Below are positions 1 through 64,000 of a stretch of DNA of 64,000 nucleotides, piece after piece (position 1 is the first letter of the stretch; every line of letters starts with the position of its first letter). This DNA is from Polytrichum commune (lineage: Eukaryota > Streptophyta > Polytrichopsida > Polytrichales > Polytrichaceae), in NCBI GenBank assembly GCA_950295325.1, contig OX485804.1, positions 12,154,001 through 12,218,000 on the forward strand, written 5' to 3'. The notes under the pieces were generated by a model. The model did no database searches, was not told the DNA's origin, and was given only the letters and a program-made list of their open reading frames with translations. A program made the translations under genes and the position numbers.

Positions 1-448
1 GAAGGTTGAGTTGAGGTCGAGTTCAACTTGGGGTTTCACTATCACTTCAATCGGAACCCCGTTGCTTAGGACCTTTAAAAGCAACTTTGTCTCATAGCCA
101 AGAAATACAAGCATGAGTATTTCTTGTGTTTACTAATAGTGGCATGTGTTTTATAGTCATTCTCTATTTCATCATTTTTTGCATGCCTCTACTTTTCTTT
201 ACAATATAATGTCATGCAATTTTCGTGAATTGGTTGTATGTTGAGATCAGTTGCTTTGAGAGGATACATCTACTGAAGACTTCCAACTTCTTAATGATAT
301 CCAACAAGTGAGTTGTGATTTTGAATGTCTCATACCTTGAAATTTGATTGAACATCCTCTTCCTCCACTATTTGGCATACGTAACATTACCTTATTAAGA
401 AAGAAGTGCTTACTAGAATAAGAGTTCCTAGTAACTTCATCAAATAAT
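1..448. other. Unannotated AT-rich sequence
   Basis: No coding signature, RNA gene or repeat shared with the rest of the window was recognised here. Confidence 0.4.
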
Positions 449-825
449 AAGGTATGTGGGTGTTATTTGGTTCATTTTTCATGTTCTCCAACTTCTATCA
501 ATTATATTTAAGCATCAAAATTCATACTACCTTAGCAAATCTACGATGAAACATCTGTAAAAACCGGATTGAAAATCGGACTTCCCCTAATTTAGTCATG
601 GTTATTGGAAGTGCATGTTTGTTGATTTCTTAACTGAACAAATAGGTCCTCCCAATTGGGTTCATTATTGAGTGTAGAGTGGTTATTAATATTTGAAGAT
701 ATGGTCCAATCTCTTTTAAACATGTGTCTTTACGATGTTTGCTCTTTGATCCTCACCGAACCAAATACCAACCAAATCTAAGGGTCTGATTAAGAACAAG
801 CCACTTAAGACCCACTTACCTTATT
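449..825 (+). repeat. Dispersed repeat family D, copy 1
   Basis: About 375 bp, beginning near GGTATGTGGGTGTTATTTGG and ending near the stretch GCCACTTAAGACCCAC. Related copies lie at 36917-37770 (split by an insertion), 44155-44530 and 58461-58812, all in the same orientation. No TIR or coding capacity was seen, so the class is unknown. This copy preserves the uninterrupted (empty-site) version of the sequence that is split by the Harbinger MITE at 37242-37751. Confidence 0.7.
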
Positions 826-3800
826 GCATAATCTCATACAAGAGCAATACATCATTGTATATCATTGTATATCACGTTGAAGATGTGAAGAGCATGTCTT
901 ACATGGGAGAGAGGGAATTATTGTGTACGAGCGGGCCTCTCATCCATCCAACAATAAACCATGGCCCCTATAGGCTTGCTGCTGATTCATGTTCAATGAC
1001 CTCAAGTGTCTTAAGTTGGGGTCTGTAAGCTAATTCCAATATCAAAATCAACTCAAAGAAGTGACCTCCAAATCACATATTATTTCAAGGCTCTTGTGTT
1101 GGATGAATGAGAGGTACACTCCTATACAATAAATCCCTCTCTCCCCTGTCACATGTGCCCATATCACCAACTAACGAAAAATTTGTGGATTAGTAGTGTA
1201 TTTGAGGTGAATAGCGACAAGTCTCAATTTTTATCCATGTTAGACATCTCTTTCCAAATCGAATGTATTGAAGGATTTCATATCATAAAGCTCATTCCAA
1301 GACGGAAAATGGACATTCCAACCCGTTCCTTTGCCATGAGTACTGAGTCTCTTCAAGTAGATTAATCCCTCTTGTTAAATTGCTATAAATGCTCGTGCAC
1401 TTAACATGTATCTATTGAACCGGTGAGTATAAACAATGCAAGCTCCTCCTCTCACTCCTATGAAGAGTAATCAAAGAACGCTCTTTTAAGTTCCATGCTT
1501 TATATTGGAGGTTGACCATGGTTAGTTTCCAGTAACCCTAATTCTAACCTTAGCTTAGTCACGTGAATTACATTTATCACCTCAACTAATTCCCTACTCA
1601 TCTACACTTTTAATATCTTCATTCTATAATAATCATGATACCTTTCCATATGATTAGATTTATTGTCTTTTCATATTTTTAAATAGACCTTTTCAAATAT
1701 ACACACTAGAGAAAAACAATACCTTTCCCTATGTATACTATGTAATGCTAATGCTTCAAATAATACCCCTGCTTACACTCACGTTAGTTCATATGTGGTA
1801 TGAAGATTCCACCCCCAGGATTAACCCTATATAAAACCACCAGTTCTTTGTCAGTGCTTTCGTGAAAACCGTCAGTTCCTTTGATTTTTAAAATTTTAAA
1901 TAGTAATTGGGACATGAGGGTTTTTTCTTCTAAGAACTCTCAAAACTGTGGACCAGAGGTGCTTTGCTTCTAATTTATCTTTGAAAATCATAATCGGAGG
2001 TTACTAACATAATCAAATACATGCCCAACACTAGAAATGATCCCACATGGGTTTCTGGCTAATTCTCCCAATTTATTCTCACAACATTCTTCAGGGGTTT
2101 TGATGCTAAATATTAGGGTCAATTTTCTTTTTCAAATAAAAATTGATGAGCCAAATGTGGTGCCCAACATATCCATCAATCTTGGGGGTAACTTCCAATA
2201 GTTTCCAAAAGGAAGTGAATTATAACATAGGGTGGAATTTCAATTTCAAAAGTAAAATTCATAACAAAGTTACAATTAACAAAGGATAACCTCTCTACCT
2301 AATACATAAGTTAAAGAAACTCAACCTACTAGTTATTATATATATAATACATAAACAAACATCCCAAGTGAAAAATCAAAATTTTGTTGAGATGATTTCT
2401 TTGAAGAATGCCAGCAAAGCCAATTTGTTGTATAGACCTCAGAGAGACCATAATTCTATTTGTCTAACAAGAATGATCTCTATCATGTCATCCCAAATAG
2501 TGAGACTAATTTCATTCATATCATTTAATATTTCATCCATTGAAGGAAACACTAAGAGAAGAGGAATGACCTCCCTAGAACCCCAATGGGGGCTCATTTC
2601 CACCCCCCCTCTCTCTCATGTGGTGTGGCTAACAAGGGTGTGTGCGGTTATAGGGGTATGCAAGTTTTGAGTGTGGTGCGGTGGCATGGTTAGGTTGTGA
2701 GCATTGTCTCTCTTTGTCTTTTGAAATGCTTTGGATTTAGGGACTAGGAACTTGTTGTGTGAGGAGTAGGCTTGTCTCTTAATTGTTTTGAGATTTGGTT
2801 TAGGGTAAATCCTTTGGCCAAATAGATCTTCTTAATAATCTTAATGACGTATTCAACCATCCTCCAAGTTGTATACATTAAATATCAATGATGTTGAGTG
2901 TCTAGCATAATTTGTTTATGCTTGAGGTTGAGTTGTTTATGTGCATGCTAGACCTTATAGGTTCATACTTGAACCATCTGTGATGTAATTTTTACACTAC
3001 ATCGATCTCATCAATAAATGTATTACCAAAGCAATTTTCATTCCTATGTCTTTGTGTATTGGAATTTTGCAAAAATCCTCTATTACTTCTAGTCCTACTT
3101 TCAAAGTTTTGAATTCCTTAAGATTAATATACGGTTATGGATATAAAAGCTTTTAAAATCTATAATTAACATACCATCCCATCAAAAGGATTGAATTCCA
3201 ATATTATGTAAGTATAGGGTCCTCAAAACATGTGCTAGAAATAAATAATACCCCCAAAAAAAATGTTATATATCACACGCATATGCAACATTTTACACTA
3301 CATGACCTTCTGTGGCATCAATGTTTTATTGGGGTTGATTTACATGATTACCAAAAATCCCAACCTGACACATGAATGCAATGTTCTCCACCCACAAGCA
3401 CTAAAGTGAGTGAGGACAGACTTCCATGTGTCGCCCATTAATAACAAAAGAAATTATACCTCACCAATGTCGATGAAGTTGTACACAAGATCTTGAGTCC
3501 CAATATTTTTTTGGCTTGTCACTCCATGTTGAGTAGGGGATATGACATGCTAGATTTATCTTGTTGTCAAACATCCAAAATAGGAATATGGCCATCATCC
3601 CATTTATCCATTTTGGAATGTTGAATGAGTGGATCCATTGAATTTCATACCTTAAAATTCTAGAGAGTCAACAAATAAAATCCAAAAAATGGATATTCTT
3701 TTAGGGAAGATCTACATTTTACATTAAAAAAGAAGCTAGCATAAAAAAAATTAATATAAAATACAACAACCTCAAACCCACTACCAATAAGTTTATGCAA

Positions 3801-5130
3801 ATGAATTCTTTGTTGCTCAAATCAAAGTCCATTTTCAGTGCCAGACTAGAAACTTAAGACAATCAACTAACCTTTCTCAAGCTTCAAATTCCCTCAACAA
3901 TCGTTTTTATCATCAATTCTCATTCTTAAGTTAAAAACTAAACACACTTTAGTGTCATGATTGAGGATCAAAGTTTTTGCCATTTCAACGGTTATCACGA
4001 ACTTTGCCTCACTACAAGGATCACGTAGACAAAGGATTGGTTTGTAACCACTAAATGTTACCTAAATTTACCACCCAAGTAGATCTAGATTATATCGCCT
4101 ATAACCGATGCTTTTGCCCACATAATCCTTTTCATAATGTATGCAAATCAAAGGGGACCCTAAACCCATCTCCGAGTCATATCATTCAACTTTAGGTTAT
4201 AGAAATGATGAAATCGACAATGAGCTCGATGACCTTCCCATAGAACAATTTCTAACCCCGAAGTAAATTACAAGTGAGTGGGCAAACAACCTTCCTTCAA
4301 TAAAGGTAAGGGACCAATTTTCCACAATTCTTCCATGAGTCAACTACAATGATATTCGTCACCTCATAGCCAACTTAAAATGCACTACACTATAATTTCA
4401 AATGATGTAGAGTGGCCCACACTATTCATTATTGCCTTCCATGAATGTTCTTGCAAGCATCGGGTGGCAACAACCATAGGAAAAGGCACGGGAGTTTTGT
4501 TGCTATTGTATGAAGACCCAATTTGATATTCATATTAAACCGGATATATATTGTAGTGTATCTAATGTGCTTGTTGGAGAAACCTCATCCACACATGCAT
4601 GGATCTAATCAACTTCTTAACCAAATTAGTACGAATGCAAACCTACCACATAACATTCATGGGCTCATGATTAATAAAGGAATTGATGCAACTTACATCA
4701 TGGTGTCTTTCAAAAAGCAAGAATATCCGCCAAGGCACGTACCGTTCCTTGTTGTTCCTTATGGTGTTTAGTGCCACATACACTACGTGTTTTATAAAGG
4801 TGGACTCACCAATGCACCCGTGGTCATCCCACCTTTATATAAAAACGGTCGGCAACAATGAAAGCAACGATCTTGCCATCACCAACATCACGTTGTTCAT
4901 TGTATATTAGATATGCAAAGGATTACGATTGAATGTGTACGATGAGCTAGCTTGGTTACATAAGGTGTTTCGGTTAGATCTTAAAGCAAAGAAAAATCAT
5001 CCATTGCGAAGGTGAGAACGCAATAAAAACTTTTACAGGGTGACAAATGCTTTCACTCCAAACATGATATTGGACAATGTTGATACATTTTAACAAACAC
5101 AATGAATCTCGTGATACCCATCAACAATGT
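826..5130. other. Unannotated AT-rich intergenic sequence
   Basis: No gene was recognised. Around 2560-3060 there is a non-coding stretch ending with AATAAA near 3010, which resembles a transcript end or LTR but has no partner copy here. Between about 4200 and 5050 several short, overlapping, broken reading frames in one direction suggest degraded coding DNA, but no family could be named. Confidence 0.35.
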
Positions 5131-5355
5131 CCAAGGAGATTTTTGGGCATGATCAATCGAGATCCTAGTGTTTCCAAGTCCGACTGGTTACATGTTGACA
5201 TCTTTCGGTTTTTCTTTATTAAGTTTGAGGTATATTCTCTAAATTCCTCTAAAATGATCAGTTCGTTCCTCAAGTCTTGGATTTCATCCGATGAGTTCTC
5301 AAACTCAACCAGCTCATTTGTAATTAGCAGTCGGTTCTCCCCGTTCATTGCCCAT
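5131..5355 (-). repeat. Dispersed repeat family C, copy 1
   Basis: About 225 bp. The family consensus carries AACCGGTT motifs, the words AAGTTCAAGACTTC and AATAAAGAAA, and ends near CCCAAAAATCTCCC. Ten or more diverged copies occur in both orientations in this window. No TIR, tRNA-like promoter or reading frame is conserved, so it is an unclassified short interspersed repeat. Confidence 0.65.
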
Positions 5356-5449
5356 CACATCAACTAACTTGACGGGATGTTTACTTTCTAAGTATAGGAG
5401 TTGTCTTGGTTAGGCTTAGCTTGGCTTGATAATGATAATAATGGGGCTT

Positions 5450-6350
5450 GAATAGGGGTGCATCTATTTTAATTTATTTTCGAATCAATTAAAAATATGT
5501 GGAAAATTTTTAGGTGTTTTTTAATGTTTTTTTAAAAATAAATTCACTACTACAATTAGTCCATGCTAGTAGGGCAAATATAGACACGCACAACTTCACC
5601 AATTGTTCTATATTACCATACAACATTAGTACATTCAAGCTCAATAGCAGTGTCTGAGCCTTAAGCCCTGCCACATGAATTGACAAATACTGGAATACGG
5701 ATTTCACATCAGGGGACAATCTTGACGTAGTCTTGGATCAATACTTGGGTAGAGAAGAGCTCGAAGAACTGATCCTGGAAAAAGGGAATGTTTTCAACAA
5801 CGATTTGCCATAGAAGACCCCGCAGATTGATGTCTTTGATGATTTTCATTAAAACAAAAAAAAATTTAAATTAAAGAGGTTTTGAAGTGTGTTGTATAAT
5901 GCCGCCTTCAACTTCTAGAAACCTATTATGCAACACTAAGCTTGACTTGCTCAAGGTCGCCATCTATGTCCACCTCCACATCCAACTTTGAATTAATCCG
6001 TTGGGGAGTGCGTATATACATGGAATTATGTGCCGGATACTCTTGGACCCAACCTAAGCAACCTTTGTGGAATGAGCAATGTGATGCCCTATTGGAATGA
6101 ATCGTAAGCTCTCAACTTTATATGGGTTTTGTTCTTCCTAGAGCCCCTTCATCCACAAAGGATGACTTTATGTAGGCAACTTGAAGCATTGATGAGCCAC
6201 CAAGGTGTTTCATAGTTCATCTTTATCGATGTCAAGATATAGATCCATATGGGATTCGAGTGGTTCCAAGCGATGGAAGAGTGCCATGTGAGGATTTCCA
6301 AATACAACCATTTGTTTAAAATTAAAGCATGATAAAGCACTTTGAATTAT
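5450..6350 (+). pseudogene. Retroelement-like relic (family Y), fragment
   Basis: The stretch 5452-5705 on + matches about 24230-24480 on -, the upstream part of the retroelement-like relic described there. Downstream are short broken frames on + (for example around 5690-5820) with a protein-like composition but stop codons and no recognised domain. The link to the 24-kb relic is by nucleotide similarity only; the function of this part is unknown. Confidence 0.35.
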
Positions 6351-6543
6351 TCGTGGAGGGATATCATTTATCATTGTAAGATAGACATGCCTACATTAGT
6401 TGCTTATCTTTATCATACACTTATATTTGAGTTGTGCATCCAAGAATGGTTACTGAAAAGACATGTGCATAAAAGATAGATATAAATGTCAGCGCCTGAA
6501 AGGGCAAGCATACATGAAGAGTGTCGTCACTCGAAGGTCACTA

Positions 6544-7430
6544 CACTAAATGTGGTATTTAGTGTCACAAATTCTAAGTGCCTTGCTCAATACTAATTGT
6601 AAATTGAAGTGTAGTGTCACCAACACTAAATGTTAACCCAACATTATTTGCCATTGCTTGTAATTTTGTTGGATGATTATAGATTTACAGTGTTGCAATT
6701 ATTGTCACTTACCAAGTGATGTTTCATCCAAGCTTCAAACCGGGTACGCAACTCCCATATTATACGCAGGGGGCATCGTACTTAAACGGCTTAGAGGACG
6801 GCTTTTGTAAAAACTATATCAAATTATATCAAATTAAAATGATCAAAAAGTTGGGTGAAGACCAAATTAAATAAAATGAGATGAAAAAAAATTTGGGTTG
6901 CATATTTATTAAGCCTCCCATTAAAATTATAAGCCACGGATAGTTGCCTCCCATTAAAATTATAATTCTTTCACAATGTTAAAATTTTATTAAAAAGTCC
7001 AAAAAGTTGGGTAGTTTGACCTATGGTACTTTTATTAAAAAAATCACATAATTAGGTTTTTAATGCAATTATATGCTTCAAAATATATTCATTTCCTATA
7101 TATAATTACATTTTTGGATTCCTTGTTAGAAGGGCTACAAGGGTTTCCTACATTAAAACAAATTGTATCACTCAGTATTGGACTAAAACGCATTATAAGT
7201 GATTATAATCAGGACCATATAATACGGGAGTTGCGTACCCGGGGCTTCAAATCGTCCATGACAATATTCCATCACAAGATGCTCACAAGAGAAGGTAAGG
7301 TTTTGGCAAATGGATGAACTCATATATCATCCATGACAATATATTTCTTCAATTATTCATAAGAAGTGTCATCCAAAAAGTTACCATAGTGACATAAAAT
7401 AACACATGACACTAAATACCATATTTAATG
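6544..7430 (+). mobile_element. TA-flanked MITE family A, copy 1 (split)
   Basis: Non-autonomous DNA transposon of about 375 bp once the nested element at 6740-7242 is removed. Its inverted ends read CACTAAATGTGGTATTTAGTG and the complement of TAAATACCATATTTAATG, with the dinucleotide TA at both borders. TA may be the target-site duplication, which would suggest Tc1/mariner. Other copies: 9966-10224 (partial), 17563-17580 plus 21326-21698 (split), 40820-41195, 41345-41449 (fragment) and 59938-60329. Internal words such as CATCCATGACAATATTTCATC are shared among copies. Confidence 0.85.
6740..7242. mobile_element. 503-bp MITE nested in family A copy
   Basis: The ends are inverted repeats: CCGGGTACGCAACTCCC on the left and its complement on the right, with similarity continuing through CATATTATA. 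The flanks AGCTTCAAA (6731-6739) and GGCTTCAAA (7243-7251) form a 9-bp target-site duplication with one mismatch (8 bp exact). A duplication of 8-9 bp fits hAT or Mutator-type transposition. The interior is AT-rich with no recognised transposase. Confidence 0.85.
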
Positions 7431-7447
7431 TACCATTTGTTGGAGTT

Positions 7448-7530
7448 GGGCGAACCAACCCATACACTCATTCCTTGTTAGATGCCTAAACCCTTGCCCC
7501 TAAGGAACCAGTGTACATGTTGGTTTGCCC
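7448..7530. repeat. Short foldback repeat (family Z), copy 1
   Basis: About 83 bp. GAACCAACCCATACAC near the left end pairs with GTGTACATGTTGGTTTGCCC near the right end, and an inner TTCCTTG pairs with AAGGAA. Related hairpins lie at 41855-41938 and 42171-42253. It could be a very small foldback MITE or a miRNA-like precursor; no mature product can be assigned from sequence alone. Confidence 0.6.
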
Positions 7531-7884
7531 CAACCCATTTGTTGGTGGTCACAAGCTTTATGACTTAGATTTTTTTTTTAACTTAACCAGATGGGGTTGG
7601 TTGAAGGGGGGCGTATTTGAAATAGATTGAACTACGTGCTCAAAATATGTTAACCATTCTAGACTCATAAATCATCATAATGAAAAGAACCTATACGACC
7701 ATTTTAATGAACACAAAAATCTCCGGTTTGACAATGGAGAAGATGGTCATTTGAGCTCCAAAATTTATAAGGAAAGTTGCTTACTCCGGCCCCAATTTAG
7801 ATTTGCTACACCATCTTGCACTAAGTGTTTGTTTCATTTCCTAGGAGAAGCCTGGCTTATTGGCAAAAGTAACCATCAGTGTCC

Positions 7885-8450
7885 AGGGAGAATCTTGGGC
7901 ATAATCGGTCAAGATTCTTAGGGCCACTTCACACACGAGCCAAGAGCCGTGACCATGAAATTGTGAGAGCCCAAAAGAAAGTGTCCAAAGGCCCTCCCAA
8001 GACACCTTCAAAATCATGCAGTGTGGTCACCGACCCTCAAGTGTAGTGTGAAGTCATATGTGACCAAGCCCTCAACCAAATGCTATTTCAATGAATTTCT
8101 ATTCATGCAGGTCCTCACACGTGATAAAATAGGAGAAATCAATGTGGACCTTACATCCATATTGCATTCACATACTCTGTTGACCCTTCAAGCGTAGTCT
8201 GAAGTGAACTTGGACCGGCTCTGCCTTTTTCACCAATGAGAGTGCTTGAAGTGTAATGGTCATGGGCTCTCAGTCTTGTGTGTGAAGTGGGCCTTAGTGT
8301 TTCCAATACCAACCAGTTACATTGACATTTTTCAATTGTTCTTTGTTAAAATGGAGAATATTTTATTCTAAATTGGTTGATGAATTTCATGAAGCCTTGA
8401 ACTTCAACCAGTTATTTCTCATACTCAGTTGGTTCATCTGTAACTACACT
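7885..8450 (-). repeat. Dispersed repeat family C, copy 2 (split)
   Basis: Family C sequence is present at 7885-7920 and resumes at 8294-8450, interrupted exactly at a TTA by the Harbinger MITE at 7921-8293. Other copies read CAAGATCCTAGTGTTTCC across this point without interruption, which confirms the insertion. Confidence 0.75.
7921..8293 (+). mobile_element. PIF/Harbinger-type MITE family B, copy 1
   Basis: 373-bp non-autonomous element. TIR GGGCCACTTCACACACGAG on the left, with GTGTGTGAAGTGGGCC on the right. TTA is duplicated at 7918-7920 and 8294-8296, the 3-bp signature of PIF/Harbinger. The same ends bound the transposase-bearing element at 17581-21324. Confidence 0.85.
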
Positions 8451-8668
8451 ATTTTGTCTAATCAATGTGTGTTACCAATTTGGAGTTATCTGTTGCTATT
8501 TTTTCTACTGAGAGTATAATTTTTTTACCCAAGTAACATAAGTAGATATTATTCACACCAAAGAATATGATATAAGTTAGTTGGGGAAAAACGATAATGT
8601 AGGTAAAAAGTTATAGCAACATGTAACTTTGAATGGTAACCCACACCAACTAGACAAAAAATTGTGGA
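8448..8668. mobile_element. Foldback MITE family E, copy 1
   Basis: About 220 bp with imperfect long inverted ends. TTTTGTCTAATCAATGTG on the left pairs with CACACCAACTAGACAAAA on the right, extending over about 60 bp. A second copy at 28868-29092 also abuts a family C repeat at the same junction, so C and E probably travelled together after E inserted. Confidence 0.6.
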
Positions 8669-8712
8669 GGTCGGGTTTTCCCATTCTTTGGTAACCATTC
8701 ACGACCTATCTA

Positions 8713-9092
8713 TAGTAGAGGCTCCTATTCCCAACCAGGGCCCCATCGGCAATCTATATGGTAGAGTAATTTCAATTAGGTTGGGACTTAATTTCGATCA
8801 AGCCGCAACTGATAGTGCCATGAGACTATAGTGCCATGAGACTTGGTTTTGAGTGCTAAAGTGAGGAGGAATGAACAACTATGACAAACTCTAGACATTG
8901 GTAATATGTTCGGGCCAACTTTTGACTTCAAAAATGCACAATAATTTCAATCTAATGAATAAAATTACCAAAGAATTTGCAATCCTCCTCATTTCTATCT
9001 TTCTACATAGGAAAAAATTGCACCGCCTTGCACTTCTCTACATCTAGCGTGTAGTCTCTTAAAGTGATCGGTTATAGGTGCCTTTACTCTAT
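8713..9092 (+). mobile_element. MITE family F, copy 1
   Basis: About 380 bp. Ends are inverted: TAGTAGAGGCTCCTATTCCC on the left and GGTTATAGGTGCCTTTACTC on the right. Other copies: 24771-25140 (reverse), 35814-36181, and 36239-36598 (reverse). The interior has no transposase. The target-site duplication is unclear. Confidence 0.65.
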
Positions 9093-9133
9093 ATGAGAAG
9101 GAAACCATCTCTAGGAAGACTTTTTCTGTGTAT

Positions 9134-9512
9134 TGAGGTCAAGACATCCATAGTCGACTATGTCCATTCAACTGCTCATTAGAGTCATGTAATATTGATA
9201 TGATTGAGATCTATATTTTTGAGGTGAATAGAGTTAAGGTTTATGTGATGGCCGCTTGTGATTTATTACCCTCATAAGAGTTTTGATAATTGTCGCAACC
9301 AACCATTAGCTTTCAGATGAGTGGTTATGGGTCAACCCATAAATCGACTATGTGTTACCCTAACTTTGCTTCTTCAAAATTTGTAGCAATTTCCATATTC
9401 TTGAAAGAAAGGAAAAAAGAAAAAAACATATTCCTCTTGGAATTTGATTCACTTTGCAAGAAAATTCACTCCCCACTAATACTCCTCCTAAACAGATGCA
9501 AACTCTCTTTAA
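9134..9512 (+). repeat. Dispersed repeat family G, copy 1
   Basis: About 380 bp similar to 31686-32060, sharing words such as TGAGATCTATATTTTT and TTTTGATAATTGT. No terminal structure was found; class unknown. Confidence 0.6.
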
Positions 9513-9965
9513 GTTTGAGCATCTAAAATTATTATGGTAAACAACGTGGATAGATGTACAGTGTGATTCAACATGACATGTAACCATATCATGTGACACC
9601 TAGTAAACATCACATAACATTTATGAGTGGGATATGTGTGTTCAAGGTCCAAACACACAAAATGGTGAGATGCATGCTATATTCATGTTGATAGTCAAAG
9701 AATAAGGGCATTGCATGGCACTTAGTTCGAGAACATTGTTGCCGGATTTGTGGTTCCATTGAGTAGTCCAACCCCACTATGCATGATAATAGTACACGAT
9801 TCTTGTTACACTTGTCATGCTACTTCCAGATACCCGCCTCCTCCTCCTAGGTTGGAAGTCTTTCAAATACACACTATTCTCAACCCAATATAAATATCAT
9901 AACCTACAACATGAACTTTTGATATTGAATAATATAGGTTGGTAAATAATGCACACATGTAGTAA

Positions 9966-10224
9966 TCCCACCATTATTTGTCACTCCTTGTAATTTTTCT
10001 GGGGGGATTACATATTTACATCCAAAATTCAATCATCCATGACAATACTTCATCACAAGTTGTTGACAAGAGAAGGCATGGTTTTGGCCAGGTTTTGGCC
10101 AATTAATGGATGAACTCATCCTTCATCCATGGCAATATTTGTTCATTTATTCAAAAGAAGTGTCATATGAAAAGTTACCATAATGACATACAATACCATA
10201 TGACACTTAATATCATATTTAGTG
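9966..10224 (+). mobile_element. TA-flanked MITE family A, copy 2 (5' truncated)
   Basis: The right two-thirds of family A, ending CATATTTAGTG followed by TA at 10225-10226. The left TIR and about 120 bp are absent. A short internal duplication (GGTTTTGGCCA repeated) is private to this copy. Confidence 0.75.
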
Positions 10225-10230
10225 TAGCAT

Positions 10231-10361
10231 ACAAGTCCTACGCAATCATCCTGCATCGATGAAAGAACAATGCAAATCTACCACTGTGCTAGATTTGCAA
10301 ATTTTCTAGTCACATATGACAAGTTACCAGTGACGTAGGTTTGTTGCCTAGGACTGATACG
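10231..10361. mobile_element. Foldback MITE family H, copy 1
   Basis: About 130 bp. AAGTCCTACGCAATCATC near the left end pairs with GTTGCCTAGGACT near the right. Other copies: 30576-30707, 30784-30917 and 53823-53936. The shared end reads ATATGAATCCTAGGCARTCG. A middle AAATCTACC.. segment pairs with ..TAGATTTGC. Confidence 0.65.
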
Positions 10362-10989
10362 TTTGTAATGCGATGGCAACTCTATTTTTTTTTTTCATTT
10401 TCTATCAAATATGAAATAAAATTACAACATTGTACTTCTTGAATGCTCCAAATGCACTACATAGACCGACCTTTCCTTCTAGGTATTGATCAATAAGGTT
10501 GATGTAACTATGCATATGATGAGTACAAGGTTGGATCACGAGACGGGACATTGGAGATTGAGTGATACTATGGGGCACTTCTACCGAAAGTGGAACCAAT
10601 CGAATTCCAAGAAGATTCCCAACCCAACATTCGTCCACCCGGGGATCATATTGGGAAACCCCAAGATGCGACCTTCCAAATTCCCTTGTTCCTTGAAACT
10701 CACCTCATGCAAAGACGGTATAATGGTGTGTGGAGGACTTAGTATTCTACCGATTGTCATCTTCCCAAAGAATGTGCCGAGAAACTTCCCGAATTGCAGT
10801 TGATCTAGACTTCAAAATAAAACTCACCCCCTCACAAAACCCCACTTGTCAAAAGTCATGTGCTTTTTGTTTACTTTCTTGCAAAAAGATGCGTATAAGC
10901 CAAGACTTCGTCAAAAACGACGACCAAAATATGCCTCAAAAAAAGAAACCCATATTTTAAAAGTAAAACAAGATGCTAAAATTAGACAA
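10362..10989. other. Unrecognised sequence with open frames
   Basis: Frames of 105 codons (+, 10486-10803) and 77 codons (-, 10405-10638) overlap here. Neither shows a recognisable domain, and no start or splice context separates a real exon from chance. Treated as unassigned. Confidence 0.3.
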
Positions 10990-12866
10990 AACCCTCTTTG
11001 GTTAACATGTTGACCGAACTCCACCAACGAAGCCCAAACGACCGTCCTTCCTCCGTCATCCCTTCGTCCGTCCTGGCCTTTCCGCGTCCATCCCGTCCAC
11101 AGTTCCATTGCAGTGCCAACCGTTCTGTCGGGTCCAATGTTCTAGCTTACCGACGACGCGTCACCGTCGTTATGTACTTCGTCGGTCCGGCCCCCCGTTC
11201 GTCCACTCACCGACGCGCGATTCAGTCCGTCCACGCGGTACGCAAAGTCTTTGTTCGAAGGGATGCTACCTCGGCCCTTCCTCTTCGCACACGATCCCAC
11301 GTTACATGCGGCGGATGGATTGACAAAAAGGGATCAACTCTCCACATCTTTAGTTACTCCACACGCACTGCAGTGAATCGCCTTGTACAGAGAGAGAAAT
11401 TGCGCAAAAATCTGCATGCAAATTCCACTATCTTATCCTCACCTAACTTCTAATTGCGCTTGATGAGCTTAGTGCACCTTCTACCCAGCTGCTGCAATCG
11501 GGGTTTAGGTGAGAGCTTCCAAGAAGCATCATCTGTTGCAGGACGAGTGCACGGGAAGCGTGGGAGAAATTTGACCCTGAAGACCAGAAAGGTAACGAGG
11601 TCTTGGTGTAGGTACATCCCTTTACTTAATTTGTGCCGGTTGGTAGATTCGCGCCATAGCCAGGAATTCTTTTGTGCGGGTCCCGCAGATGTAGAAAACC
11701 GTGTGAGCTGGAGGTCATAGCTGGAGGTCGCTTGCCCCGTCCTGAAGTTAGAGACTCCGTGTGTCGTTCATTGATGAAGTCTCTCCTTTTTTTCCTCTCT
11801 TTGGAACCGCGTAGCACTGCGGAACTCCACCTCTTCTGTGGCACAAAGTTTCTTCATGCAGAGAGTTATAAACTGATTATTCAGTGAATTTTAATTTTGG
11901 TTTTGTTTTGCTTTGTTTGTGGACACAGACAGACAGCGGTAGGGCTACCAGATCTAGGATTAGGATATTTTGTTGTGAAGCCTACGTCGTCAGCATTGAT
12001 TGACGTGCAGCTTTTTGAGTTAGTTGCAGCCAAAAACTGGTGAACAGAAGAGGTTCCAGAGGTCGTGAGGAGGCTTGTCCTTATTTTGGTGCAAATAATT
12101 GCAGAAGGGAATCCTATCGAGGAATTTGGACGGGAAGCGCGCGAGGTTTGTGATTGATGTTCTTTCTCTTGCGCATCTTCTCCGGGGTTTGTTTTTGTGA
12201 GGGATGCGGATCTATAGATCTGGGAGCTGAGGCTGGGTTTCCATCTTTTTTTCCCTGCTCCATATCCAATTTGTGTCCGGCGCTTCTGTCCTCAACACTT
12301 GCTTGTACTTGGGGCACATAAAAAGTATTGTGAGGTGAATGAAATTGAAACTGTTGCTCTTTTAAGCCAATTTGTTGTTTGGAAACTGTGGAACTAAGGA
12401 ATTATGGAACTCGCATAGTCAAGTAGGAGCTCGGAGGTTTGGAATTACGAGACAGACTTGGACGAGCAAATCTTGAGAGACTGTTTTTATTAGGAGTTCT
12501 CAAGCACTTAGTCCTCCTGCAAAGGGTACCTTTTTCGCATGCAAGCCTCTGCTGGATGTTCCTAACGCCTTTCTCCACGTGCTTATACCTTCGGCACTCG
12601 AAATTATTGTGAGATGAATCACATGGAGTTGCTCTTCTAAGCCAATTTGTCTCAGCCTAGTCAAGCAGGAGCTTGGAGGTTTTGGAATTAAGCAATAGAC
12701 TTGAACGAAAAAAATCTTGAGCGATTGTCTTTATTAAGTGTTCTCAAGCCCTTAGTTTTCCCGGAAAGGGTAGCTTTCTCGCATGTAATCCTCTGGTGGA
12801 TGTTCCTGATGCCGTTCTTCTTGATGAAATTTGCAGAAATTGCGATTCAGTAGGAGGGCGTCCCTA
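10990..12866 (+). promoter_or_regulatory. Probable promoter, leader exon and 5' intron of the rhomboid gene
   Basis: Base composition becomes GC- and CpG-richer from about 11000 to 11800 than anywhere nearby, as expected for a gene promoter and first exon. No clear TATA box was found; a GAGAGAGA tract lies near 11390. Plausible splice donors are AG/GTGAGA at 11508/11509 and AAG/GTAACG at 11591/11592. A plausible acceptor TTTGCAG ends at 12836, 30 bp before the ATG, giving a leader intron of about 1.2-1.3 kb. Upstream ATGs in the leader (for example 11463) could form short uORFs. Transcript ends are inferred, not observed. Confidence 0.45.
12299..12820 (+). repeat. Tandem duplication inside the rhomboid leader intron
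   Basis: Two diverged direct copies, about 12299-12576 and 12579-12820. Shared landmarks in order: TATTGTGAG.TGAAT, TTAAGCCAATTTGT, AGTCAAG.AGGAGCT, AATCTTGAG, GTTCTCAAGC, AAGGGTA.CTTT, and CTGGTGGATGTTCCT. The first copy has about 30 extra bases in the middle. The second copy ends directly at the proposed splice acceptor, so the duplication may have produced an extra or alternative acceptor. Confidence 0.8.
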
Positions 12867-13844
12867 ATGGCGGACGTAGAAAGAGGCGCTGTGCGCAATG
12901 GCATGTATCCTTCCTACGTGCAGCCGGTGCGGAAGCCTCCCCGCCGATGGTTCCCTATCTTCACTCTCCTCGCTTTCGTGGCCAACATTGTTGTGTTCGT
13001 CGTCGTCATGTACAAGAACAACTGCCCTGCACACATCCCCGCTGGGCAGAAGTGCGTCCTGCAGTCTTCGTTCAAGAGAATGTCGTTCCAGCCTTGGAAA
13101 GAGAATCCGTTGCTAGGGCCTTCCTCAGCAACACTCCAAGACATGGGAGGATTAGTGAGATCATTAGTCGTCCAGCACAAGCAAGGGTGGAGGCTCATGT
13201 CTGCCGTGTGGCTGCATGCGGGAGTGTTTCATATCGTCGTCAACATGATTGCGCTCCTCATTTTTGGAATTCAGCTGGAGAAAGAGTTCGGATTCATTCG
13301 CATAGCTTTGCTTTACTTGATCTCGGGGCTAGGTGGAACTTTGCTCTCCGCTCTCTTCATCAACACTTCTACGGTGTCCGTAGGTGCATCGGGTGCATTG
13401 TTTGGCCTTCTTGGCGGATGTCTCTCGGAGCTTATCACTAACTGGTCACACTACTCAAGCAGATGCTCCCAGCTCTTCCAGATCATCATTGTTGCGGGCG
13501 TCAGCCTTGCGGTTGGACTCTTACCGCATGTCGACAATTGGGCGCACATTGGAGGATTCGTCACCGGGTTCTTGTTAGGCTTCGTAATTCTAATGAAGCA
13601 CCAATACGCGTGGGTGAGCCGACGTGACCTTCTTGACCCGAGTATCGAGCGGCCAGTCAACAGCAGACACCATTGCTGCCAATACGTGCTTCTCATCGTC
13701 TCCGTAGTCCTCTTGCTAGCAGGATTTGCCGCTGGATTTGGAGCTCTCTACAAGAACATTGACGTCAACAAACATTGCTCCTGGTGTCACTACCTTGATT
13801 GTGTCCCTACCTCAGCATGGACATGTGATAGTGCAAGCCAGTAA
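12867..13844 (+). CDS. RHOMBOID-LIKE intramembrane serine protease (plant RBL type)
   Basis: Encodes 325 aa. Rhomboids cut membrane proteins inside the bilayer; plant RBL1/2-type members are mostly in the Golgi and secretory membranes. Seen in the sequence: a basic N-tail, TM1 at about 29-49, a lumenal loop with NPLLGPSS (80-87) and GWR (107-109), and the TM2 signature H117, H122, N126. The catalytic Ser is S175 in GASG (173-176), and the catalytic His is H227 in HVDNWAHIGG (221-230), followed by the TM6 GFVTGFLLGF. A seventh TM lies at about 273-295, then a Cys-rich tail CSWCHYLDCVPTSAWTC typical of plant RBLs. Start: the in-frame ATG at 12867 (MADVERG) is preferred because the frame upstream lacks an ATG before the intron acceptor at 12836. 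The coding region has no intron, whereas many angiosperm RBL genes have several; this may reflect lineage or a retrocopy. All catalytic residues are intact. Confidence 0.95.
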   Translation: MADVERGAVRNGMYPSYVQPVRKPPRRWFPIFTLLAFVANIVVFVVVMYKNNCPAHIPAGQKCVLQSSFKRMSFQPWKENPLLGPSSATLQDMGGLVRSLVVQHKQGWRLMSAVWLHAGVFHIVVNMIALLIFGIQLEKEFGFIRIALLYLISGLGGTLLSALFINTSTVSVGASGALFGLLGGCLSELITNWSHYSSRCSQLFQIIIVAGVSLAVGLLPHVDNWAHIGGFVTGFLLGFVILMKHQYAWVSRRDLLDPSIERPVNSRHHCCQYVLLIVSVVLLLAGFAAGFGALYKNIDVNKHCSWCHYLDCVPTSAWTCDSASQ

Positions 13845-15780
13845 TTAACAATATCTGTTCAATCTCTTTCAGCAAGTGCCTTCAGCAGCTTCGATGTAGA
13901 TCTAGAGTTGATGTTCTTATTACACGTCAGGATCGTCACGTCACATTAGAAATCGTCACGTCCATTTGCACATCCGTGGATCTACATGACTCTCAATGGT
14001 TGGAGTTTCATAGGCATCACAATTCTTACATTGTGCTCTCGCAGTCTTTTAATTCACCAAATTTAGTGTCAGTTTGCGCAACTGGCTCTTCCCTTGCACT
14101 GTTTGTGCACGATAGCTGTATAGAGGTTTCCATTGAAGGATTTCGGGACAGGTTAGGTATATGAAGCACTGATTTTGCCTTCTTTGTAGTGCACATGGAG
14201 GGGAGTCCCTGTTTGTTCCATGAAGCAACTTTTAACGGGGTTAGGTCAGTTTATTACACAGGGCATCACGGATGTGAGTCGTGACCAGTGCCTCCTATCT
14301 GTACCATAGAGCTCACATTGTTTTGCTGTGAACAAAGAAATAAACGAGAGCAAAACTGGTTCGGTCTTCATTTCTTGTCGAGATTTTCCCTGTTCGTATG
14401 CAATCTCCATGTTTCATGTGTAAGAAGAATTACTTCATTGATCGTTTTCTATCATTGCAGTTCCAGGAATATGGTGTTGCACTGACGATCGTATGTGAAG
14501 CTGGCAGACTCACAGGCAAATTGATCGATTAACTGATTGGTATGTTTGTCCCAGTTTGTAGACGACACAACACCTGAGAATGATCCTGCTACTTAGAACC
14601 GAATTTGTGGAGATTGTTTTTGGAAACATCATGTTCCTGTCGTTGTGTTCAGGATTTGCAGGATGTTGCGTTCAGGATTTCAACAAGGTATTCCACCTGA
14701 CTGCCACAAGTTTTTATATACTCTTTGCATGTAAGTTATACAACCCATGCCATCCGATGTGGAGTGGCATCTGCAACGTTTGACGGGGATCTGATGTCAG
14801 GCTGCTCATTTGCTTGCAACAGGAATTTCAACAGTTTCCTCCCTATAAACTAGGGTTCTTTGAGCCTCAACCTCACTGGTGCTAGATGCATGTGGGGGAA
14901 TCTGAGTGCTTCTACGCATGTATTGGATTTGATCTTGAATGTCGCGTGTTCCTTTTGAAAGACAAGGTAATCTGTTCTTTTCAGCAGTTGTCCTTATCTC
15001 ACAAATGAATAGTCGTGTGCAGTTGTTGTATGTCAGGTTGGGTTATGAAATTACGAATGAGCTGAAAATGTCATAACAAACCGGCAGGAACTCTTATTCG
15101 TTGTGTGAAGGCTCGAGGCTGTACAATGAATAAGGCTTCAAGGTTCTAGGTCTTGTTTGACTACATGCCTAGCCTACATGTTTTTAATGCGTAACTCATT
15201 CATTGCTTTCTGCAAGTTGTGACATTGGTTTAAGGTTCTACCATATATCTCCCTGATAGTTTCAAACGCAAATGCTCCAGAGAGGAAATTGTATTTTCTA
15301 CTGGACAATATTGATCCTCATGATCACGGTGGAGGTTTCGCCATCAATGGAACTCGTGTAAGTTAGAAGGAAGCTCAGAGATTCACGATGACTGCAACAT
15401 AATACCGTCATGTTAGTGAATCCAGAGCTAGTCTGACCCTTTTGATTCCTCTGTTAATTTCTCGTCATGAAATTTGTCAAGCAACGTTGTGGCATGCGCA
15501 CCAAACATGAAGCTGAAGAGGTTGACAAGACAAGATCATTCACCTGCTAGCGGAGTGATTGGAGCAACAGATTTCTCAAGATCTTGTTGCACGAGTCTTT
15601 GAGAGTTGAATCAGAGCTGGAGGACTGTGATTTTGGCAAATGGGAACCCAAGTTCTAAATTCCTTTCCCTAACTCTTTCCAGTGTATGACATGTTGCATG
15701 TGCTTGCCTGCTGAGTTCCTGTATGTTCTTAACATGGTATATGTGCCTTAGGTGTTCACTTGTATAATGTGACTAGTTCA
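13845..15780 (+). other. 3' flank / probable long 3' transcript region of the rhomboid gene
   Basis: Single-copy-looking sequence with no family seen elsewhere in the window. Splice-like sites occur (for example an acceptor TATCATTGCAG ending near 14460), so the transcript may continue with spliced 3' UTR exons. No coding frame with a recognisable domain was found. Confidence 0.4.
14339..14344 (+). terminator. Candidate poly(A) signal AATAAA
   Basis: Canonical AATAAA about 495 bp after the rhomboid stop codon in an otherwise single-copy region. Plant poly(A) signals are loose, so this is only the best-looking candidate. Confidence 0.3.
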
Positions 15781-16100
15781 CACTAAATAGTCCTATTAGT
15801 GTGGGCCACACTAGTTTTCTGGAGCCCACACTAATTTTCGAGTAGGAAATTAGCATGGACCACAGTAATTGTTCTTCTAGAAAATTAATTCAGAGAATAA
15901 TTTGTTTTTGTGCCACTATTGATGTAAGGTGACTATTTTATTCTATGGAAGGGGTTGCTCGGAAGCCTTCATGAAGACTTGGGAGAAGACCCAGGGTTTT
16001 GGATCCACAATAATTCCACCTTGCCTAGAAAAATTAGCGTGGCCCATGCCAATAGTATCTCCAATTAATTTTCCACCCACACTAGTAGGACTATTTAGTG
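15781..16100 (+). mobile_element. TA-ended MITE family J, copy 1
   Basis: 320 bp. TIR CACTAAATAGTCCTATTAGTG on the left and CTAGTAGGACTATTTAGTG on the right; the right border is TA and the left border is CA (probably mutated). The interior is rich in GTGGGCCACACTA-like words. The terminal CACTAAATA is the same as in family A, but the interior differs. A second copy is at 49167-49491 in the opposite orientation. Confidence 0.8.
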
Positions 16101-16668
16101 TAGTTTGGGGTTTTAATCGGACGTCAAGCACACATAAAGTGGCCACATTCTGTTATCAGAGGCCATTCTAGGCACAACCTCGAAGGAGACACCCATTTTT
16201 TAATTCTTGGAATTTCATGGTGGCAGTTGAAGGAGCGGCACTACTCTGGGATCAATTCCAAGTGAAAGAGCGGAGTCTTATTCTGTAACCAGTTTGAGAC
16301 CCCTTCCATATATCCAACTGAAGTTTCCAAAAACAAACCAGGCCAGTTTGAATGTAGCACGCCATATTTTTTTCAGTGTCAGAAACCCCCTTGAAAGGCA
16401 AGCAACAGGCACACAAAAGTGCCATTGTAAGCACTTGTGAACCTGCTAAGAAAGAGGCCCTCCTACACTACCACTTGCATGAATCGTTGGAGATCCAAGG
16501 AAGATACAAACTTCGATTGCAAATTTCTCACAACATAACTTCTTCCTCGTTCAGGAAGTACTTGCAGAATGAGCACTTCAGCTTGCTGTCTGATTCAAAC
16601 GGCCAGATCGGTCTGTGGAGTTGGAAACGCCCACAGTACACACGCGACACGAACCTACTGATTCGACC
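16101..16668. other. Single-copy-looking sequence downstream of the candidate gene
   Basis: Moderate GC and no repeat partner. Probably 3' region of the candidate minus-strand gene at 16669-17007. Open frames on both strands (102 codons on +, 60 on -) overlap and show no domain. Confidence 0.3.
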
Positions 16669-17007
16669 TCATATATTCAGGTGAACAATCAATCGCGCAA
16701 CATATACATCGCTTTGCATCACTTTCGCAATATGTAACATGTTCAAGCCGCAAATTGCATTTGCAATGAGCGTGGATTGTGCTGGGTGTATCTGGTCGAG
16801 TACTGTGACTTGTTTCTCCAACAGTAGCACTTTGTGGTGGGCGAGAGATTCCTGGGTCTCAAGAGTGATGCTTGAAACACTTTCTTGCTCCGATTCCACC
16901 TGCGAACTTCTAGGTAAAGTGCATGCGATAAATTATTGAAAAAAACTTGGGTTGGATTTTTCAGCTGGATGTCTCACATTGAATCCTGAACTTCCTGAGG
17001 AGGCCAT
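16669..17007 (-). CDS. Candidate two-exon gene, unknown function
   Basis: Proposed from splice signals. Exon 1 is 17007-16978 (ATG, 10 codons, residues MASSGSSGFN). The intron is 16977-16900 (78 bp, GTGAGA...TTCGCAG), and exon 2 is 16899-16669 ending in TGA, in frame, giving 86 aa. A polypyrimidine tract and TTTTAG just upstream could instead be an acceptor from an earlier exon, since the frame stays open upstream of the ATG. The product has a Ser/Glu-rich start, then a heptad-like stretch (about residues 24-45) and a C-terminal segment ending VYVARLIVHLNI. It contains no membrane segment and I do not recognise the family. It lies in a low-repeat island and converges on the rhomboid gene. Could be a chance frame. 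Confidence 0.3.
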
Positions 17008-17562
17008 TTTTGGGCTACTGAATGACTCAGTGAAGGCAAATTCATCTAAAAGGAAGGTGTCAGGAAGATCACAATAGGTCTCATTGTGTTCCTTGTGAAA
17101 TTTTCTTGTCAATGGTGATGACTTATTTCCAATATGAAAAGATGTTGTTCACAAGAAAGTTTTGAAATCAAGAATGAACTAGCTGTTCCCTTTGTTGATA
17201 CATTACTATACATAGTAGCTCCATGTTATTTTGATTCGAAAGTGCCAATTATCTATAGGAAAAAAGAGTCTATAGAGGAATATAATCTTGAAACTTTGGA
17301 CTTTTATTGGATATATGCATCACAGTTTCTTGAAGTTCAATGTTTCTAACTTTTATTATAATGAGTACATATTGCTACCATTTGGATATCTTAGAATCAT
17401 TAACAACTTTTCTTTGAGGCACAAGAAAAATTTAGCTCTAGAAAGCTTACTTTTTAGATGATATGATGCAACCACAATATGCTCCAAAAATTTAAGGGAT
17501 AAAGAATGAGGGGCAAACCCAAAAAGCAGAGATCATGCATATACTTGGATACTGAAAAGCTG
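17008..17562. other. Unannotated sequence between gene island and transposon block
   Basis: AT content rises from about 17110. A 71-codon frame (+, 17134-17349) has no recognisable domain and stops before further degraded frames. Confidence 0.3.
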
Positions 17563-18005
17563 CATGAAATGTGATTTTGAGGGCTACTTCACACACGAAC
17601 CAAGGGCAATGACCATGAAATGGTGAGGGCCCTTGACTATCATCCCAAGGCCGTACCATGTGTGTTGGGCTACCCATGTTGTGTAGGGATGGGTCCTCAA
17701 ACATAGTGTGAAGTGAGAATGGACCATGTTGAGGGACCATTGCATATTTTATTAATGAAAAAAGAGGGGCCGCCCTACCTCACTAAATACATATATTCAT
17801 TCTATTTTTTGACTTTCTTTTTTGAGTTTTACATTGGTGAAGAAAGAAAAGAGAACATGATATTGAGAGAAGAGGGAGGATTCCTGTTGCATTGGCTTTA
17901 TATTGGTGTTTGCACATGATTGTGCAACATGTGTTTCATATGCAAGTATTGGCACTCAACGAAGAATGGGGAAATGCCCTGATTTTGAGCATTTGTTTTT
18001 AGGGT

Positions 18006-18935
18006 ATGAAGATGTGTGATCATAGTGTATGGGCATTTGAGAGAAATGTAGGGTTTACCGATAGGTTATTATTGGGTTTTTTCATGAAAAAAATGTTCAA
18101 GCAAAGAATTTGTGTATGTTACAATACATTCAAATTTCTTTGTGAGAGGTTAGGTTCATATTTGCAAAGGAAGACTACACATATGAGAGAGACAATTTTG
18201 GCTGAAAGTAGAGTTGCAATGTCATTACAAAGGCTTGGAACTAGAGATACTTTGTGTACCGTAGGAAAGGTATATGGGGTGGTTGAAACTATAATTTTAG
18301 AAATAGTTCAATTTTTTTGTAAATTGCTAAGAGTTTATTTGTAAGGGATTTTTGTGCAATTTCCAAGTCTAGATCGGTTTAGGGTTCTAGCCCGAGAATT
18401 TGAGGCTCTTCATGGAATTCCTCACATTATAGGAGTAATCGATGGATCTCACATTCCCATCCTTGCACCCGTAATTAGAAGAGAAGATTATTACTACAAA
18501 AAATCGTTTCATTTAGTTTTATTACAAGATATAGTTGATATAAAATGTGTATTTTGGAATTACGATTTGGATGGGGAGGAAGTATGCATAATTGGATATT
18601 TTTTCAACTAACAAAAGTTGGAAGAGATTGCATGAAAAATAAATTCTTGCCTTATAAGTTGATTAGTAATTGTATGTATCCATTGCGGCCGTGGATTTAT
18701 AGCACTCTCAATGATTGTACAAAAATGTCTAAAAAATTAAAAAGAAAATTGAAATGTTATTCAAAGTTTTACTCGCATGTGTGTAGAAAATACTTTTAGA
18801 ATCCTGAAAGATATATGAAAAATTATTATAAAAAAATTTAATATATCATTACGGCATATGACTGATATAGTTGCTACATGTATTGTGCAACACAACATGT
18901 GTACAATTGGGAAGGATGAATTTGATATGGAATGC
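18006..18935 (+). pseudogene. HARBI1-like PIF/Harbinger transposase relic
   Basis: DDE nuclease of the PIF/Harbinger superfamily, once used to cut and insert the host element. The N-terminal part (18006-18344) shows the family pattern of FKFLCERLGSYL, MRETILAESRVAMSLQRL and a GVVET segment. After a stop, 18354-18611 has HGIPHIIGVIDGSHIPI with the first catalytic Asp, then Y and K residues of the next block. A frameshift near 18545 leads to GGSMHNWIFF, where the usual HD is HN, then LISNCMYPLRPW, where the usual GD..YPL Asp is Asn. A further shift near 18850 gives a C-terminal ATCIVQHNMC matching the family's CCxLHN block. Two Asp-to-Asn changes, stops and frameshifts make it inactive. Confidence 0.85.
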
Positions 18936-19799
18936 ACAGAATAAGTAAAGAAAGAATTAAATAAAAAAATAAGTAATAATAGATAATTGAAATAATGACA
19001 AAATATAAGGGTTGAATTACCAACTATAGGTGAGGTTAAAAATATTAGTATTATAGAAGATAGTGCAAGAAGAACATAAGAGATCGACAAAGATTCTAGA
19101 AATTTTTAATAAAAGAAAATGAATAAGATGAAGATTTATTGCTAGAGGTTATAAAAATGCATGTAGCAATAGCCAAATTTATGTGTGGTAGATTAAGCTT
19201 CAGATGTTTCTAATTTGAAATTTTAAGATATGAATATTGATTTTGATACGAATGAATAATTATAATTTTTATTCTAAAACTGTCAGATGAGCATCCAAAA
19301 TTTTTAGTAAATCAAAATTTTTCTAAAAATATGCAATCAAATTAGAAGAAATATTAATTATTTTTTCTAAAAATCCTTCCATCTTATTATAAAGTTTTTT
19401 TTTCGTCTTTTGTAACACTTGTAGGTGTATTCTATTATATGGCTTGTATACTATAATGTGCATCATATTTCTGAGTATTTGTTGGCATCTGATTAACAAT
19501 ACTTGCATATCATCTACTTCAAATATCATTATGCCCATAGTATTGACATTCTCGACTATTATGACCTGAAATTTTATTTGAGTGTTTATCATTTTTGTAC
19601 TCCAGTAGTTCACCTTGTATTTCTTACAAACCAATCAAAAATTATGCAAACTGAATACCATACAAGCATATAATTTGATACAAACATTCATCTATGTTTA
19701 CATACAACCACTAGATTATATAATAAAATAACATTGGATTTTAAAATATAATAGTAATGAATTTCATAATACAATATAATGGGATTGAATACTATATGT

Positions 19800-19965
19800 T
19801 GGGAACTCTATCAACTTGGCGGAATGAAAGTTGCGGACTAAAACACCTCTTAAGGCATCTATCCATAACCAAGAGGTCGCAAATTTGATTCCTAAATACG
19901 ACGAAATATCTAAGTCCTCAATGGGGAGAAAAGAGGACGGAGGGCCCAAGGAAAGAGGCAAAAGC
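19800..19965 (+). repeat. Possible tRNA-derived SINE fragment
   Basis: Contains TTGGCGGAATGAAAGTTGCGG followed about 45 bp later by GAGGTCGCAAATTTGATTCC, resembling pol III A- and B-box spacing in a tRNA-like head. No second copy is visible in the window, so this is tentative. Confidence 0.3.
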
Positions 19966-20195
19966 CAAGGTCTTCAAAAATACCCAATGAGTCCAATTTG
20001 TATGTCATTTTGCGTTCTCATTCATTCAATTGATTACTTTGAAATCAATATCAATGACATTAATTCACTAGTTCATATCTTGTTTGTTTGCAAATTTTGT
20101 GAGTTCTTCTTCCATTTCACCATGAATGGCTATGAGGATTTCGATCTCTTAACCTTGCCATTTAATAGGGTCATTTTCTTTACCTTCCAAATCTC

Positions 20196-20620
20196 CTAAC
20201 TCCACTTCCTATACTTTTGTTTTTTTCTTCGGTGCTCTTTCGATTTCAAAGTTACTACCTTATCTCTCTTTTTCTTGCCAATATTGTATTTTTTCCTAGT
20301 TGTATCTTTTGCCTTTCCTCTCATACTCATATTTCTACTACCTTCCACATTTTGTGGTATTTGTGTTCCAATCACTTCTACATCTTCATCATTGAACAAT
20401 TAATTTTTTTTGAAATTCCTATTTCTTAATGAGAGTCCATACAACCCAAATTGTGATTGATCTTCAAGAATGTTTTTGGCCTCATTGTTGGGTTTTGGAA
20501 CCTCTTCCATATTGCAATAATCATGCTAATAAAGGAAAAAAAATAAAAAATAAATCAATCAAAAAATTGTCTACTTCAATCACACATACAATAAATTCCA
20601 AACACTTCAAATTCTAGGCA
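20196..20620 (-). pseudogene. Lysine-rich frame, possible second Harbinger protein relic
   Basis: A 67-codon frame (20399-20196) plus an upstream open stretch encode a basic protein (about a third Lys/Arg, with KKKRDK and RRKKQK runs). Autonomous PIF/Harbinger elements usually carry a second, Myb/SANT-like DNA-binding protein in opposite orientation to the transposase, which fits the location. No tryptophan triad is visible, so the identity is only positional. Confidence 0.25.
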
Positions 20621-20655
20621 ATTGGGAGAAACGACTAGCTACCTCTTTTGAACTA

Positions 20656-20993
20656 CACTAAATAGGTAGATTAGTGTTGGAAACACTAATAGTCGACGAA
20701 AACGCTAAATGTAAATTGTCTCTATAGTGTTAGAACACTAAATGTCAACTCTAACACTATTTGTACCAAGTAGTAACTTTAAATATTTACATGAGCGCAT
20801 TTAGTGTTAGATGATATTTTGTAAATCTTGGAATGAAGAATTGAACGAAGAAGAATATGAGAACCTCATAAAAGGTATAATTTGTTCAAACCCTATTCAA
20901 ACACTAATTGTAATATCAGTTGAAAATTAGTGTTTTAGGTAACTATTGCATCTAACACTAATCTTCATCTAACACTAATCTACCTATTTAGTG
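20656..20993. mobile_element. TA-flanked MITE, AACACTAA-rich type
   Basis: 338 bp bordered by TA (20654-20655, 20994-20995). The ends are long inverted repeats: CACTAAATAGGTAGATTAGT on the left and its near-perfect complement on the right. The interior repeats AACACTAA / TTAGTGTT at least eight times in both orientations, plausible transposase-binding subterminal motifs. It is nested in the Harbinger element. Confidence 0.85.
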
Positions 20994-21714
20994 TAGTTTG
21001 TCCTGTAAAATTTACTTCTAGAAAAAATATTAAAATAAACATGGCATCCATTGCTAATTGTTTCATTGCCATGGTCTTGTTGGAATTTGCGTCAAGTCTA
21101 CCTCTTGGAGGTGGGCCTGACACATATTCCGGCAAGACCACGCACCCTTATCCACAACCCACCATGTAGGACTCCATGTAAACATTTCATCCACGAACTT
21201 TTCTTTGGGCCTTTAAGCCTTCACCTCGTGTGAAGTGAACTTGGACGGTCTCCGCCTTTTCGACCAATGAGAGCTCTTACATTGCCATGGTCATGGGCCT
21301 TTAGTCTTGTGTGTGAAGTGGCCCTTAGTGTCACCCATTTCTAATTGTTTTGCTAAATAGTAATTGTAAACCACGGTATAAGTGTCACCAACACTAAATG
21401 TTAGCGTAACAGTATTTGCCATTCTTTGTAAATAAATTTCAGCATTATAGATACAGTGTTGCAAGTATTGTCGCTTACTAAATGAATTTTCGTCCAAAAC
21501 TCAATCATCCATAACAATAATTCATCACATATTTGTTAGGATGCAGATTAAACCAAACTTTGTTTCAATAATTGGCATTTGGATGAACTGAAAGTAGGTT
21601 GGGATGACACTATTTGTAATTCTATTCATAGAAAGTGTCACTAAAAAGTTACCGCAATGACATGGAATGCCATATGACACTAAATTTCATGTTTAGTGTA
21701 GTATGAAACTTGTT

Positions 21715-22140
21715 GGAGTTCTGACAATCATGATTTGGTACGGTATGTGGCCCTCTTGTGGGCACTTCCAGCTCCACATACATATATGACCATTGGACCG
21801 AATTGAGAATTGTCTCATATTGTTAGTAATTGAGATTCACATAGATTGTCTTTTTTATTCCAAAATGTAGTTGAGACACATACATCATAAGAAGTCAAAG
21901 TGAAAATTCTCTTTCTCTTTCAAGTAATCACATAAGCCCTACCAAATTGTGCTCACAAGTGAACCTATGATGGGACTATAGGTAGTCCAAACTCATCATA
22001 ACACATACCTTGCTAGCATCCATTCTTAACTATAAGCCTTGCAAATATTTGTCTCAAATACATGTGTCCGATCAAGAAGAATGAGCATATAAGGTCCAAA
22101 TACCTAAGTGGCAGTGGCCCCCTTTAAGCTTTGTGGACAC
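21715..22140 (+). repeat. Dispersed repeat family V, copy 1
   Basis: About 425 bp, matching 28379-28815 in order and orientation (shared words include GGGCACTTCCA/GGGCATTTCCA, ACTATAAGCCTTGC/ACTACAAGCCTTGC, and a final AAGGTCCA segment). No ends or coding capacity were recognised. Confidence 0.55.
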
Positions 22141-22420
22141 ACAAGCTAAACAAATATCTTCAACCCTCCTTATCACGTTGTGGCAAAGGAAACATAACAT
22201 TACTCAAGACGTGGGCCCTCATAATATAACAGTGAGATGTTGGGAGCTCAATTTGAAACTGAGTCTCCTTGCATAGCTTTTCAAGCATCCGACTATTACA
22301 TTATGAGAATCTATGAAACGAGAACTAAACGTTGAGTAATGTTATGAAGGCAATCGAACCACTGAGGAAAAAAATTTAAGATCTTGGGATCCACTATTTC
22401 CTCAAATTGGCACTGTAATA

Positions 22421-22895
22421 CAGTCCACACCCTCGATAAATGTTACACTTACAAAGGTTAACTCATTATATTTGTTAACAAAATCATACTCCCCTCATAT
22501 TGCTAACTAGAATGTTAACTATGTTAAATGTTAACAATAATTTACTCCCCTCTTTGTTAATTTGCCACTTATAAATGTTAACCTACGAAATACATCCAAT
22601 ATTGTATGATGACATCCATTACATTGACTCACAACCTTTCAAAGTGGCAAAAGCCACCAAATTTGACTTTTGTGATCAAATGATTCATCTGGACTATATT
22701 GATTCTTATTTTGTTTCATAAAAATAAAAGATTGATTTGATACACATATTTTATATATGATAATTTTGCAAAACTCTCCCTCCATGAATTTGTTAAGCAT
22801 TCAAAAAGCTTCCTTTATAACTGTTACAATGTTAACTCACTATAAATGTTAGGAAAATTTTACTCTAGTGCCTAACATTTATAGAGGGTGGACTG
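22421..22895 (+). mobile_element. pogo/Emigrant-like MITE
   Basis: 475 bp flanked by TA (22419-22420 and 22896-22897). Left end CAGTCCACACCCTCGATAAA and right end TTTATAGAGGGTGGACTG are inverted. The pattern CAGT..ACCCTCTATAAATG is that of pogo-type (Lemi/Emigrant) Tc1/mariner relatives. Subterminal ATGTTA motifs recur many times on both sides. No transposase. Confidence 0.85.
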
Positions 22896-23133
22896 TAGTG
22901 TAGATAGTTTTATTGCAATTTTTTGACACGCATTGAGACAGCGTCAAGATTAAGTTTGACATAATATGGTTCCTTGTAGATGAAGAACAAAAAAATAAAC
23001 GGTGATGAATCTCTTGAAAATATGGAAGTAAGGTGACCCCAACAAGTGGTAAGATGGAAGTGGTCACAATGTTGACACCGGGGTTTTTTCCCTAGGGCTT
23101 GTGGGCAGGATACGTATTTTAGCATAAATACTA

Positions 23134-23451
23134 CACAAAATAGGATATTTAGTGTTTGATTATAATTAGTGTTGTTACCACCCTAGCATGCTCAACACTA
23201 ATTCTTAATTTTTTGACAGTTAGTGTTAGACGTAAATGTGCCGCTACCTTCCCTATTGTCACCTCCCTTATTATATCCTTTTTTTCATGTTCTTACTAAC
23301 ACTAAATTCAAATATGTAACTTCCACATATTACCATAGTTGATATTCAGTGTTTGAGTTTATATTTAATGTTACTTACTTTCATGGGGTCATTGACATTT
23401 AGTGTATGCGTTCGTATTTAGTGTATCAAACACTAAATATCATATTTTGTG
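23134..23451. mobile_element. TA-flanked MITE family I
   Basis: 318 bp between TA borders (23132-23133, 23452-23453). TIR CACAAAATAGGATATTTAGTG against its complement CACTAAATATCATATTTTGTG. The interior has repeated TTAGTGTT words, as in 20656-20993, so these are relatives with diverged interiors. Confidence 0.8.
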
Positions 23452-23607
23452 TACCTATTTCTCTCTCTCTCCGATTTCTAGTTCTAGAAGTAGATCAAAT
23501 AAGGTTTTGGCCTATTTCCATGATGTGTCAAACAACAATGGAGGATGGCAAGGACCACTTAAGTAAAAGAAGAACCAACATTGGGCAATCCAACTTGAAT
23601 ATCAACT

Positions 23608-23690
23608 AGTTGACCCCACCCTGCTCAAGAATCCCTTTGGTGCGAGGTGGGGTTTACTATGTACTAGGCTTGCGGTGGGTGGGCTCGTGT
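23608..23690 (-). repeat. SINE family X, 3' fragment
   Basis: The reverse complement matches the tail of the SINE copies at 48492 and 57891, sharing GAGCCCACCCACCGCAA, GTAAACCCCACC and GGATTCTTGAGCA. The tRNA-like head is missing. Confidence 0.6.
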
Positions 23691-23696
23691 TTGTTA

Positions 23697-23810
23697 GTTT
23701 TATGTATGTATGTATGTATGCATGCATGCATGTGTGTGTGTGTGTGTGTGTGTGAAATATAATACATAATTTTGAAATTCATTTATTATGTGGGGGGGGG
23801 GGGGGGAGTA
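23697..23810. repeat. Microsatellites TATG/CATG/TG and a G homopolymer
   Basis: (TATG)n passing into (CATG)n and (TG)n at about 23702-23754, then a run of 15 G at about 23792-23806. Simple repeats prone to length change and assembly error. Confidence 0.85.
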
Positions 23811-23929
23811 TTGGTTCTTGGATATAGTCGAGTTTTCTCTTATTAAGTGCTAGGTATGTGAGATATTTGATGGCTATTTGGTGGATGGTTTTCATTGTAT
23901 TTTTCTTATTGGTGATGTGGGGATATGTA

Positions 23930-24480
23930 GGTTCTCAAGGAGTTCTATGCTTCTTGTGTGAATGGCTCCCCTTACTCCTACAGTGATAACTATGAGGGGT
24001 TTAATATTCCAGCCTTGTGCTCTTATTACATTTATTAACGGGTTGTATTTGTCTTCTTTTGTTTGTTATGGCTTGGTCAAGGAATGTATCATGCGTAAAG
24101 GTGACCTTAATGATTTGGATGGTTAGGTATGGTGTCAGTATTAGTGGACCGTTTTGTTCATATGCATCGCCTTGTATGTAAACGATATCCGGTCGTAGTT
24201 TTGCGAGGCATTCACATCGTGTAGTGTTACATGTGCAGCTTAGTATTCTAGTATTTGTCAGTTCGTGTGGCAACACTCAAGGCTCAGACACTGCCATTGA
24301 GTTTGAATGTACTAATGCTATGTGGTAATATGGAACAAATGGCGAAGTTGAGCGTGTTTATATTTGCCCTAATGGCTTGGACTGACCGTAGTCATGAATT
24401 TATATATTTTTTTAAATGCCTCAAAATTTGCTGAGTATTTTAAAATAAATTAAATGAAAATGCACCACTAGTTGTGGCGG
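23930..24480 (-). pseudogene. Retroelement-like relic with RPDI...AGVRGAIH-type domain
   Basis: A minus-strand frame (24276-24001, 91 codons) has KLRPDIVYIQGD, then LTIQIIKVTFTHDTF, then a basic segment. After a frameshift, the next stretch reads WNIKPLIVITVGVRGAIHTR and a Leu-rich segment to about 23930. From memory this order (RPDI, a beta strand ending in E-F/V-T, K..KY.PL, then ITITAGVRGAIH) is a recurring C-terminal module of retroelement-like proteins; I could not check it. The spacing resembles a PD-(D/E)XK nuclease core, with the expected Glu replaced by Lys here. Upstream nucleotide similarity links it to 5452-5705. Broken, with no reverse transcriptase seen. Confidence 0.45.
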
Positions 24481-24770
24481 AATTTAAGCTCAGATTTGGA
24501 CCTCATATTTGTGGCAGAACCCTCCGTGGATTGGTGCTACAACATGTTTTAAGGATCTATGCGTGATAATAACTTAAAATCGAACATTGAAAGTCAAATA
24601 TGAAAATTTGTTAGTCTTGGCTAAAATGGCAAGGGGTTCAATGCGTATGAGCTTCGAGCATAGAAATAGGTTGCACACAAGAAAATCTTGAAAGTGTCTA
24701 ACCTTGAAGGCCCGATTCATGAAATGTTTCATGAAGCAATGGAAATTTAGAAGAATGATACTAAGTTCAG

Positions 24771-25140
24771 ATAGAGTCAAGGCACCCATAGCCAATCGCT
24801 TAAGAGATTATGCGCTAGATTTGGAGAAGTATAAGGCAGTGCAAATTTATCTTGTGTAGGAAGACCAAAATTAGGAGGACTACAATTATTTTCGTAATTT
24901 TATTCCTTAAATTGATATTACTGTGAACTTTTGAAGCCAAAATTTGACACGAACATAATCCCAATGTCTAAAGTTTGTCTTACGCCCTCACTCCTCCTCA
25001 CTTTAGCACTCAAAACCAAGACATGTGTCATGGTAGTATAGGTTCTAGGGTGAACGAAATTCAGTCCCAACCTTATCAAATTTCCAATCCCCTATAGGTT
25101 GCCAATTTGGTCTCGCTCGGGAATAGGTGCTTCTACTATA
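24771..25140 (-). mobile_element. MITE family F, copy 2
   Basis: Reverse orientation of 8713-9092. Ends AGTCAAGGCACCCATAGCC and GGGAATAGGTGCTTCTACTA. Shares the internal TTCACAGT/ACTGTGAA and CACTTTAGCACTCAAAACCA words. Confidence 0.65.
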
Positions 25141-26049
25141 TTTATTTTCTCACGTGGTGAGATATTTGAGTGGGACCATGATTAGCTTAAGGGTTTGATG
25201 ATGTTGGTTCATGGCTCTTGCTTTGATTCATTATGTTGGACTTGTGATGCATGTATTGTGTATTAACCTTTAACCTTAACCCTTCTAACGTTCAAAGGGG
25301 ATCTTATGTAATAGTTTTTGTATCAACATTTTGCTCTCGTTTAAGTATATATGTTTGTCATTTTTAGTCTTGTGTAGATTTGTTGACACGTCTAAGATTT
25401 CATATTAGAAACTTCATTGTGGTTATTTCAATTATTAATGTTTGATGAATCAAATAAACGTTGATCCTCGTAAGTCCTACAATGTTAGATTTCTTTGCAT
25501 TCTAGAAAGGTTGGGAATCCTTGGCCCCAACCGGCAAGGGGCAAGGCCAAGAAAAAAACATTTGAATGTATGTTTTACGATATTCAATTATTAGATTTTT
25601 GTATTTTTATGGTGAAATCAAAAGAACCGGCTAAAACTATCTTCAAATGGGTTTAATATCGGTTGGTCATCTAAAGTCTTAGTTTGCAACTGATGGAAAT
25701 TTGCAATTACAAAATGCAAACTGAAATAAAATGGGAGGCTCCAACCAACTGACTTACACTTGCAACTGAGTCGCTGTAACAGCATGAGAATATTGGAGGG
25801 TTTTTCTTCTTGTAATTGATTTTTCAATTTGTGCCAAAAAAAATTTAAAAAAAAAATTACCATAAGGACAACACTCACAACGAGGATAGCAGGTGGATGA
25901 ATTAAGAAATTAGAGCCATGTCCCATTTGTGGCCTTTTGATCATCCCACGTATCCATTAATTGTTTCTTTGAGCTATCAATCCTCTACATATAACCACAT
26001 AACATTATTCCGCAGCAATACTGCACTTTTTTTTCTTCTTCTTTTTTGA
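25141..26049. other. Unannotated sequence
   Basis: No repeat partner was identified. A 108-codon frame (-, 25944-25618) is hydrophobic at one end but shows no recognisable family. Confidence 0.3.
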
Positions 26050-26984
26050 GGCTAAACGATTTGAAACTACATGGTTCTCCTTACGAAACTATCAAGACCA
26101 TAGCTAGAGTTTTTGAAGAAAATGGTCAATAAGTGCCCAAACGTAAAGGCGGTGTTTGCTATCCAATTTTACAAGGTGCGCACATTCAATGATTGGTATA
26201 GAGGCTTGATGCATATTCAAACATTCATGTAGAATCTCTCCATCATTGGCTAAATGAAGCTTTCAATTCCCACGCCATGTATTTGTTAGTTGAGTTTCAA
26301 AAGCCATTTGAACCCAAGCTGGATTTACCCTAAAGTTGATGCGCCATGCATGAACCGGATGATTATAACAATGAAGAATGTTTTAGAGAGCATATAGGGC
26401 GGTGTCGAAAGTTTTTAGAGCTTGGTGGCAGTATGGCCGATGTTGTATACATGAATGAGGTTGGTTTCAATTTACATTTGACAGGTTGATTTGGAAGGGC
26501 TCATCGAGGAGAAAGACACCAACAAATTCGTCCAACTCCAAGGGGTTGAAAGTTATCTTTGGTGGTAGCAGTGGATCATGAAGGAGTCATTGGACATGAT
26601 GTCACACTTGATGCCTACAATACAAACAAGTTCTTAGAATTCATTTAGACCAAGGCCATTCCTAGCCTTGATAGACAAAGGTCTATCGTCATGGACAATG
26701 TCCCATTTCACATATCTCATGAAATACAACAAGCTTTTGAAGATGTTGGACACATCAACTTCCATTTGCCATCATATAGTCCATTTCTCAATGCCACAGA
26801 ATGGGTATTTGGACACATCAAAAGCTATGTCCCATGGCATGATCATATCAATGATGACGTACAAAATCATCAAACATGATTAGATCACAGTAATGATGAC
26901 GTAGAAGCATTCTCTGTAGACATGGTCCAAAGTTGGATAAGAGAGGTCAATCAAAATTTTGGTAGAACTAATTGTGGGGAGTGA
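26050..26984 (+). pseudogene. IS630/Tc1-type (DDE_3) transposase relic
   Basis: Cut-and-paste transposase of the IS630-Tc1-mariner superfamily, decayed. An N-terminal helix-turn-helix region reads YETIKTIARVFEENGQ, followed by a Lys/Arg/Gly linker and WLNEAFNSHA. The first catalytic block is VVYMNEVGFNLHL, where the usual Asp is Asn. The second block is SIVMDNVPFHISHEI with Asp intact. After exactly 34 residues comes LPSYSPFLNATE with Glu, then WVFGHIKSYV. This gives DD34E spacing. The tail continues to a stop at 26982-26984. Several in-frame stops and at least one frameshift (about 26540-26600) break it. No TIRs were found around it. It differs from the Tc1 copy at 56-57 kb. Confidence 0.85.
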
Positions 26985-27519
26985 TTAGGAGAGTCTTATA
27001 CATGAAGGTCCGTTCTTTGTGAAATAAAATTATATGGTTCATGAAATTGATTTTGTGAAGTTGTGGATATAGGTACTAAATCATGAAATTGTTCACAACA
27101 TGTTGTGAAATTGGTTGAAAGTTCAAGTTGAATTGGTTGTCTATATAGGACCTCGGTTCATGATTCCAATGAAAGTGGTAGAACACATAGCTAAATTGGT
27201 TTGTAAAATTATGAAATCAAATTTGCACGTCTGTGAATTCATCTTACCAAAGGAGTATTATGAATCTAAGTGTAAAGTGAGGGATGATGAACTGCTAAAA
27301 ATCATATTGTATGTGTCTTTTGTGTTTCTTTTTTCCCTTTTTTGGGGGTAAAATTGTGAGTCTAGTTTCTAATTATGGCAATCCTTGTCAAACATCATTG
27401 GATCTCCAAGTAATGTCATTGCAAGTGCGTTCGAGAAAGCTAAGCATATAAATTTAGGTAGGTTACAAAACAATCTTAATGTTGGTCGTTCAATATTTTT
27501 TCATCACCAACCGCTAAAT
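26985..27519. other. Unannotated sequence, possible 3' flank of the transposon
   Basis: A 78-codon frame (+, 27115-27351) has no recognised domain. The GTTCATGAAATT.. / AAATCATGAAATTGTTCA.. words repeat locally. Confidence 0.3.
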
Positions 27520-27870
27520 AATGTTATGGATTGGAGTCAAAGCCATCCAAGGTACTTTGTTGAGCAATCGGTAGAGCCTTATTGAAAGGTTTCTTGCTCT
27601 TCCACCAATCCATCCTACCGTCCACAAACCAAAGCCTTGCAAATGGCACAATGCACTTTCTACACTCATCGCATATCATTAGCATTATATCTCCAAGCTC
27701 TATGGGCAAGTGGACAACCTTAAAAAAATGTAAATGCTCGACCGGATCCGCATCCAAAGAACTGCAACAAGGACATGCAACGTCGATTGAAGAGGAGATC
27801 TTTCCTCGCCACTTATTGATGTTAGCAACAACCTCGTTAACATTGAATGGTCAATGAAAAACAATCTTTT
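27520..27870 (-). pseudogene. Possible LINE tail with zf-RVT-like Cys/His motif
   Basis: On the minus strand a frame from about 27840 reads INKWRGKISSSIDVACPCC, then VEHLHFFKVV. The order W.G.......CP.C....E...HLFF.C is that of the zinc-knuckle region after plant non-LTR reverse transcriptases (zf-RVT). It continues for about 60 residues with several Trp and ends at 27524. The final Cys of the motif is not in its usual place and no reverse transcriptase was found upstream, so this is a weak call. Confidence 0.35.
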
Positions 27871-28208
27871 AAAATTTCAACTCAGTCACACCGGATTCGA
27901 ATGGGCCCATTGAGAAAAACATGTCAAGTCATATGGGATGGCCTGGAGGATTATGATAGGATTGAGTGGAAAAGGACTCTCTCAAATTTGGAAAAGGCCC
28001 TGGATGTTGCCTACCAATATGTTCTTAACGAATTCGACTCAACTTGGGGGGTCAAAGGTCTTATTGTGACCCGAAGTAACTTAGTGGTCATGTGGAAGGT
28101 TAAGCCCTAGATGGATATGATTTCTTGATTTCCTCACAGTTTGCACTTCCCAAGATGGTTGTTTGTTGGTTACAATCTTGCAATTGATTTTTTGATTTGT
28201 GCCCAAAA

Positions 28209-28233
28209 AACACACACACACACACACACACAC
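28209..28233. repeat. CA microsatellite
   Basis: Twelve to thirteen CA units. Confidence 0.9.
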
Positions 28234-28378
28234 CGGATTCCAATGAGAGGAGTTAAAAGGAAGCTTATCTCTTGCACTTCACACTTAAATGGTTTTTTGG
28301 AGCTCCACCCATTGCAACAAGCAAAGCCCTTCAAGGCTACTAGACAAGTAAAGTAATTTAAGAAGGTAAATTTTAACG

Positions 28379-28815
28379 TGGAATTTGTTCAGGAGCATGA
28401 AGTTACACTTGTAAGGTGTGTTGCCCTAATGTGGGCATTTCCAACTTCACATACATTTATGGTTGTTGGATTGGCTCAAGAGTGGTCTCATCCAATCAAC
28501 ACTCGTGAATTACAAAGACTGTCCATTCAAGTTTCAAAATTGGATGATCGATGCAAAAATCAATAAAAAGATCACACGTACCCTCTTGATTGTGTGCACT
28601 GTTGAACCCCAAAATGATGTCTATCTTTTGAGCACACGGTCCACTGTCATTGTACCATGTGTCTTTCTAATAATGTCCATTCTCAACTACAAGCCTTGCG
28701 ATGGACCACTCAAATATAGGCGTCCGGTTAAAAAGTTCAACCAAATCATAAGGTCCACATACATTTGGTTTGTCTTGAAACCAAAACATATGGCCCACCG
28801 TCCACATACCACACA
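28379..28815 (+). repeat. Dispersed repeat family V, copy 2
   Basis: Second copy of the repeat at 21715-22140. A 155-codon open frame (+, 28463-28930) runs through it, but it has no recognised domain and is not conserved in copy 1. Confidence 0.55.
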
Positions 28816-28867
28816 ACTTAGCGATTTCTTGGGAGAAACCAAGGAGCAGGGAGAACCAACAACTACA

Positions 28868-29092
28868 TTGTTTTGTCTAACTAGTGTGGGTTACCATTCA
28901 AAGTTATGTGTTGCTATAACCTTTTACTGACATTATCATTTTTTGACCGACAAAGTTAGATCATATTCTTCGGTGTGCATACTACTAACCACTCGTTTTA
29001 CTTAGGTAAAAAAATGACACACTTGGTAAAAAGTCATAGCAATACGTTACTTCCAAATGGTAATCCACACCAATTAGACAAAACAGTGTAGT
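28868..29092. mobile_element. Foldback MITE family E, copy 2
   Basis: About 225 bp with inverted ends GTTTTGTCTAACTAGTGTGG and CCACACCAATTAGACAAAAC, plus an inner pair around TAACCTTTTACT / GGTAAAAAGTCATA. Its right border joins family C at the same nucleotide context as at 8448. Confidence 0.65.
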
Positions 29093-29093
29093 A

Positions 29094-29455
29094 ACAAATA
29101 AACCGGTTGAGTTTGAAAAATAACCGGTTCAATTTCAAGACTCCAAAGAAAGGTGTCGATTGGTTTAGAGGAAACTGCAGAATATTCCTCAATTTCATGA
29201 AGAATGAAACTGAAAGATGCCAACACATAACCGGTGTAATATATCGGACCGATTATGCCTAAAAATCTCCCGGGACTAGTGGTCAGGGAGATTTTTGAGC
29301 TTACTAATCGGTTGAGATCCTAGTGTTTGCAAGTCCAACCGGTTACATGTTGACATTCTTCGATTTTCCTTTATTAAATTGGGGTAATTCTCCTGAAGTC
29401 TTGAACTTCAACCGGTTATTTCTCAAACTCAACCGGTTCATTTGTAATTAATCAC
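29094..29455. repeat. Inverted pair of family C repeats
   Basis: A + copy (29094-29275) and a - copy (29277-29455) stand tail to tail with almost no spacer, so the locus can fold into a hairpin with arms of about 170-180 bp. The junction is at CTCCCGGGAC...GGGAG. Confidence 0.75.
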
Positions 29456-29833
29456 TTCCAGTACGTTGTCCCCGATCATAGGCCCAGAAACTGCGAGAAA
29501 CGACAATGAAAGTCACACAGTATCCTGACAAGGTGTAAACACTCGCTCTAAATTTAATGAACTCATGATAGATTATGCCAGGGTATGGACACGCACAAGT
29601 GGAGATCGAGGAGAAATTGGAATGAGACTTTAAAAAAAAAAAAAAATGGCTGTCTCAGACACGCACAAGATTTTGACAGTGTTCATGATCACACTCAAAA
29701 TTGCATACAAATTATGACGTGAGCGATCGAGCAGGACATTCTCCTCTTTGACATTCCTTTAAGATACCTTTGCGGGCCTTTAACTTAATGCGATCACTCT
29801 ATGAGAGGGGTATATATATGGCAAAGGATTGTA

Positions 29834-30260
29834 AGGTAGAAATACCATAACCCGTGGAAATAAGGTGATTCTTTCGCATTGAAGATCTGGTCTAACAATC
29901 ATGAGATAATTTTCCAAGATAGACGAGAAGGATTCATGAAGAATGCAAGTTGTTTCATATTTTTCTGCCTTGTACAAAAAAATGCTACAATTTTTCAAAG
30001 TGGAAAGTTCGTCCAACCTCCTACTCGTTCACTAGATTCTCCCTACACCGACCATGGTATTCCGCATTTCCATATAGAACATCATCTAAATTGGTTACCT
30101 CATGAGTACATTAACACTTGACTCCCATTAGCGACACGAAGTGTGCATGCATTGAAGTTGCCGCCGAGCCATGATCCGTTTTAGAAATGGCACTTCACCA
30201 TTATGACGGCGGTCTAGTGCACGGCTAGAGGGTGGTTAACTGCTTATGGTATTTCTACCT
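29834..30260. mobile_element. TA-flanked MITE family Q
   Basis: 427 bp with perfect inverted ends AGGTAGAAATACCATAA and TTATGGTATTTCTACCT, bordered by TA (29832-29833, 30261-30262). The TIR is itself partly palindromic (GGTAGAAATACC). No transposase; a single copy here. Confidence 0.75.
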
Positions 30261-30575
30261 TAGTTACGATGAGATTGGATTATGTGCTCAAAATATAGAG
30301 ACACCGTTCTATGTTCAATAGTTGATATGATCGGGAGAATTTGTGTGATGACTTACAAAGAAAGAGAAAGAGAATCTTCATGTTCACTTTGACTTAGACT
30401 CATAACTTTGCATCTCGACTTGGATGCTTAAACTTGAAGTGATAATCTTTGTGATTCATAATGATTATGCACCGGGTGAGACACCATAATACCTGACCCA
30501 ATTTAATGGCAGGATCGTTTGTGGAGTTGGAAGTATCCACAAGAGGGCCACATACCTTCAGTTCTCATCACAAGG

Positions 30576-30707
30576 ATATGAATCCTAGGCAGTCGTCTTG
30601 CGTCACTAAGAACTTATCCTACGTCACTAAACGTTTGTAAAATCTACGTCAATGATAGATTTGCAAGATTCTTTCACCGACACAAGACGATCGCGTAGGA
30701 CTCATAT
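30576..30707. mobile_element. Foldback MITE family H, copy 2
   Basis: ATATGAATCCTAGGCAGTCG on the left pairs with CGATCGCGTAGGACTCATAT on the right. Confidence 0.75.
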
Positions 30708-30783
30708 GTTGGTCGTGCATATAGCTTACCCACACTGTAGCAGAGACTAAGAACAATATCAATGTACTTGCTTACATTACATG

Positions 30784-30917
30784 CATATGAATCCTAGGCA
30801 ATTGACATGTACGTCGCTAGAAACTTGTCCTATGTAATTAGAAAATTTGCAAATCTAGGGTAGTGGTAGATTTGCATTGTACTTTCATCGCCGTGGGACG
30901 ATTTGTGTAGGACTTTT
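30784..30917. mobile_element. Foldback MITE family H, copy 3
   Basis: CATATGAATCCTAGGCAATT on the left and TTTGTGTAGGACTTTTG on the right. It lies 76 bp from copy 2, so these may be a pair from local insertion. A further partial copy is discernible around 31355-31480. Confidence 0.65.
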
Positions 30918-31685
30918 GATGCTGGTAGTGATAGAAGCTTCAAAAAACATCCACTCCTAATTTCTACACGTTGGAATGGTCATGAGATTAGCCTAACCTC
31001 CTACTTTGTGAGAGATTGGAAGCAAAAATTGGTTGTGATATTTGAACTACCTAGTGCATGCCTTGGCTGGGTTAAAGACCTGAAGTGGAAGTGGGAAAAC
31101 ATTGGCAGTACCTTTTTGGAGTTTGCCACCAACCTCATATATGTTGCCATCGGCCACAGTAGACATAAAACCTCATGTTGCATCATAACCAATGATCAGC
31201 AGTAGGCTAACGGGCTCACATTCACGCCGGTACCTAGATACGGGCGTTACTTTTTAATTTAATTTATTTTATTGTTACCATTGGCCTCAACGCCCACAAC
31301 AAAGGAGAATAAGAAAACTTTGATTCACGCTCATCAACACTTCACTTCGAGCCTATGAGTCCTTGGCGGTCTTCCTGTGCCATGGAAGGAAGGAATATGC
31401 ACATCTACCACTGCGGTAGATTTCGCAAAAAGAAAAATTAATTGCGTGACATTGGACAATTTTCCAGTAACACGTGTCCATTACTCAAGGCTCATAACTT
31501 TGTAGTGTTTGGTCTCACACACAAGCAGAGGAAGAAGGTGATTAACTCCACGTGGAAGAAAGCAAATCCAAGACAATCAAGTTTGGTTGTATTTGAATAA
31601 ATGTGGACATGTTTTTAGAATTCTAGATTTTTTTTGGGTTGCTTCAATTCTATCGTAGGGTCCTACAATACACTTATGTTATAAG
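30918..31685. other. Unannotated sequence with one open frame
   Basis: A 100-codon frame (+, 30903-31205) overlaps the MITE end and shows no recognised domain. The rest is non-coding. Confidence 0.3.
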
Positions 31686-32060
31686 GTTGAGGCATTCATA
31701 GTTGACGAGGTATATTTAACCGTTGACTAGGGTCATGTTTTGCTGACATAGATGAGATCTATATTTTTTTAGGTAAAAAAGCTAAAGTTTATGTGTTGGC
31801 GGCTTGTGATTGATTATTCTTGTAAGAATTTTGATAATTGTTGTAGCCAAGGAGTGTGGCTTTGAGACATGTGGTTATGGATTAACCTATAGATCAACTA
31901 TATGTGACCCTAAAATTTACACTTTGAAGTTTATAGCAATTTTCATAGTCATGATTTTTTTCTTTCAATAATTGCATTCTCCTAAGATTTTTTCCTCTTT
32001 GCAAGAAAAACAATTCCCTGCTATTACTCCTCCTGAATAGATGCGAACTCTCTTTATTTT
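31686..32060 (+). repeat. Dispersed repeat family G, copy 2
   Basis: Same order of words as 9134-9512, ending near GATGCGAACTCTCTTT. Confidence 0.6.
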
Positions 32061-32829
32061 ATTGGTTATAGATGCCTCAACCTTACCTAGATTTTATACA
32101 AGACGTGTGAATCTTTAGTGAGTACTTGAATTTTATCCTATTAAAATAGTATTATAAAAAATCAAATATCTAATTCTTGATGTTAAGAACACATAAATAA
32201 ATGTTGAATAATAAAAATACAATCGAGACAAATGTTATATATTTATCATAATCAACTCTACATATTTTATCAAAGGATCTTACCATACAATCCTTCCATA
32301 GGATCCTATGATGGGATTCAACATGTTATAGTTTTGGACTTGGACTCTATCCAATTTTACTCAAATATGTGTTGTTTTTTCTTATGGAAAATTAGCATGT
32401 GGGCTTGCTGGTCAAAGTGTGGGGCATCAATGACCGTTGTTGCAACCGTTGATATAGATTAGTTGTAATTGAAAATATCAAGTGTTGCTTTATGAAATGC
32501 ACCCCCCCCCCCAAACAAATATGTATATATTATTGAAAAGTTTTTGATGTCATCATTGGAATCACCCCCAACACTAGGTAGAAGGTCGACACCAAACGCA
32601 AAGCGTAAACTGATGAATCTAGAATGGTTTCTATATTCTAAGCACATGATCGAACCTCATTGTGACACGTGTTTTTTTTGATGTATGTCGCTAGCTACAA
32701 GTTTTGCCATATACTACTCATTTATAGAAGTCCTACTTGAAGACCTTGAGTGACCACTTAAAGCCCACACACACCTGCTACCTCATCTCTCATGCATCTC
32801 TTAAGAATCTATCCTCCCCAAGCACACTC
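32061..32829. other. Unannotated AT-rich sequence
   Basis: Contains a run of 11 C near 32502-32512. No gene or repeat partner was recognised. Confidence 0.35.
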
Positions 32830-32837
32830 ATTGTCAC

Positions 32838-33241
32838 CAGTGTTCAAGATTGAAGTCTTCAATGCCCTTCAAACGCGATTTGGCCCTTCAAAATATACCT
32901 CTCTCAAAATAGCCCTTCAAAACGCAACCTCAAATTGAAAATGAAGACATCACTTGAAGTCCTCAGTATAATTTGCCCATCACAAGAACCAACAAGCGTA
33001 GGGCATTGTTACTACAAGAAGTGGAGTTACAAGGTTGATTCTTAATTCTTCACATTGTACTAGAAACATGTACCATATAATTCATACACAAGTTTAATAC
33101 AAGTTTTGTATTTCATTTTTGTATTCTTGGATTGACCGGGGGATTGACGTCTTGGATTTGAACCGGCCCTTCAATTGAAGGGTTGAAATTTGAGAGCCCT
33201 TCAAAATGAAACTCATATGAGGGCTTCAATCTTGAACACTG
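32838..33241. mobile_element. hAT-type non-autonomous element
   Basis: 404 bp. TIR CAGTGTTCAAGATTGAAG against CTTCAATCTTGAACACTG, a perfect 18-bp match. It is flanked by an exact 8-bp duplication ATTGTCAC (32830-32837 and 33242-33249). The CAGTG start and 8-bp duplication define hAT. The interior has repeated GCCCTTCAAA words near both ends. No transposase. Confidence 0.95.
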
Positions 33242-33338
33242 ATTGTCACAATGCCACTTGAAGTTTGCATCAGAGAGTGCGCTCTCGTTCCTCACTATTC
33301 TATTCTATTGCTATCCGCACAACTTGACAAGCTTAAAG

Positions 33339-33472
33339 ATTATTCAGATCCATAACAATGTTCTGTGGGGTTGACAGTGTTACAGGGAATATTCCATACT
33401 CCCCACATCCATGCTAGAATATTCCCTGAAATACCTCCAGCCCCACAAAACACTATTATGGATCCGAATAAT
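33339..33472. mobile_element. Foldback MITE
   Basis: 134 bp. ATTATTCAGATCCATAACA on the left pairs with TATTATGGATCCGAATAAT on the right, and an inner GGGAATATTC pairs with GAATATTCCC. Arms of about 55 bp with a short loop. Confidence 0.75.
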
Positions 33473-33619
33473 GTTATGAGATGGACTAACATCACACAAT
33501 TTTACATTGAGCAGCTAATTAATTGAGATCGTTAAAATCAGCACACATACCCATGTTGACTCGAGGAGCATCTACTAGAATCAAGTATAATCAGAAAGAA
33601 GATGATGGCAATTCATTAA

Positions 33620-33852
33620 CCCTTAAAGGACAATGCTGCCCCATGGGCTTGGTATTATTTTGGGAGAATCTTGTTCAAAACTTCTACTCCATTGCACCAA
33701 ATGGGGTTTTTAGAATGCCAAATCGAGCGCCTTAACAATATCTATACTTCTTTAGAATAGAGCCTATGTAAATTAATTGGTTAATCATGCTTAAAATGAA
33801 TTTTAAAAGATATTTTGGGTGTGGTATCGGGAAAGCATATGTCCTTTAAGGG
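33620..33852. mobile_element. piggyBac-type non-autonomous element
   Basis: 233 bp with TIR CCCTTAAAGGACA on the left and its exact complement TGTCCTTTAAGGG on the right; similarity continues as (TA)TGCT..CCC. It is flanked on both sides by TTAA (33616-33619, 33853-33856). CCC-starting TIRs with TTAA target duplication are the hallmark of piggyBac. No transposase; a CT microsatellite and TA run follow just outside. Confidence 0.75.
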
Positions 33853-34170
33853 TTAAGAGGTCCTCTCTCTCTCTCTCTCCATATAAGTTATATATATATA
33901 GATACGTTTGTTAGACACCCTAAAAGCATTTAAGTGTCAGAGGATCCAACAGCGGTCCGGGAAACGAGGATTCCTTGCACACATGGAGCCTGCCAAACTT
34001 TGTTGGAACTGGCTACAACTAATGCTCGCTCCTCAATGTGTAATTTATATCAAAAATTAATAGCACTATATATGTATGGCTGCATCATATACAATGATGG
34101 TGAGGACCGTGCAATGCTCAATCATAGTAGAGTTATCCGTAAACGTAAAGCAGATGGAACCATGGATTTA
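33853..34170. other. Sequence between two elements
   Basis: An open frame (+, from 33934) of about 78 codons precedes the Harbinger MITE and is continued only by MITE sequence. It contains no recognised domain, but may be a fragment of older coding DNA. Confidence 0.25.
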
Positions 34171-34670
34171 GGGCCACTTCACACACGAGCCAAGAGCCGT
34201 GACCATGAAATCGTGAGAGCCCAAAGGAAAGTGTCCAAAGGCCGTCCCCGCACACCTCCAAAAGCGTGTAGTGTGGTCATGGACCCTCAAGTGTCGTGTG
34301 AAGTCATATGTGACCGGGCCCTCAACCGAATGCTATTTCAATGAACGTCTATTCATGCGGGCCCTCACACATGATACGATAGAATAAACTAACGGTTGTG
34401 AATGTTCAGAGTGCCGTGGTCTCCTGGTTTTGTGTTAGGCCTACCTCCAAGAGGTGGTTTTGAAAATAATCCAAGTGACCATGAAGCATGATCCATTGGA
34501 TGTCATCGTAGGAATCGATGTAGACTTTTACATCCATCTTGCATTCACATACTCCGTAGGTCCCTCAGGTGTAGTGTGAAGCAAACTTGGACCGGCTCCG
34601 CCTTTTCCACCAATGCGAGTGCTCGAAGTGTAATGGTCACAAGCTCTCAATCTCATGTGGGAAGTGGCCC
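34171..34670 (+). mobile_element. PIF/Harbinger-type MITE family B, copy 2
   Basis: 500 bp. Starts GGGCCACTTCACACACGAG after TTA (34168-34170) and ends GGGAAGTGGCCC before TTG (TTA with one change). Full-length member, closely related to 37242-37751. Confidence 0.8.
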
Positions 34671-34679
34671 TTGGGAATA

Positions 34680-35105
34680 GGCAGAGCCGGTCCAAGTTCG
34701 CTTCACACTATGCTTGAGGGACCAATGGAGTATGTGAATGCAAGATGGATGTAAAGTCCACATGGATTCCTACATGGCATCGAATGGATCATGTTTCATG
34801 GTCTCTTGGATTATATTCAAAAACCACCTCTTGGAGGTAGGCCTCACACAAAATCACTGAGAGACTATGGCACTCACAATTGTTGCTTTATTCTATTTTA
34901 TCATGTGTGAGGGCCCGCATGAAGAGAAATTCATTGAAATAGCATTTGGTTGAGGGCCGGTCACATATGAGTTCCGACTACACTTGAGGGTCAGTGACCA
35001 CACTACATGAGTTTGGAGGCATCTTGGGTCGGCCTTTACACACTTTCTTCTGGGCTCTCACAACTTCATGGTCACAACTCTTGGCTCGTGTGTGAAGCAG
35101 AGCCC
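34680..35105 (-). mobile_element. PIF/Harbinger-type MITE family B, inverted partner
   Basis: A reverse-oriented B element missing one terminus, 10 bp from copy 2. Together they form an inverted repeat with arms of about 425 bp. The outer end reads GTGTGTGAAGCAGAGCCC. Another B-type right end (GTGAAGTGGCCC then TTA) occurs at 35424-35435, so 34171-35435 may be one composite element with TTA at both outer borders. Confidence 0.75.
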
Positions 35106-35400
35106 TACATTGGGTGCCCATACCCATGCCCATGCCCACCCATGCCCATGGGTTTTGGGTGGGCATGGGTGCAATATTATTGTTCATGGGTTGGCATGGG
35201 TGGGCATGGGTGGGGCACGATTACACAATCATACAAGACACATTACACAATTACACAATACACATTACACAATTTTTGAATACATGGGCGCAATTTGAAT
35301 AGCATGGGTGGGCACATGTCATGCTATGTGTGGGCATGGGTGGGCATGGGTGGGCATAGGTCACTGCTGATGGGCATGGTCTGGGTATGGGTGCAATTAA
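35106..35400. repeat. GGGCATGGGT-type low-complexity repeat
   Basis: Irregular tandem copies of TGGGCATGGG and its complement CCCATGCCCA, with an ATTACACAATTACACAAT segment in between. Open frames here are by-products of the repeat. Confidence 0.85.
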
Positions 35401-35813
35401 AAAGGAAAATGTTGGGCTCTGGTGTGAAGTGGCCCTTAGAGGTTCACATTAATGCTAATCACACCGGCCAAAACCATGATGATCCCCAAATACTTCTTCG
35501 CACTTGTTGTGTGTGTACATGTATATATATATTTACAATACACACATGTTGCGGCCCGGCCCTTAGAACCGTGTCCCTTGTAAATTCCCTAATTCTAGGT
35601 CTATAAAATTAGGAGAGTGCATTAAAGCTGCGATCTCTGATAAGTAGTCTTCCTCATCACATGAGGCTCACTGGGGCAGTTGATTGTGCCCACACCGGCT
35701 CCGAATTCGTATTGGCTCGGGCGCCCTCGGTCCACATGGGCGGTCAGGTGGGTTCCCTTCCTTGTGATTGGCTAGCAGGGCCCAATCCCGGATTCACCCC
35801 CCCCCACCCAAAC

Positions 35814-36181
35814 TAGAGTAGAGGCACCTATTCCCGATCTGGACCCCATCGGCAATCAATCCATAGGGTACCTAAATTTCGATCGGGCTGGAACCAATCT
35901 TGCCATGACCAGATGTCCTGGTTTTGAGTGCTACAGTGAGGAGGAACGAGCGGGTTGAAACGAGCAGTCACGGCTGACTCTAGACACTGGTGATATGTTC
36001 GGGCCAGCTCTTGGGTTTAGAAAGTTCACAGTAATTTCAGTGGAAGGGATGAAATTACTTCAAAATTTGTAGTCCTCTTAATTTCTGTCTTCCTACACGG
36101 GAAAAACTTGGCACCGTCTTATACTGCTTCGGATCTAGCACGTAATCTCTTTAGTGATCAGGTATGGGCGCATGTACTCTA
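35814..36181 (+). mobile_element. MITE family F, copy 3
   Basis: Ends AGAGTAGAGGCACCTATTCC and GGTATGGGCGCATGTACTCT. Forms an inverted pair with copy 4. Confidence 0.7.
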
Positions 36182-36238
36182 TTACACGAGCGTTGTTCTA
36201 ATCTTAGCTTAGTGATGAGCAAGGTGAAATGACCGTTG

Positions 36239-36598
36239 TAGTAGAGGCGCCCATGACCGAGCACTTAAGAGATTTTGCGCCGCGTTTGGAGAAGTATAAG
36301 GTGGTGCAAATTTTTTTCCGTGTAGAAAGATAGAAATCAGGAGGATTGCAAATTTTTTGGTGATTTTTTCTTTGAATCGAAATTACTTTTTGAAGCCAAA
36401 AGTTGGTCCAAGCATATCACCAATGTCCAAAGTCTATCATAACCGTTCATTTGGAGACAAATCTCTCCTCACTTTAACATTCAAAACTAGGGACATGATT
36501 CCGGCCTAGTTGAAATTTTGTCCCAACCCGTTCAAAGTTCTGGTACCCTTTAGATTCCACATGGGATCTTGGTTGGGAATAGGTAGTTTGACTCTAGT
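36239..36598 (-). mobile_element. MITE family F, copy 4
   Basis: Reverse orientation, starting TAGTAGAGGCGCCCATGACC, 57 bp from copy 3. The pair can fold into a hairpin with arms of about 350 bp, although the arms have diverged. Confidence 0.7.
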
Positions 36599-36916
36599 TA
36601 CCAATGAATCGCTTTTGGCTGCCATTGAGTTTACCATTTTATATGCATTCTTATATGGAGTAGGATACTTTGATGCTCAAATTAGGAAGACTCTACTATA
36701 AAAGTAGGGGTTTGCTTACTTGCACATTTGAAAAAATGTAACTAATTGTTTACAAAGAATAAAACTACCAAACAACTTGCATTCCTCACCTTTTCCTTTA
36801 CTCCATCTCTAGAAGAAGAAGAAAAACATGGCAAAAAAAATTTAAGCCACTATTTCTAACCAAATCAACTTTAATTTTTACCATTTTCCATATTTCTACC
36901 TTACTTAGTGTGTTTT

Positions 36917-37770
36917 TCACATTCTCTGACTCCTACCCATTAGATTTATTAAAAAAAAACTTGTGTCGCATTAGCAAATCTACGATGAAACATATGCAAA
37001 AACTAGACTAAGATTCAAACCTCCCCTAGTTTAGTTACAATTATCAATAATGTATGTTTGTTAATTTCTTACATAGGTCCTCCCAGTCATGTTCATTATT
37101 GAGTGTAAAGTAGTTATTAAAACTTGAAGACATGGCCCAGTCTCTTTTAAACACATATCTTTAAGAGGTTTGCACAATGATCCTCACCGAACCACATACC
37201 AAGCAAATATGGGTATAAGATGAAGAAAACGAACCACTTAAGGGCCACTTCACATACACACCAAGAGCCGTGACCACGAAATTGTGAGAGACCAAAAGAC
37301 AAGTCTGAAGGCCATCCCAACACACCTCCAAAATCATGCAGTGTGGTCACGGACCCTCAAGTGTAGTGTGAAGCCATATGTGACCGGGGCCTCAACCAAA
37401 TGCTATTTCAATGAATTTCGATTCATGCGGGTCCTCACACACAATAAAATAGAATAAACCAACAGTTGTGAGCGTTCAGAGTGTCATGGTCTCCTAGTTT
37501 TGTGTTAGGTCTACCTCCAAGAGGTGGTTTTTGAAAGCAACCCGAGTGATCATGAAACAAGGTCCATTCGATGCCATCGTAGGAACCCATGTCGACTTTA
37601 CATCCATTTTGCATTCACATACTCCGTCGGTCGGTCGGTCCCTCAAGCGTAGTGTGAAGTAGCGAACTTGGACCGGCTCCGCCTTCTCCACCCATGCGAG
37701 TGCTTGAAGTGCAATGGTCACGGGCTCTCCGTCTCGTATGTGAAGTGGCCCTAAGACCCATCTACCTTAG
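36917..37770 (+). repeat. Dispersed repeat family D, copy 2 (split)
   Basis: Family D sequence at 36917-37241 resumes at 37752 with TAAGACCCAT. Compared with copy 1 (CCACTTAAGACCCAC) the break is exactly at TAA, the insertion point of the MITE at 37242-37751. Confidence 0.8.
37242..37751 (+). mobile_element. PIF/Harbinger-type MITE family B, copy 3
   Basis: 510 bp. Starts GGGCCACTTCACATACACAC and ends GTATGTGAAGTGGCCC, with TAA on both sides (37239-37241, 37752-37754). Its insertion into a family D repeat is confirmed by the uninterrupted D copy near 800. Contains a short GGTCGGTCGGTC expansion near 37630. Confidence 0.92.
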
Positions 37771-37771
37771 G

Positions 37772-37895
37772 AGAATTCATGGAATATACCTCAAATTCAT
37801 AAAGAAAAGCCAAAAGATGCCAACATGTGATTGGTTGCACTTGGAACCCTAGGATTTGACTGATCATGCCCTAAAATCTCCCGGGACACTGTGGG
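37772..37895 (+). repeat. Dispersed repeat family C, copy 5 (partial)
   Basis: The right half of family C, ending AAAATCTCCCGGGACACTG. Confidence 0.6.
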
Positions 37896-40819
37896 CCCTT
37901 AACACTATAGGTAGGGCTTCCTTCAATTTGTCGCCTCTCGCCTTCGGATGGCTACCCTCGTCACCAATGAACGGGTAGTGCCGGCATTTAGTTACAAGCT
38001 TGCCGGTTGATTTTGAGAATTTCCGAATGCAATTGGAAAGTTTAGGAAGGGGTTCTGGAAGAAAATCAAGGTTTACGGAAATGGGCCGATTAGAAGAAGA
38101 AAAAAATGCCGGCATTAAGGCAAGCTGCCCTATAGTATCCACGGCAAATTACCGATTGAAAAATGATTTTCACAGCAGGCAACCGACCAAATATATATAT
38201 TTTAGGTAATTTTTTCAATACTATGCATAGTTGGAGACTATGCCTTGTTGGCTTCTGGTTTAGGGTTACTTGCTTCCCGCCACAGCTTCCATTCTGCATC
38301 AGTGGAGCTTGCATTTTTGTTTGCATTATGAGTTTTTGAGTTCTAGAATTGTTGGATTGTTGAGTGACAATAGCTTCAAGAGGTTGATACTAACGGCAAT
38401 GGTACGCAAATTTCGTGATTTTTCAATACTAACTAGCCTCCGGATAATACTTGGACCCTTTTGTGGTGCTTGTATTTTCCGAAGGCTAAATCCTTAGCCC
38501 TAATATGGTAGGGGCTTTGCCAAGTTCAACTCCTGCTAAGGATATTATTTAGACGGAAAAAAATGAAGAGTGAATGCCCACATTATTTAATCCTAAACAC
38601 TTGAAAAAAAAATAAAAAAAAATGACAATGACACATCCACCACCAAAATATAAAACCGGCCCCACTTTAGACCTTTCGGAAATTGCATAAATGAAAAAAC
38701 AAATGTCGGCTAATTGCCTTAAAACATTAGAAAATGGGGGCTATCAACCGATAAATTTTGCACTCTCTAGGCCCACTTCCAAGTAAAAATTGAAAAATCC
38801 GAGCCACCTCCAGAAAGCTCGGCAATTAGCCGTTTTCTCTACAGAACTCCCCAGACTCTGCTCGTCACGTGTGAGTGTGGGGGTATGAATTCCGGGTCCC
38901 AGAACTGCCACTCAAAATGTCAGCTGCTGCCCTGCCTATTATGTCGCTGTGAGAGGGAATCGCCCATCCATCACTCGACAGCTTTAACTTTAAAAAAGTA
39001 AGAAGCAAAACGAAACCGACCGAAAAAAAAAAACACTTAAACCTATAACAATAGGTTTGTGGCGTCTCCTTTCCAAACGGCTCCACCCATGCTTGATTCA
39101 GGGTCTTGGAGGATCGATTCCGAAAGATGACCTTCGCATAACAGACATCAAGCTTCTTCAGAGCTTGCGGTGGTGGGTCTGCGACTTTGTCAAATGAAAT
39201 TTCCAGATGATTTGGAACTGCTCCTTTAATTTGTGTCAATAGAATGGATTTCTGCAAAATTTGAAGCTGACTATATTGATTCGACCGGCAATCGTGTTTA
39301 TCGACCGCCCTTAATTAGGTTGTTTCCGGCCTTCTAATGTCAAGCAACATACTGAGATGCTCCCAAAATCCATGCCCCACAGTCTACTTATAGTAACCAC
39401 CCCGGGCACATGCATATAATCAAGATTGGGATTTAAGGTCCACACTAATCGCAAATGGTTTAGGTGACTGCTGTAGGCTTTGAAGGTGGCTCCCCCTCAA
39501 AAGCCTTTGGTGCCGTCCCCTACATGTGTCATTATGGACGTTGGTCTTGGCCAAAACCACTGAACCTATGTTCGGGGAAAACCGACGGCTAGTTCATTAT
39601 CAGCCGATGGATTTCCCCTCATGGCCGGTCCAAATTTCCAACCATCGGATGGCAATCCGACTGTAATTTCAATCCTCCGGCAATTAGCCGATGGACCAGA
39701 AAATGTCCTGGAAATGTAGCCGATTCTTCTTGTGAGTTACTAGATTTCAACCGGAAGCATCTAGAGCGCTATTTGTCTGGGGCATCTGATGATGAACTTG
39801 AGGAAGTACCCTAAACCTTAAACTTTTTGAATTATGCAACCTTTCCACGATCAAATCCAATTGCTTCTATGAAGAATTGGGGGACCCTTGGCCTTCAAGC
39901 GGTGAAGGCATTGCTAGGTTCAATTCCTGCCAAGGATATTAACTCTTCAAATTTAAAGTTTTGAACATGCCTTTTCTTTTCACTTATTCAAGATTTTGTA
40001 CTAAAAAATGATTTCTAATAACTTTTCATACCTTTTTTAAACAATTAGTGCCGATATGAATTCCATTTAATCAGATATTGGCCAATGAAAATTTGAAAAT
40101 ATAGGCAATTGGCCGATTGATTTTACAAAAGACCGGCTGTTGCCGATGTAAATTGGAAAAAATCCGACCCTTCGTAGCAACTACCGGCAATTAGCCACTA
40201 ACTAAGGCTTCAAAAACTTCCCGAACTCTGCACTGAACCATGTGTGCCATGGATAACCAACAGTCATTCACACATTATAGGCCTAATAAATAATTCACTT
40301 ACACACTAACTGCCTCGGTTGGGAGTCGGCCCATTTTTTGAAAGTGGAACTCTTAGCTGAAGTTGAATTTTGGTATGTAGACTGCATGTTATTTCAAAGT
40401 TTTTTTGACGTTTTTTTGGGGTTGAATGAAGAAAGAGATATATTTGGATGCATTATTATTTTTAATCATGTTTTTAACGTTAAAATAGGTGACATAGTAA
40501 TGGTTATCTTTCCATGGCATTCGACCTCTTTTGAGTGCAATAAATGCAGTTGATAATCTCACCAAATCTTGTACGAATCTACTCTACTGCCATTTTAACA
40601 ATGAGGTGAAGACAACCACGTCAACCTCACTTTGTAATGGCCCATATTCAAAGCGAATACATGCAGGCTTCTTAAGCGGTCGTATTGGTGTGCCTAAAGT
40701 GGTTAGTGTTGAGTAAATGTTGAGCATTGACTCTTCATCGCTAACCCAAACAAAGAGACACCGTGTGATTCCTTCAAATAGAAATATATACTATCGAAAT
40801 CCCAGAAACTGTCATGATA
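37896..40819. other. Composite repetitive region rich in GGCAATTAGCC words
   Basis: Words such as CGGCAATTAGCCGATGG recur at about 38710, 38820, 39675, 40105 and 40185 in both orientations. The segments 38480-38890 and 39840-40260 are diverged direct copies (both contain CTGC.AAGGATATT and AACTC..CAGACTCTGC-like words). A 130-codon frame on - (39257-38865) has a protein-like composition (Lys/Asp/Val-rich, then a hydrophobic segment) but no recognised family. The element type is unknown. Confidence 0.4.
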
Positions 40820-41195
40820 CACTAAATATGATTTTTAGTGTCACCAATCCTAATCGTCTTGCTCAATACCAATTGTAAACCACAGTGTAGTGTCACCAAC
40901 TCTAAATGTTAACCCAACATTATTCGTCATTCCTTGTGAATTTCTCAGGGGATTATACATTTCCAGTGTGGCAATTACTGTCACTTACCAAGTGATCTTT
41001 CATCCAGATTTCAATCATCCATGACAATATTTCATCACAAGTTGCTGACAAGAGAAGGTTTGGTTCTGGCCAACAGATGTACTCAACTCCATCATCCATG
41101 ACAGTATTTGTTCACTTATCCACAAAGAAGTGTCATCCAAAAAGTCACCACAGTGACATAAACTACCCTATGACACTAAAATACCATATTTAGTG
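40820..41195 (+). mobile_element. TA-flanked MITE family A, copy 5
   Basis: 376 bp, full length. Left CACTAAATATGATTTTTAGTG, right ACCATATTTAGTG, with TA at 40818-40819 and 41196-41197. The best-preserved member for defining the family. Confidence 0.9.
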
Positions 41196-41558
41196 TAGTT
41201 TACACTTTACAATTATTATTATGTTTTATTACTTTCAAACAAGGAACACGAAATGTGCACATGACTTTGTCCGAAAGAGTGCGGATGAGCCCAGACCATG
41301 AGGAAGGTAGGGTTTCGGCTAACGGATGAACTCGTATTTCGGCCATCATCCATGACAATATTTGTTCACTTATCCACAAGAAAGTGTCATCCAAAAAATC
41401 ACCACAGTGACATAAACTACCCTATGACACTAAAATACCATATTTAGTGTAGTTTACACTGCATCCATTATTATTTTTTATTACTTTCAAACAAGGGACA
41501 CGAAATGTGCACATGACTCTGTCCGAAAGAGTGCAGGTGAGAGGGCAGGCCATGAGCA
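41051..41558 (+). repeat. Tandem duplication of MITE 3' end plus flank
   Basis: Unit 1 (41051-41300) and unit 2 (41301-41558) are direct copies about 250-254 bp apart. Each contains the last 110-145 bp of the family A MITE and the same outside flank (TTACTTTCAAACAAGG, GAAATGTGCACATGACT, GTCCGAAAGAGTGC). Because flank and element are copied together, this is a segmental duplication and not a second insertion. Confidence 0.9.
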
Positions 41559-41854
41559 TGGCACTGTTGGGTGGTACACTGGCAAGTGAAGTGAAGTAGT
41601 TTTCGGGGCCGCTTGGTTTTATAAGGGATTGTTTAATACTAGGAAACATGATGCCATGTGGGATGCACGAGCCACCAGTGTTAAAAATAACATATGTATG
41701 TCAACCTTCGCTTCGTACTGCAAGGACCCCCCCGGCCCTCCTCCATTGTATGTGGTCCGTGTGTGTGTGTGGGGGGGGGGGGGGGGGGGGGAGAAATTCG
41801 GGCATAATGGGGTCGAGATTCGAGTGTTTTCAAGACCGACCGGTTTGAGGATTT

Positions 41855-41938
41855 GGGCGAACCAACCCATACATTTGTTCCTTGTTGGATGCCTAAATCC
41901 TTGCCTTCATGGAACCAGTGTACGGGTTGGTTCGTCCC
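41855..41938. repeat. Short foldback repeat (family Z), copy 2
   Basis: GGGCGAACCAACCCATACA pairs with TGTACGGGTTGGTTCGTCCC. Confidence 0.65.
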
Positions 41939-42018
41939 AGTCTCATCAGAGCATGTTCACAGCATTGCTAAGGGAAACCCGGCGGTTAGCCTCCCACCTC
42001 CTCCATTGCATGCGGTCC

Positions 42019-42117
<99 letters not shown>

Positions 42118-42170
42118 GCATAATCGGGTCGAGAGTCGAGTGTTTCCAAGACCAACCAGTCAGCGGATTT

Positions 42171-42253
42171 GGGTGAACCAACCCATACCCTCGTTCCTTG
42201 TTGGATGTCTAAACCCTCGCCTCCAAGGAACCAATGTATGGGTTGGTTCCCCC
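42171..42253. repeat. Short foldback repeat (family Z), copy 3
   Basis: GAACCAACCCATAC pairs perfectly with GTATGGGTTGGTTC, and GTTCCTTG pairs perfectly with CAAGGAAC further in, around a loop of about 23 nt. The most stable of the three copies. Confidence 0.7.
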
Positions 42254-42304
42254 TAGCCCCGATCAGAGCATGCTCACATCACTGCTCAAGGAGAACCGGC
42301 GGTT

Positions 42305-42523
42305 AGGTACAAATGAACCGGCCGAGTTTGAGAAATAACCACCGGTTGAAGTTGGAGACTTCATGAGAATTACCGGTCGTTTTAGAGGAATTTATAGAAG
42401 GAACATACCTCAAATGAATGAAAGCCAAACCGGAAGAATATGTCAACATGTAACCGGCTAGATTTAGAATCACTCGGATCTTGACCAACTATATATGCCC
42501 AAAAACCTTCCTGGGCACTGGTT
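42305..42523 (+). repeat. Dispersed repeat family C, copy 6
   Basis: Contains GAGTTTGAGAAATAACC and GCCCAAAAACCTTCCTGGGCAC. Confidence 0.65.
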
Positions 42524-42810
42524 CACATGTTATCAATACATGGTTCCGCAACGGGACCAATGTTGGGTTTAGTCCAAGAGCTGGGCCCACGCGTCAGGGC
42601 CAATTGCTATTGTGTCGTTGGTTTGTTTGGAAAGCTCTCCTTGGTTGGAATAGTTTGAGTCTATTGCGGCCCCACTTTTAACTCATGTATTAAAGAATCG
42701 ACTGCCAAGAAGACCTCATGATCTTTGGTCAAATAGGATCTTACTTTCAACTATTTCTATGGGAAGCCTTGTGGATTGTACGATATTGGGTTTCGATCAC
42801 GGGACACATA

Positions 42811-43753
42811 CCGTACGTTAAGGGCAGCTTCGGCACATGTTAGCCGAATAATTAATTAAAGTTCAAAAAGTAGGTTCGGCACCTAAAAATAGTATATTCA
42901 TATTTTCAGCAATTTTCTCTTTTAATTTTTAAAAAATCAGCCTAAATTCATTTTTAATTTTCTATTTAAGCTTATATCTTGTACATCTCTCTTGCATTGA
43001 ATGACAAGTAAGATGTGAGTGAAGAGTTGAGAATGCTCTGTGCTTTATGCAAGTAGAGTGGAGTTGTGTTCAACAATGCATATGGGATATGTAATCTTTG
43101 AGGTGAAGCACCGAGTTAGACTTCATTTTTATAACACGCATAACTTTTGCATAGAGTCTTCAAATGACATAAAATTTCTTGGAGGTGAAAGATTACTTGA
43201 TTTCTAAACTTTTCTTAGACCAACAAAATTCCAAAAAAGTTGATCTTCTATGCACAAATGAGCTCCGAAAAACTGTTATGAACGCATTTTAATTTTTTGA
43301 TTTTTACACGGCTGCAATGTTTTATCCATATCTTTTGCATAAAGACTTATTTTGACACAAAACTTGTTGGAGGTGGAAGAAGGATCGATTTCTCAACTTT
43401 TGTTAGTTGGACAAAATTCTATAAAACTTCATCTTCTATGCTCAATTGGACTCCAAAAATTTGTGTACAACACATTTGAAAAGCCTCACCTAGAGTCTTG
43501 CTACTTCTTAACCCATATTCTTTGTGGACTAATGTAAGTGAGCTTGATTACAAAAGGAGCACCTTCTCTCTTTCAAAATTCACATATGCTTCCACTGTAA
43601 GTAAAACTCTAGTGAGAAGTAAAAATTTCTTACTTTTTGGCAATTTTGAAAAATAATTAATTTTATATTTGGCAAAAAATGTCAATAATTTTCCAAAATT
43701 TTCGGCATCTATTTTTAGAATTGTTTTGTGCCAAACCTGCCCTTAACGTACGG
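42811..43753. mobile_element. 943-bp TA-flanked element family O
   Basis: TIR CCGTACGTTAAGGGCAG is perfectly inverted at the right end (CTGCCCTTAACGTACGG), with similarity continuing through TTCGGCAC/GTGCCAAA. TA flanks both sides (42809-42810, 43754-43755). The interior holds an approximate direct repeat: 43130-43290 and 43310-43460 share TTTTGCATA.AG, ACA.AA..TT.TTGGAGGTG, GATTTCT.AACTTTT and ATCTTCTATGC. No transposase recognised. Confidence 0.85.
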
Positions 43754-43862
43754 TAGTTTATGAAGCTCACATGGAGTGAACGCATGGGACATATAAATGA
43801 GACTACTTTCCTCGAAAATGACCCGATTCAACGCCCCTTTGGTGTTTGCGTTTGGTGTAAAA

Positions 43863-44042
43863 CATGTGACCGTGCTCTTAGATGTTGACATTTTTCATAT
43901 TTCTTTATTAAATTGAAGATCATTTTGCAAATTCTTGTAAATGGATTGGTTATTTTCCTGAAGTCTTGAACGTCAACCGGTAATTTTTCAAACCCAACCG
44001 GTTCATATGTAAGTACTGGTCGGTTCACCCCGTGCATTGCTC
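43863..44042 (-). repeat. Dispersed repeat family C, copy 7
   Basis: Contains TGAAGTCTTGAACGTCAACCGG and ends near CGGTTCACCCCGTGCATTGC. Confidence 0.6.
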
Positions 44043-44154
44043 AATTGAACTAGATAAGCCTTGTCCCCTTCACAGTACTGCTCATTGGTGACAGTCCCAC
44101 AGTAAGCAATCCATGTCCTCGGTGACAGTCCCACAGCAGCTTCTGAATCCATCA

Positions 44155-44530
44155 GGTATGTACGTGGGTGTTATTCAGCTTGTTTTTTTGTGTTCTGGAA
44201 ATTCTACCAATTAGATTCACACAAGGAGTCTTATGTTGCATTAGCAAATCTTCATTGAAATGTCGGCAAAAAATCGGATTGAAAACTGGACGTCTCCTAG
44301 TTCAATTACGATTATCAAAGGTGCTTGTTTGTTGATTTCCGAACTGAATATATAGGTGGACCTCCCAATTATGTTCACTATTGAGTGTGGAATGGTTAAT
44401 AAAATTTGGAGGTGTAGTCTAATCTCTTGTGAACATGTATTTTTACAGTGCTTGCTTTCTGATCCTCACCAAACCACACAACAATCCAATACAAGTGTCC
44501 AATTTGAGAAAAAAACACCTCCATAAAGAA
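44155..44530 (+). repeat. Dispersed repeat family D, copy 3
   Basis: Same order of words as 449-825 (GGTATGT.CGTGGGTGTTATT, CATTAGCAAATCT, CCTCCCAATTATGTTCA). Confidence 0.7.
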
Positions 44531-45202
44531 ATTTCTTCAACTTTCTTTACATTTTGCAACTTGTCAATCTTCTTCATAATTCTATGCTTGCTTAAACCCC
44601 GTTTTCCTAGTAAGGGGAAAAAATTTAATTTAAAAAAAAAATGCTAACATCACATGATGTGCTTGACATTACTGAACCCCATGAAGCTTTGTCTTTGTTC
44701 AAAGCCAGTAAGAACTATTCCCTCTTCATATCTTAGCTAGAATTGAACAGAAATTTGACAAAATGACATTTTTGTTTTGAATTATTGTCCATTAGTTGTT
44801 TTAGCCCATCCAACTAAGACTATTTCAAATAAATAATATGTAAATAAATAAATCCCACTAAATGATGTTATTGTACCATATGTTTTCTCCATTTCTTAGT
44901 CTTGTGTAGAAATGGACTATTCGTGTTGTCCTGAACAATCATGTCTATGAAGTACTTACATACACAAAGGAACAATGAATGAAAGTTCCAAACAAGAATG
45001 CAAGACAATGGGTTGACGACAGATTGGAGCCATTTTGCTACAATTGATGGGAAATGAAATTAGCTGGGAAAATCCAAAACGGGTGCCACATAGAAAGTGC
45101 TCATAACCTTCTTTCAACTGTAGCAAAAATGTTCATTTTACGACATAGATTTTTTTTTTAAAAGAAAATAGATAGAAGACCATCATGAGGCAATTGACCA
45201 CC
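44531..45202. other. Unannotated AT-rich sequence
   Basis: No coding region or repeat partner was recognised. Confidence 0.35.
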
Positions 45203-45330
45203 TGGCAAGTTTTTCGTCAAGTAGAGAGGAGATTTCACAGCCAGGAATCGAACCGCCAACCTCTTCCTTGGGATTTGGGTATCTCTCCACCATCATCCAA
45301 TAGTTTAGGGTCATTTCAAACCATTAACGA
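45203..45330 (-). repeat. tRNA-derived SINE family X, head region
   Basis: Reverse complement: an A-box-like ATGGTGGAGAGATACCC and, about 35 nt later, a B box GGTTCGATTCC followed by TGGCTGTGAAATC. Shares GACCCTAAACTA and CTCTACTTGACG with the other SINE copies; its tail is different. Confidence 0.65.
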
Positions 45331-45547
45331 CACAAATTTAGGAGGGCCGGACATTGGTAATCATTTAACACCCAAATAATCGTGTCCTCACAAAAATTAG
45401 TTCAAGAATGATGTGTGTTTTGATGCATTGTCAATGGCAATCTAATGGCCCATCCCCACACGGCTTTACCAAATAACCAAAGTCTTTTTTCTTTTTAAAA
45501 ACCGGATAAACCTCTCTAAGTTATAGCGGAGGCACCCGGTTATCCCA

Positions 45548-45870
45548 ATGCACCTACAAGAACTTGCTCCAAATTTTTTTGAGTATGTTCTAGTTATAAT
45601 AAGTAGCTTTCATACATGTTCATTATTTTATTTACCAAGCAATGGCATGATGGGTAATTTTTATCCCATCCTCAAATGCCTTACCACTCATCTATCTTAC
45701 CATTGGTTTTTGTTAATGGAGCTCCTGATGCCTTCACAACTAAGATTAAAAGCAACCAATCGTGAGAGCCCAAGGCCACACTCTTTTATTTAAATGTCCT
45801 ACATTCTTACCTCATCTCTAGGTACCGATGGGATGGTCAGTGCTTGAGGCTTAAAACCTCTGCTTGTAAA
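45548..45870 (-). repeat. Dispersed repeat family W, copy 1
   Basis: Its reverse complement matches 54305-54625, sharing TACCTAGAGATGAGGTAAGAATG, CCAAGCAATGGCATG and CTTGTAGGTGCA. The element type is unknown. Confidence 0.55.
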
Positions 45871-46299
45871 CCTATGAGCCCAAAATGGTTGCTCATATTT
45901 GTTTTATGTTTAGAATTTATTGAGAATTGCATTGGGAGTGTTATTAAAACAATCAAAAGTATAAAAAGAGTGAGTCTTGGTGTGGTTTATGTTTTAGGCC
46001 TTAAGCTTATTTTGTGTGGTTAGTTAGAAGCTTAAAGGCATTAGGGAATGCTTTGGTTAAGTGAGTAGTGTTTGATGAAGCAAGGGGAGGGTCCTTGGAT
46101 TTAAATGTTTGATTTAGAACATGTTCTTGTTGATTTAGGGAGTGAGGGTTTAGTGGATAAGATAAGGTCCTATTAAGTAGGGAGGATATGAGGGGTTAAG
46201 CCCTCTTAGTTTTGTGTGTATTTTTCTCTTTTTGGTGTGGAGCAAGGGGGAGCTCGAGAAGCTCGGAAGGAGCGAGCCGAGGATGAAGAATGATGGGGT
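45871..46299. other. Non-coding lead-in to the 60-bp minisatellite
   Basis: Contains TATAAAAAG at about 45960 and then T/G-rich sequence. Together with the AATAAA-like words near 48115 it could represent the body of a long terminal repeat or an old transcript, but no matching partner or primer-binding site is visible. Confidence 0.25.
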
Positions 46300-46681
46300 A
46301 ATGGTGAGAGGAGTAAGCTTAGCAGCTGGAATCTATGGCGAGGCCAGAACGGTGGTTACAGGGTTAAGAAGTAAGCCCTTAGCGGCTGGGATTTATGGCT
46401 GAGGCCAGAACTGTGGTTACAGGGTTGAGGAGTAAGCCTTAGCGGCTGGGATTTATGGCCGAGGCCAGAACTGTGGTTACAGGGTTGAGGAGTAAGCTTA
46501 GCAGCTGGAATCTATGGCGAGGCCAGAACGGTGGTTACAGGGTTAAGAAGTAAGCCCTTAGCGGATGGGATTTATGGCCGAGGCCAGAACTGTGGTTACA
46601 AGGTTAAGAAGTAAGCCTTAGCGACTGAATCTATGGCCGAGGCCAGGACTGTGCGGTTACAGGGTTGAGGAGTAAGCCTTA

Positions 46682-47780
46682 GAGCATCCCCACTAGACCG
46701 GGCACCGCCCCGGGCATAATTGCACCGGTGGCACCCCGGGCATAGTGTGGGTTTACCCGACATATTGTTGGAGCCCACTAGCTCGGGTACATGCCCCTCT
46801 TCGAGGCCGGCCCCCGCCCGGTATTACCCCCTTGCCCGATTCCATTAGCCTTGCCCGATGCCTTGCCCGGATACCGATTCCGTGCCCGATGTGTTGCCCG
46901 ATTCCCTACCCGATCCCTTTCGGTTCTCCGCCCGGAAATATACTAAAATCCCTCGTTAACTAATTCACTAATTAACTAATTCACTAATCATACTAGATTT
47001 TCATCAATCACGAAATAAAACATTACACTAATATCACTATATGAGTTAATTTGAGACTTTCTATTGTCACCCATTAATATATGGACCACAACAACATGGT
47101 CTAATGTTTGAGTCGTCCTACCTAAACCATCTTGAAATGGGTTCTTAAAGACTGCAGATTTGTTTTCTTGGTTTTTCAGCTGCAATTTCAAGACTTTGGG
47201 GGCATGTTATGTACCGCTGGAAAGATATTTTCAATGCCTTTCCAACAGTATATAACATGCCCCCAAATTCTTAAAATTTCAGCTGTAAAACCCACAAAAC
47301 AAATCTGCAGTCTTTTAGTGACTGCAGATCAGGGTGGTCAAAAGCTCATGGTCCCATAACCGTTGTCCAAACCCCAAGTGGCAGATATAAAGGAAAAAAA
47401 TTACGAAGAAGAAGAAGGAGCTGGAGCGGGAGCGGCTTGGCTTGGCTTGGCTTGGCTTAACATTTTAGGTGAAGTACCGTCCTGTGTTTTTGCTTTGCAT
47501 TCTTCTGCCCTATCCCTCCTCCTCCCACCCATTGCAGGTACACCCCCCCCCTTCCTGACATGGTGGAATAAGTCCAAAGTTGGGCTAACTGGCGGATGGC
47601 GTTGGCGGGCAGAACACGGTACCCGAGGCCAATATACCCGAAGAGCTCCTCCCAAATGCCCGGCCCGGCACCCTTTATGGCGTTAGCGTCGACTGGTGGA
47701 CGTTAGAACTTGGCGTCCCGGGCACCGGATTTCCAGGAGTGCCGTTCAACTGACTTATACCTCCGCTGGTGGGAATGCTC
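46682..47780. mobile_element. 1.1-kb TTA-flanked element in the minisatellite
   Basis: 1099 bp. Ends GAGCATCCCCACTAG and CTGGTGGGAATGCTC are inverted with two mismatches. TTA flanks both sides (46679-46681, 47781-47783), fitting PIF/Harbinger. Its outer parts are GC-rich with repeated TTGCCCGAT words (46800-46930). The middle is AT-rich and contains the foldback at 47148-47314. No transposase. Confidence 0.85.
47148..47314. repeat. 167-bp foldback inside the 1.1-kb element
   Basis: AAAGACTGCAGATTTGTTTT pairs with AAAACAAATCTGCAGTCTTT; further in TTTCAGCTG pairs with CAGCTG.AAA, GGGGGCATGTTAT with ATAACATGCCCCC, and CTGGAAAG with CTTTCCAACAG. Arms of about 75 bp with a short loop. Confidence 0.8.
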
Positions 47781-47905
47781 TTAGCGGCTGGGATTTATGG
47801 CCGAGGCCATAACTGTGGTTACAGGGTTGAGGAGTAAGCCTTAGCAGCTGGAATCTAGGCCGAGGCCATAATTGAGTGATTAGAGGGTGAGGAGCTAAGC
47901 TCGGA

Positions 47906-48491
47906 GTAGCGGGCCGGTTATTGACCGGGCTTGAGGCCGGTTATGGGCCGGTTAGGGGGTTGGTTATGAGCATGGGCTAGTAAATTAGGAAGGGGGAGAA
48001 GGATTAGACTAGGGATTCCACTCACTAGTGAATTAGAACGGGTTGAATGGTAATTAGTGTAGGTAGAAAGCAATAAACAGAGAAGAACATTTTTCAATGC
48101 TTGTACTCGTATTATGGAATAAATTGGTGTGCAAGATTTGATGGGAAATGTAATGGACTCTCACGAAGTTGGTAAGATGGAGCTATGGGAACACGAATGT
48201 GATATCCATTCCCTCACCATGACTAGGACGCTTAAGGGTGGGTGGTTTGGCCTCACAAAACCATGTCACGTCCTTTGCCACCTCGACTCAAGACTACATA
48301 ACATCCATGGTGTGAAGGCCGTGTTTTTCTAACGAGCTTTTAGGCTAAGCTAAAGCCAAGTGGGAAGGGCATACAGGTAACACATGGAATTCAACATGTT
48401 TTGCGGCATCATGTTGGCTCCAACCACTAAAACTTTCCGCCATCCATTGACTCCTTGGCGTCAAGGAGATTATACACAATATTAAGGGTAG
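47906..48491. other. Unannotated sequence
   Basis: GGCCGGTTATnGGCCGGTTA words follow the minisatellite; an AATAAA lies near 48118. No coding region was recognised. Confidence 0.35.
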
Positions 48492-48740
48492 TCTAGTTCG
48501 AGATAACCCTAAACTACCGGGCGATAGTGGAGAGGTACCCATTTCCGAAATGGAGTGGTTGACGATTCGATTCCGACTGTGAAATCTTCTCTATACTTGA
48601 CGGGAAAAACTAACTAGATAAGTAAGAAGCCAAGAGCCCACCCACCGCAATGGAGGCAATAAACCCCATCCTACACCAAGAAGATTCTTGAGCAAGGTAA
48701 GGCCAATGGGTTGTAGTTCACGTCAAATTGCCTGATGTTG
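48492..48740 (+). repeat. tRNA-derived SINE family X, full copy
   Basis: Head: AACCCTAAACTACCGGGCG, an A-box-like region ATAGTGGAGAGGTACCC, and a B box-like GATTCGATTCCGAC. Body: GAAATCTTCTCTATACTTGAC, then GAGCCCACCCACCGCAATGG, AATAAACCCCATCC and AGATTCTTGAGCAAGG. The tail ends near GATGTTGGTTACTTATTTG. About 250 bp, matching 57891-58150. Confidence 0.75.
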
Positions 48741-49166
48741 GTTACTTATTTGAGGATGGTCATTGGGAAGACGCTACCAAAAAAAGTTCTTCAAATGAGT
48801 TTAAAGTAGAAGATGGGCACGGTGACTTGACAAACTCCCCTTATATTCTCTTAGTTTCGTGTAGAACTCGTACTAAGAAATCAGCAAATACATGTCATTT
48901 CCCTTCAATTAATGACCACATGAATTTTGAATGGGGTTTGTGGCCAACTGTGGCTTGGGGGAGCCTCGTTATACATATTAAGTTTATTAAAAACTTCCGT
49001 CCACAAATGTAAGATTATGGAAAATGTGAATGGTAGGTGTGATGCACATAAACTAATGAGAAACCCAAAAGAAAAAGAAAAAGAAAACATGAGTCTTGAT
49101 TGAGGTGTTTATCCTAGGGAAAGTTCCCATGCTTTACTATGCAGTCAACATGGTGCGATGTTGGTG
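48741..49166. other. Unannotated sequence
   Basis: A 94-codon frame (+, 48728-49012) without a recognised domain overlaps the SINE tail. Confidence 0.3.
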
Positions 49167-49491
49167 CACTAAATAGTCCTATTAATGTGGGTGGGAAATT
49201 AGCGTGGGAATCATTAGCATGGCCCACACTAATTAGTCTAGTCAAGGTGGAATTAATGTTGGTTCAAGACCCAAGTCGTCCCTGAAGTTTTCATAAAGAC
49301 TTCCTACCAACAAAATGAGTATTAGTTTTAGACCAAAAGTAGCACAAAATAAAATAATCACTCACGCTAATTTTCTAGAAAAAATAACCAATGTGGTCCA
49401 CGTCAATTTTCTACTAGAAATTTAGTGTGGGTTGAAAATTAACTTGGGCTCTAAAAATTATTGTGGCCCACAATAGTAGAACTATTTAGTG
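49167..49491 (-). mobile_element. TA-ended MITE family J, copy 2
   Basis: 325 bp. CACTAAATAGTCCTATTAATG and ATAGTAGAACTATTTAGTG at the ends, with TA on the right (49492-49493). Interior related to the reverse of 15781-16100 (GACTTGGG..., CTTCATGAAGAC-like words). Confidence 0.75.
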
Positions 49492-49751
49492 TAGTTATAA
49501 GTCTTCGGCAAGGCAAGCAAGTGGGCGGGTGTTATTATTGACTGGGGAACATGCCTAGATACACTTAATTTTTGTTGTAGCTAGTAGTGTTTACATTGCA
49601 TTCCAATTTTGGTTTTGTTTTGCCCCCTTTGGGATTTTGAGAATGACATTCCTTGTGATCTATTCAAATTTGATGACCATCCAATCTCATTTGTTCTCCC
49701 AGTTTTAATTATTTAATTATTTACTTTTTTGGGGGGGGGGAACACGGGAGG

Positions 49752-49885
49752 TGTTTGACCACCTGAAAAATTTTCGTTAAGTAGAGAGACGGTTTTACAG
49801 CCATGAATTGAACTGCCAACCACTCCGTTTAGTTTGGATACCTTTCCACTATCATGCAGTAGTTTAGGGTCATCTCCAACCCAAA
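49752..49885 (-). repeat. tRNA-derived SINE family X, head region
   Basis: Reverse complement: GACCCTAAACTACTGCATG, ATAGTGGAAAGGTATCC, then GGCAGTTCAATTCATGGCTG as a decayed B box. Same short tail type (GACCACCTG) as 45203-45330. Confidence 0.6.
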
Positions 49886-51339
49886 ATTGAAAAATTGTTG
49901 AAAGTGGTTTCACAATGATTGAGGGGTTAAGAAAGGTGTCCACGTTAGACACAAGCATGAGGTTGCATTCTCAAATGGAAAGGTTTGGGGGCTTCCTCAT
50001 TGCCGTGGTGGAGTGAGAAGCTTGAGCCCCTTGTCTCTCCTCCAAGTGGGCTTTGTTTCTTGGTTGATATTTCATTCTTGGCATTAGCTATTGGCCCTTT
50101 GTCAAAGAACTCCTTACAAATAACATCGCCAAAAAGTGGGTGCAAAAGATATCGACATGTCACACTCGTATAAGGTATGTGATCTTACGCGGTAACTCTT
50201 TTTAATTGGACACCAAAAAAGCACGTGTGATCAAAATATGGTAATCATTGTAGGCTCAATTGAGAGGACCTCTGAAAATCTTCCTCTTATATATGTAGAA
50301 AAATGGAAAGTAGTGAATGACCACTATGAAGCATTAGACTAGGAGTAGAAAGATTCTTGTGTGGACCCAAAATGGCTAATGGTAAACTTGGCGGTCCGAA
50401 AAGGATGTAATGATAGGCTGGATGCAACGATTGGCCAGATGCAACAATTGGCTGGAGAGAACTTGTCTCACACCACTTGGGATCACTTTTGGGTATCGTT
50501 GACTTTAGACTTAACCTTCTTTGTGTGTGAAGTATGCATAGTAGGATAAGTTGATGCTCAAAGTAGGGACTCTATTGTACAAGTAGGGGGGTTGACTCAC
50601 TTGCCTCTTTGGGAAAATGTAGCTATGTTTTTACAAGGAAATCAAATTATGAAATAGCATGCGTTCCTCATCATTTTCTCTACTCCATCTCTAAGAAATA
50701 TTGCACACATTTCAAGCCATTTTTTCTAGCCAAATCAACTTATTTCATTGGCTTCCATTTTTCTACCTTAAGTTTTGCATCTCAACATTGATTAGGAAAC
50801 TTATAATGAAAATATGCATGATTTATGATTGGTGATCAATTGGGACAATTTCAATCTTGTGATCAAAATTGTCTTTAGAGTTGGAAGTGTGTACAATTAG
50901 GCCACAAAGCTTACGTGGTAGGCATGGTTCCCCCGCCCAGGAGCAATGAAAGGGGAGAACTGACCACTACACTCCCAATTAGTGCGCGTGGTACTAATCT
51001 CCGAAACATGCACTATTTTGCCAAGTCTCAAAATTCAGGGGATGAAATTCATGATACGAAATTCATGAACACGTGCTTATTTGCCAAATTTTTTAAGAAA
51101 ACTAGTGTGTGCTCTAAGGTTTTTGTAGAGTGATTAAAATAATTGCATGCAAACACATGCTTGTCAGTGAATAGTGCCGGTACTTTCAATGAATGGTGCT
51201 ACTGTGAATAATATTTTCAGTGAATAGTGCCAGGACAAACAATGCTTCCTAGATCTTTTGGTGACCCTAATTCATTGCATAAAGAAATTTAACATCACCT
51301 TCATTAATTTCCTACGCGTACTATCGACCCTCCCTCACT
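49886..51339. other. Unannotated sequence
   Basis: No gene was recognised. A stretch around 51160-51240 repeats GTGAATAGTGCC/GTGAATAATATT words three to four times. Confidence 0.35.
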
Positions 51340-51550
51340 AATTGTGATAATCAATGTAGTTATAGATGCAACGGTTGAGTTTGAGAGAAAATTGGTTAAA
51401 GTTCAAGACTTCAAAATATTTACCAATCATTTTTAGAAGAATATATGGAATATACCTTGAATTATTAAAGAAGAGCCGAAAGATCATAACATGCAACCGG
51501 TAAGACTTGGATACAACACTAGGATCTTGACCGAGTATGCCCAAATGCGT
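51340..51550 (+). repeat. Dispersed repeat family C, copy 8
   Basis: Contains GCAACGGTTGAGTTTGAGAG and AACCGGTAAGACTTGGATAC. Confidence 0.6.
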
Positions 51551-51882
51551 TGGGTGACCCTTATAGGATCCAAAGAGAGTGAGCCTTTTATACATATTTA
51601 TGGATAGGGTCACAAACCCACAATCCATCCATGTATACCTTCAAATATTGTTGTACACCCTAACCTCCGTAATGTTACTCTCTCTCTTTTATGTCCTAAA
51701 ACCCTAGGGAACGGATGTGCTCGAATCTAAATCTCAAATAATTAAACCACACGCTCGCATGCATCACATTGTCATTGTTGCCATTCTTGCAGTGTTGATT
51801 TTTTTGTGATTCCATAATATGAATCATGCTACACTAATTCTCTATATCATGCATCCACGCTAACACTACAAAACCTCCTTAC

Positions 51883-52058
51883 TTAGCTCGTTCACACATC
51901 CTGCTGGCAGGCGCAGGGAGCCTACTCCGGATTTGGCTCCCTGCTAAAGTCGTAGGCAAAATGCCATGTGAACTCAACATTTTGCCTACAAATTCAGCAG
52001 GGAGCCAAATCCGGAGTAGGCTCCCTGCGCCTGCCAGCAGGATGTGTGAACGAGCTAA
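51883..52058. mobile_element. 176-bp foldback with perfect 63-bp arms
   Basis: 51883-51945 is the exact reverse complement of 51996-52058. The outer end is TTAGCTCGTTCACACATCC; the inner end of the arm is TTTGGCTCCCTGCT. Inside, a 7/7-nt internal loop is followed by an 11-bp stem (TAGGCAAAATG / CATTTTGCCTA) and a 14-nt loop. Perfect arms imply recent origin or homogenisation. Terminal TTA/TAA could be part of the palindrome or the target site. Confidence 0.9.
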
Positions 52059-52336
52059 CTATCACATGCACTTTGGTTGCAACATGCATGATATTAGGGA
52101 GGTTAGAGAGTGTATAAGTGAAAGCCCACTTTTCCCACATTTGAGTATAATTTCCGCAATTAAAGAGGAAAGCAGATACGTAATCCCTTTTCAAACCCAT
52201 GTGAACAAATTATTTTGAGCTTCGTCTCATTATGACGCTTATGTCATACACTTCACATGGCAAGTCTGTAGCAAGTGAACTTGGCGTCTTGATACAGTCA
52301 AGGTTTCACAGCAGTGAAGAGTATCTCGTACCAAGT
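52059..52336. other. Unannotated sequence
   Basis: Nothing recognised. Confidence 0.35.
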
Positions 52337-52836
52337 GTCCGTGTTGTTAATAGGTTCTAAAAGATGAGCGTGTGGACGAAAGATTGTCAAAGATCATTGG
52401 CTGAAATTACTTCTTTATCCAGTGGGTTGTTCAAACCTAGGGTTTGTCCACCTCGTCAACCTGCCACGTCACCAACCAATGTAGCCACTTCAGTGGACAA
52501 GATGAAGTACTTTTGGGCCTTGCATGGGGATGGTTCTAAGCTTCTTTATATGAAGGAACCCTTCTGCTTGTTCAGTTAGGGTTGAAGTGTCCATGTTGTT
52601 CATAGGTTCTAAGATGAGCGTGTGGACGAAAGATTGTCAAAGATCATTGGCTGAAATTACTTCTTTATCCAGTGGGTTGTTCAAACCTAGGGTTTGTCCA
52701 CCTCGTCAACCTGCCATGTCACCAACCAATGTAGCCACTTCAGTGGACAAGATGAAGAACTTTTGGGCTTTGCATGGGGGTGGTTCTAAACTTCTCTTTG
52801 TGAAGGAACCCTTCTGCTTGTTCGGTTAGGGTTGGT
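52337..52836 (+). repeat. 250-bp tandem duplication with a shared 70-codon frame
   Basis: Units 52337-52586 and 52587-52836 are about 95 percent alike. Each contains an ATG-started frame of about 70 codons (52364-52579 and 52614-52829), beginning MSVWTKDCQRSLAEI and ending EPFCLF. Counting differences by eye, about six change the amino acid and three do not, giving no sign of protein conservation. No domain recognised. Confidence 0.85.
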
Positions 52837-53822
52837 TAGGGTTGTCAGCAGGTTTGAAGTTGCATCTTGTGAATTGAATGACACATAATGACCTGATGAT
52901 GTGGAAGCACTTTGGGGGGACGAAAGATTGGTTAGGGTGTCATTGTTCATGCTTCATTTGGGCACTCGTTTGAATTGGGCCTAAGCTTACAAGATAGAGG
53001 GTGCTAATTCCAACCCCCACCTAAAATATATATGCCTATATGTGACCCTACACTTATGTGACCCTATATACTGCACCCGCACATAGGACAACTCCACCTA
53101 AAAAAATTGCATGTTGGATTGAATCGGCGATTGTCTCATCATGTCAAAAAAAAATTAAAAATTAAAAATTAAAATTGAGAGAGCAAAAATTTGTACAAAA
53201 TTTAGAATGACCGTAGCTTGGATGACCCATACAATATTATATCTAAAATAGGGTAGGTGAAAGATATAGGTAGTAGTTAATTTTTATTGATAAAGTGGGG
53301 TTTGTTATATTTGGAGGAGCAAATAATTTGTGTTGTTCAATGAATGTCTTTATATTGGATGAGAAGTTGCCTCATTTGACTAGAAGCTAAGGAAATTAGT
53401 TGTTGGCAGAACTTGGGGTAATGATTGAGAGTTTCAACATCATGGTGGATTGTTTCAAGATAGTGTTGCATCTAGGTATCATTTAATTTTATGTACATCT
53501 ACCGTGATGTGTTTTTGTCATTTTCTTGTAAATTAACTTTAATTTATATCAAAATTCCAATATTTTGATAAATGATACATTTTACAAATAGGACAAAGTC
53601 TATAAAATAAGCTCATGGTGTAAATTATATTCACTTATAGGGTCTTGGAAAATACCTCAAAGTACCATTTTATCTACTAATAGGGTGCCAATTATTCAAG
53701 AAATTTAGATAAATACCCATCTTTAGTGAACCCCCAACCACACGTGGTTTGCAAAAGTATATAGCTTATGATCTCCCCGGCTCAACATGCAACCAAGTGA
53801 ATGTACTATCCACCACTTCTAG
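52837..53822. other. Unannotated AT-rich sequence
   Basis: No gene or repeat partner was recognised. Confidence 0.35.
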
Positions 53823-53936
53823 CATATGAGTCCTAGGCAATCGTCATGCGGTGGTGGAACAACATGCATATCTATTACCATTGTGGTAGATTTTTATACT
53901 TCTAGTCATGCAAGACAAATATCTAGGACTCACATG
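53823..53936. mobile_element. Foldback MITE family H, copy 4
   Basis: CATATGAGTCCTAGGCAATC on the left and ATATCTAGGACTCACATG on the right. Confidence 0.65.
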
Positions 53937-54304
53937 CTTGTACCGCATTATCATATGCACCATACATATGGCATGTGCTTTAGTGTGGCATTTGCTTTAG
54001 TATGGCATCAAAATTGATGATGTGCCATGCTCATTAGAACGGCCTTCATGACATGTCATGCAACAACAAATGTCCTATGCCACTGAGTGGTTGCAAGATC
54101 ATTTCAAACGCATGGGTGGATAATGAATAATGTGGGCCACACTAGATCAAATTTACAATGTTGTGGTATGCACACTTCATTCACCTACTTATGCCCCCTT
54201 CCCACCTGACTTCAGCAGAACTAGACTTAGCCTAAAAGTTCTTTTTAAAACCATGGCCTCCACACCATCGAAGCCATTGAGCCCAATCGGCAATGGACAC
54301 GGCA

Positions 54305-54625
54305 TGGTTTAAAAGCGAAGGTTTTAAACCTCAAGCACCGACCCTCCCATTGGTACCTAGAGAGATGAGGTAAGAATGCAAGACCTTTAAAAGTGTTGCC
54401 CTTGTGATTGGTTGCTCTTAGTTTTAGCTATGAGGGAAGGCCTCAAAGCTTTCTTAACAAAAACCGATGATAAAAATAGACTAGTGGCAAGGCATTTGAC
54501 CTTGCATCAAAAACTATCCAACATGTCATTGCTTGGTAGACGAAAAAAAACAATGTACATGTGTGAAACCTATTTAACTAAAACCCACTCAAAATTCTCC
54601 AAAAAAATTCTTGTAGGTGCACTAG
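54305..54625 (+). repeat. Dispersed repeat family W, copy 2
   Basis: Same repeat as 45548-45870, opposite orientation. Confidence 0.55.
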
Positions 54626-54661
54626 CATATCTCGGATACATCTGTCAAGAGCAATGAACAG

Positions 54662-54850
54662 AGCGAACCGACCGCTACTTGCAGATGAACCGGTTGAGTA
54701 TGAGAAATAACCGAATGAAGTTCAAGACTTCAAAAAATTTGCTAATCGATTTAGTAGAATATACCTCAAAACAATAAAGAAATACTAAAAGATCACAACA
54801 TGTAACCGGTTGGACTTGGAAGCACTAGGATTTGGACCGATGATGGCCGA
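54662..54850 (+). repeat. Dispersed repeat family C, copy 9
   Basis: Contains GAACCGGTTGAGTATGAG and GTAACCGGTTGGACTTGG. Confidence 0.65.
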
Positions 54851-54912
54851 GAGAGCTTTGCCCGCTTTCTAAGAAAGACTTTGGTTATTTTGTGAAGCCC
54901 AGGTGGGGATGG

Positions 54913-55155
54913 CTGGGGATTCGTGGCACTCACTAAAAATCATCCATCCAAGATATCGTGGATGGAGTGGCTCCAATAAAAAAGCCCCCCTATGGGGTTG
55001 AGGGCCGATTCATTTGAATGTGACGTCACTAGACTAATTCAGGGCCTTTGACTCTATTTCCGGAATCAAATTGCCCAAAAATAGCCATTTAGATGATTCT
55101 TGTGTTTTTTCCATCCGCACGGATGATTTTTAGTGAGTGACACGAATCCCCGGCC
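54913..55155. mobile_element. 243-bp MITE with 11-bp target duplication
   Basis: Inverted ends share GGGGATTCGTG.CACTCAC and continue TAAAAATCATCC, over 30 bp in all. The direct repeat GGTGGGGATGG flanks it exactly (54902-54912, 55156-55166). Long 9-11-bp duplications are typical of Mutator-like elements, although the TIR is short for one. Confidence 0.8.
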
Positions 55156-56053
55156 GGTGGGGATGGGCCTTTACTTACTCAAGCTAGCTTAAAAGTTATA
55201 ATAAGTGATGACACCCACTCCGACACCCAATGTCAACTTTCACATTAGATAAAGTCAATTCTACTACATAGATGGGGCCTCTATATCTACTGTAGTATGA
55301 TCATGGGCTCGCCTTAAAGTGTGCGTTTCCATTGAAAACCGGAAACAAAAGTTGCAAGTTGGAAGGCTGATGTCACTTTGGCAACGGCCACTTACTCCAA
55401 GTATAGGCCCTTCTCCACTTGATGCTAAATAGAGGGTTTTAGCCGGAAGGGAGAGTTTCACTTACTATGTATTCTAATGACTACAATGTTGACAATGCTT
55501 GTCAATCCTAAGTGGGAACATTGAATACTTGGTTTGAGTTCAAGCAAATGTCAACCTTACAGTTACTAAAAGATCGCTAATTTTTTTTGAGAATCACAGT
55601 TATGAATTACGTATGGTTATTTGAAAATTTGAGAACTACAGTTATAATTTGAAAGAACTGTCTTGATAACCTATGGGGGTTTGGTGTCAATTATGACACT
55701 TGTCCAACACTGGTTAGAACGTTGATGTCACCATGGTACCACGACCTTCTCCAGGTATAGTGATTTCCAAAAGTAATGCAATACCCTTTGCAAACATATG
55801 AAATTGACATTTTTTCTTGGAAATGGGAAAACCTTACATTATGTGGTGCTACCATAGTTTATACAAAGTATGTAGCTAGCCTCATGTCAATTTCCAATGG
55901 TAATCGGATTCACAAGCCAATTGGCATTACTATTGGCTCTTTTGACATTATTATGATCCTGAACCACATTGGATGACATTGAAAACATCGCAAAATGTAA
56001 AGAAAAATGTAGTTCATTTGTTGTTCATTTTGTTTCAATGGTATGCTACTTGG

Positions 56054-57489
56054 CTAGTATTTGGCTTATCCTCCTCTCGTCTTCAACAATGCTTGCACTC
56101 TATTGCGCATTGATTATACTAGCTTTTGTACGACTCCCACTTCAATGTTGTTCCATGCCTCTTGCAGCTTCTTCCAAAGGTTATTCTTGCTAGTGGGGAG
56201 GTCTTTACATAGTTGGAGGTGCTAGTCCATTTCATTCCAAAGGTGCTCGATAGGATTCATGTCGGGAGATTGTGGACTCCATAACAATACTATAATTGCG
56301 TAAGTGTTGCAATGATTTGATTATTGACTTGCTAGTATGCTTTGGGTTGTTATCTTGTTGGAAAACTCACTCCTTTGCTCATTTTCCGAACTTCACAACC
56401 AACATGCTCAAGCTATCATGTAGGATGCTATCATAATGCTCGCTATTCTTTTCCCTTTGATTTTGGTCAACACCCCAATGCCCTCCCACTCATGCAACCC
56501 CAAACCATGATGCTCCCTCCTCCGTGCTTCACACTCTTACTAACCACTCAATTGCTTAGGGGTTCCCCATGCCTCTCACAACACCACTCTTGACCATCAT
56601 ACCCCACAATGTTGATTTTACTTTCATATGAGAATAAAACTTTCCTTCATTGCTCCTACATCCAATCCCTTATGCTCTTTTGCCCCATCCATGCCTAAAT
56701 TTTTTGTGATGATCTAGACGGAGAGCCTTCTTCTCCTTAGTTGCATATTGTAGTCCTTGGCACTTTAGTGCTTTTCTTATTGTGTTAGGGGTAGCTAAAA
56801 TATTTTGAAACCTCTCAAAGACCCCTCCAACATTTTACAATATTATGCTCTTTTGTTTGCACCAATTGCTCCCAAGTAACAATCATCCCTCTCACTAAAA
56901 ATGCATAGACGCCTTCATCTTCCCTTATCCACCAACCTTCCTTGTAGCTTGCAACGTTTAATGATGCGACTGACTAAGGTAGGGGTGGCAATTTCCATGC
57001 GGGTCCTAAAGTCAACCCCTATGTCGGAAGCACCTTTCTAGGTGCTTTTACATGGGTTTACAAAAGCACCTATCAAGGTGCTTTTACCATTCACAGCGCT
57101 GCCAACATTTCATTGGCTGCCAGCAGTCGGTTTAATGCTGCCAGCGGTCGGTTTTAGAAATCCACCCTATGGATATACCACGTATCCTATGTGCAAGTGT
57201 TGGTCACTCTACAAGGTTTCCTTTAAAAAAATTTAGGAAATCATAAACATGCTGGAAATTTTTGATTTTTTCATAGTTGCTCTTGCACCAGCTTTGTGGA
57301 GCGCTCAAAATTTATAAAAAAAAATAGTTTCAACATCCCAACTAGGCACATCTGAAATTTGGACGGAAATAGCCACCCCTACCTTATTGACGATGTTGTT
57401 CCTAGTTTGCCGGCTATTGTACAACAACTTTGTTATTTAGTATGGATGCCAATAACTTGTGCACAAATTTCTAAGGATTTTTTGTGCAT
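56054..57489 (-). pseudogene. Tc1 transposase relic (DD34E)
   Basis: Proposed start at 57489 (MHKKSLEICAQ) and stop at 56054. Without the nested 412 bp this spans about 341 codons, the normal Tc1 length. Order seen: first helix-turn-helix CTIAGKLGTT, the insert, then VSRIIKRCKLQGRLVDKGR, the second DNA-binding half, and VLFSYESKINIVGYDGQEW where the catalytic SDE Asp is Tyr. It continues with KHGGGSIMVWGCMSGRALG, QQDNNPKHTSK (second Asp present), WSPQSPDMNPIEHLWNEMD (Glu present) and a C-terminal SMRNRVQALLKTRGG. The Asp-to-Glu gap is 34 residues once one extra base is allowed for. Stops, frameshifts, the Asp-to-Tyr change and the insertion leave it non-functional. Confidence 0.92.
56975..57386. 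mobile_element. 412-bp element inside the Tc1 transposase
   Basis: Ends TAAGGTAGGGGTGGCAATTT and the near-complement AATAGCCACCCCTACCTTA. Flanked by TGAC on both sides (56971-56974; 57387-57391 TTGAC). The transposase helix-turn-helix reads straight through when it is removed, proving insertion. It contains the small stem AAGCACC...GGTGCTTTT twice (57028-57090). No coding region. Confidence 0.85.
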
Positions 57490-57490
57490 G

Positions 57491-57562
57491 GTGGAAAGGG
57501 GAATTGAACCAAGGACCTCATGAATGCAAAGCAAAATTGTTAACCGATGAGTTATTGCGTAC
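57491..57562 (-). repeat. tRNA-Ala-like segment in the Tc1 5' region
   Basis: 72 nt on the minus strand. A-box-like TAACTCATCGGTTAACA, an anticodon-arm region GCTTTGCATTCATGAGG resembling tRNA-Ala(TGC), and B box GGTTCAATTCC. The acceptor ends do not pair, so it is not a working tRNA gene; it is a decayed tRNA or SINE head. It abuts the proposed transposase start codon by one base. Confidence 0.5.
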
Positions 57563-57890
57563 TATAACGTGGATTGCTATTGTATTTTAGCAAATTTGAA
57601 GAATTCCAAAAGTAGTGCCACACCCCAAGTTCACATTTTTACCATTTGCTGATGGCATGTGAGTCCGATCACCATGGAAATTCATGTGGTCCTAGGTACA
57701 TACTTTATTTAGATTATGTCGGCACCACGTGACGCATGCTTTTCCAATCTCCAAGAAAATGTCAATTTTGTATGTTTGTAAAGGGTGTTGCATTACTATT
57801 GAAACTCACTCTAGGTATCGTGTTTTCCTAAACACATCATAGATCAATCTCCAACTTATTATTTTGTATAACCCATATTATAGGGTGGTG

Positions 57891-58150
57891 GTTTGAGGTG
57901 ACCCTAAACTATCAAGTGATAGTGGAGAGGTACCCATTCCTGTATGAAGTGGTTGGCGGCTCGATTCCCGCTGCGAAATCTTCTCTCTACTTGACAGAAT
58001 GAAAAACTAGCTAAGTAGGTAAGAAACCAAGAGCCCACCCACCAGAAGATAGGCAGTAAACCCCACCCTGCACCAAAAGGATTCTTGAACAAGGTAGAGC
58101 CAAATAACTCAAATTCACGTAAGATTGGCCGATGTTGGTTATTTATAAAT
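57891..58150 (+). repeat. tRNA-derived SINE family X, full copy
   Basis: Head with GACCCTAAACTATCAAGTG, A-box-like ATAGTGGAGAGGTACCC and B box GGCTCGATTCCCGCTGC. Body shares GAAATCTTCTCTCTACTTGA, GAGCCCACCCACC, AGTAAACCCCACC and GATTCTTGAACAAGG with 48492-48740. Ends near GTTGGTTATTTATAAATTGG. Confidence 0.78.
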
Positions 58151-58460
58151 TGGAAGGGGCGGGCACCTAAAAGTCCATTTGAATCTGTTGTTCATGAAGG
58201 CAAAGTTGGAGTATAAATTCTTCATGGTATATATATATCAACGTGTTCCGTTTCTGCTTCTTAAATGGAAATGCATTCTAAGAGAAAAGGGCCGATGGTA
58301 CTTGTACTTCCCTCTGCATCTATCAATGAAAAGCAACTGTGAGATGAAAACACAAATTCAGGTCAACCACAGGAGATGATATCCTTTGTTTCATAGTGAC
58401 TTCCAAGTGCTGCACAAAAAAAAAAAAACATCAAAGTGTCTACTTGAGGATGAGCTGCAA

Positions 58461-58812
58461 GGTATGTCAGTGTTATTTGGTTTGTTTTTCATGTTCTCCA
58501 ACTCTTACCGAGTCGATTTACACAACAAAACATGTGTTTGCATTATCAAATTTGCAATGTAACATTTATAAAATTCGGATTGAAAATCAGACTTTTCATG
58601 ATGTAGTTATGGTTATTGGAAGTGCATGTTGGTTGGTTTCTAAACATAATATATAGGCCCTCCCAATTGTGTTCGCTATTCAAGACATAGTCCAGTCTTT
58701 TCAAAACATGTATCTTTATGATGCTTGCTCGTTAATCTTCACCAAACCACATACCGATCAAATATAGGGGTGTAATTAAGAATACGAGGCACTTAACACC
58801 CACCAACCTATA
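58461..58812 (+). repeat. Dispersed repeat family D, copy 4
   Basis: Same order of words as 449-825. Confidence 0.7.
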
Positions 58813-59718
58813 TAGTTTAAGAAGCTTGTGCTACATGTGAGATTTGATCATGGAAAGATTGCAATGTATACACTCAAAAATTAAGGTGTTGCGAGTTAAA
58901 TTATCACTATGTTCTTGATCTAAGTAGAAGCAAGTCCATGGGGATTGTCAATACTCTAAGAATAATATCATAAGAGAAAGAAGGCAATAGCTTGTGGGTA
59001 AATGAGGCTCTTTATTCATGATTGTTTTATTGAGAGCCGGCATTTATGTCTATGTATGTATGTATGTATCAATCAACCAATCAATCTTTCTCTCATAAGC
59101 TATGTTGGTACATTGCCGACTACTCATTGAAGAGCATAGGGATCGTCATAATTTGTCATGAACTTTCATGCATGGAGACGCAAAATTCATCCGTAATTTC
59201 CAGATTTTGTCCATGAGCTAATTTGTTATGGCTGCTAATGAACTCAAATAGGTGGATCTAGGCCGTATTTTTTTAATGCCAAAATTTGAATTCCACGTGG
59301 AATTTATCTAGGTCTCGACCTATGTGAGACTACCTCATGAAATAATTCAAGAATAACTATTTATTTAAAGCGGAAGCGAGGAGCAATGCGTGGAGCTTGT
59401 GAAGTTAGAATGATGTAACACATGCCACAATAGTCGATGTTTATTCTCCTTGCAATCTCTTTGTTGTCCATTGTGATAATTATACTACTGGCATTTTAAT
59501 ATCTCCTAGCCAAATAGGACGCTTCAAAGTTTTTCTTTTATCAAGGCCCCTCACAACATTTCTCTGTTGACAAGTTGCGTTCATGGGTCCAACAATAGAT
59601 TTGAGAATGAAGACTTTGGATGCTGGAATTCCATTGCTTCAAATTGAATATGAAGCTAGGGCAGCTGAACATAGCTCATCAACTAAACAATGTTATGCAT
59701 CTCGTGTGTCCTAATAAG
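58813..59718. other. Unannotated sequence
   Basis: A short TATG microsatellite near 59050, otherwise nothing recognised. Confidence 0.35.
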
Positions 59719-59720
59719 TA

Positions 59721-59843
59721 CTCCCTCTGTCCCATAATGACTGTCCTACCCCTAGGAGTTTTATGTGCTAAAATGTTTGTTGGACAAACATTTTGGAATA
59801 GAAAACTCTAGGGAGTAGGACAGTCATTATGGGACAGAGGGAG
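59721..59843. mobile_element. Stowaway MITE
   Basis: 123 bp with TA target duplication (59719-59720, 59844-59845). TIR CTCCCTCTGTCCCATAATGA, perfectly inverted on the right. The arms continue through CTGTCCTACCC to fold the whole element into a hairpin. CTCCCTC.GT.CCA is the classic Stowaway end, moved by mariner-type transposases in plants. Confidence 0.96.
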
Positions 59844-59937
59844 TACTAACTTAGTCTTCGAAGAAGTACAATATGATCCACTATTACACTCAATTTGGAA
59901 TAGCCATGGATGATGACTTCCATGCCCGTGGCTACTA

Positions 59938-60329
59938 CACTAAATATTGTATTTAGTGTCATATGGTATTTTATGTCACTACAGTAACGTTTATTTGTGA
60001 AACTTTCTATGAATAAGTTTACAAATATTGTCATCCCAACTTACTTTCAATTCATCCAAATGCCAATCATTGAAACAAAGTTTGATAAAATTTGCATCTT
60101 AACAAAATCTGTGATGAAATATTGTCATGGATGATTGTAACTTGGATGAAGAATCACTTAGTAAGTGACAATATTTGCAACACTGTAAATCTATACTGCC
60201 CAACAAAAATTACAAGGAATGACAAATAATGTTAGGTTAACATTTATTGTTGGTGACACTAAACCACGGTTTACAATTAGTTTTGAGCAAGACAATTAGA
60301 ATTGGTGACATGAAATACAATATTTAGTG
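59938..60329 (-). mobile_element. TA-flanked MITE family A, copy 7
   Basis: 392 bp, full length, reverse orientation. Left CACTAAATATTGTATTTAGTG, right TACAATATTTAGTG, with TA at both borders (59936-59937, 60330-60331). Confidence 0.9.
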
Positions 60330-60374
60330 TAGTAGGTTTTTTAGCTGCAGTTGATAGATATTCACCCAATGAAC

Positions 60375-60590
60375 AAGAAGAACCGACCACTAGTTATAGA
60401 TGAACCGGTTGAGTGTGAGAAATAACCGGTTGCAGTTCAAGACTTCAAAAAGATTACCGATCATTTTAGAAGGAATATAGAGGATATATCTCAAATTAAT
60501 AAAGAAAAACTGAAAGATGTCAACATGTTCGATTTGGAAACTCTAACATCTCTACCGATTATGCCCAAAAATCTACCAGTCAATGTATTC
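60375..60590 (+). repeat. Dispersed repeat family C, copy 10
   Basis: Contains GAACCGGTTGAGTGTGAG, AATAACCGGTTGCAGTTC and ATGCCCAAAAATCTACC. Confidence 0.65.
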
Positions 60591-60657
60591 ACCACTGGCC
60601 AAGCTCACAAGAACTCCTCATATATGCATTGTTTTGGGGGCTTTTGATTTGGTCACG

Positions 60658-61148
60658 GGTAGATCACTCTAAGGCATTTTTGTGCACCACGTGCGGTTGG
60701 TTTTTTGTTTGTTTTGGGGCTATTTACCTTCAAGGGCTGAATTAAAGCCTCCCTATAATTACTTAAATTTCAAAAATGGCCCATTTGTTTGCACCCTTCC
60801 ATTACTTATATTGTCCAAGTCACTGCAATTTTTTGTACTCTATATTCCTTTTAAGTAAATTTGGACAGACGGAAATCCCAATTATCATCCATCCCCGTGA
60901 GTCCTAAACCCATTTACATACCATATTAAACATACCCTCTAGGATACTTATCTTTAGCCTCTATATTAATTTTACAAAAAAAATAATGGCCCACGTTTTA
61001 TGTCCATCTAACTTACTTATAATGGGATTGTCTACATTTAATGGCCCCTTCATTATTTGGAATTCCTTTATAGTTTTTATTTCAAATTATTTTAATCCTC
61101 TCTATATTATGCTGCACGTCGTTTATAAAATGCACTAAGTGATCTACC
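60658..61148. mobile_element. MITE family S
   Basis: 491 bp. Inverted ends GGTAGATCACTCTAAGGCAT and ATGCACTAAGTGATCTACC. The target-site duplication was not resolved. The interior is AT-rich, with no transposase. Confidence 0.65.
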
Positions 61149-62234
61149 GGTGGATTTGGTGTAGCTGTAGGAGGAAAGCGGCCACCTAATTCAGTCACTT
61201 AGGTTATCATAACCAAACATGACTTATGTTTGAGTGGTGTGTGGTTAGGTGTGAATTTTCAAATTGACATCAACATGACGAGTGATTCATGAAAAATGAT
61301 TGGATTATGTGCTCAAAATTTGTTAACTTCTTGGGGCCCACTCAAAAAGGTTGAATAGGTATGCAAAATAATAAGGGGAAAGAGAATCTTTACCTTGCAA
61401 ATGAATAAGATGTTTAATGGACTCTTTCGGACACAAATGTTTTCAATCCAATGATAATATTGTACTCTATAATGTGGGCCTTTGATACTAGATAATGTGG
61501 GTTGGTAATTAATATGCACCCACTTTATAGAGAGAGAAGAGAGAAAAAAATGATGAATGTTATAGCATCACCAGGAATGGACCATGTCCACCAACGACCA
61601 TGTTAGAATGTAGGTTTTAAGGGTTGATAAAGGGTTATTGCCTACCTTCTGATAGGTGGGCTAGATGAGGAGGGGGTATTTTAGTGCAACAGGGTTATTT
61701 TGCTTGGGGAAGATCAATTGTTGTTTTCTTGCCATGTCTATGTTTAATGAGGATACCATGGTATGTACCACAATGAATGGAGGTTGATTGAATGGTAATC
61801 ATCTGTTTATGGATGTTATGCTTAGGAGAATGTAGAGAGTCAAGATGTTGCATAACTTATGGAGTTATGAATTGCTCCACAAAAACCAACGGCAAAGGAC
61901 AAGGAGGAGGAGAGAGAGAGAGGAGGGGGGCAATATTCTTCAAGAGTTGGAGCCACGTGTGGGCCCTTATTGAAACCTACTACATAGAAAAATTTCATGA
62001 CCAAAAAGTAAACTATACATACAAATCAAGAACTACATAATAATCACATGTACATGTGGAAAATCCGCATTGTTAATTACCCTCAAATATCTAACTCAAT
62101 ATTGTTGCCCACAATACCTACCATAATCAATTTAGTAAAACTAGAGGGTCATTTTAAAACCCCTTGATTACAAATTTGACACTTATATACAACTTGAGCA
62201 AAGTTTCAACATGCTTGTTGAGTATCTTAGTCCT
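61149..62234. other. Unannotated sequence
   Basis: Short GAGAGAGAGAGG tract near 61915. A fragment around 61300 (GATTGGATTATGTGCTCAAAAT) also occurs near 7630 and 30270. No gene was recognised. Confidence 0.35.
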
Positions 62235-63400
62235 TTCCAAGTTAAATGTGAGGGTGATTTCACAATTTGTGGGGGCCTTCCCTTGACACAAGTGCATAGA
62301 CGGAAAGGTTGGGATGAAAAATGTGTGCATGGATGAGGGAATCACTTATATACAACTTGGTGAAAATTTGACATTCTTGATTGGTTCCAATTTCAGTTCA
62401 TGACCTCTATCATGGGGGTGTGGTAAACAAGGGTAAAAACTTGCCCATCCCAAGTTTGTTGTTAGAGCATTCCAACTGGGTCCCAGTAGACTAAATTGGG
62501 GACTTTGATCTTGACTTGGAGACCAATTTGCTAAAAATACCAACGATCGGGCTAGACAATGTTCATATGTGATTTCACCCTCCCCTATCATAGGCATCAC
62601 GAAAATTTTACGTCCTCTTAGTCACTTGAAGGTGATGTAAGATGTTGTGGGGACTTTCTTTTGACACAAATGCCCAAAAGTTTGGGAGGAAAAGTGTGTG
62701 ATTGGATGATTGGATGATTGGATGAAGGAGTCACTTGATGGTGGAAATCGCATGGCACATTGGGTATGGGGAACTCATGAAGTGGGATGCCTACGATCAT
62801 GATGCATGATCTTAGTGGGTGATGGCATAGGTTGCATACATAATGTTTGATGTGAAGTTGGGAATGACACACCAAGCCACCGTCCATGTCCACGTTGGCC
62901 CATTGACCTTTTTGTGCTCTCTTCTCCCCCCCCCTCCCCCCGCCCTTTCCTCCCAAATTTTGGTTCTTAAATAGGGGTAAAATAACCTTGTGCTTTTTGG
63001 TGCAAGTTGTCCTTTTGAAAGCCAAAAAGGAAAACAACACTAAAGGGGACGTAAGATTTTGTGGGGACCTTCTTTTGATGTGACAATGGAAAGATTGGGG
63101 CCAAAAGCAATGTATATGGATGAGAAAGTCACATGATGGTTGGATTGACATTCATGGCTATGGGGGAATTGAGTGGGATGCCTAAACTTATGGTGAATGA
63201 TGTTGAAGTGCTCCTATAGTGCCATGGAACTAGCTAGGTGGAGGAGAGGATGATGATGACATTACATGAATAACCTGAAATGCAAGAGCTCAATAGATGA
63301 TGGCATAGGCTGCATACGTGACATTTGATGTGGAGTTTGCAGTGCTCCGCCAAGCCATGTCGTTGCCAAGTTGACGTTGTCGCCTTTTTTTCCTTCCTTT
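62235..63400 (+). repeat. Diverged tandem repeat, about 415-480-bp period
   Basis: Units about 62625-62960 and 63046-63400 share, in order, GTAAGAT.TTGTGGGGAC.TTC, GGATGA...GTCACTTGATGG, GAGTGGGATGCCTA, GATGGCATAGG.TGCATAC and CCAAGCCA..GTC. A partial unit lies at 62235-62345. A 177-codon open frame on - spans the first unit; its internal echo (RRSPQNLTSP, RKSPQHLTSP) just reflects the repeat. Confidence 0.75.
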
Positions 63401-63604
63401 CTTTAAAAATGGAAGTGAAAGAGAACATCGGGTGGGGAACCTACCCTAAACACGATATTCAATATTTTGAGAGAGTGGGATCCTCTCAAAATAATATTGG
63501 CCATTTGGACACCTAAAAGTCATGTTAGGTTGATAAACACTAGATTATACTTCAGGCATGTAGTTTTCATTAAAATGAGAGTATGTTAAGCTGGGAAATC
63601 GACT

Positions 63605-64000
63605 CATTTAGGTTGAGTCGACCTAAATGAGGACAATATTTTGTCAATTTAGGTTGAGTCGACCTAAATGAGGACATTATGTTGTCAATTTAGGTTGAGT
63701 CGACCTAAATGAGGACAATATTTTGTCAATTTAGGTTGAGTCGACCTAAATGAGGACAATTATGTTAGTCAATTTAGATTGAGTCGACCTAAATGAGGAC
63801 AATATGTTAGTCAATTTAGGTTGAGTCGACCTAAATGAGGACAATTATGTTAGTCAATTTAGATTGAGTTGACCTAAATGAGGACAATATGTTAGTCGAT
63901 TTAGGTTGAGTCGACCTAAATGAGGACAATATGTTGTCAATTTAGGTTGAGTCGACCTAAATGAGGACAATTATGTTAGTCAATTTAGATTGAGTCGACC
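63605..64000 (+). repeat. 41-43-bp minisatellite running off the window
   Basis: At least nine and a half units of TTTAGGTTGAGTCGACCTAA, then ATGAGGACAATATTTTGTCAA, with a longer variant ending TTATGTTAGTCAA. Each unit contains the inverted word TTTAGGT...ACCTAAA around a GTCGAC core. The array continues beyond position 64000. Confidence 0.95.

Follow-up and report, generated by a model that had tools for sequence, protein, structure and literature searches.

DD34E Tc1-like elements have been described from the moss Physcomitrella and from nine angiosperms (Liu and Yang 2014, PMC4054914). The two moss elements of that account, PpTc1 and PpTc2 of Physcomitrium patens, are 1,584 and 1,709 bp long, encode a transposase of 338 residues, duplicate a TA target and have 33-bp TIRs ending in CAGT; their full-length copies average ~96% identity and retain intact frames. 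A later report (2020, PMC7466625) placed two Physcomitrium families closer to fungal elements, for which it suggested horizontal transfer from fungi, and described one further Physcomitrium element resembling fungal ones. Long TIRs are a feature of Sleeping Beauty and other Tc1 elements of the IR/DR type, in which TIRs of ~200–220 bp with an outer and further inner motifs accompany a Tc1-type transposase, the outer and inner sites being direct repeats (PMC7827188). Bari3 of Drosophila likewise has long TIRs with three short motifs (PMC4120734). Plants also host DD39D mariner-like elements, which belong to the same superfamily and have Asp as third catalytic residue at a spacing of 39.

Here we describe a family of Tc1-like elements from one copy in a window of 64,000 nucleotides (G000:C2:12154001-12218000), the whole stretch of DNA that was analysed. 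As in PpTc1 and PpTc2, the host is most likely a moss, the transposase is of the DD34E type and TA is duplicated; the element measures 1,644 bp with a 341-codon coding span. By contrast with the published moss elements, it has TIRs of ~200 bp with inner motifs, its family ends mostly in CAAT, its copies are only 73–84% identical to a reference copy (L002) in their main matches, and the longest stop-free stretch in 40 copies is 212 residues. The distinction from PpTc1 and PpTc2 is drawn from their published description. In the open-licence literature we found no report of Tc1-like elements in a moss other than Physcomitrium. A preliminary description of this locus had proposed either an overlooked plant lineage of Tc1 or horizontal transfer; the first of these proposals is superseded by the 2014 account, in which DD34E elements of plants are already reported.

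Results

A dead Tc1-like element interrupted by a younger MITE

The element carries TA at both ends (Table 1), and local alignment of its ends scored 207, whereas none of 500 shuffles scored above 81, in agreement with the Tc1 borders and long TIRs first noticed there. The alignment spans 415 columns at 65% with gaps, its outer part being the good part; ungapped, the TIR arms pair over 58 nt at 86% and 85 nt at 74% complementarity. The termini of this copy read TAGT and GAGT. Removal of the insert and the duplicated TA (410 bp) from 2,054 bp leaves 1,644 bp, and the coding span, with the MITE discounted, comes to 341 codons plus a stop, so that the 1.64-kb length and about 341 codons of the preliminary description were reproduced. 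Its wording "near-complete" applies to length but not to function: the transposase frames contain several stops and frameshifts, the longest stop-free stretch is 54 residues and the first catalytic Asp has been replaced by Tyr. The window copy is clearly dead.

Table 1 Features of the Tc1-like element in the window (window positions; ~, approximate).
Feature	Position	Strand	Remarks
Left TA target-site duplication	55756..55757	.	sequence
Tc1-like (DD34E) element with internal MITE	55758..57811	-	transposase on minus strand
Left TIR	55758..55935	+	inner limit approximate
Left TIR, outer motif	55762-55786		
Left TIR, middle motif	~55890-55912		
Left TIR, inner inverted motif			weak, 13/23 (shuffle level)
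Transposase pseudogene, MITE-interrupted	56054..57489	-	ATG 57489-57487, TAG 56056-56054
Catalytic Glu	56246..56248	-	SPDMNPIEHLW
Second catalytic Asp	56352..56354	-	QQDNNPKHTSK
First catalytic Asp position	56626..56628	-	Tyr in window copy
MITE insert with TA duplications	56975..57386	.	MITE 56977-57384
Right TIR	57601..57811	-	
Right TIR, inner copy of terminal motif	57601-57625	forward	inverted relative to outer motif
Right TIR, middle motif	~57660-57682	reverse	
Right TIR, outer motif	57783-57807	reverse	
Right TA target-site duplication	57812..57813	.	sequence

The insert is a MITE of 408 bp with TA on both flanks and 22-bp inverted ends that are 95% complementary; the sister copy L002 has an uninterrupted, empty site at this position. 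Among 40 scored candidates (461 at first look), 38 other loci matched the MITE at 93–96%. Since MITE copies are far more alike than copies of the element that hosts them, the MITE is the younger of the two; it belongs to a high-copy young family with TA duplication. No source element for it was found among loci L009-L028 and L059-L075, where one place in L013 lies within one mismatch of the MITE end.

Assignment to the Tc1 DD34E type

The window copy places the Glu 106 nt from the second Asp, one nucleotide off the 105 nt (34 residues between) found in 16 of 25 aligned family copies, one of which reaches 105 nt through compensating shifts. The other spacings were 104 nt (three copies), 106 nt (three, including the window copy), 97, 107 and 108 nt. 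The spacing was also 34, counted on translations, in five host relatives with open frames (L009, L010, L013, L018 and L025), and the 34-residue spacing originally read from the decayed copy thus held in intact relatives as well.

Read through, L002 scored 40.1 bits for Pfam DDE_3 (cut-off 28.6), and HTH_Tnp_Tc3_2, which represents the paired-like HTH DNA-binding region, exceeded its cut-off within three family copies, at C7:24794948 (L046), C5:38288746 (L034) and C3:37040310 (L062). The window copy's own frames stayed below the curated cut-offs (DDE_3 15.1 bits, HTH_Tnp_Tc3_2 13.8 bits), and two N-terminal pieces of it gave zero Pfam matches, so the class assignment leans on its relatives.

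Among the 40 family loci, 12 passed the cut for a count of end bases. At their 24 ends, the bases outside the terminal motif were T at 18 and A at 21, and the motif itself began with C (18) and A (23), followed by A (14) or G (8) and then T (21). Family ends therefore read TA-CA(A/G)TG, with CAAT commoner than CAGT, the terminus of known Tc1 elements, which was exact at 3 of 24; it is possible that the CAAT-type ends decayed from CAGT. Apart from these CAAT ends, the features read from the sequences indicate Tc1-like elements and not DD39D mariners, as the preliminary description had held.

An old family with star-like divergence

A DNA search with L002 took up the genome-wide copy count that had been suggested for this element: all 40 scored candidates of 90 first-look candidates were family copies (the 40 include L002 itself and the window copy), distributed over contigs C1 to C7. 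Pairwise differences averaged 0.255 (range 0.146–0.502; 757 of 780 pairs, those with more than 300 shared columns). The tree of the 40 copies is star-like, with a median end branch of 0.16; by the quick method used, 26 of 37 inner branches were open and three starred. A full-length open frame was present in none of the 40.

Divergence by codon position was 0.243, 0.207 and 0.242 in 25 copies (third position versus the other two, p 0.14). Such near-equal values are expected if most divergence followed the death of the copies, while the slightly lower value at position 2 may mean that some of it predates death. At 1% per million years, the rate used in PMC4054914, the burst would have an age of the order of 16 million years, which is a rough estimate.

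CpG sites have been lost disproportionately. In column pairs chosen for holding CG together with its two transition products, 431 of 1,467 cells (29%) still read CG. When the same choice was applied to eleven other dinucleotides as a control, GC survived in 1,372 of 2,239 (61%) and the ten others in 56–75%. This marked loss suggests that cytosine methylation by the host acted on the family.

An inverted inner copy of the terminal motif in the TIRs

Nine copies retain both ends in a form suited to motif comparison. In these, the 23-bp terminal motif recurs in inverted orientation 171–207 bp inside the end, matching at 16–22 of 23 positions at 17 of 18 ends and at 13 at the remaining one, the left end of the window copy. 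Matches in direct orientation did not exceed the 95% shuffle level (13–14) at 17 of 18 ends, the exception again being the left end of the window copy, with 14 versus 13. In a larger set of 13 copies, which includes these nine together with L034, L035, L040 and L042, the inner motif matched at 17–23 positions at all 13 right ends and at 16–21 positions at nine of 13 left ends, while the left ends of L034, L040, L042 and the window copy gave 13–14 of 23.

A further, middle motif lies 114–150 bp inside the end and matches at 16–23 of 23 positions, a count made without shuffle control. We considered whether it is a relative of the terminal motif; the two agree at 11 of 22 positions (likewise without shuffle control), and it was treated as a separate motif. 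An IR/DR arrangement with direct inner repeats, as a direct match of 68% in the left TIR had implied, was also considered and set aside: direct matches are at shuffle level at 17 of 18 ends and inverted ones well above it.

The architecture can thus be compared with that of described elements. Sleeping Beauty shares the long TIRs with outer and inner motifs, but its sites are described as direct repeats (PMC7827188), whereas the strong inner copy in the window family is inverted relative to the outer one. The motifs of Bari, from an insect host, are likewise given as direct repeats of one another (PMC4120734), unlike those found here. A narrow literature search for an inverted inner motif in such elements found none.

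An unusual first catalytic codon

The first catalytic codon could be read in 33 copies: 8 have Asp there, 15 Tyr, 7 Asn, 2 Cys and 1 Ser. At the second, Asp is retained in 31 of 37 copies (first versus second, Fisher p 7e-7). At the third, 34 copies were readable, with Glu in 16 and Lys in 16, a split that fits CpG loss. Plain decay from an active master does not account well for the pattern at the first codon. A subfamily defined by Tyr at this position was looked for and rejected, as no linked columns emerged beyond 60 label shuffles.

Residence in the host genome

The genome comprises 407,808,757 bases in 64 contigs, and ~406 Mb of it lie in seven contigs of 42 to 78 Mb. Polytrichum has n=7. 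The LEAFY SAM domain had four matches in the genome, and the LEAFY DNA-binding domain could be read in three regions. With its exons joined, the gene L075 on C1 matched PDB 4bhk best (2.7e-103), followed by 9fwy (1.2e-81), 9g19 (6.1e-81) and 2vy1 (1.9e-76); we take 4bhk to be the Physcomitrella protein and 2vy1 the Arabidopsis one. The three LEAFY genes (L073, L074 and L075) show two residue types, Asp with Cys in two and His with Arg in one, which are presumably the type II and type I residues of LEAFY, respectively. According to PMC6588583, type II occurs mainly in mosses, mosses outside Bryopsida and one liverwort have the two types together, and Polytrichum commune is named as a species with both. 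The number of large contigs, seven, and the two LEAFY residue types suggest that the host is an early-diverging moss, for instance one of the Polytrichaceae.

Elsewhere in the window, an uninterrupted frame of 337 codons (12831-13844, plus strand) resembles, by eye, a plant rhomboid protease gene. A tandem array of a 41-bp unit, in ~9 copies, occupies 63606-64000 up to the window end, and two arrays of a similar 60-bp unit stand at 46308-46682 and 47780-47900, ~1.1 kb apart.

Other Tc1-type elements in the host

Tc1-type domains are numerous in this genome. PF01498 was matched by all 150 scored of 337 candidates and by none in 14 control genomes. PF13358 was matched by 149 of 150 scored of 457 candidates and also in 3 of the 14 controls, so this domain is not specific to Tc1. 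Several of the matches to PF01498 and PF13358 fall in open frames of 300–400 residues. A 12-row tree, built with few references (ten host rows, Sleeping Beauty taken from a PDB match and a Tc1 sequence used without a database record), split into two broad types, one of which contained the window family together with Sleeping Beauty and that Tc1; the test did not reject all ten host rows forming one clade (p-AU 0.152). As for further references, a single protein query against viral and prokaryotic contigs gave 0 matches, and an alignment query yielded 23 viral and 3 prokaryotic loci whose identities of 23–32% made them of no use for placement.

Individual loci differ in apparent age. L009 (C1:3572863-3575014) has 221-bp TIRs that are 98% alike, and one further full-length copy of it, 96% identical, lies at C2:34857607-34859747. 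This pair suggests that some Tc1 elements moved recently, and L009 is probably a young invader. L010 (C3:54732713-54735482) is Tc1-like, with 580-bp TIRs that are 96% alike and an open frame of 345 residues; six other loci, 91–95% identical to L010, resemble foldback elements of ~1 kb consisting of its two TIRs alone. The window itself holds a second decayed transposase (26200-26900, plus strand; DDE_3 72 bits, cut-off 28.6) with the motif SPFLNATE and, by count, likewise 34 residues separating Asp and Glu, of another IS630-Tc1-mariner type.

Discussion

We are nearly certain that the window copy is a fossil of a Tc1-like cut-and-paste family that multiplied once, in an old burst among the ancestors of a moss, and then died. 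By analogy with its family, the active element would have encoded a 341-residue transposase that bound the motifs in the ~200-bp TIRs through helix-turn-helix domains; its DDE catalytic domain would have excised the element, which would then have inserted at TA with duplication of the TA. The copies would subsequently have decayed through point mutations and small indels with loss of CpG sites, and a young TA-targeting MITE would later have entered the transposase region of the window copy.

Animals and fungi are the typical hosts of Tc1 elements, and the angiosperm elements published so far are described as mostly single-copy and fragmented (PMC4054914), which might lead one to suspect that the contig or the element is animal or fungal contamination. 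The window, however, lies within a contig of 70.3 Mb, the scored copies, 40 in all, are distributed across C1-C7, and copy-bearing contigs hold plant genes, with LEAFY domains on C1 and C7 and one C1 gene at 2.7e-103 to solved LEAFY proteins. On contig size and spread of copies, contamination can be dismissed as very unlikely, with hardly any probability left to it; on this point the preliminary description holds, and the element belongs to a plant genome, most likely that of a moss. Membership of the DD39D mariner-like elements known in plants (PMC4054914) is just as improbable. Judged on sequence features, spacing and third residue decide the matter: the family shows a spacing of 34, Glu or Lys as its third catalytic residue and Tc1-type motifs, and it has neither the third Asp nor the spacing of 39. 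The one open-frame host relative that was searched, L025, matched Sleeping Beauty at 1.9e-46 and Mos1 only at 4.6e-4.

The family may have entered mosses horizontally, with fungi as the most likely donors, instead of descending within plants. Such an origin would be compatible with the fossil Tc1 interpretation, and we regard it as quite possible, while leaning somewhat away from it. A fungal origin has been suggested for two Physcomitrium families (PMC7466625), and in the 12-row tree the window family does not join the remaining host Tc1 families of the same broad type with support; but one clade comprising all ten host rows is not rejected in that tree, which contains only two non-host rows, one of them without a database record, and the family is old in the host genome by its median end branch. 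The first catalytic codon raises a separate possibility, namely that most copies in the burst were catalytically dead, with Tyr in place of the first Asp, and depended on a few active copies to move them in trans. The Tyr found in 15 of the 33 readable copies represents a transversion that CpG loss leaves unexplained, and the second Asp is largely intact. Against this, the best linkage of any other column to the Tyr state (p 0.0013) was surpassed in at least 6 of 60 label shuffles, Tyr copies are scattered over the tree with at least 11 changes, and 21 of 1,638 columns have a transversion split this large, so that it would be no great surprise to find a triad position among them. We consider such movement in trans improbable. 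Similarly speculative is the fuller picture of a moss Tc1 lineage whose 200-bp TIRs each have the terminal motif at one limit and its inverted copy at the other, an arrangement that could allow symmetric binding of each end, and whose one old burst included copies with a dead first catalytic residue that active copies mobilized in trans.

Taken alone, the window copy is an ordinary transposon fossil. DD34E elements in a moss and in angiosperms were known from 2014, and transfer from fungi had been proposed for moss elements in 2020, on the published accounts cited above; new here are another moss family, a TIR layout with an inverted inner terminal motif, and the size of the Tc1 population in this host. 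Long TIRs with an inverted inner motif constitute a structural variant worth comparing with the IR/DR elements. The results carry the record of Tc1-like elements in mosses past Physcomitrium: a further moss holds at least 40 copies of an old family as well as many other Tc1-type domains, and comparison of moss genomes makes the published question, transfer from fungi versus an old moss lineage, testable.
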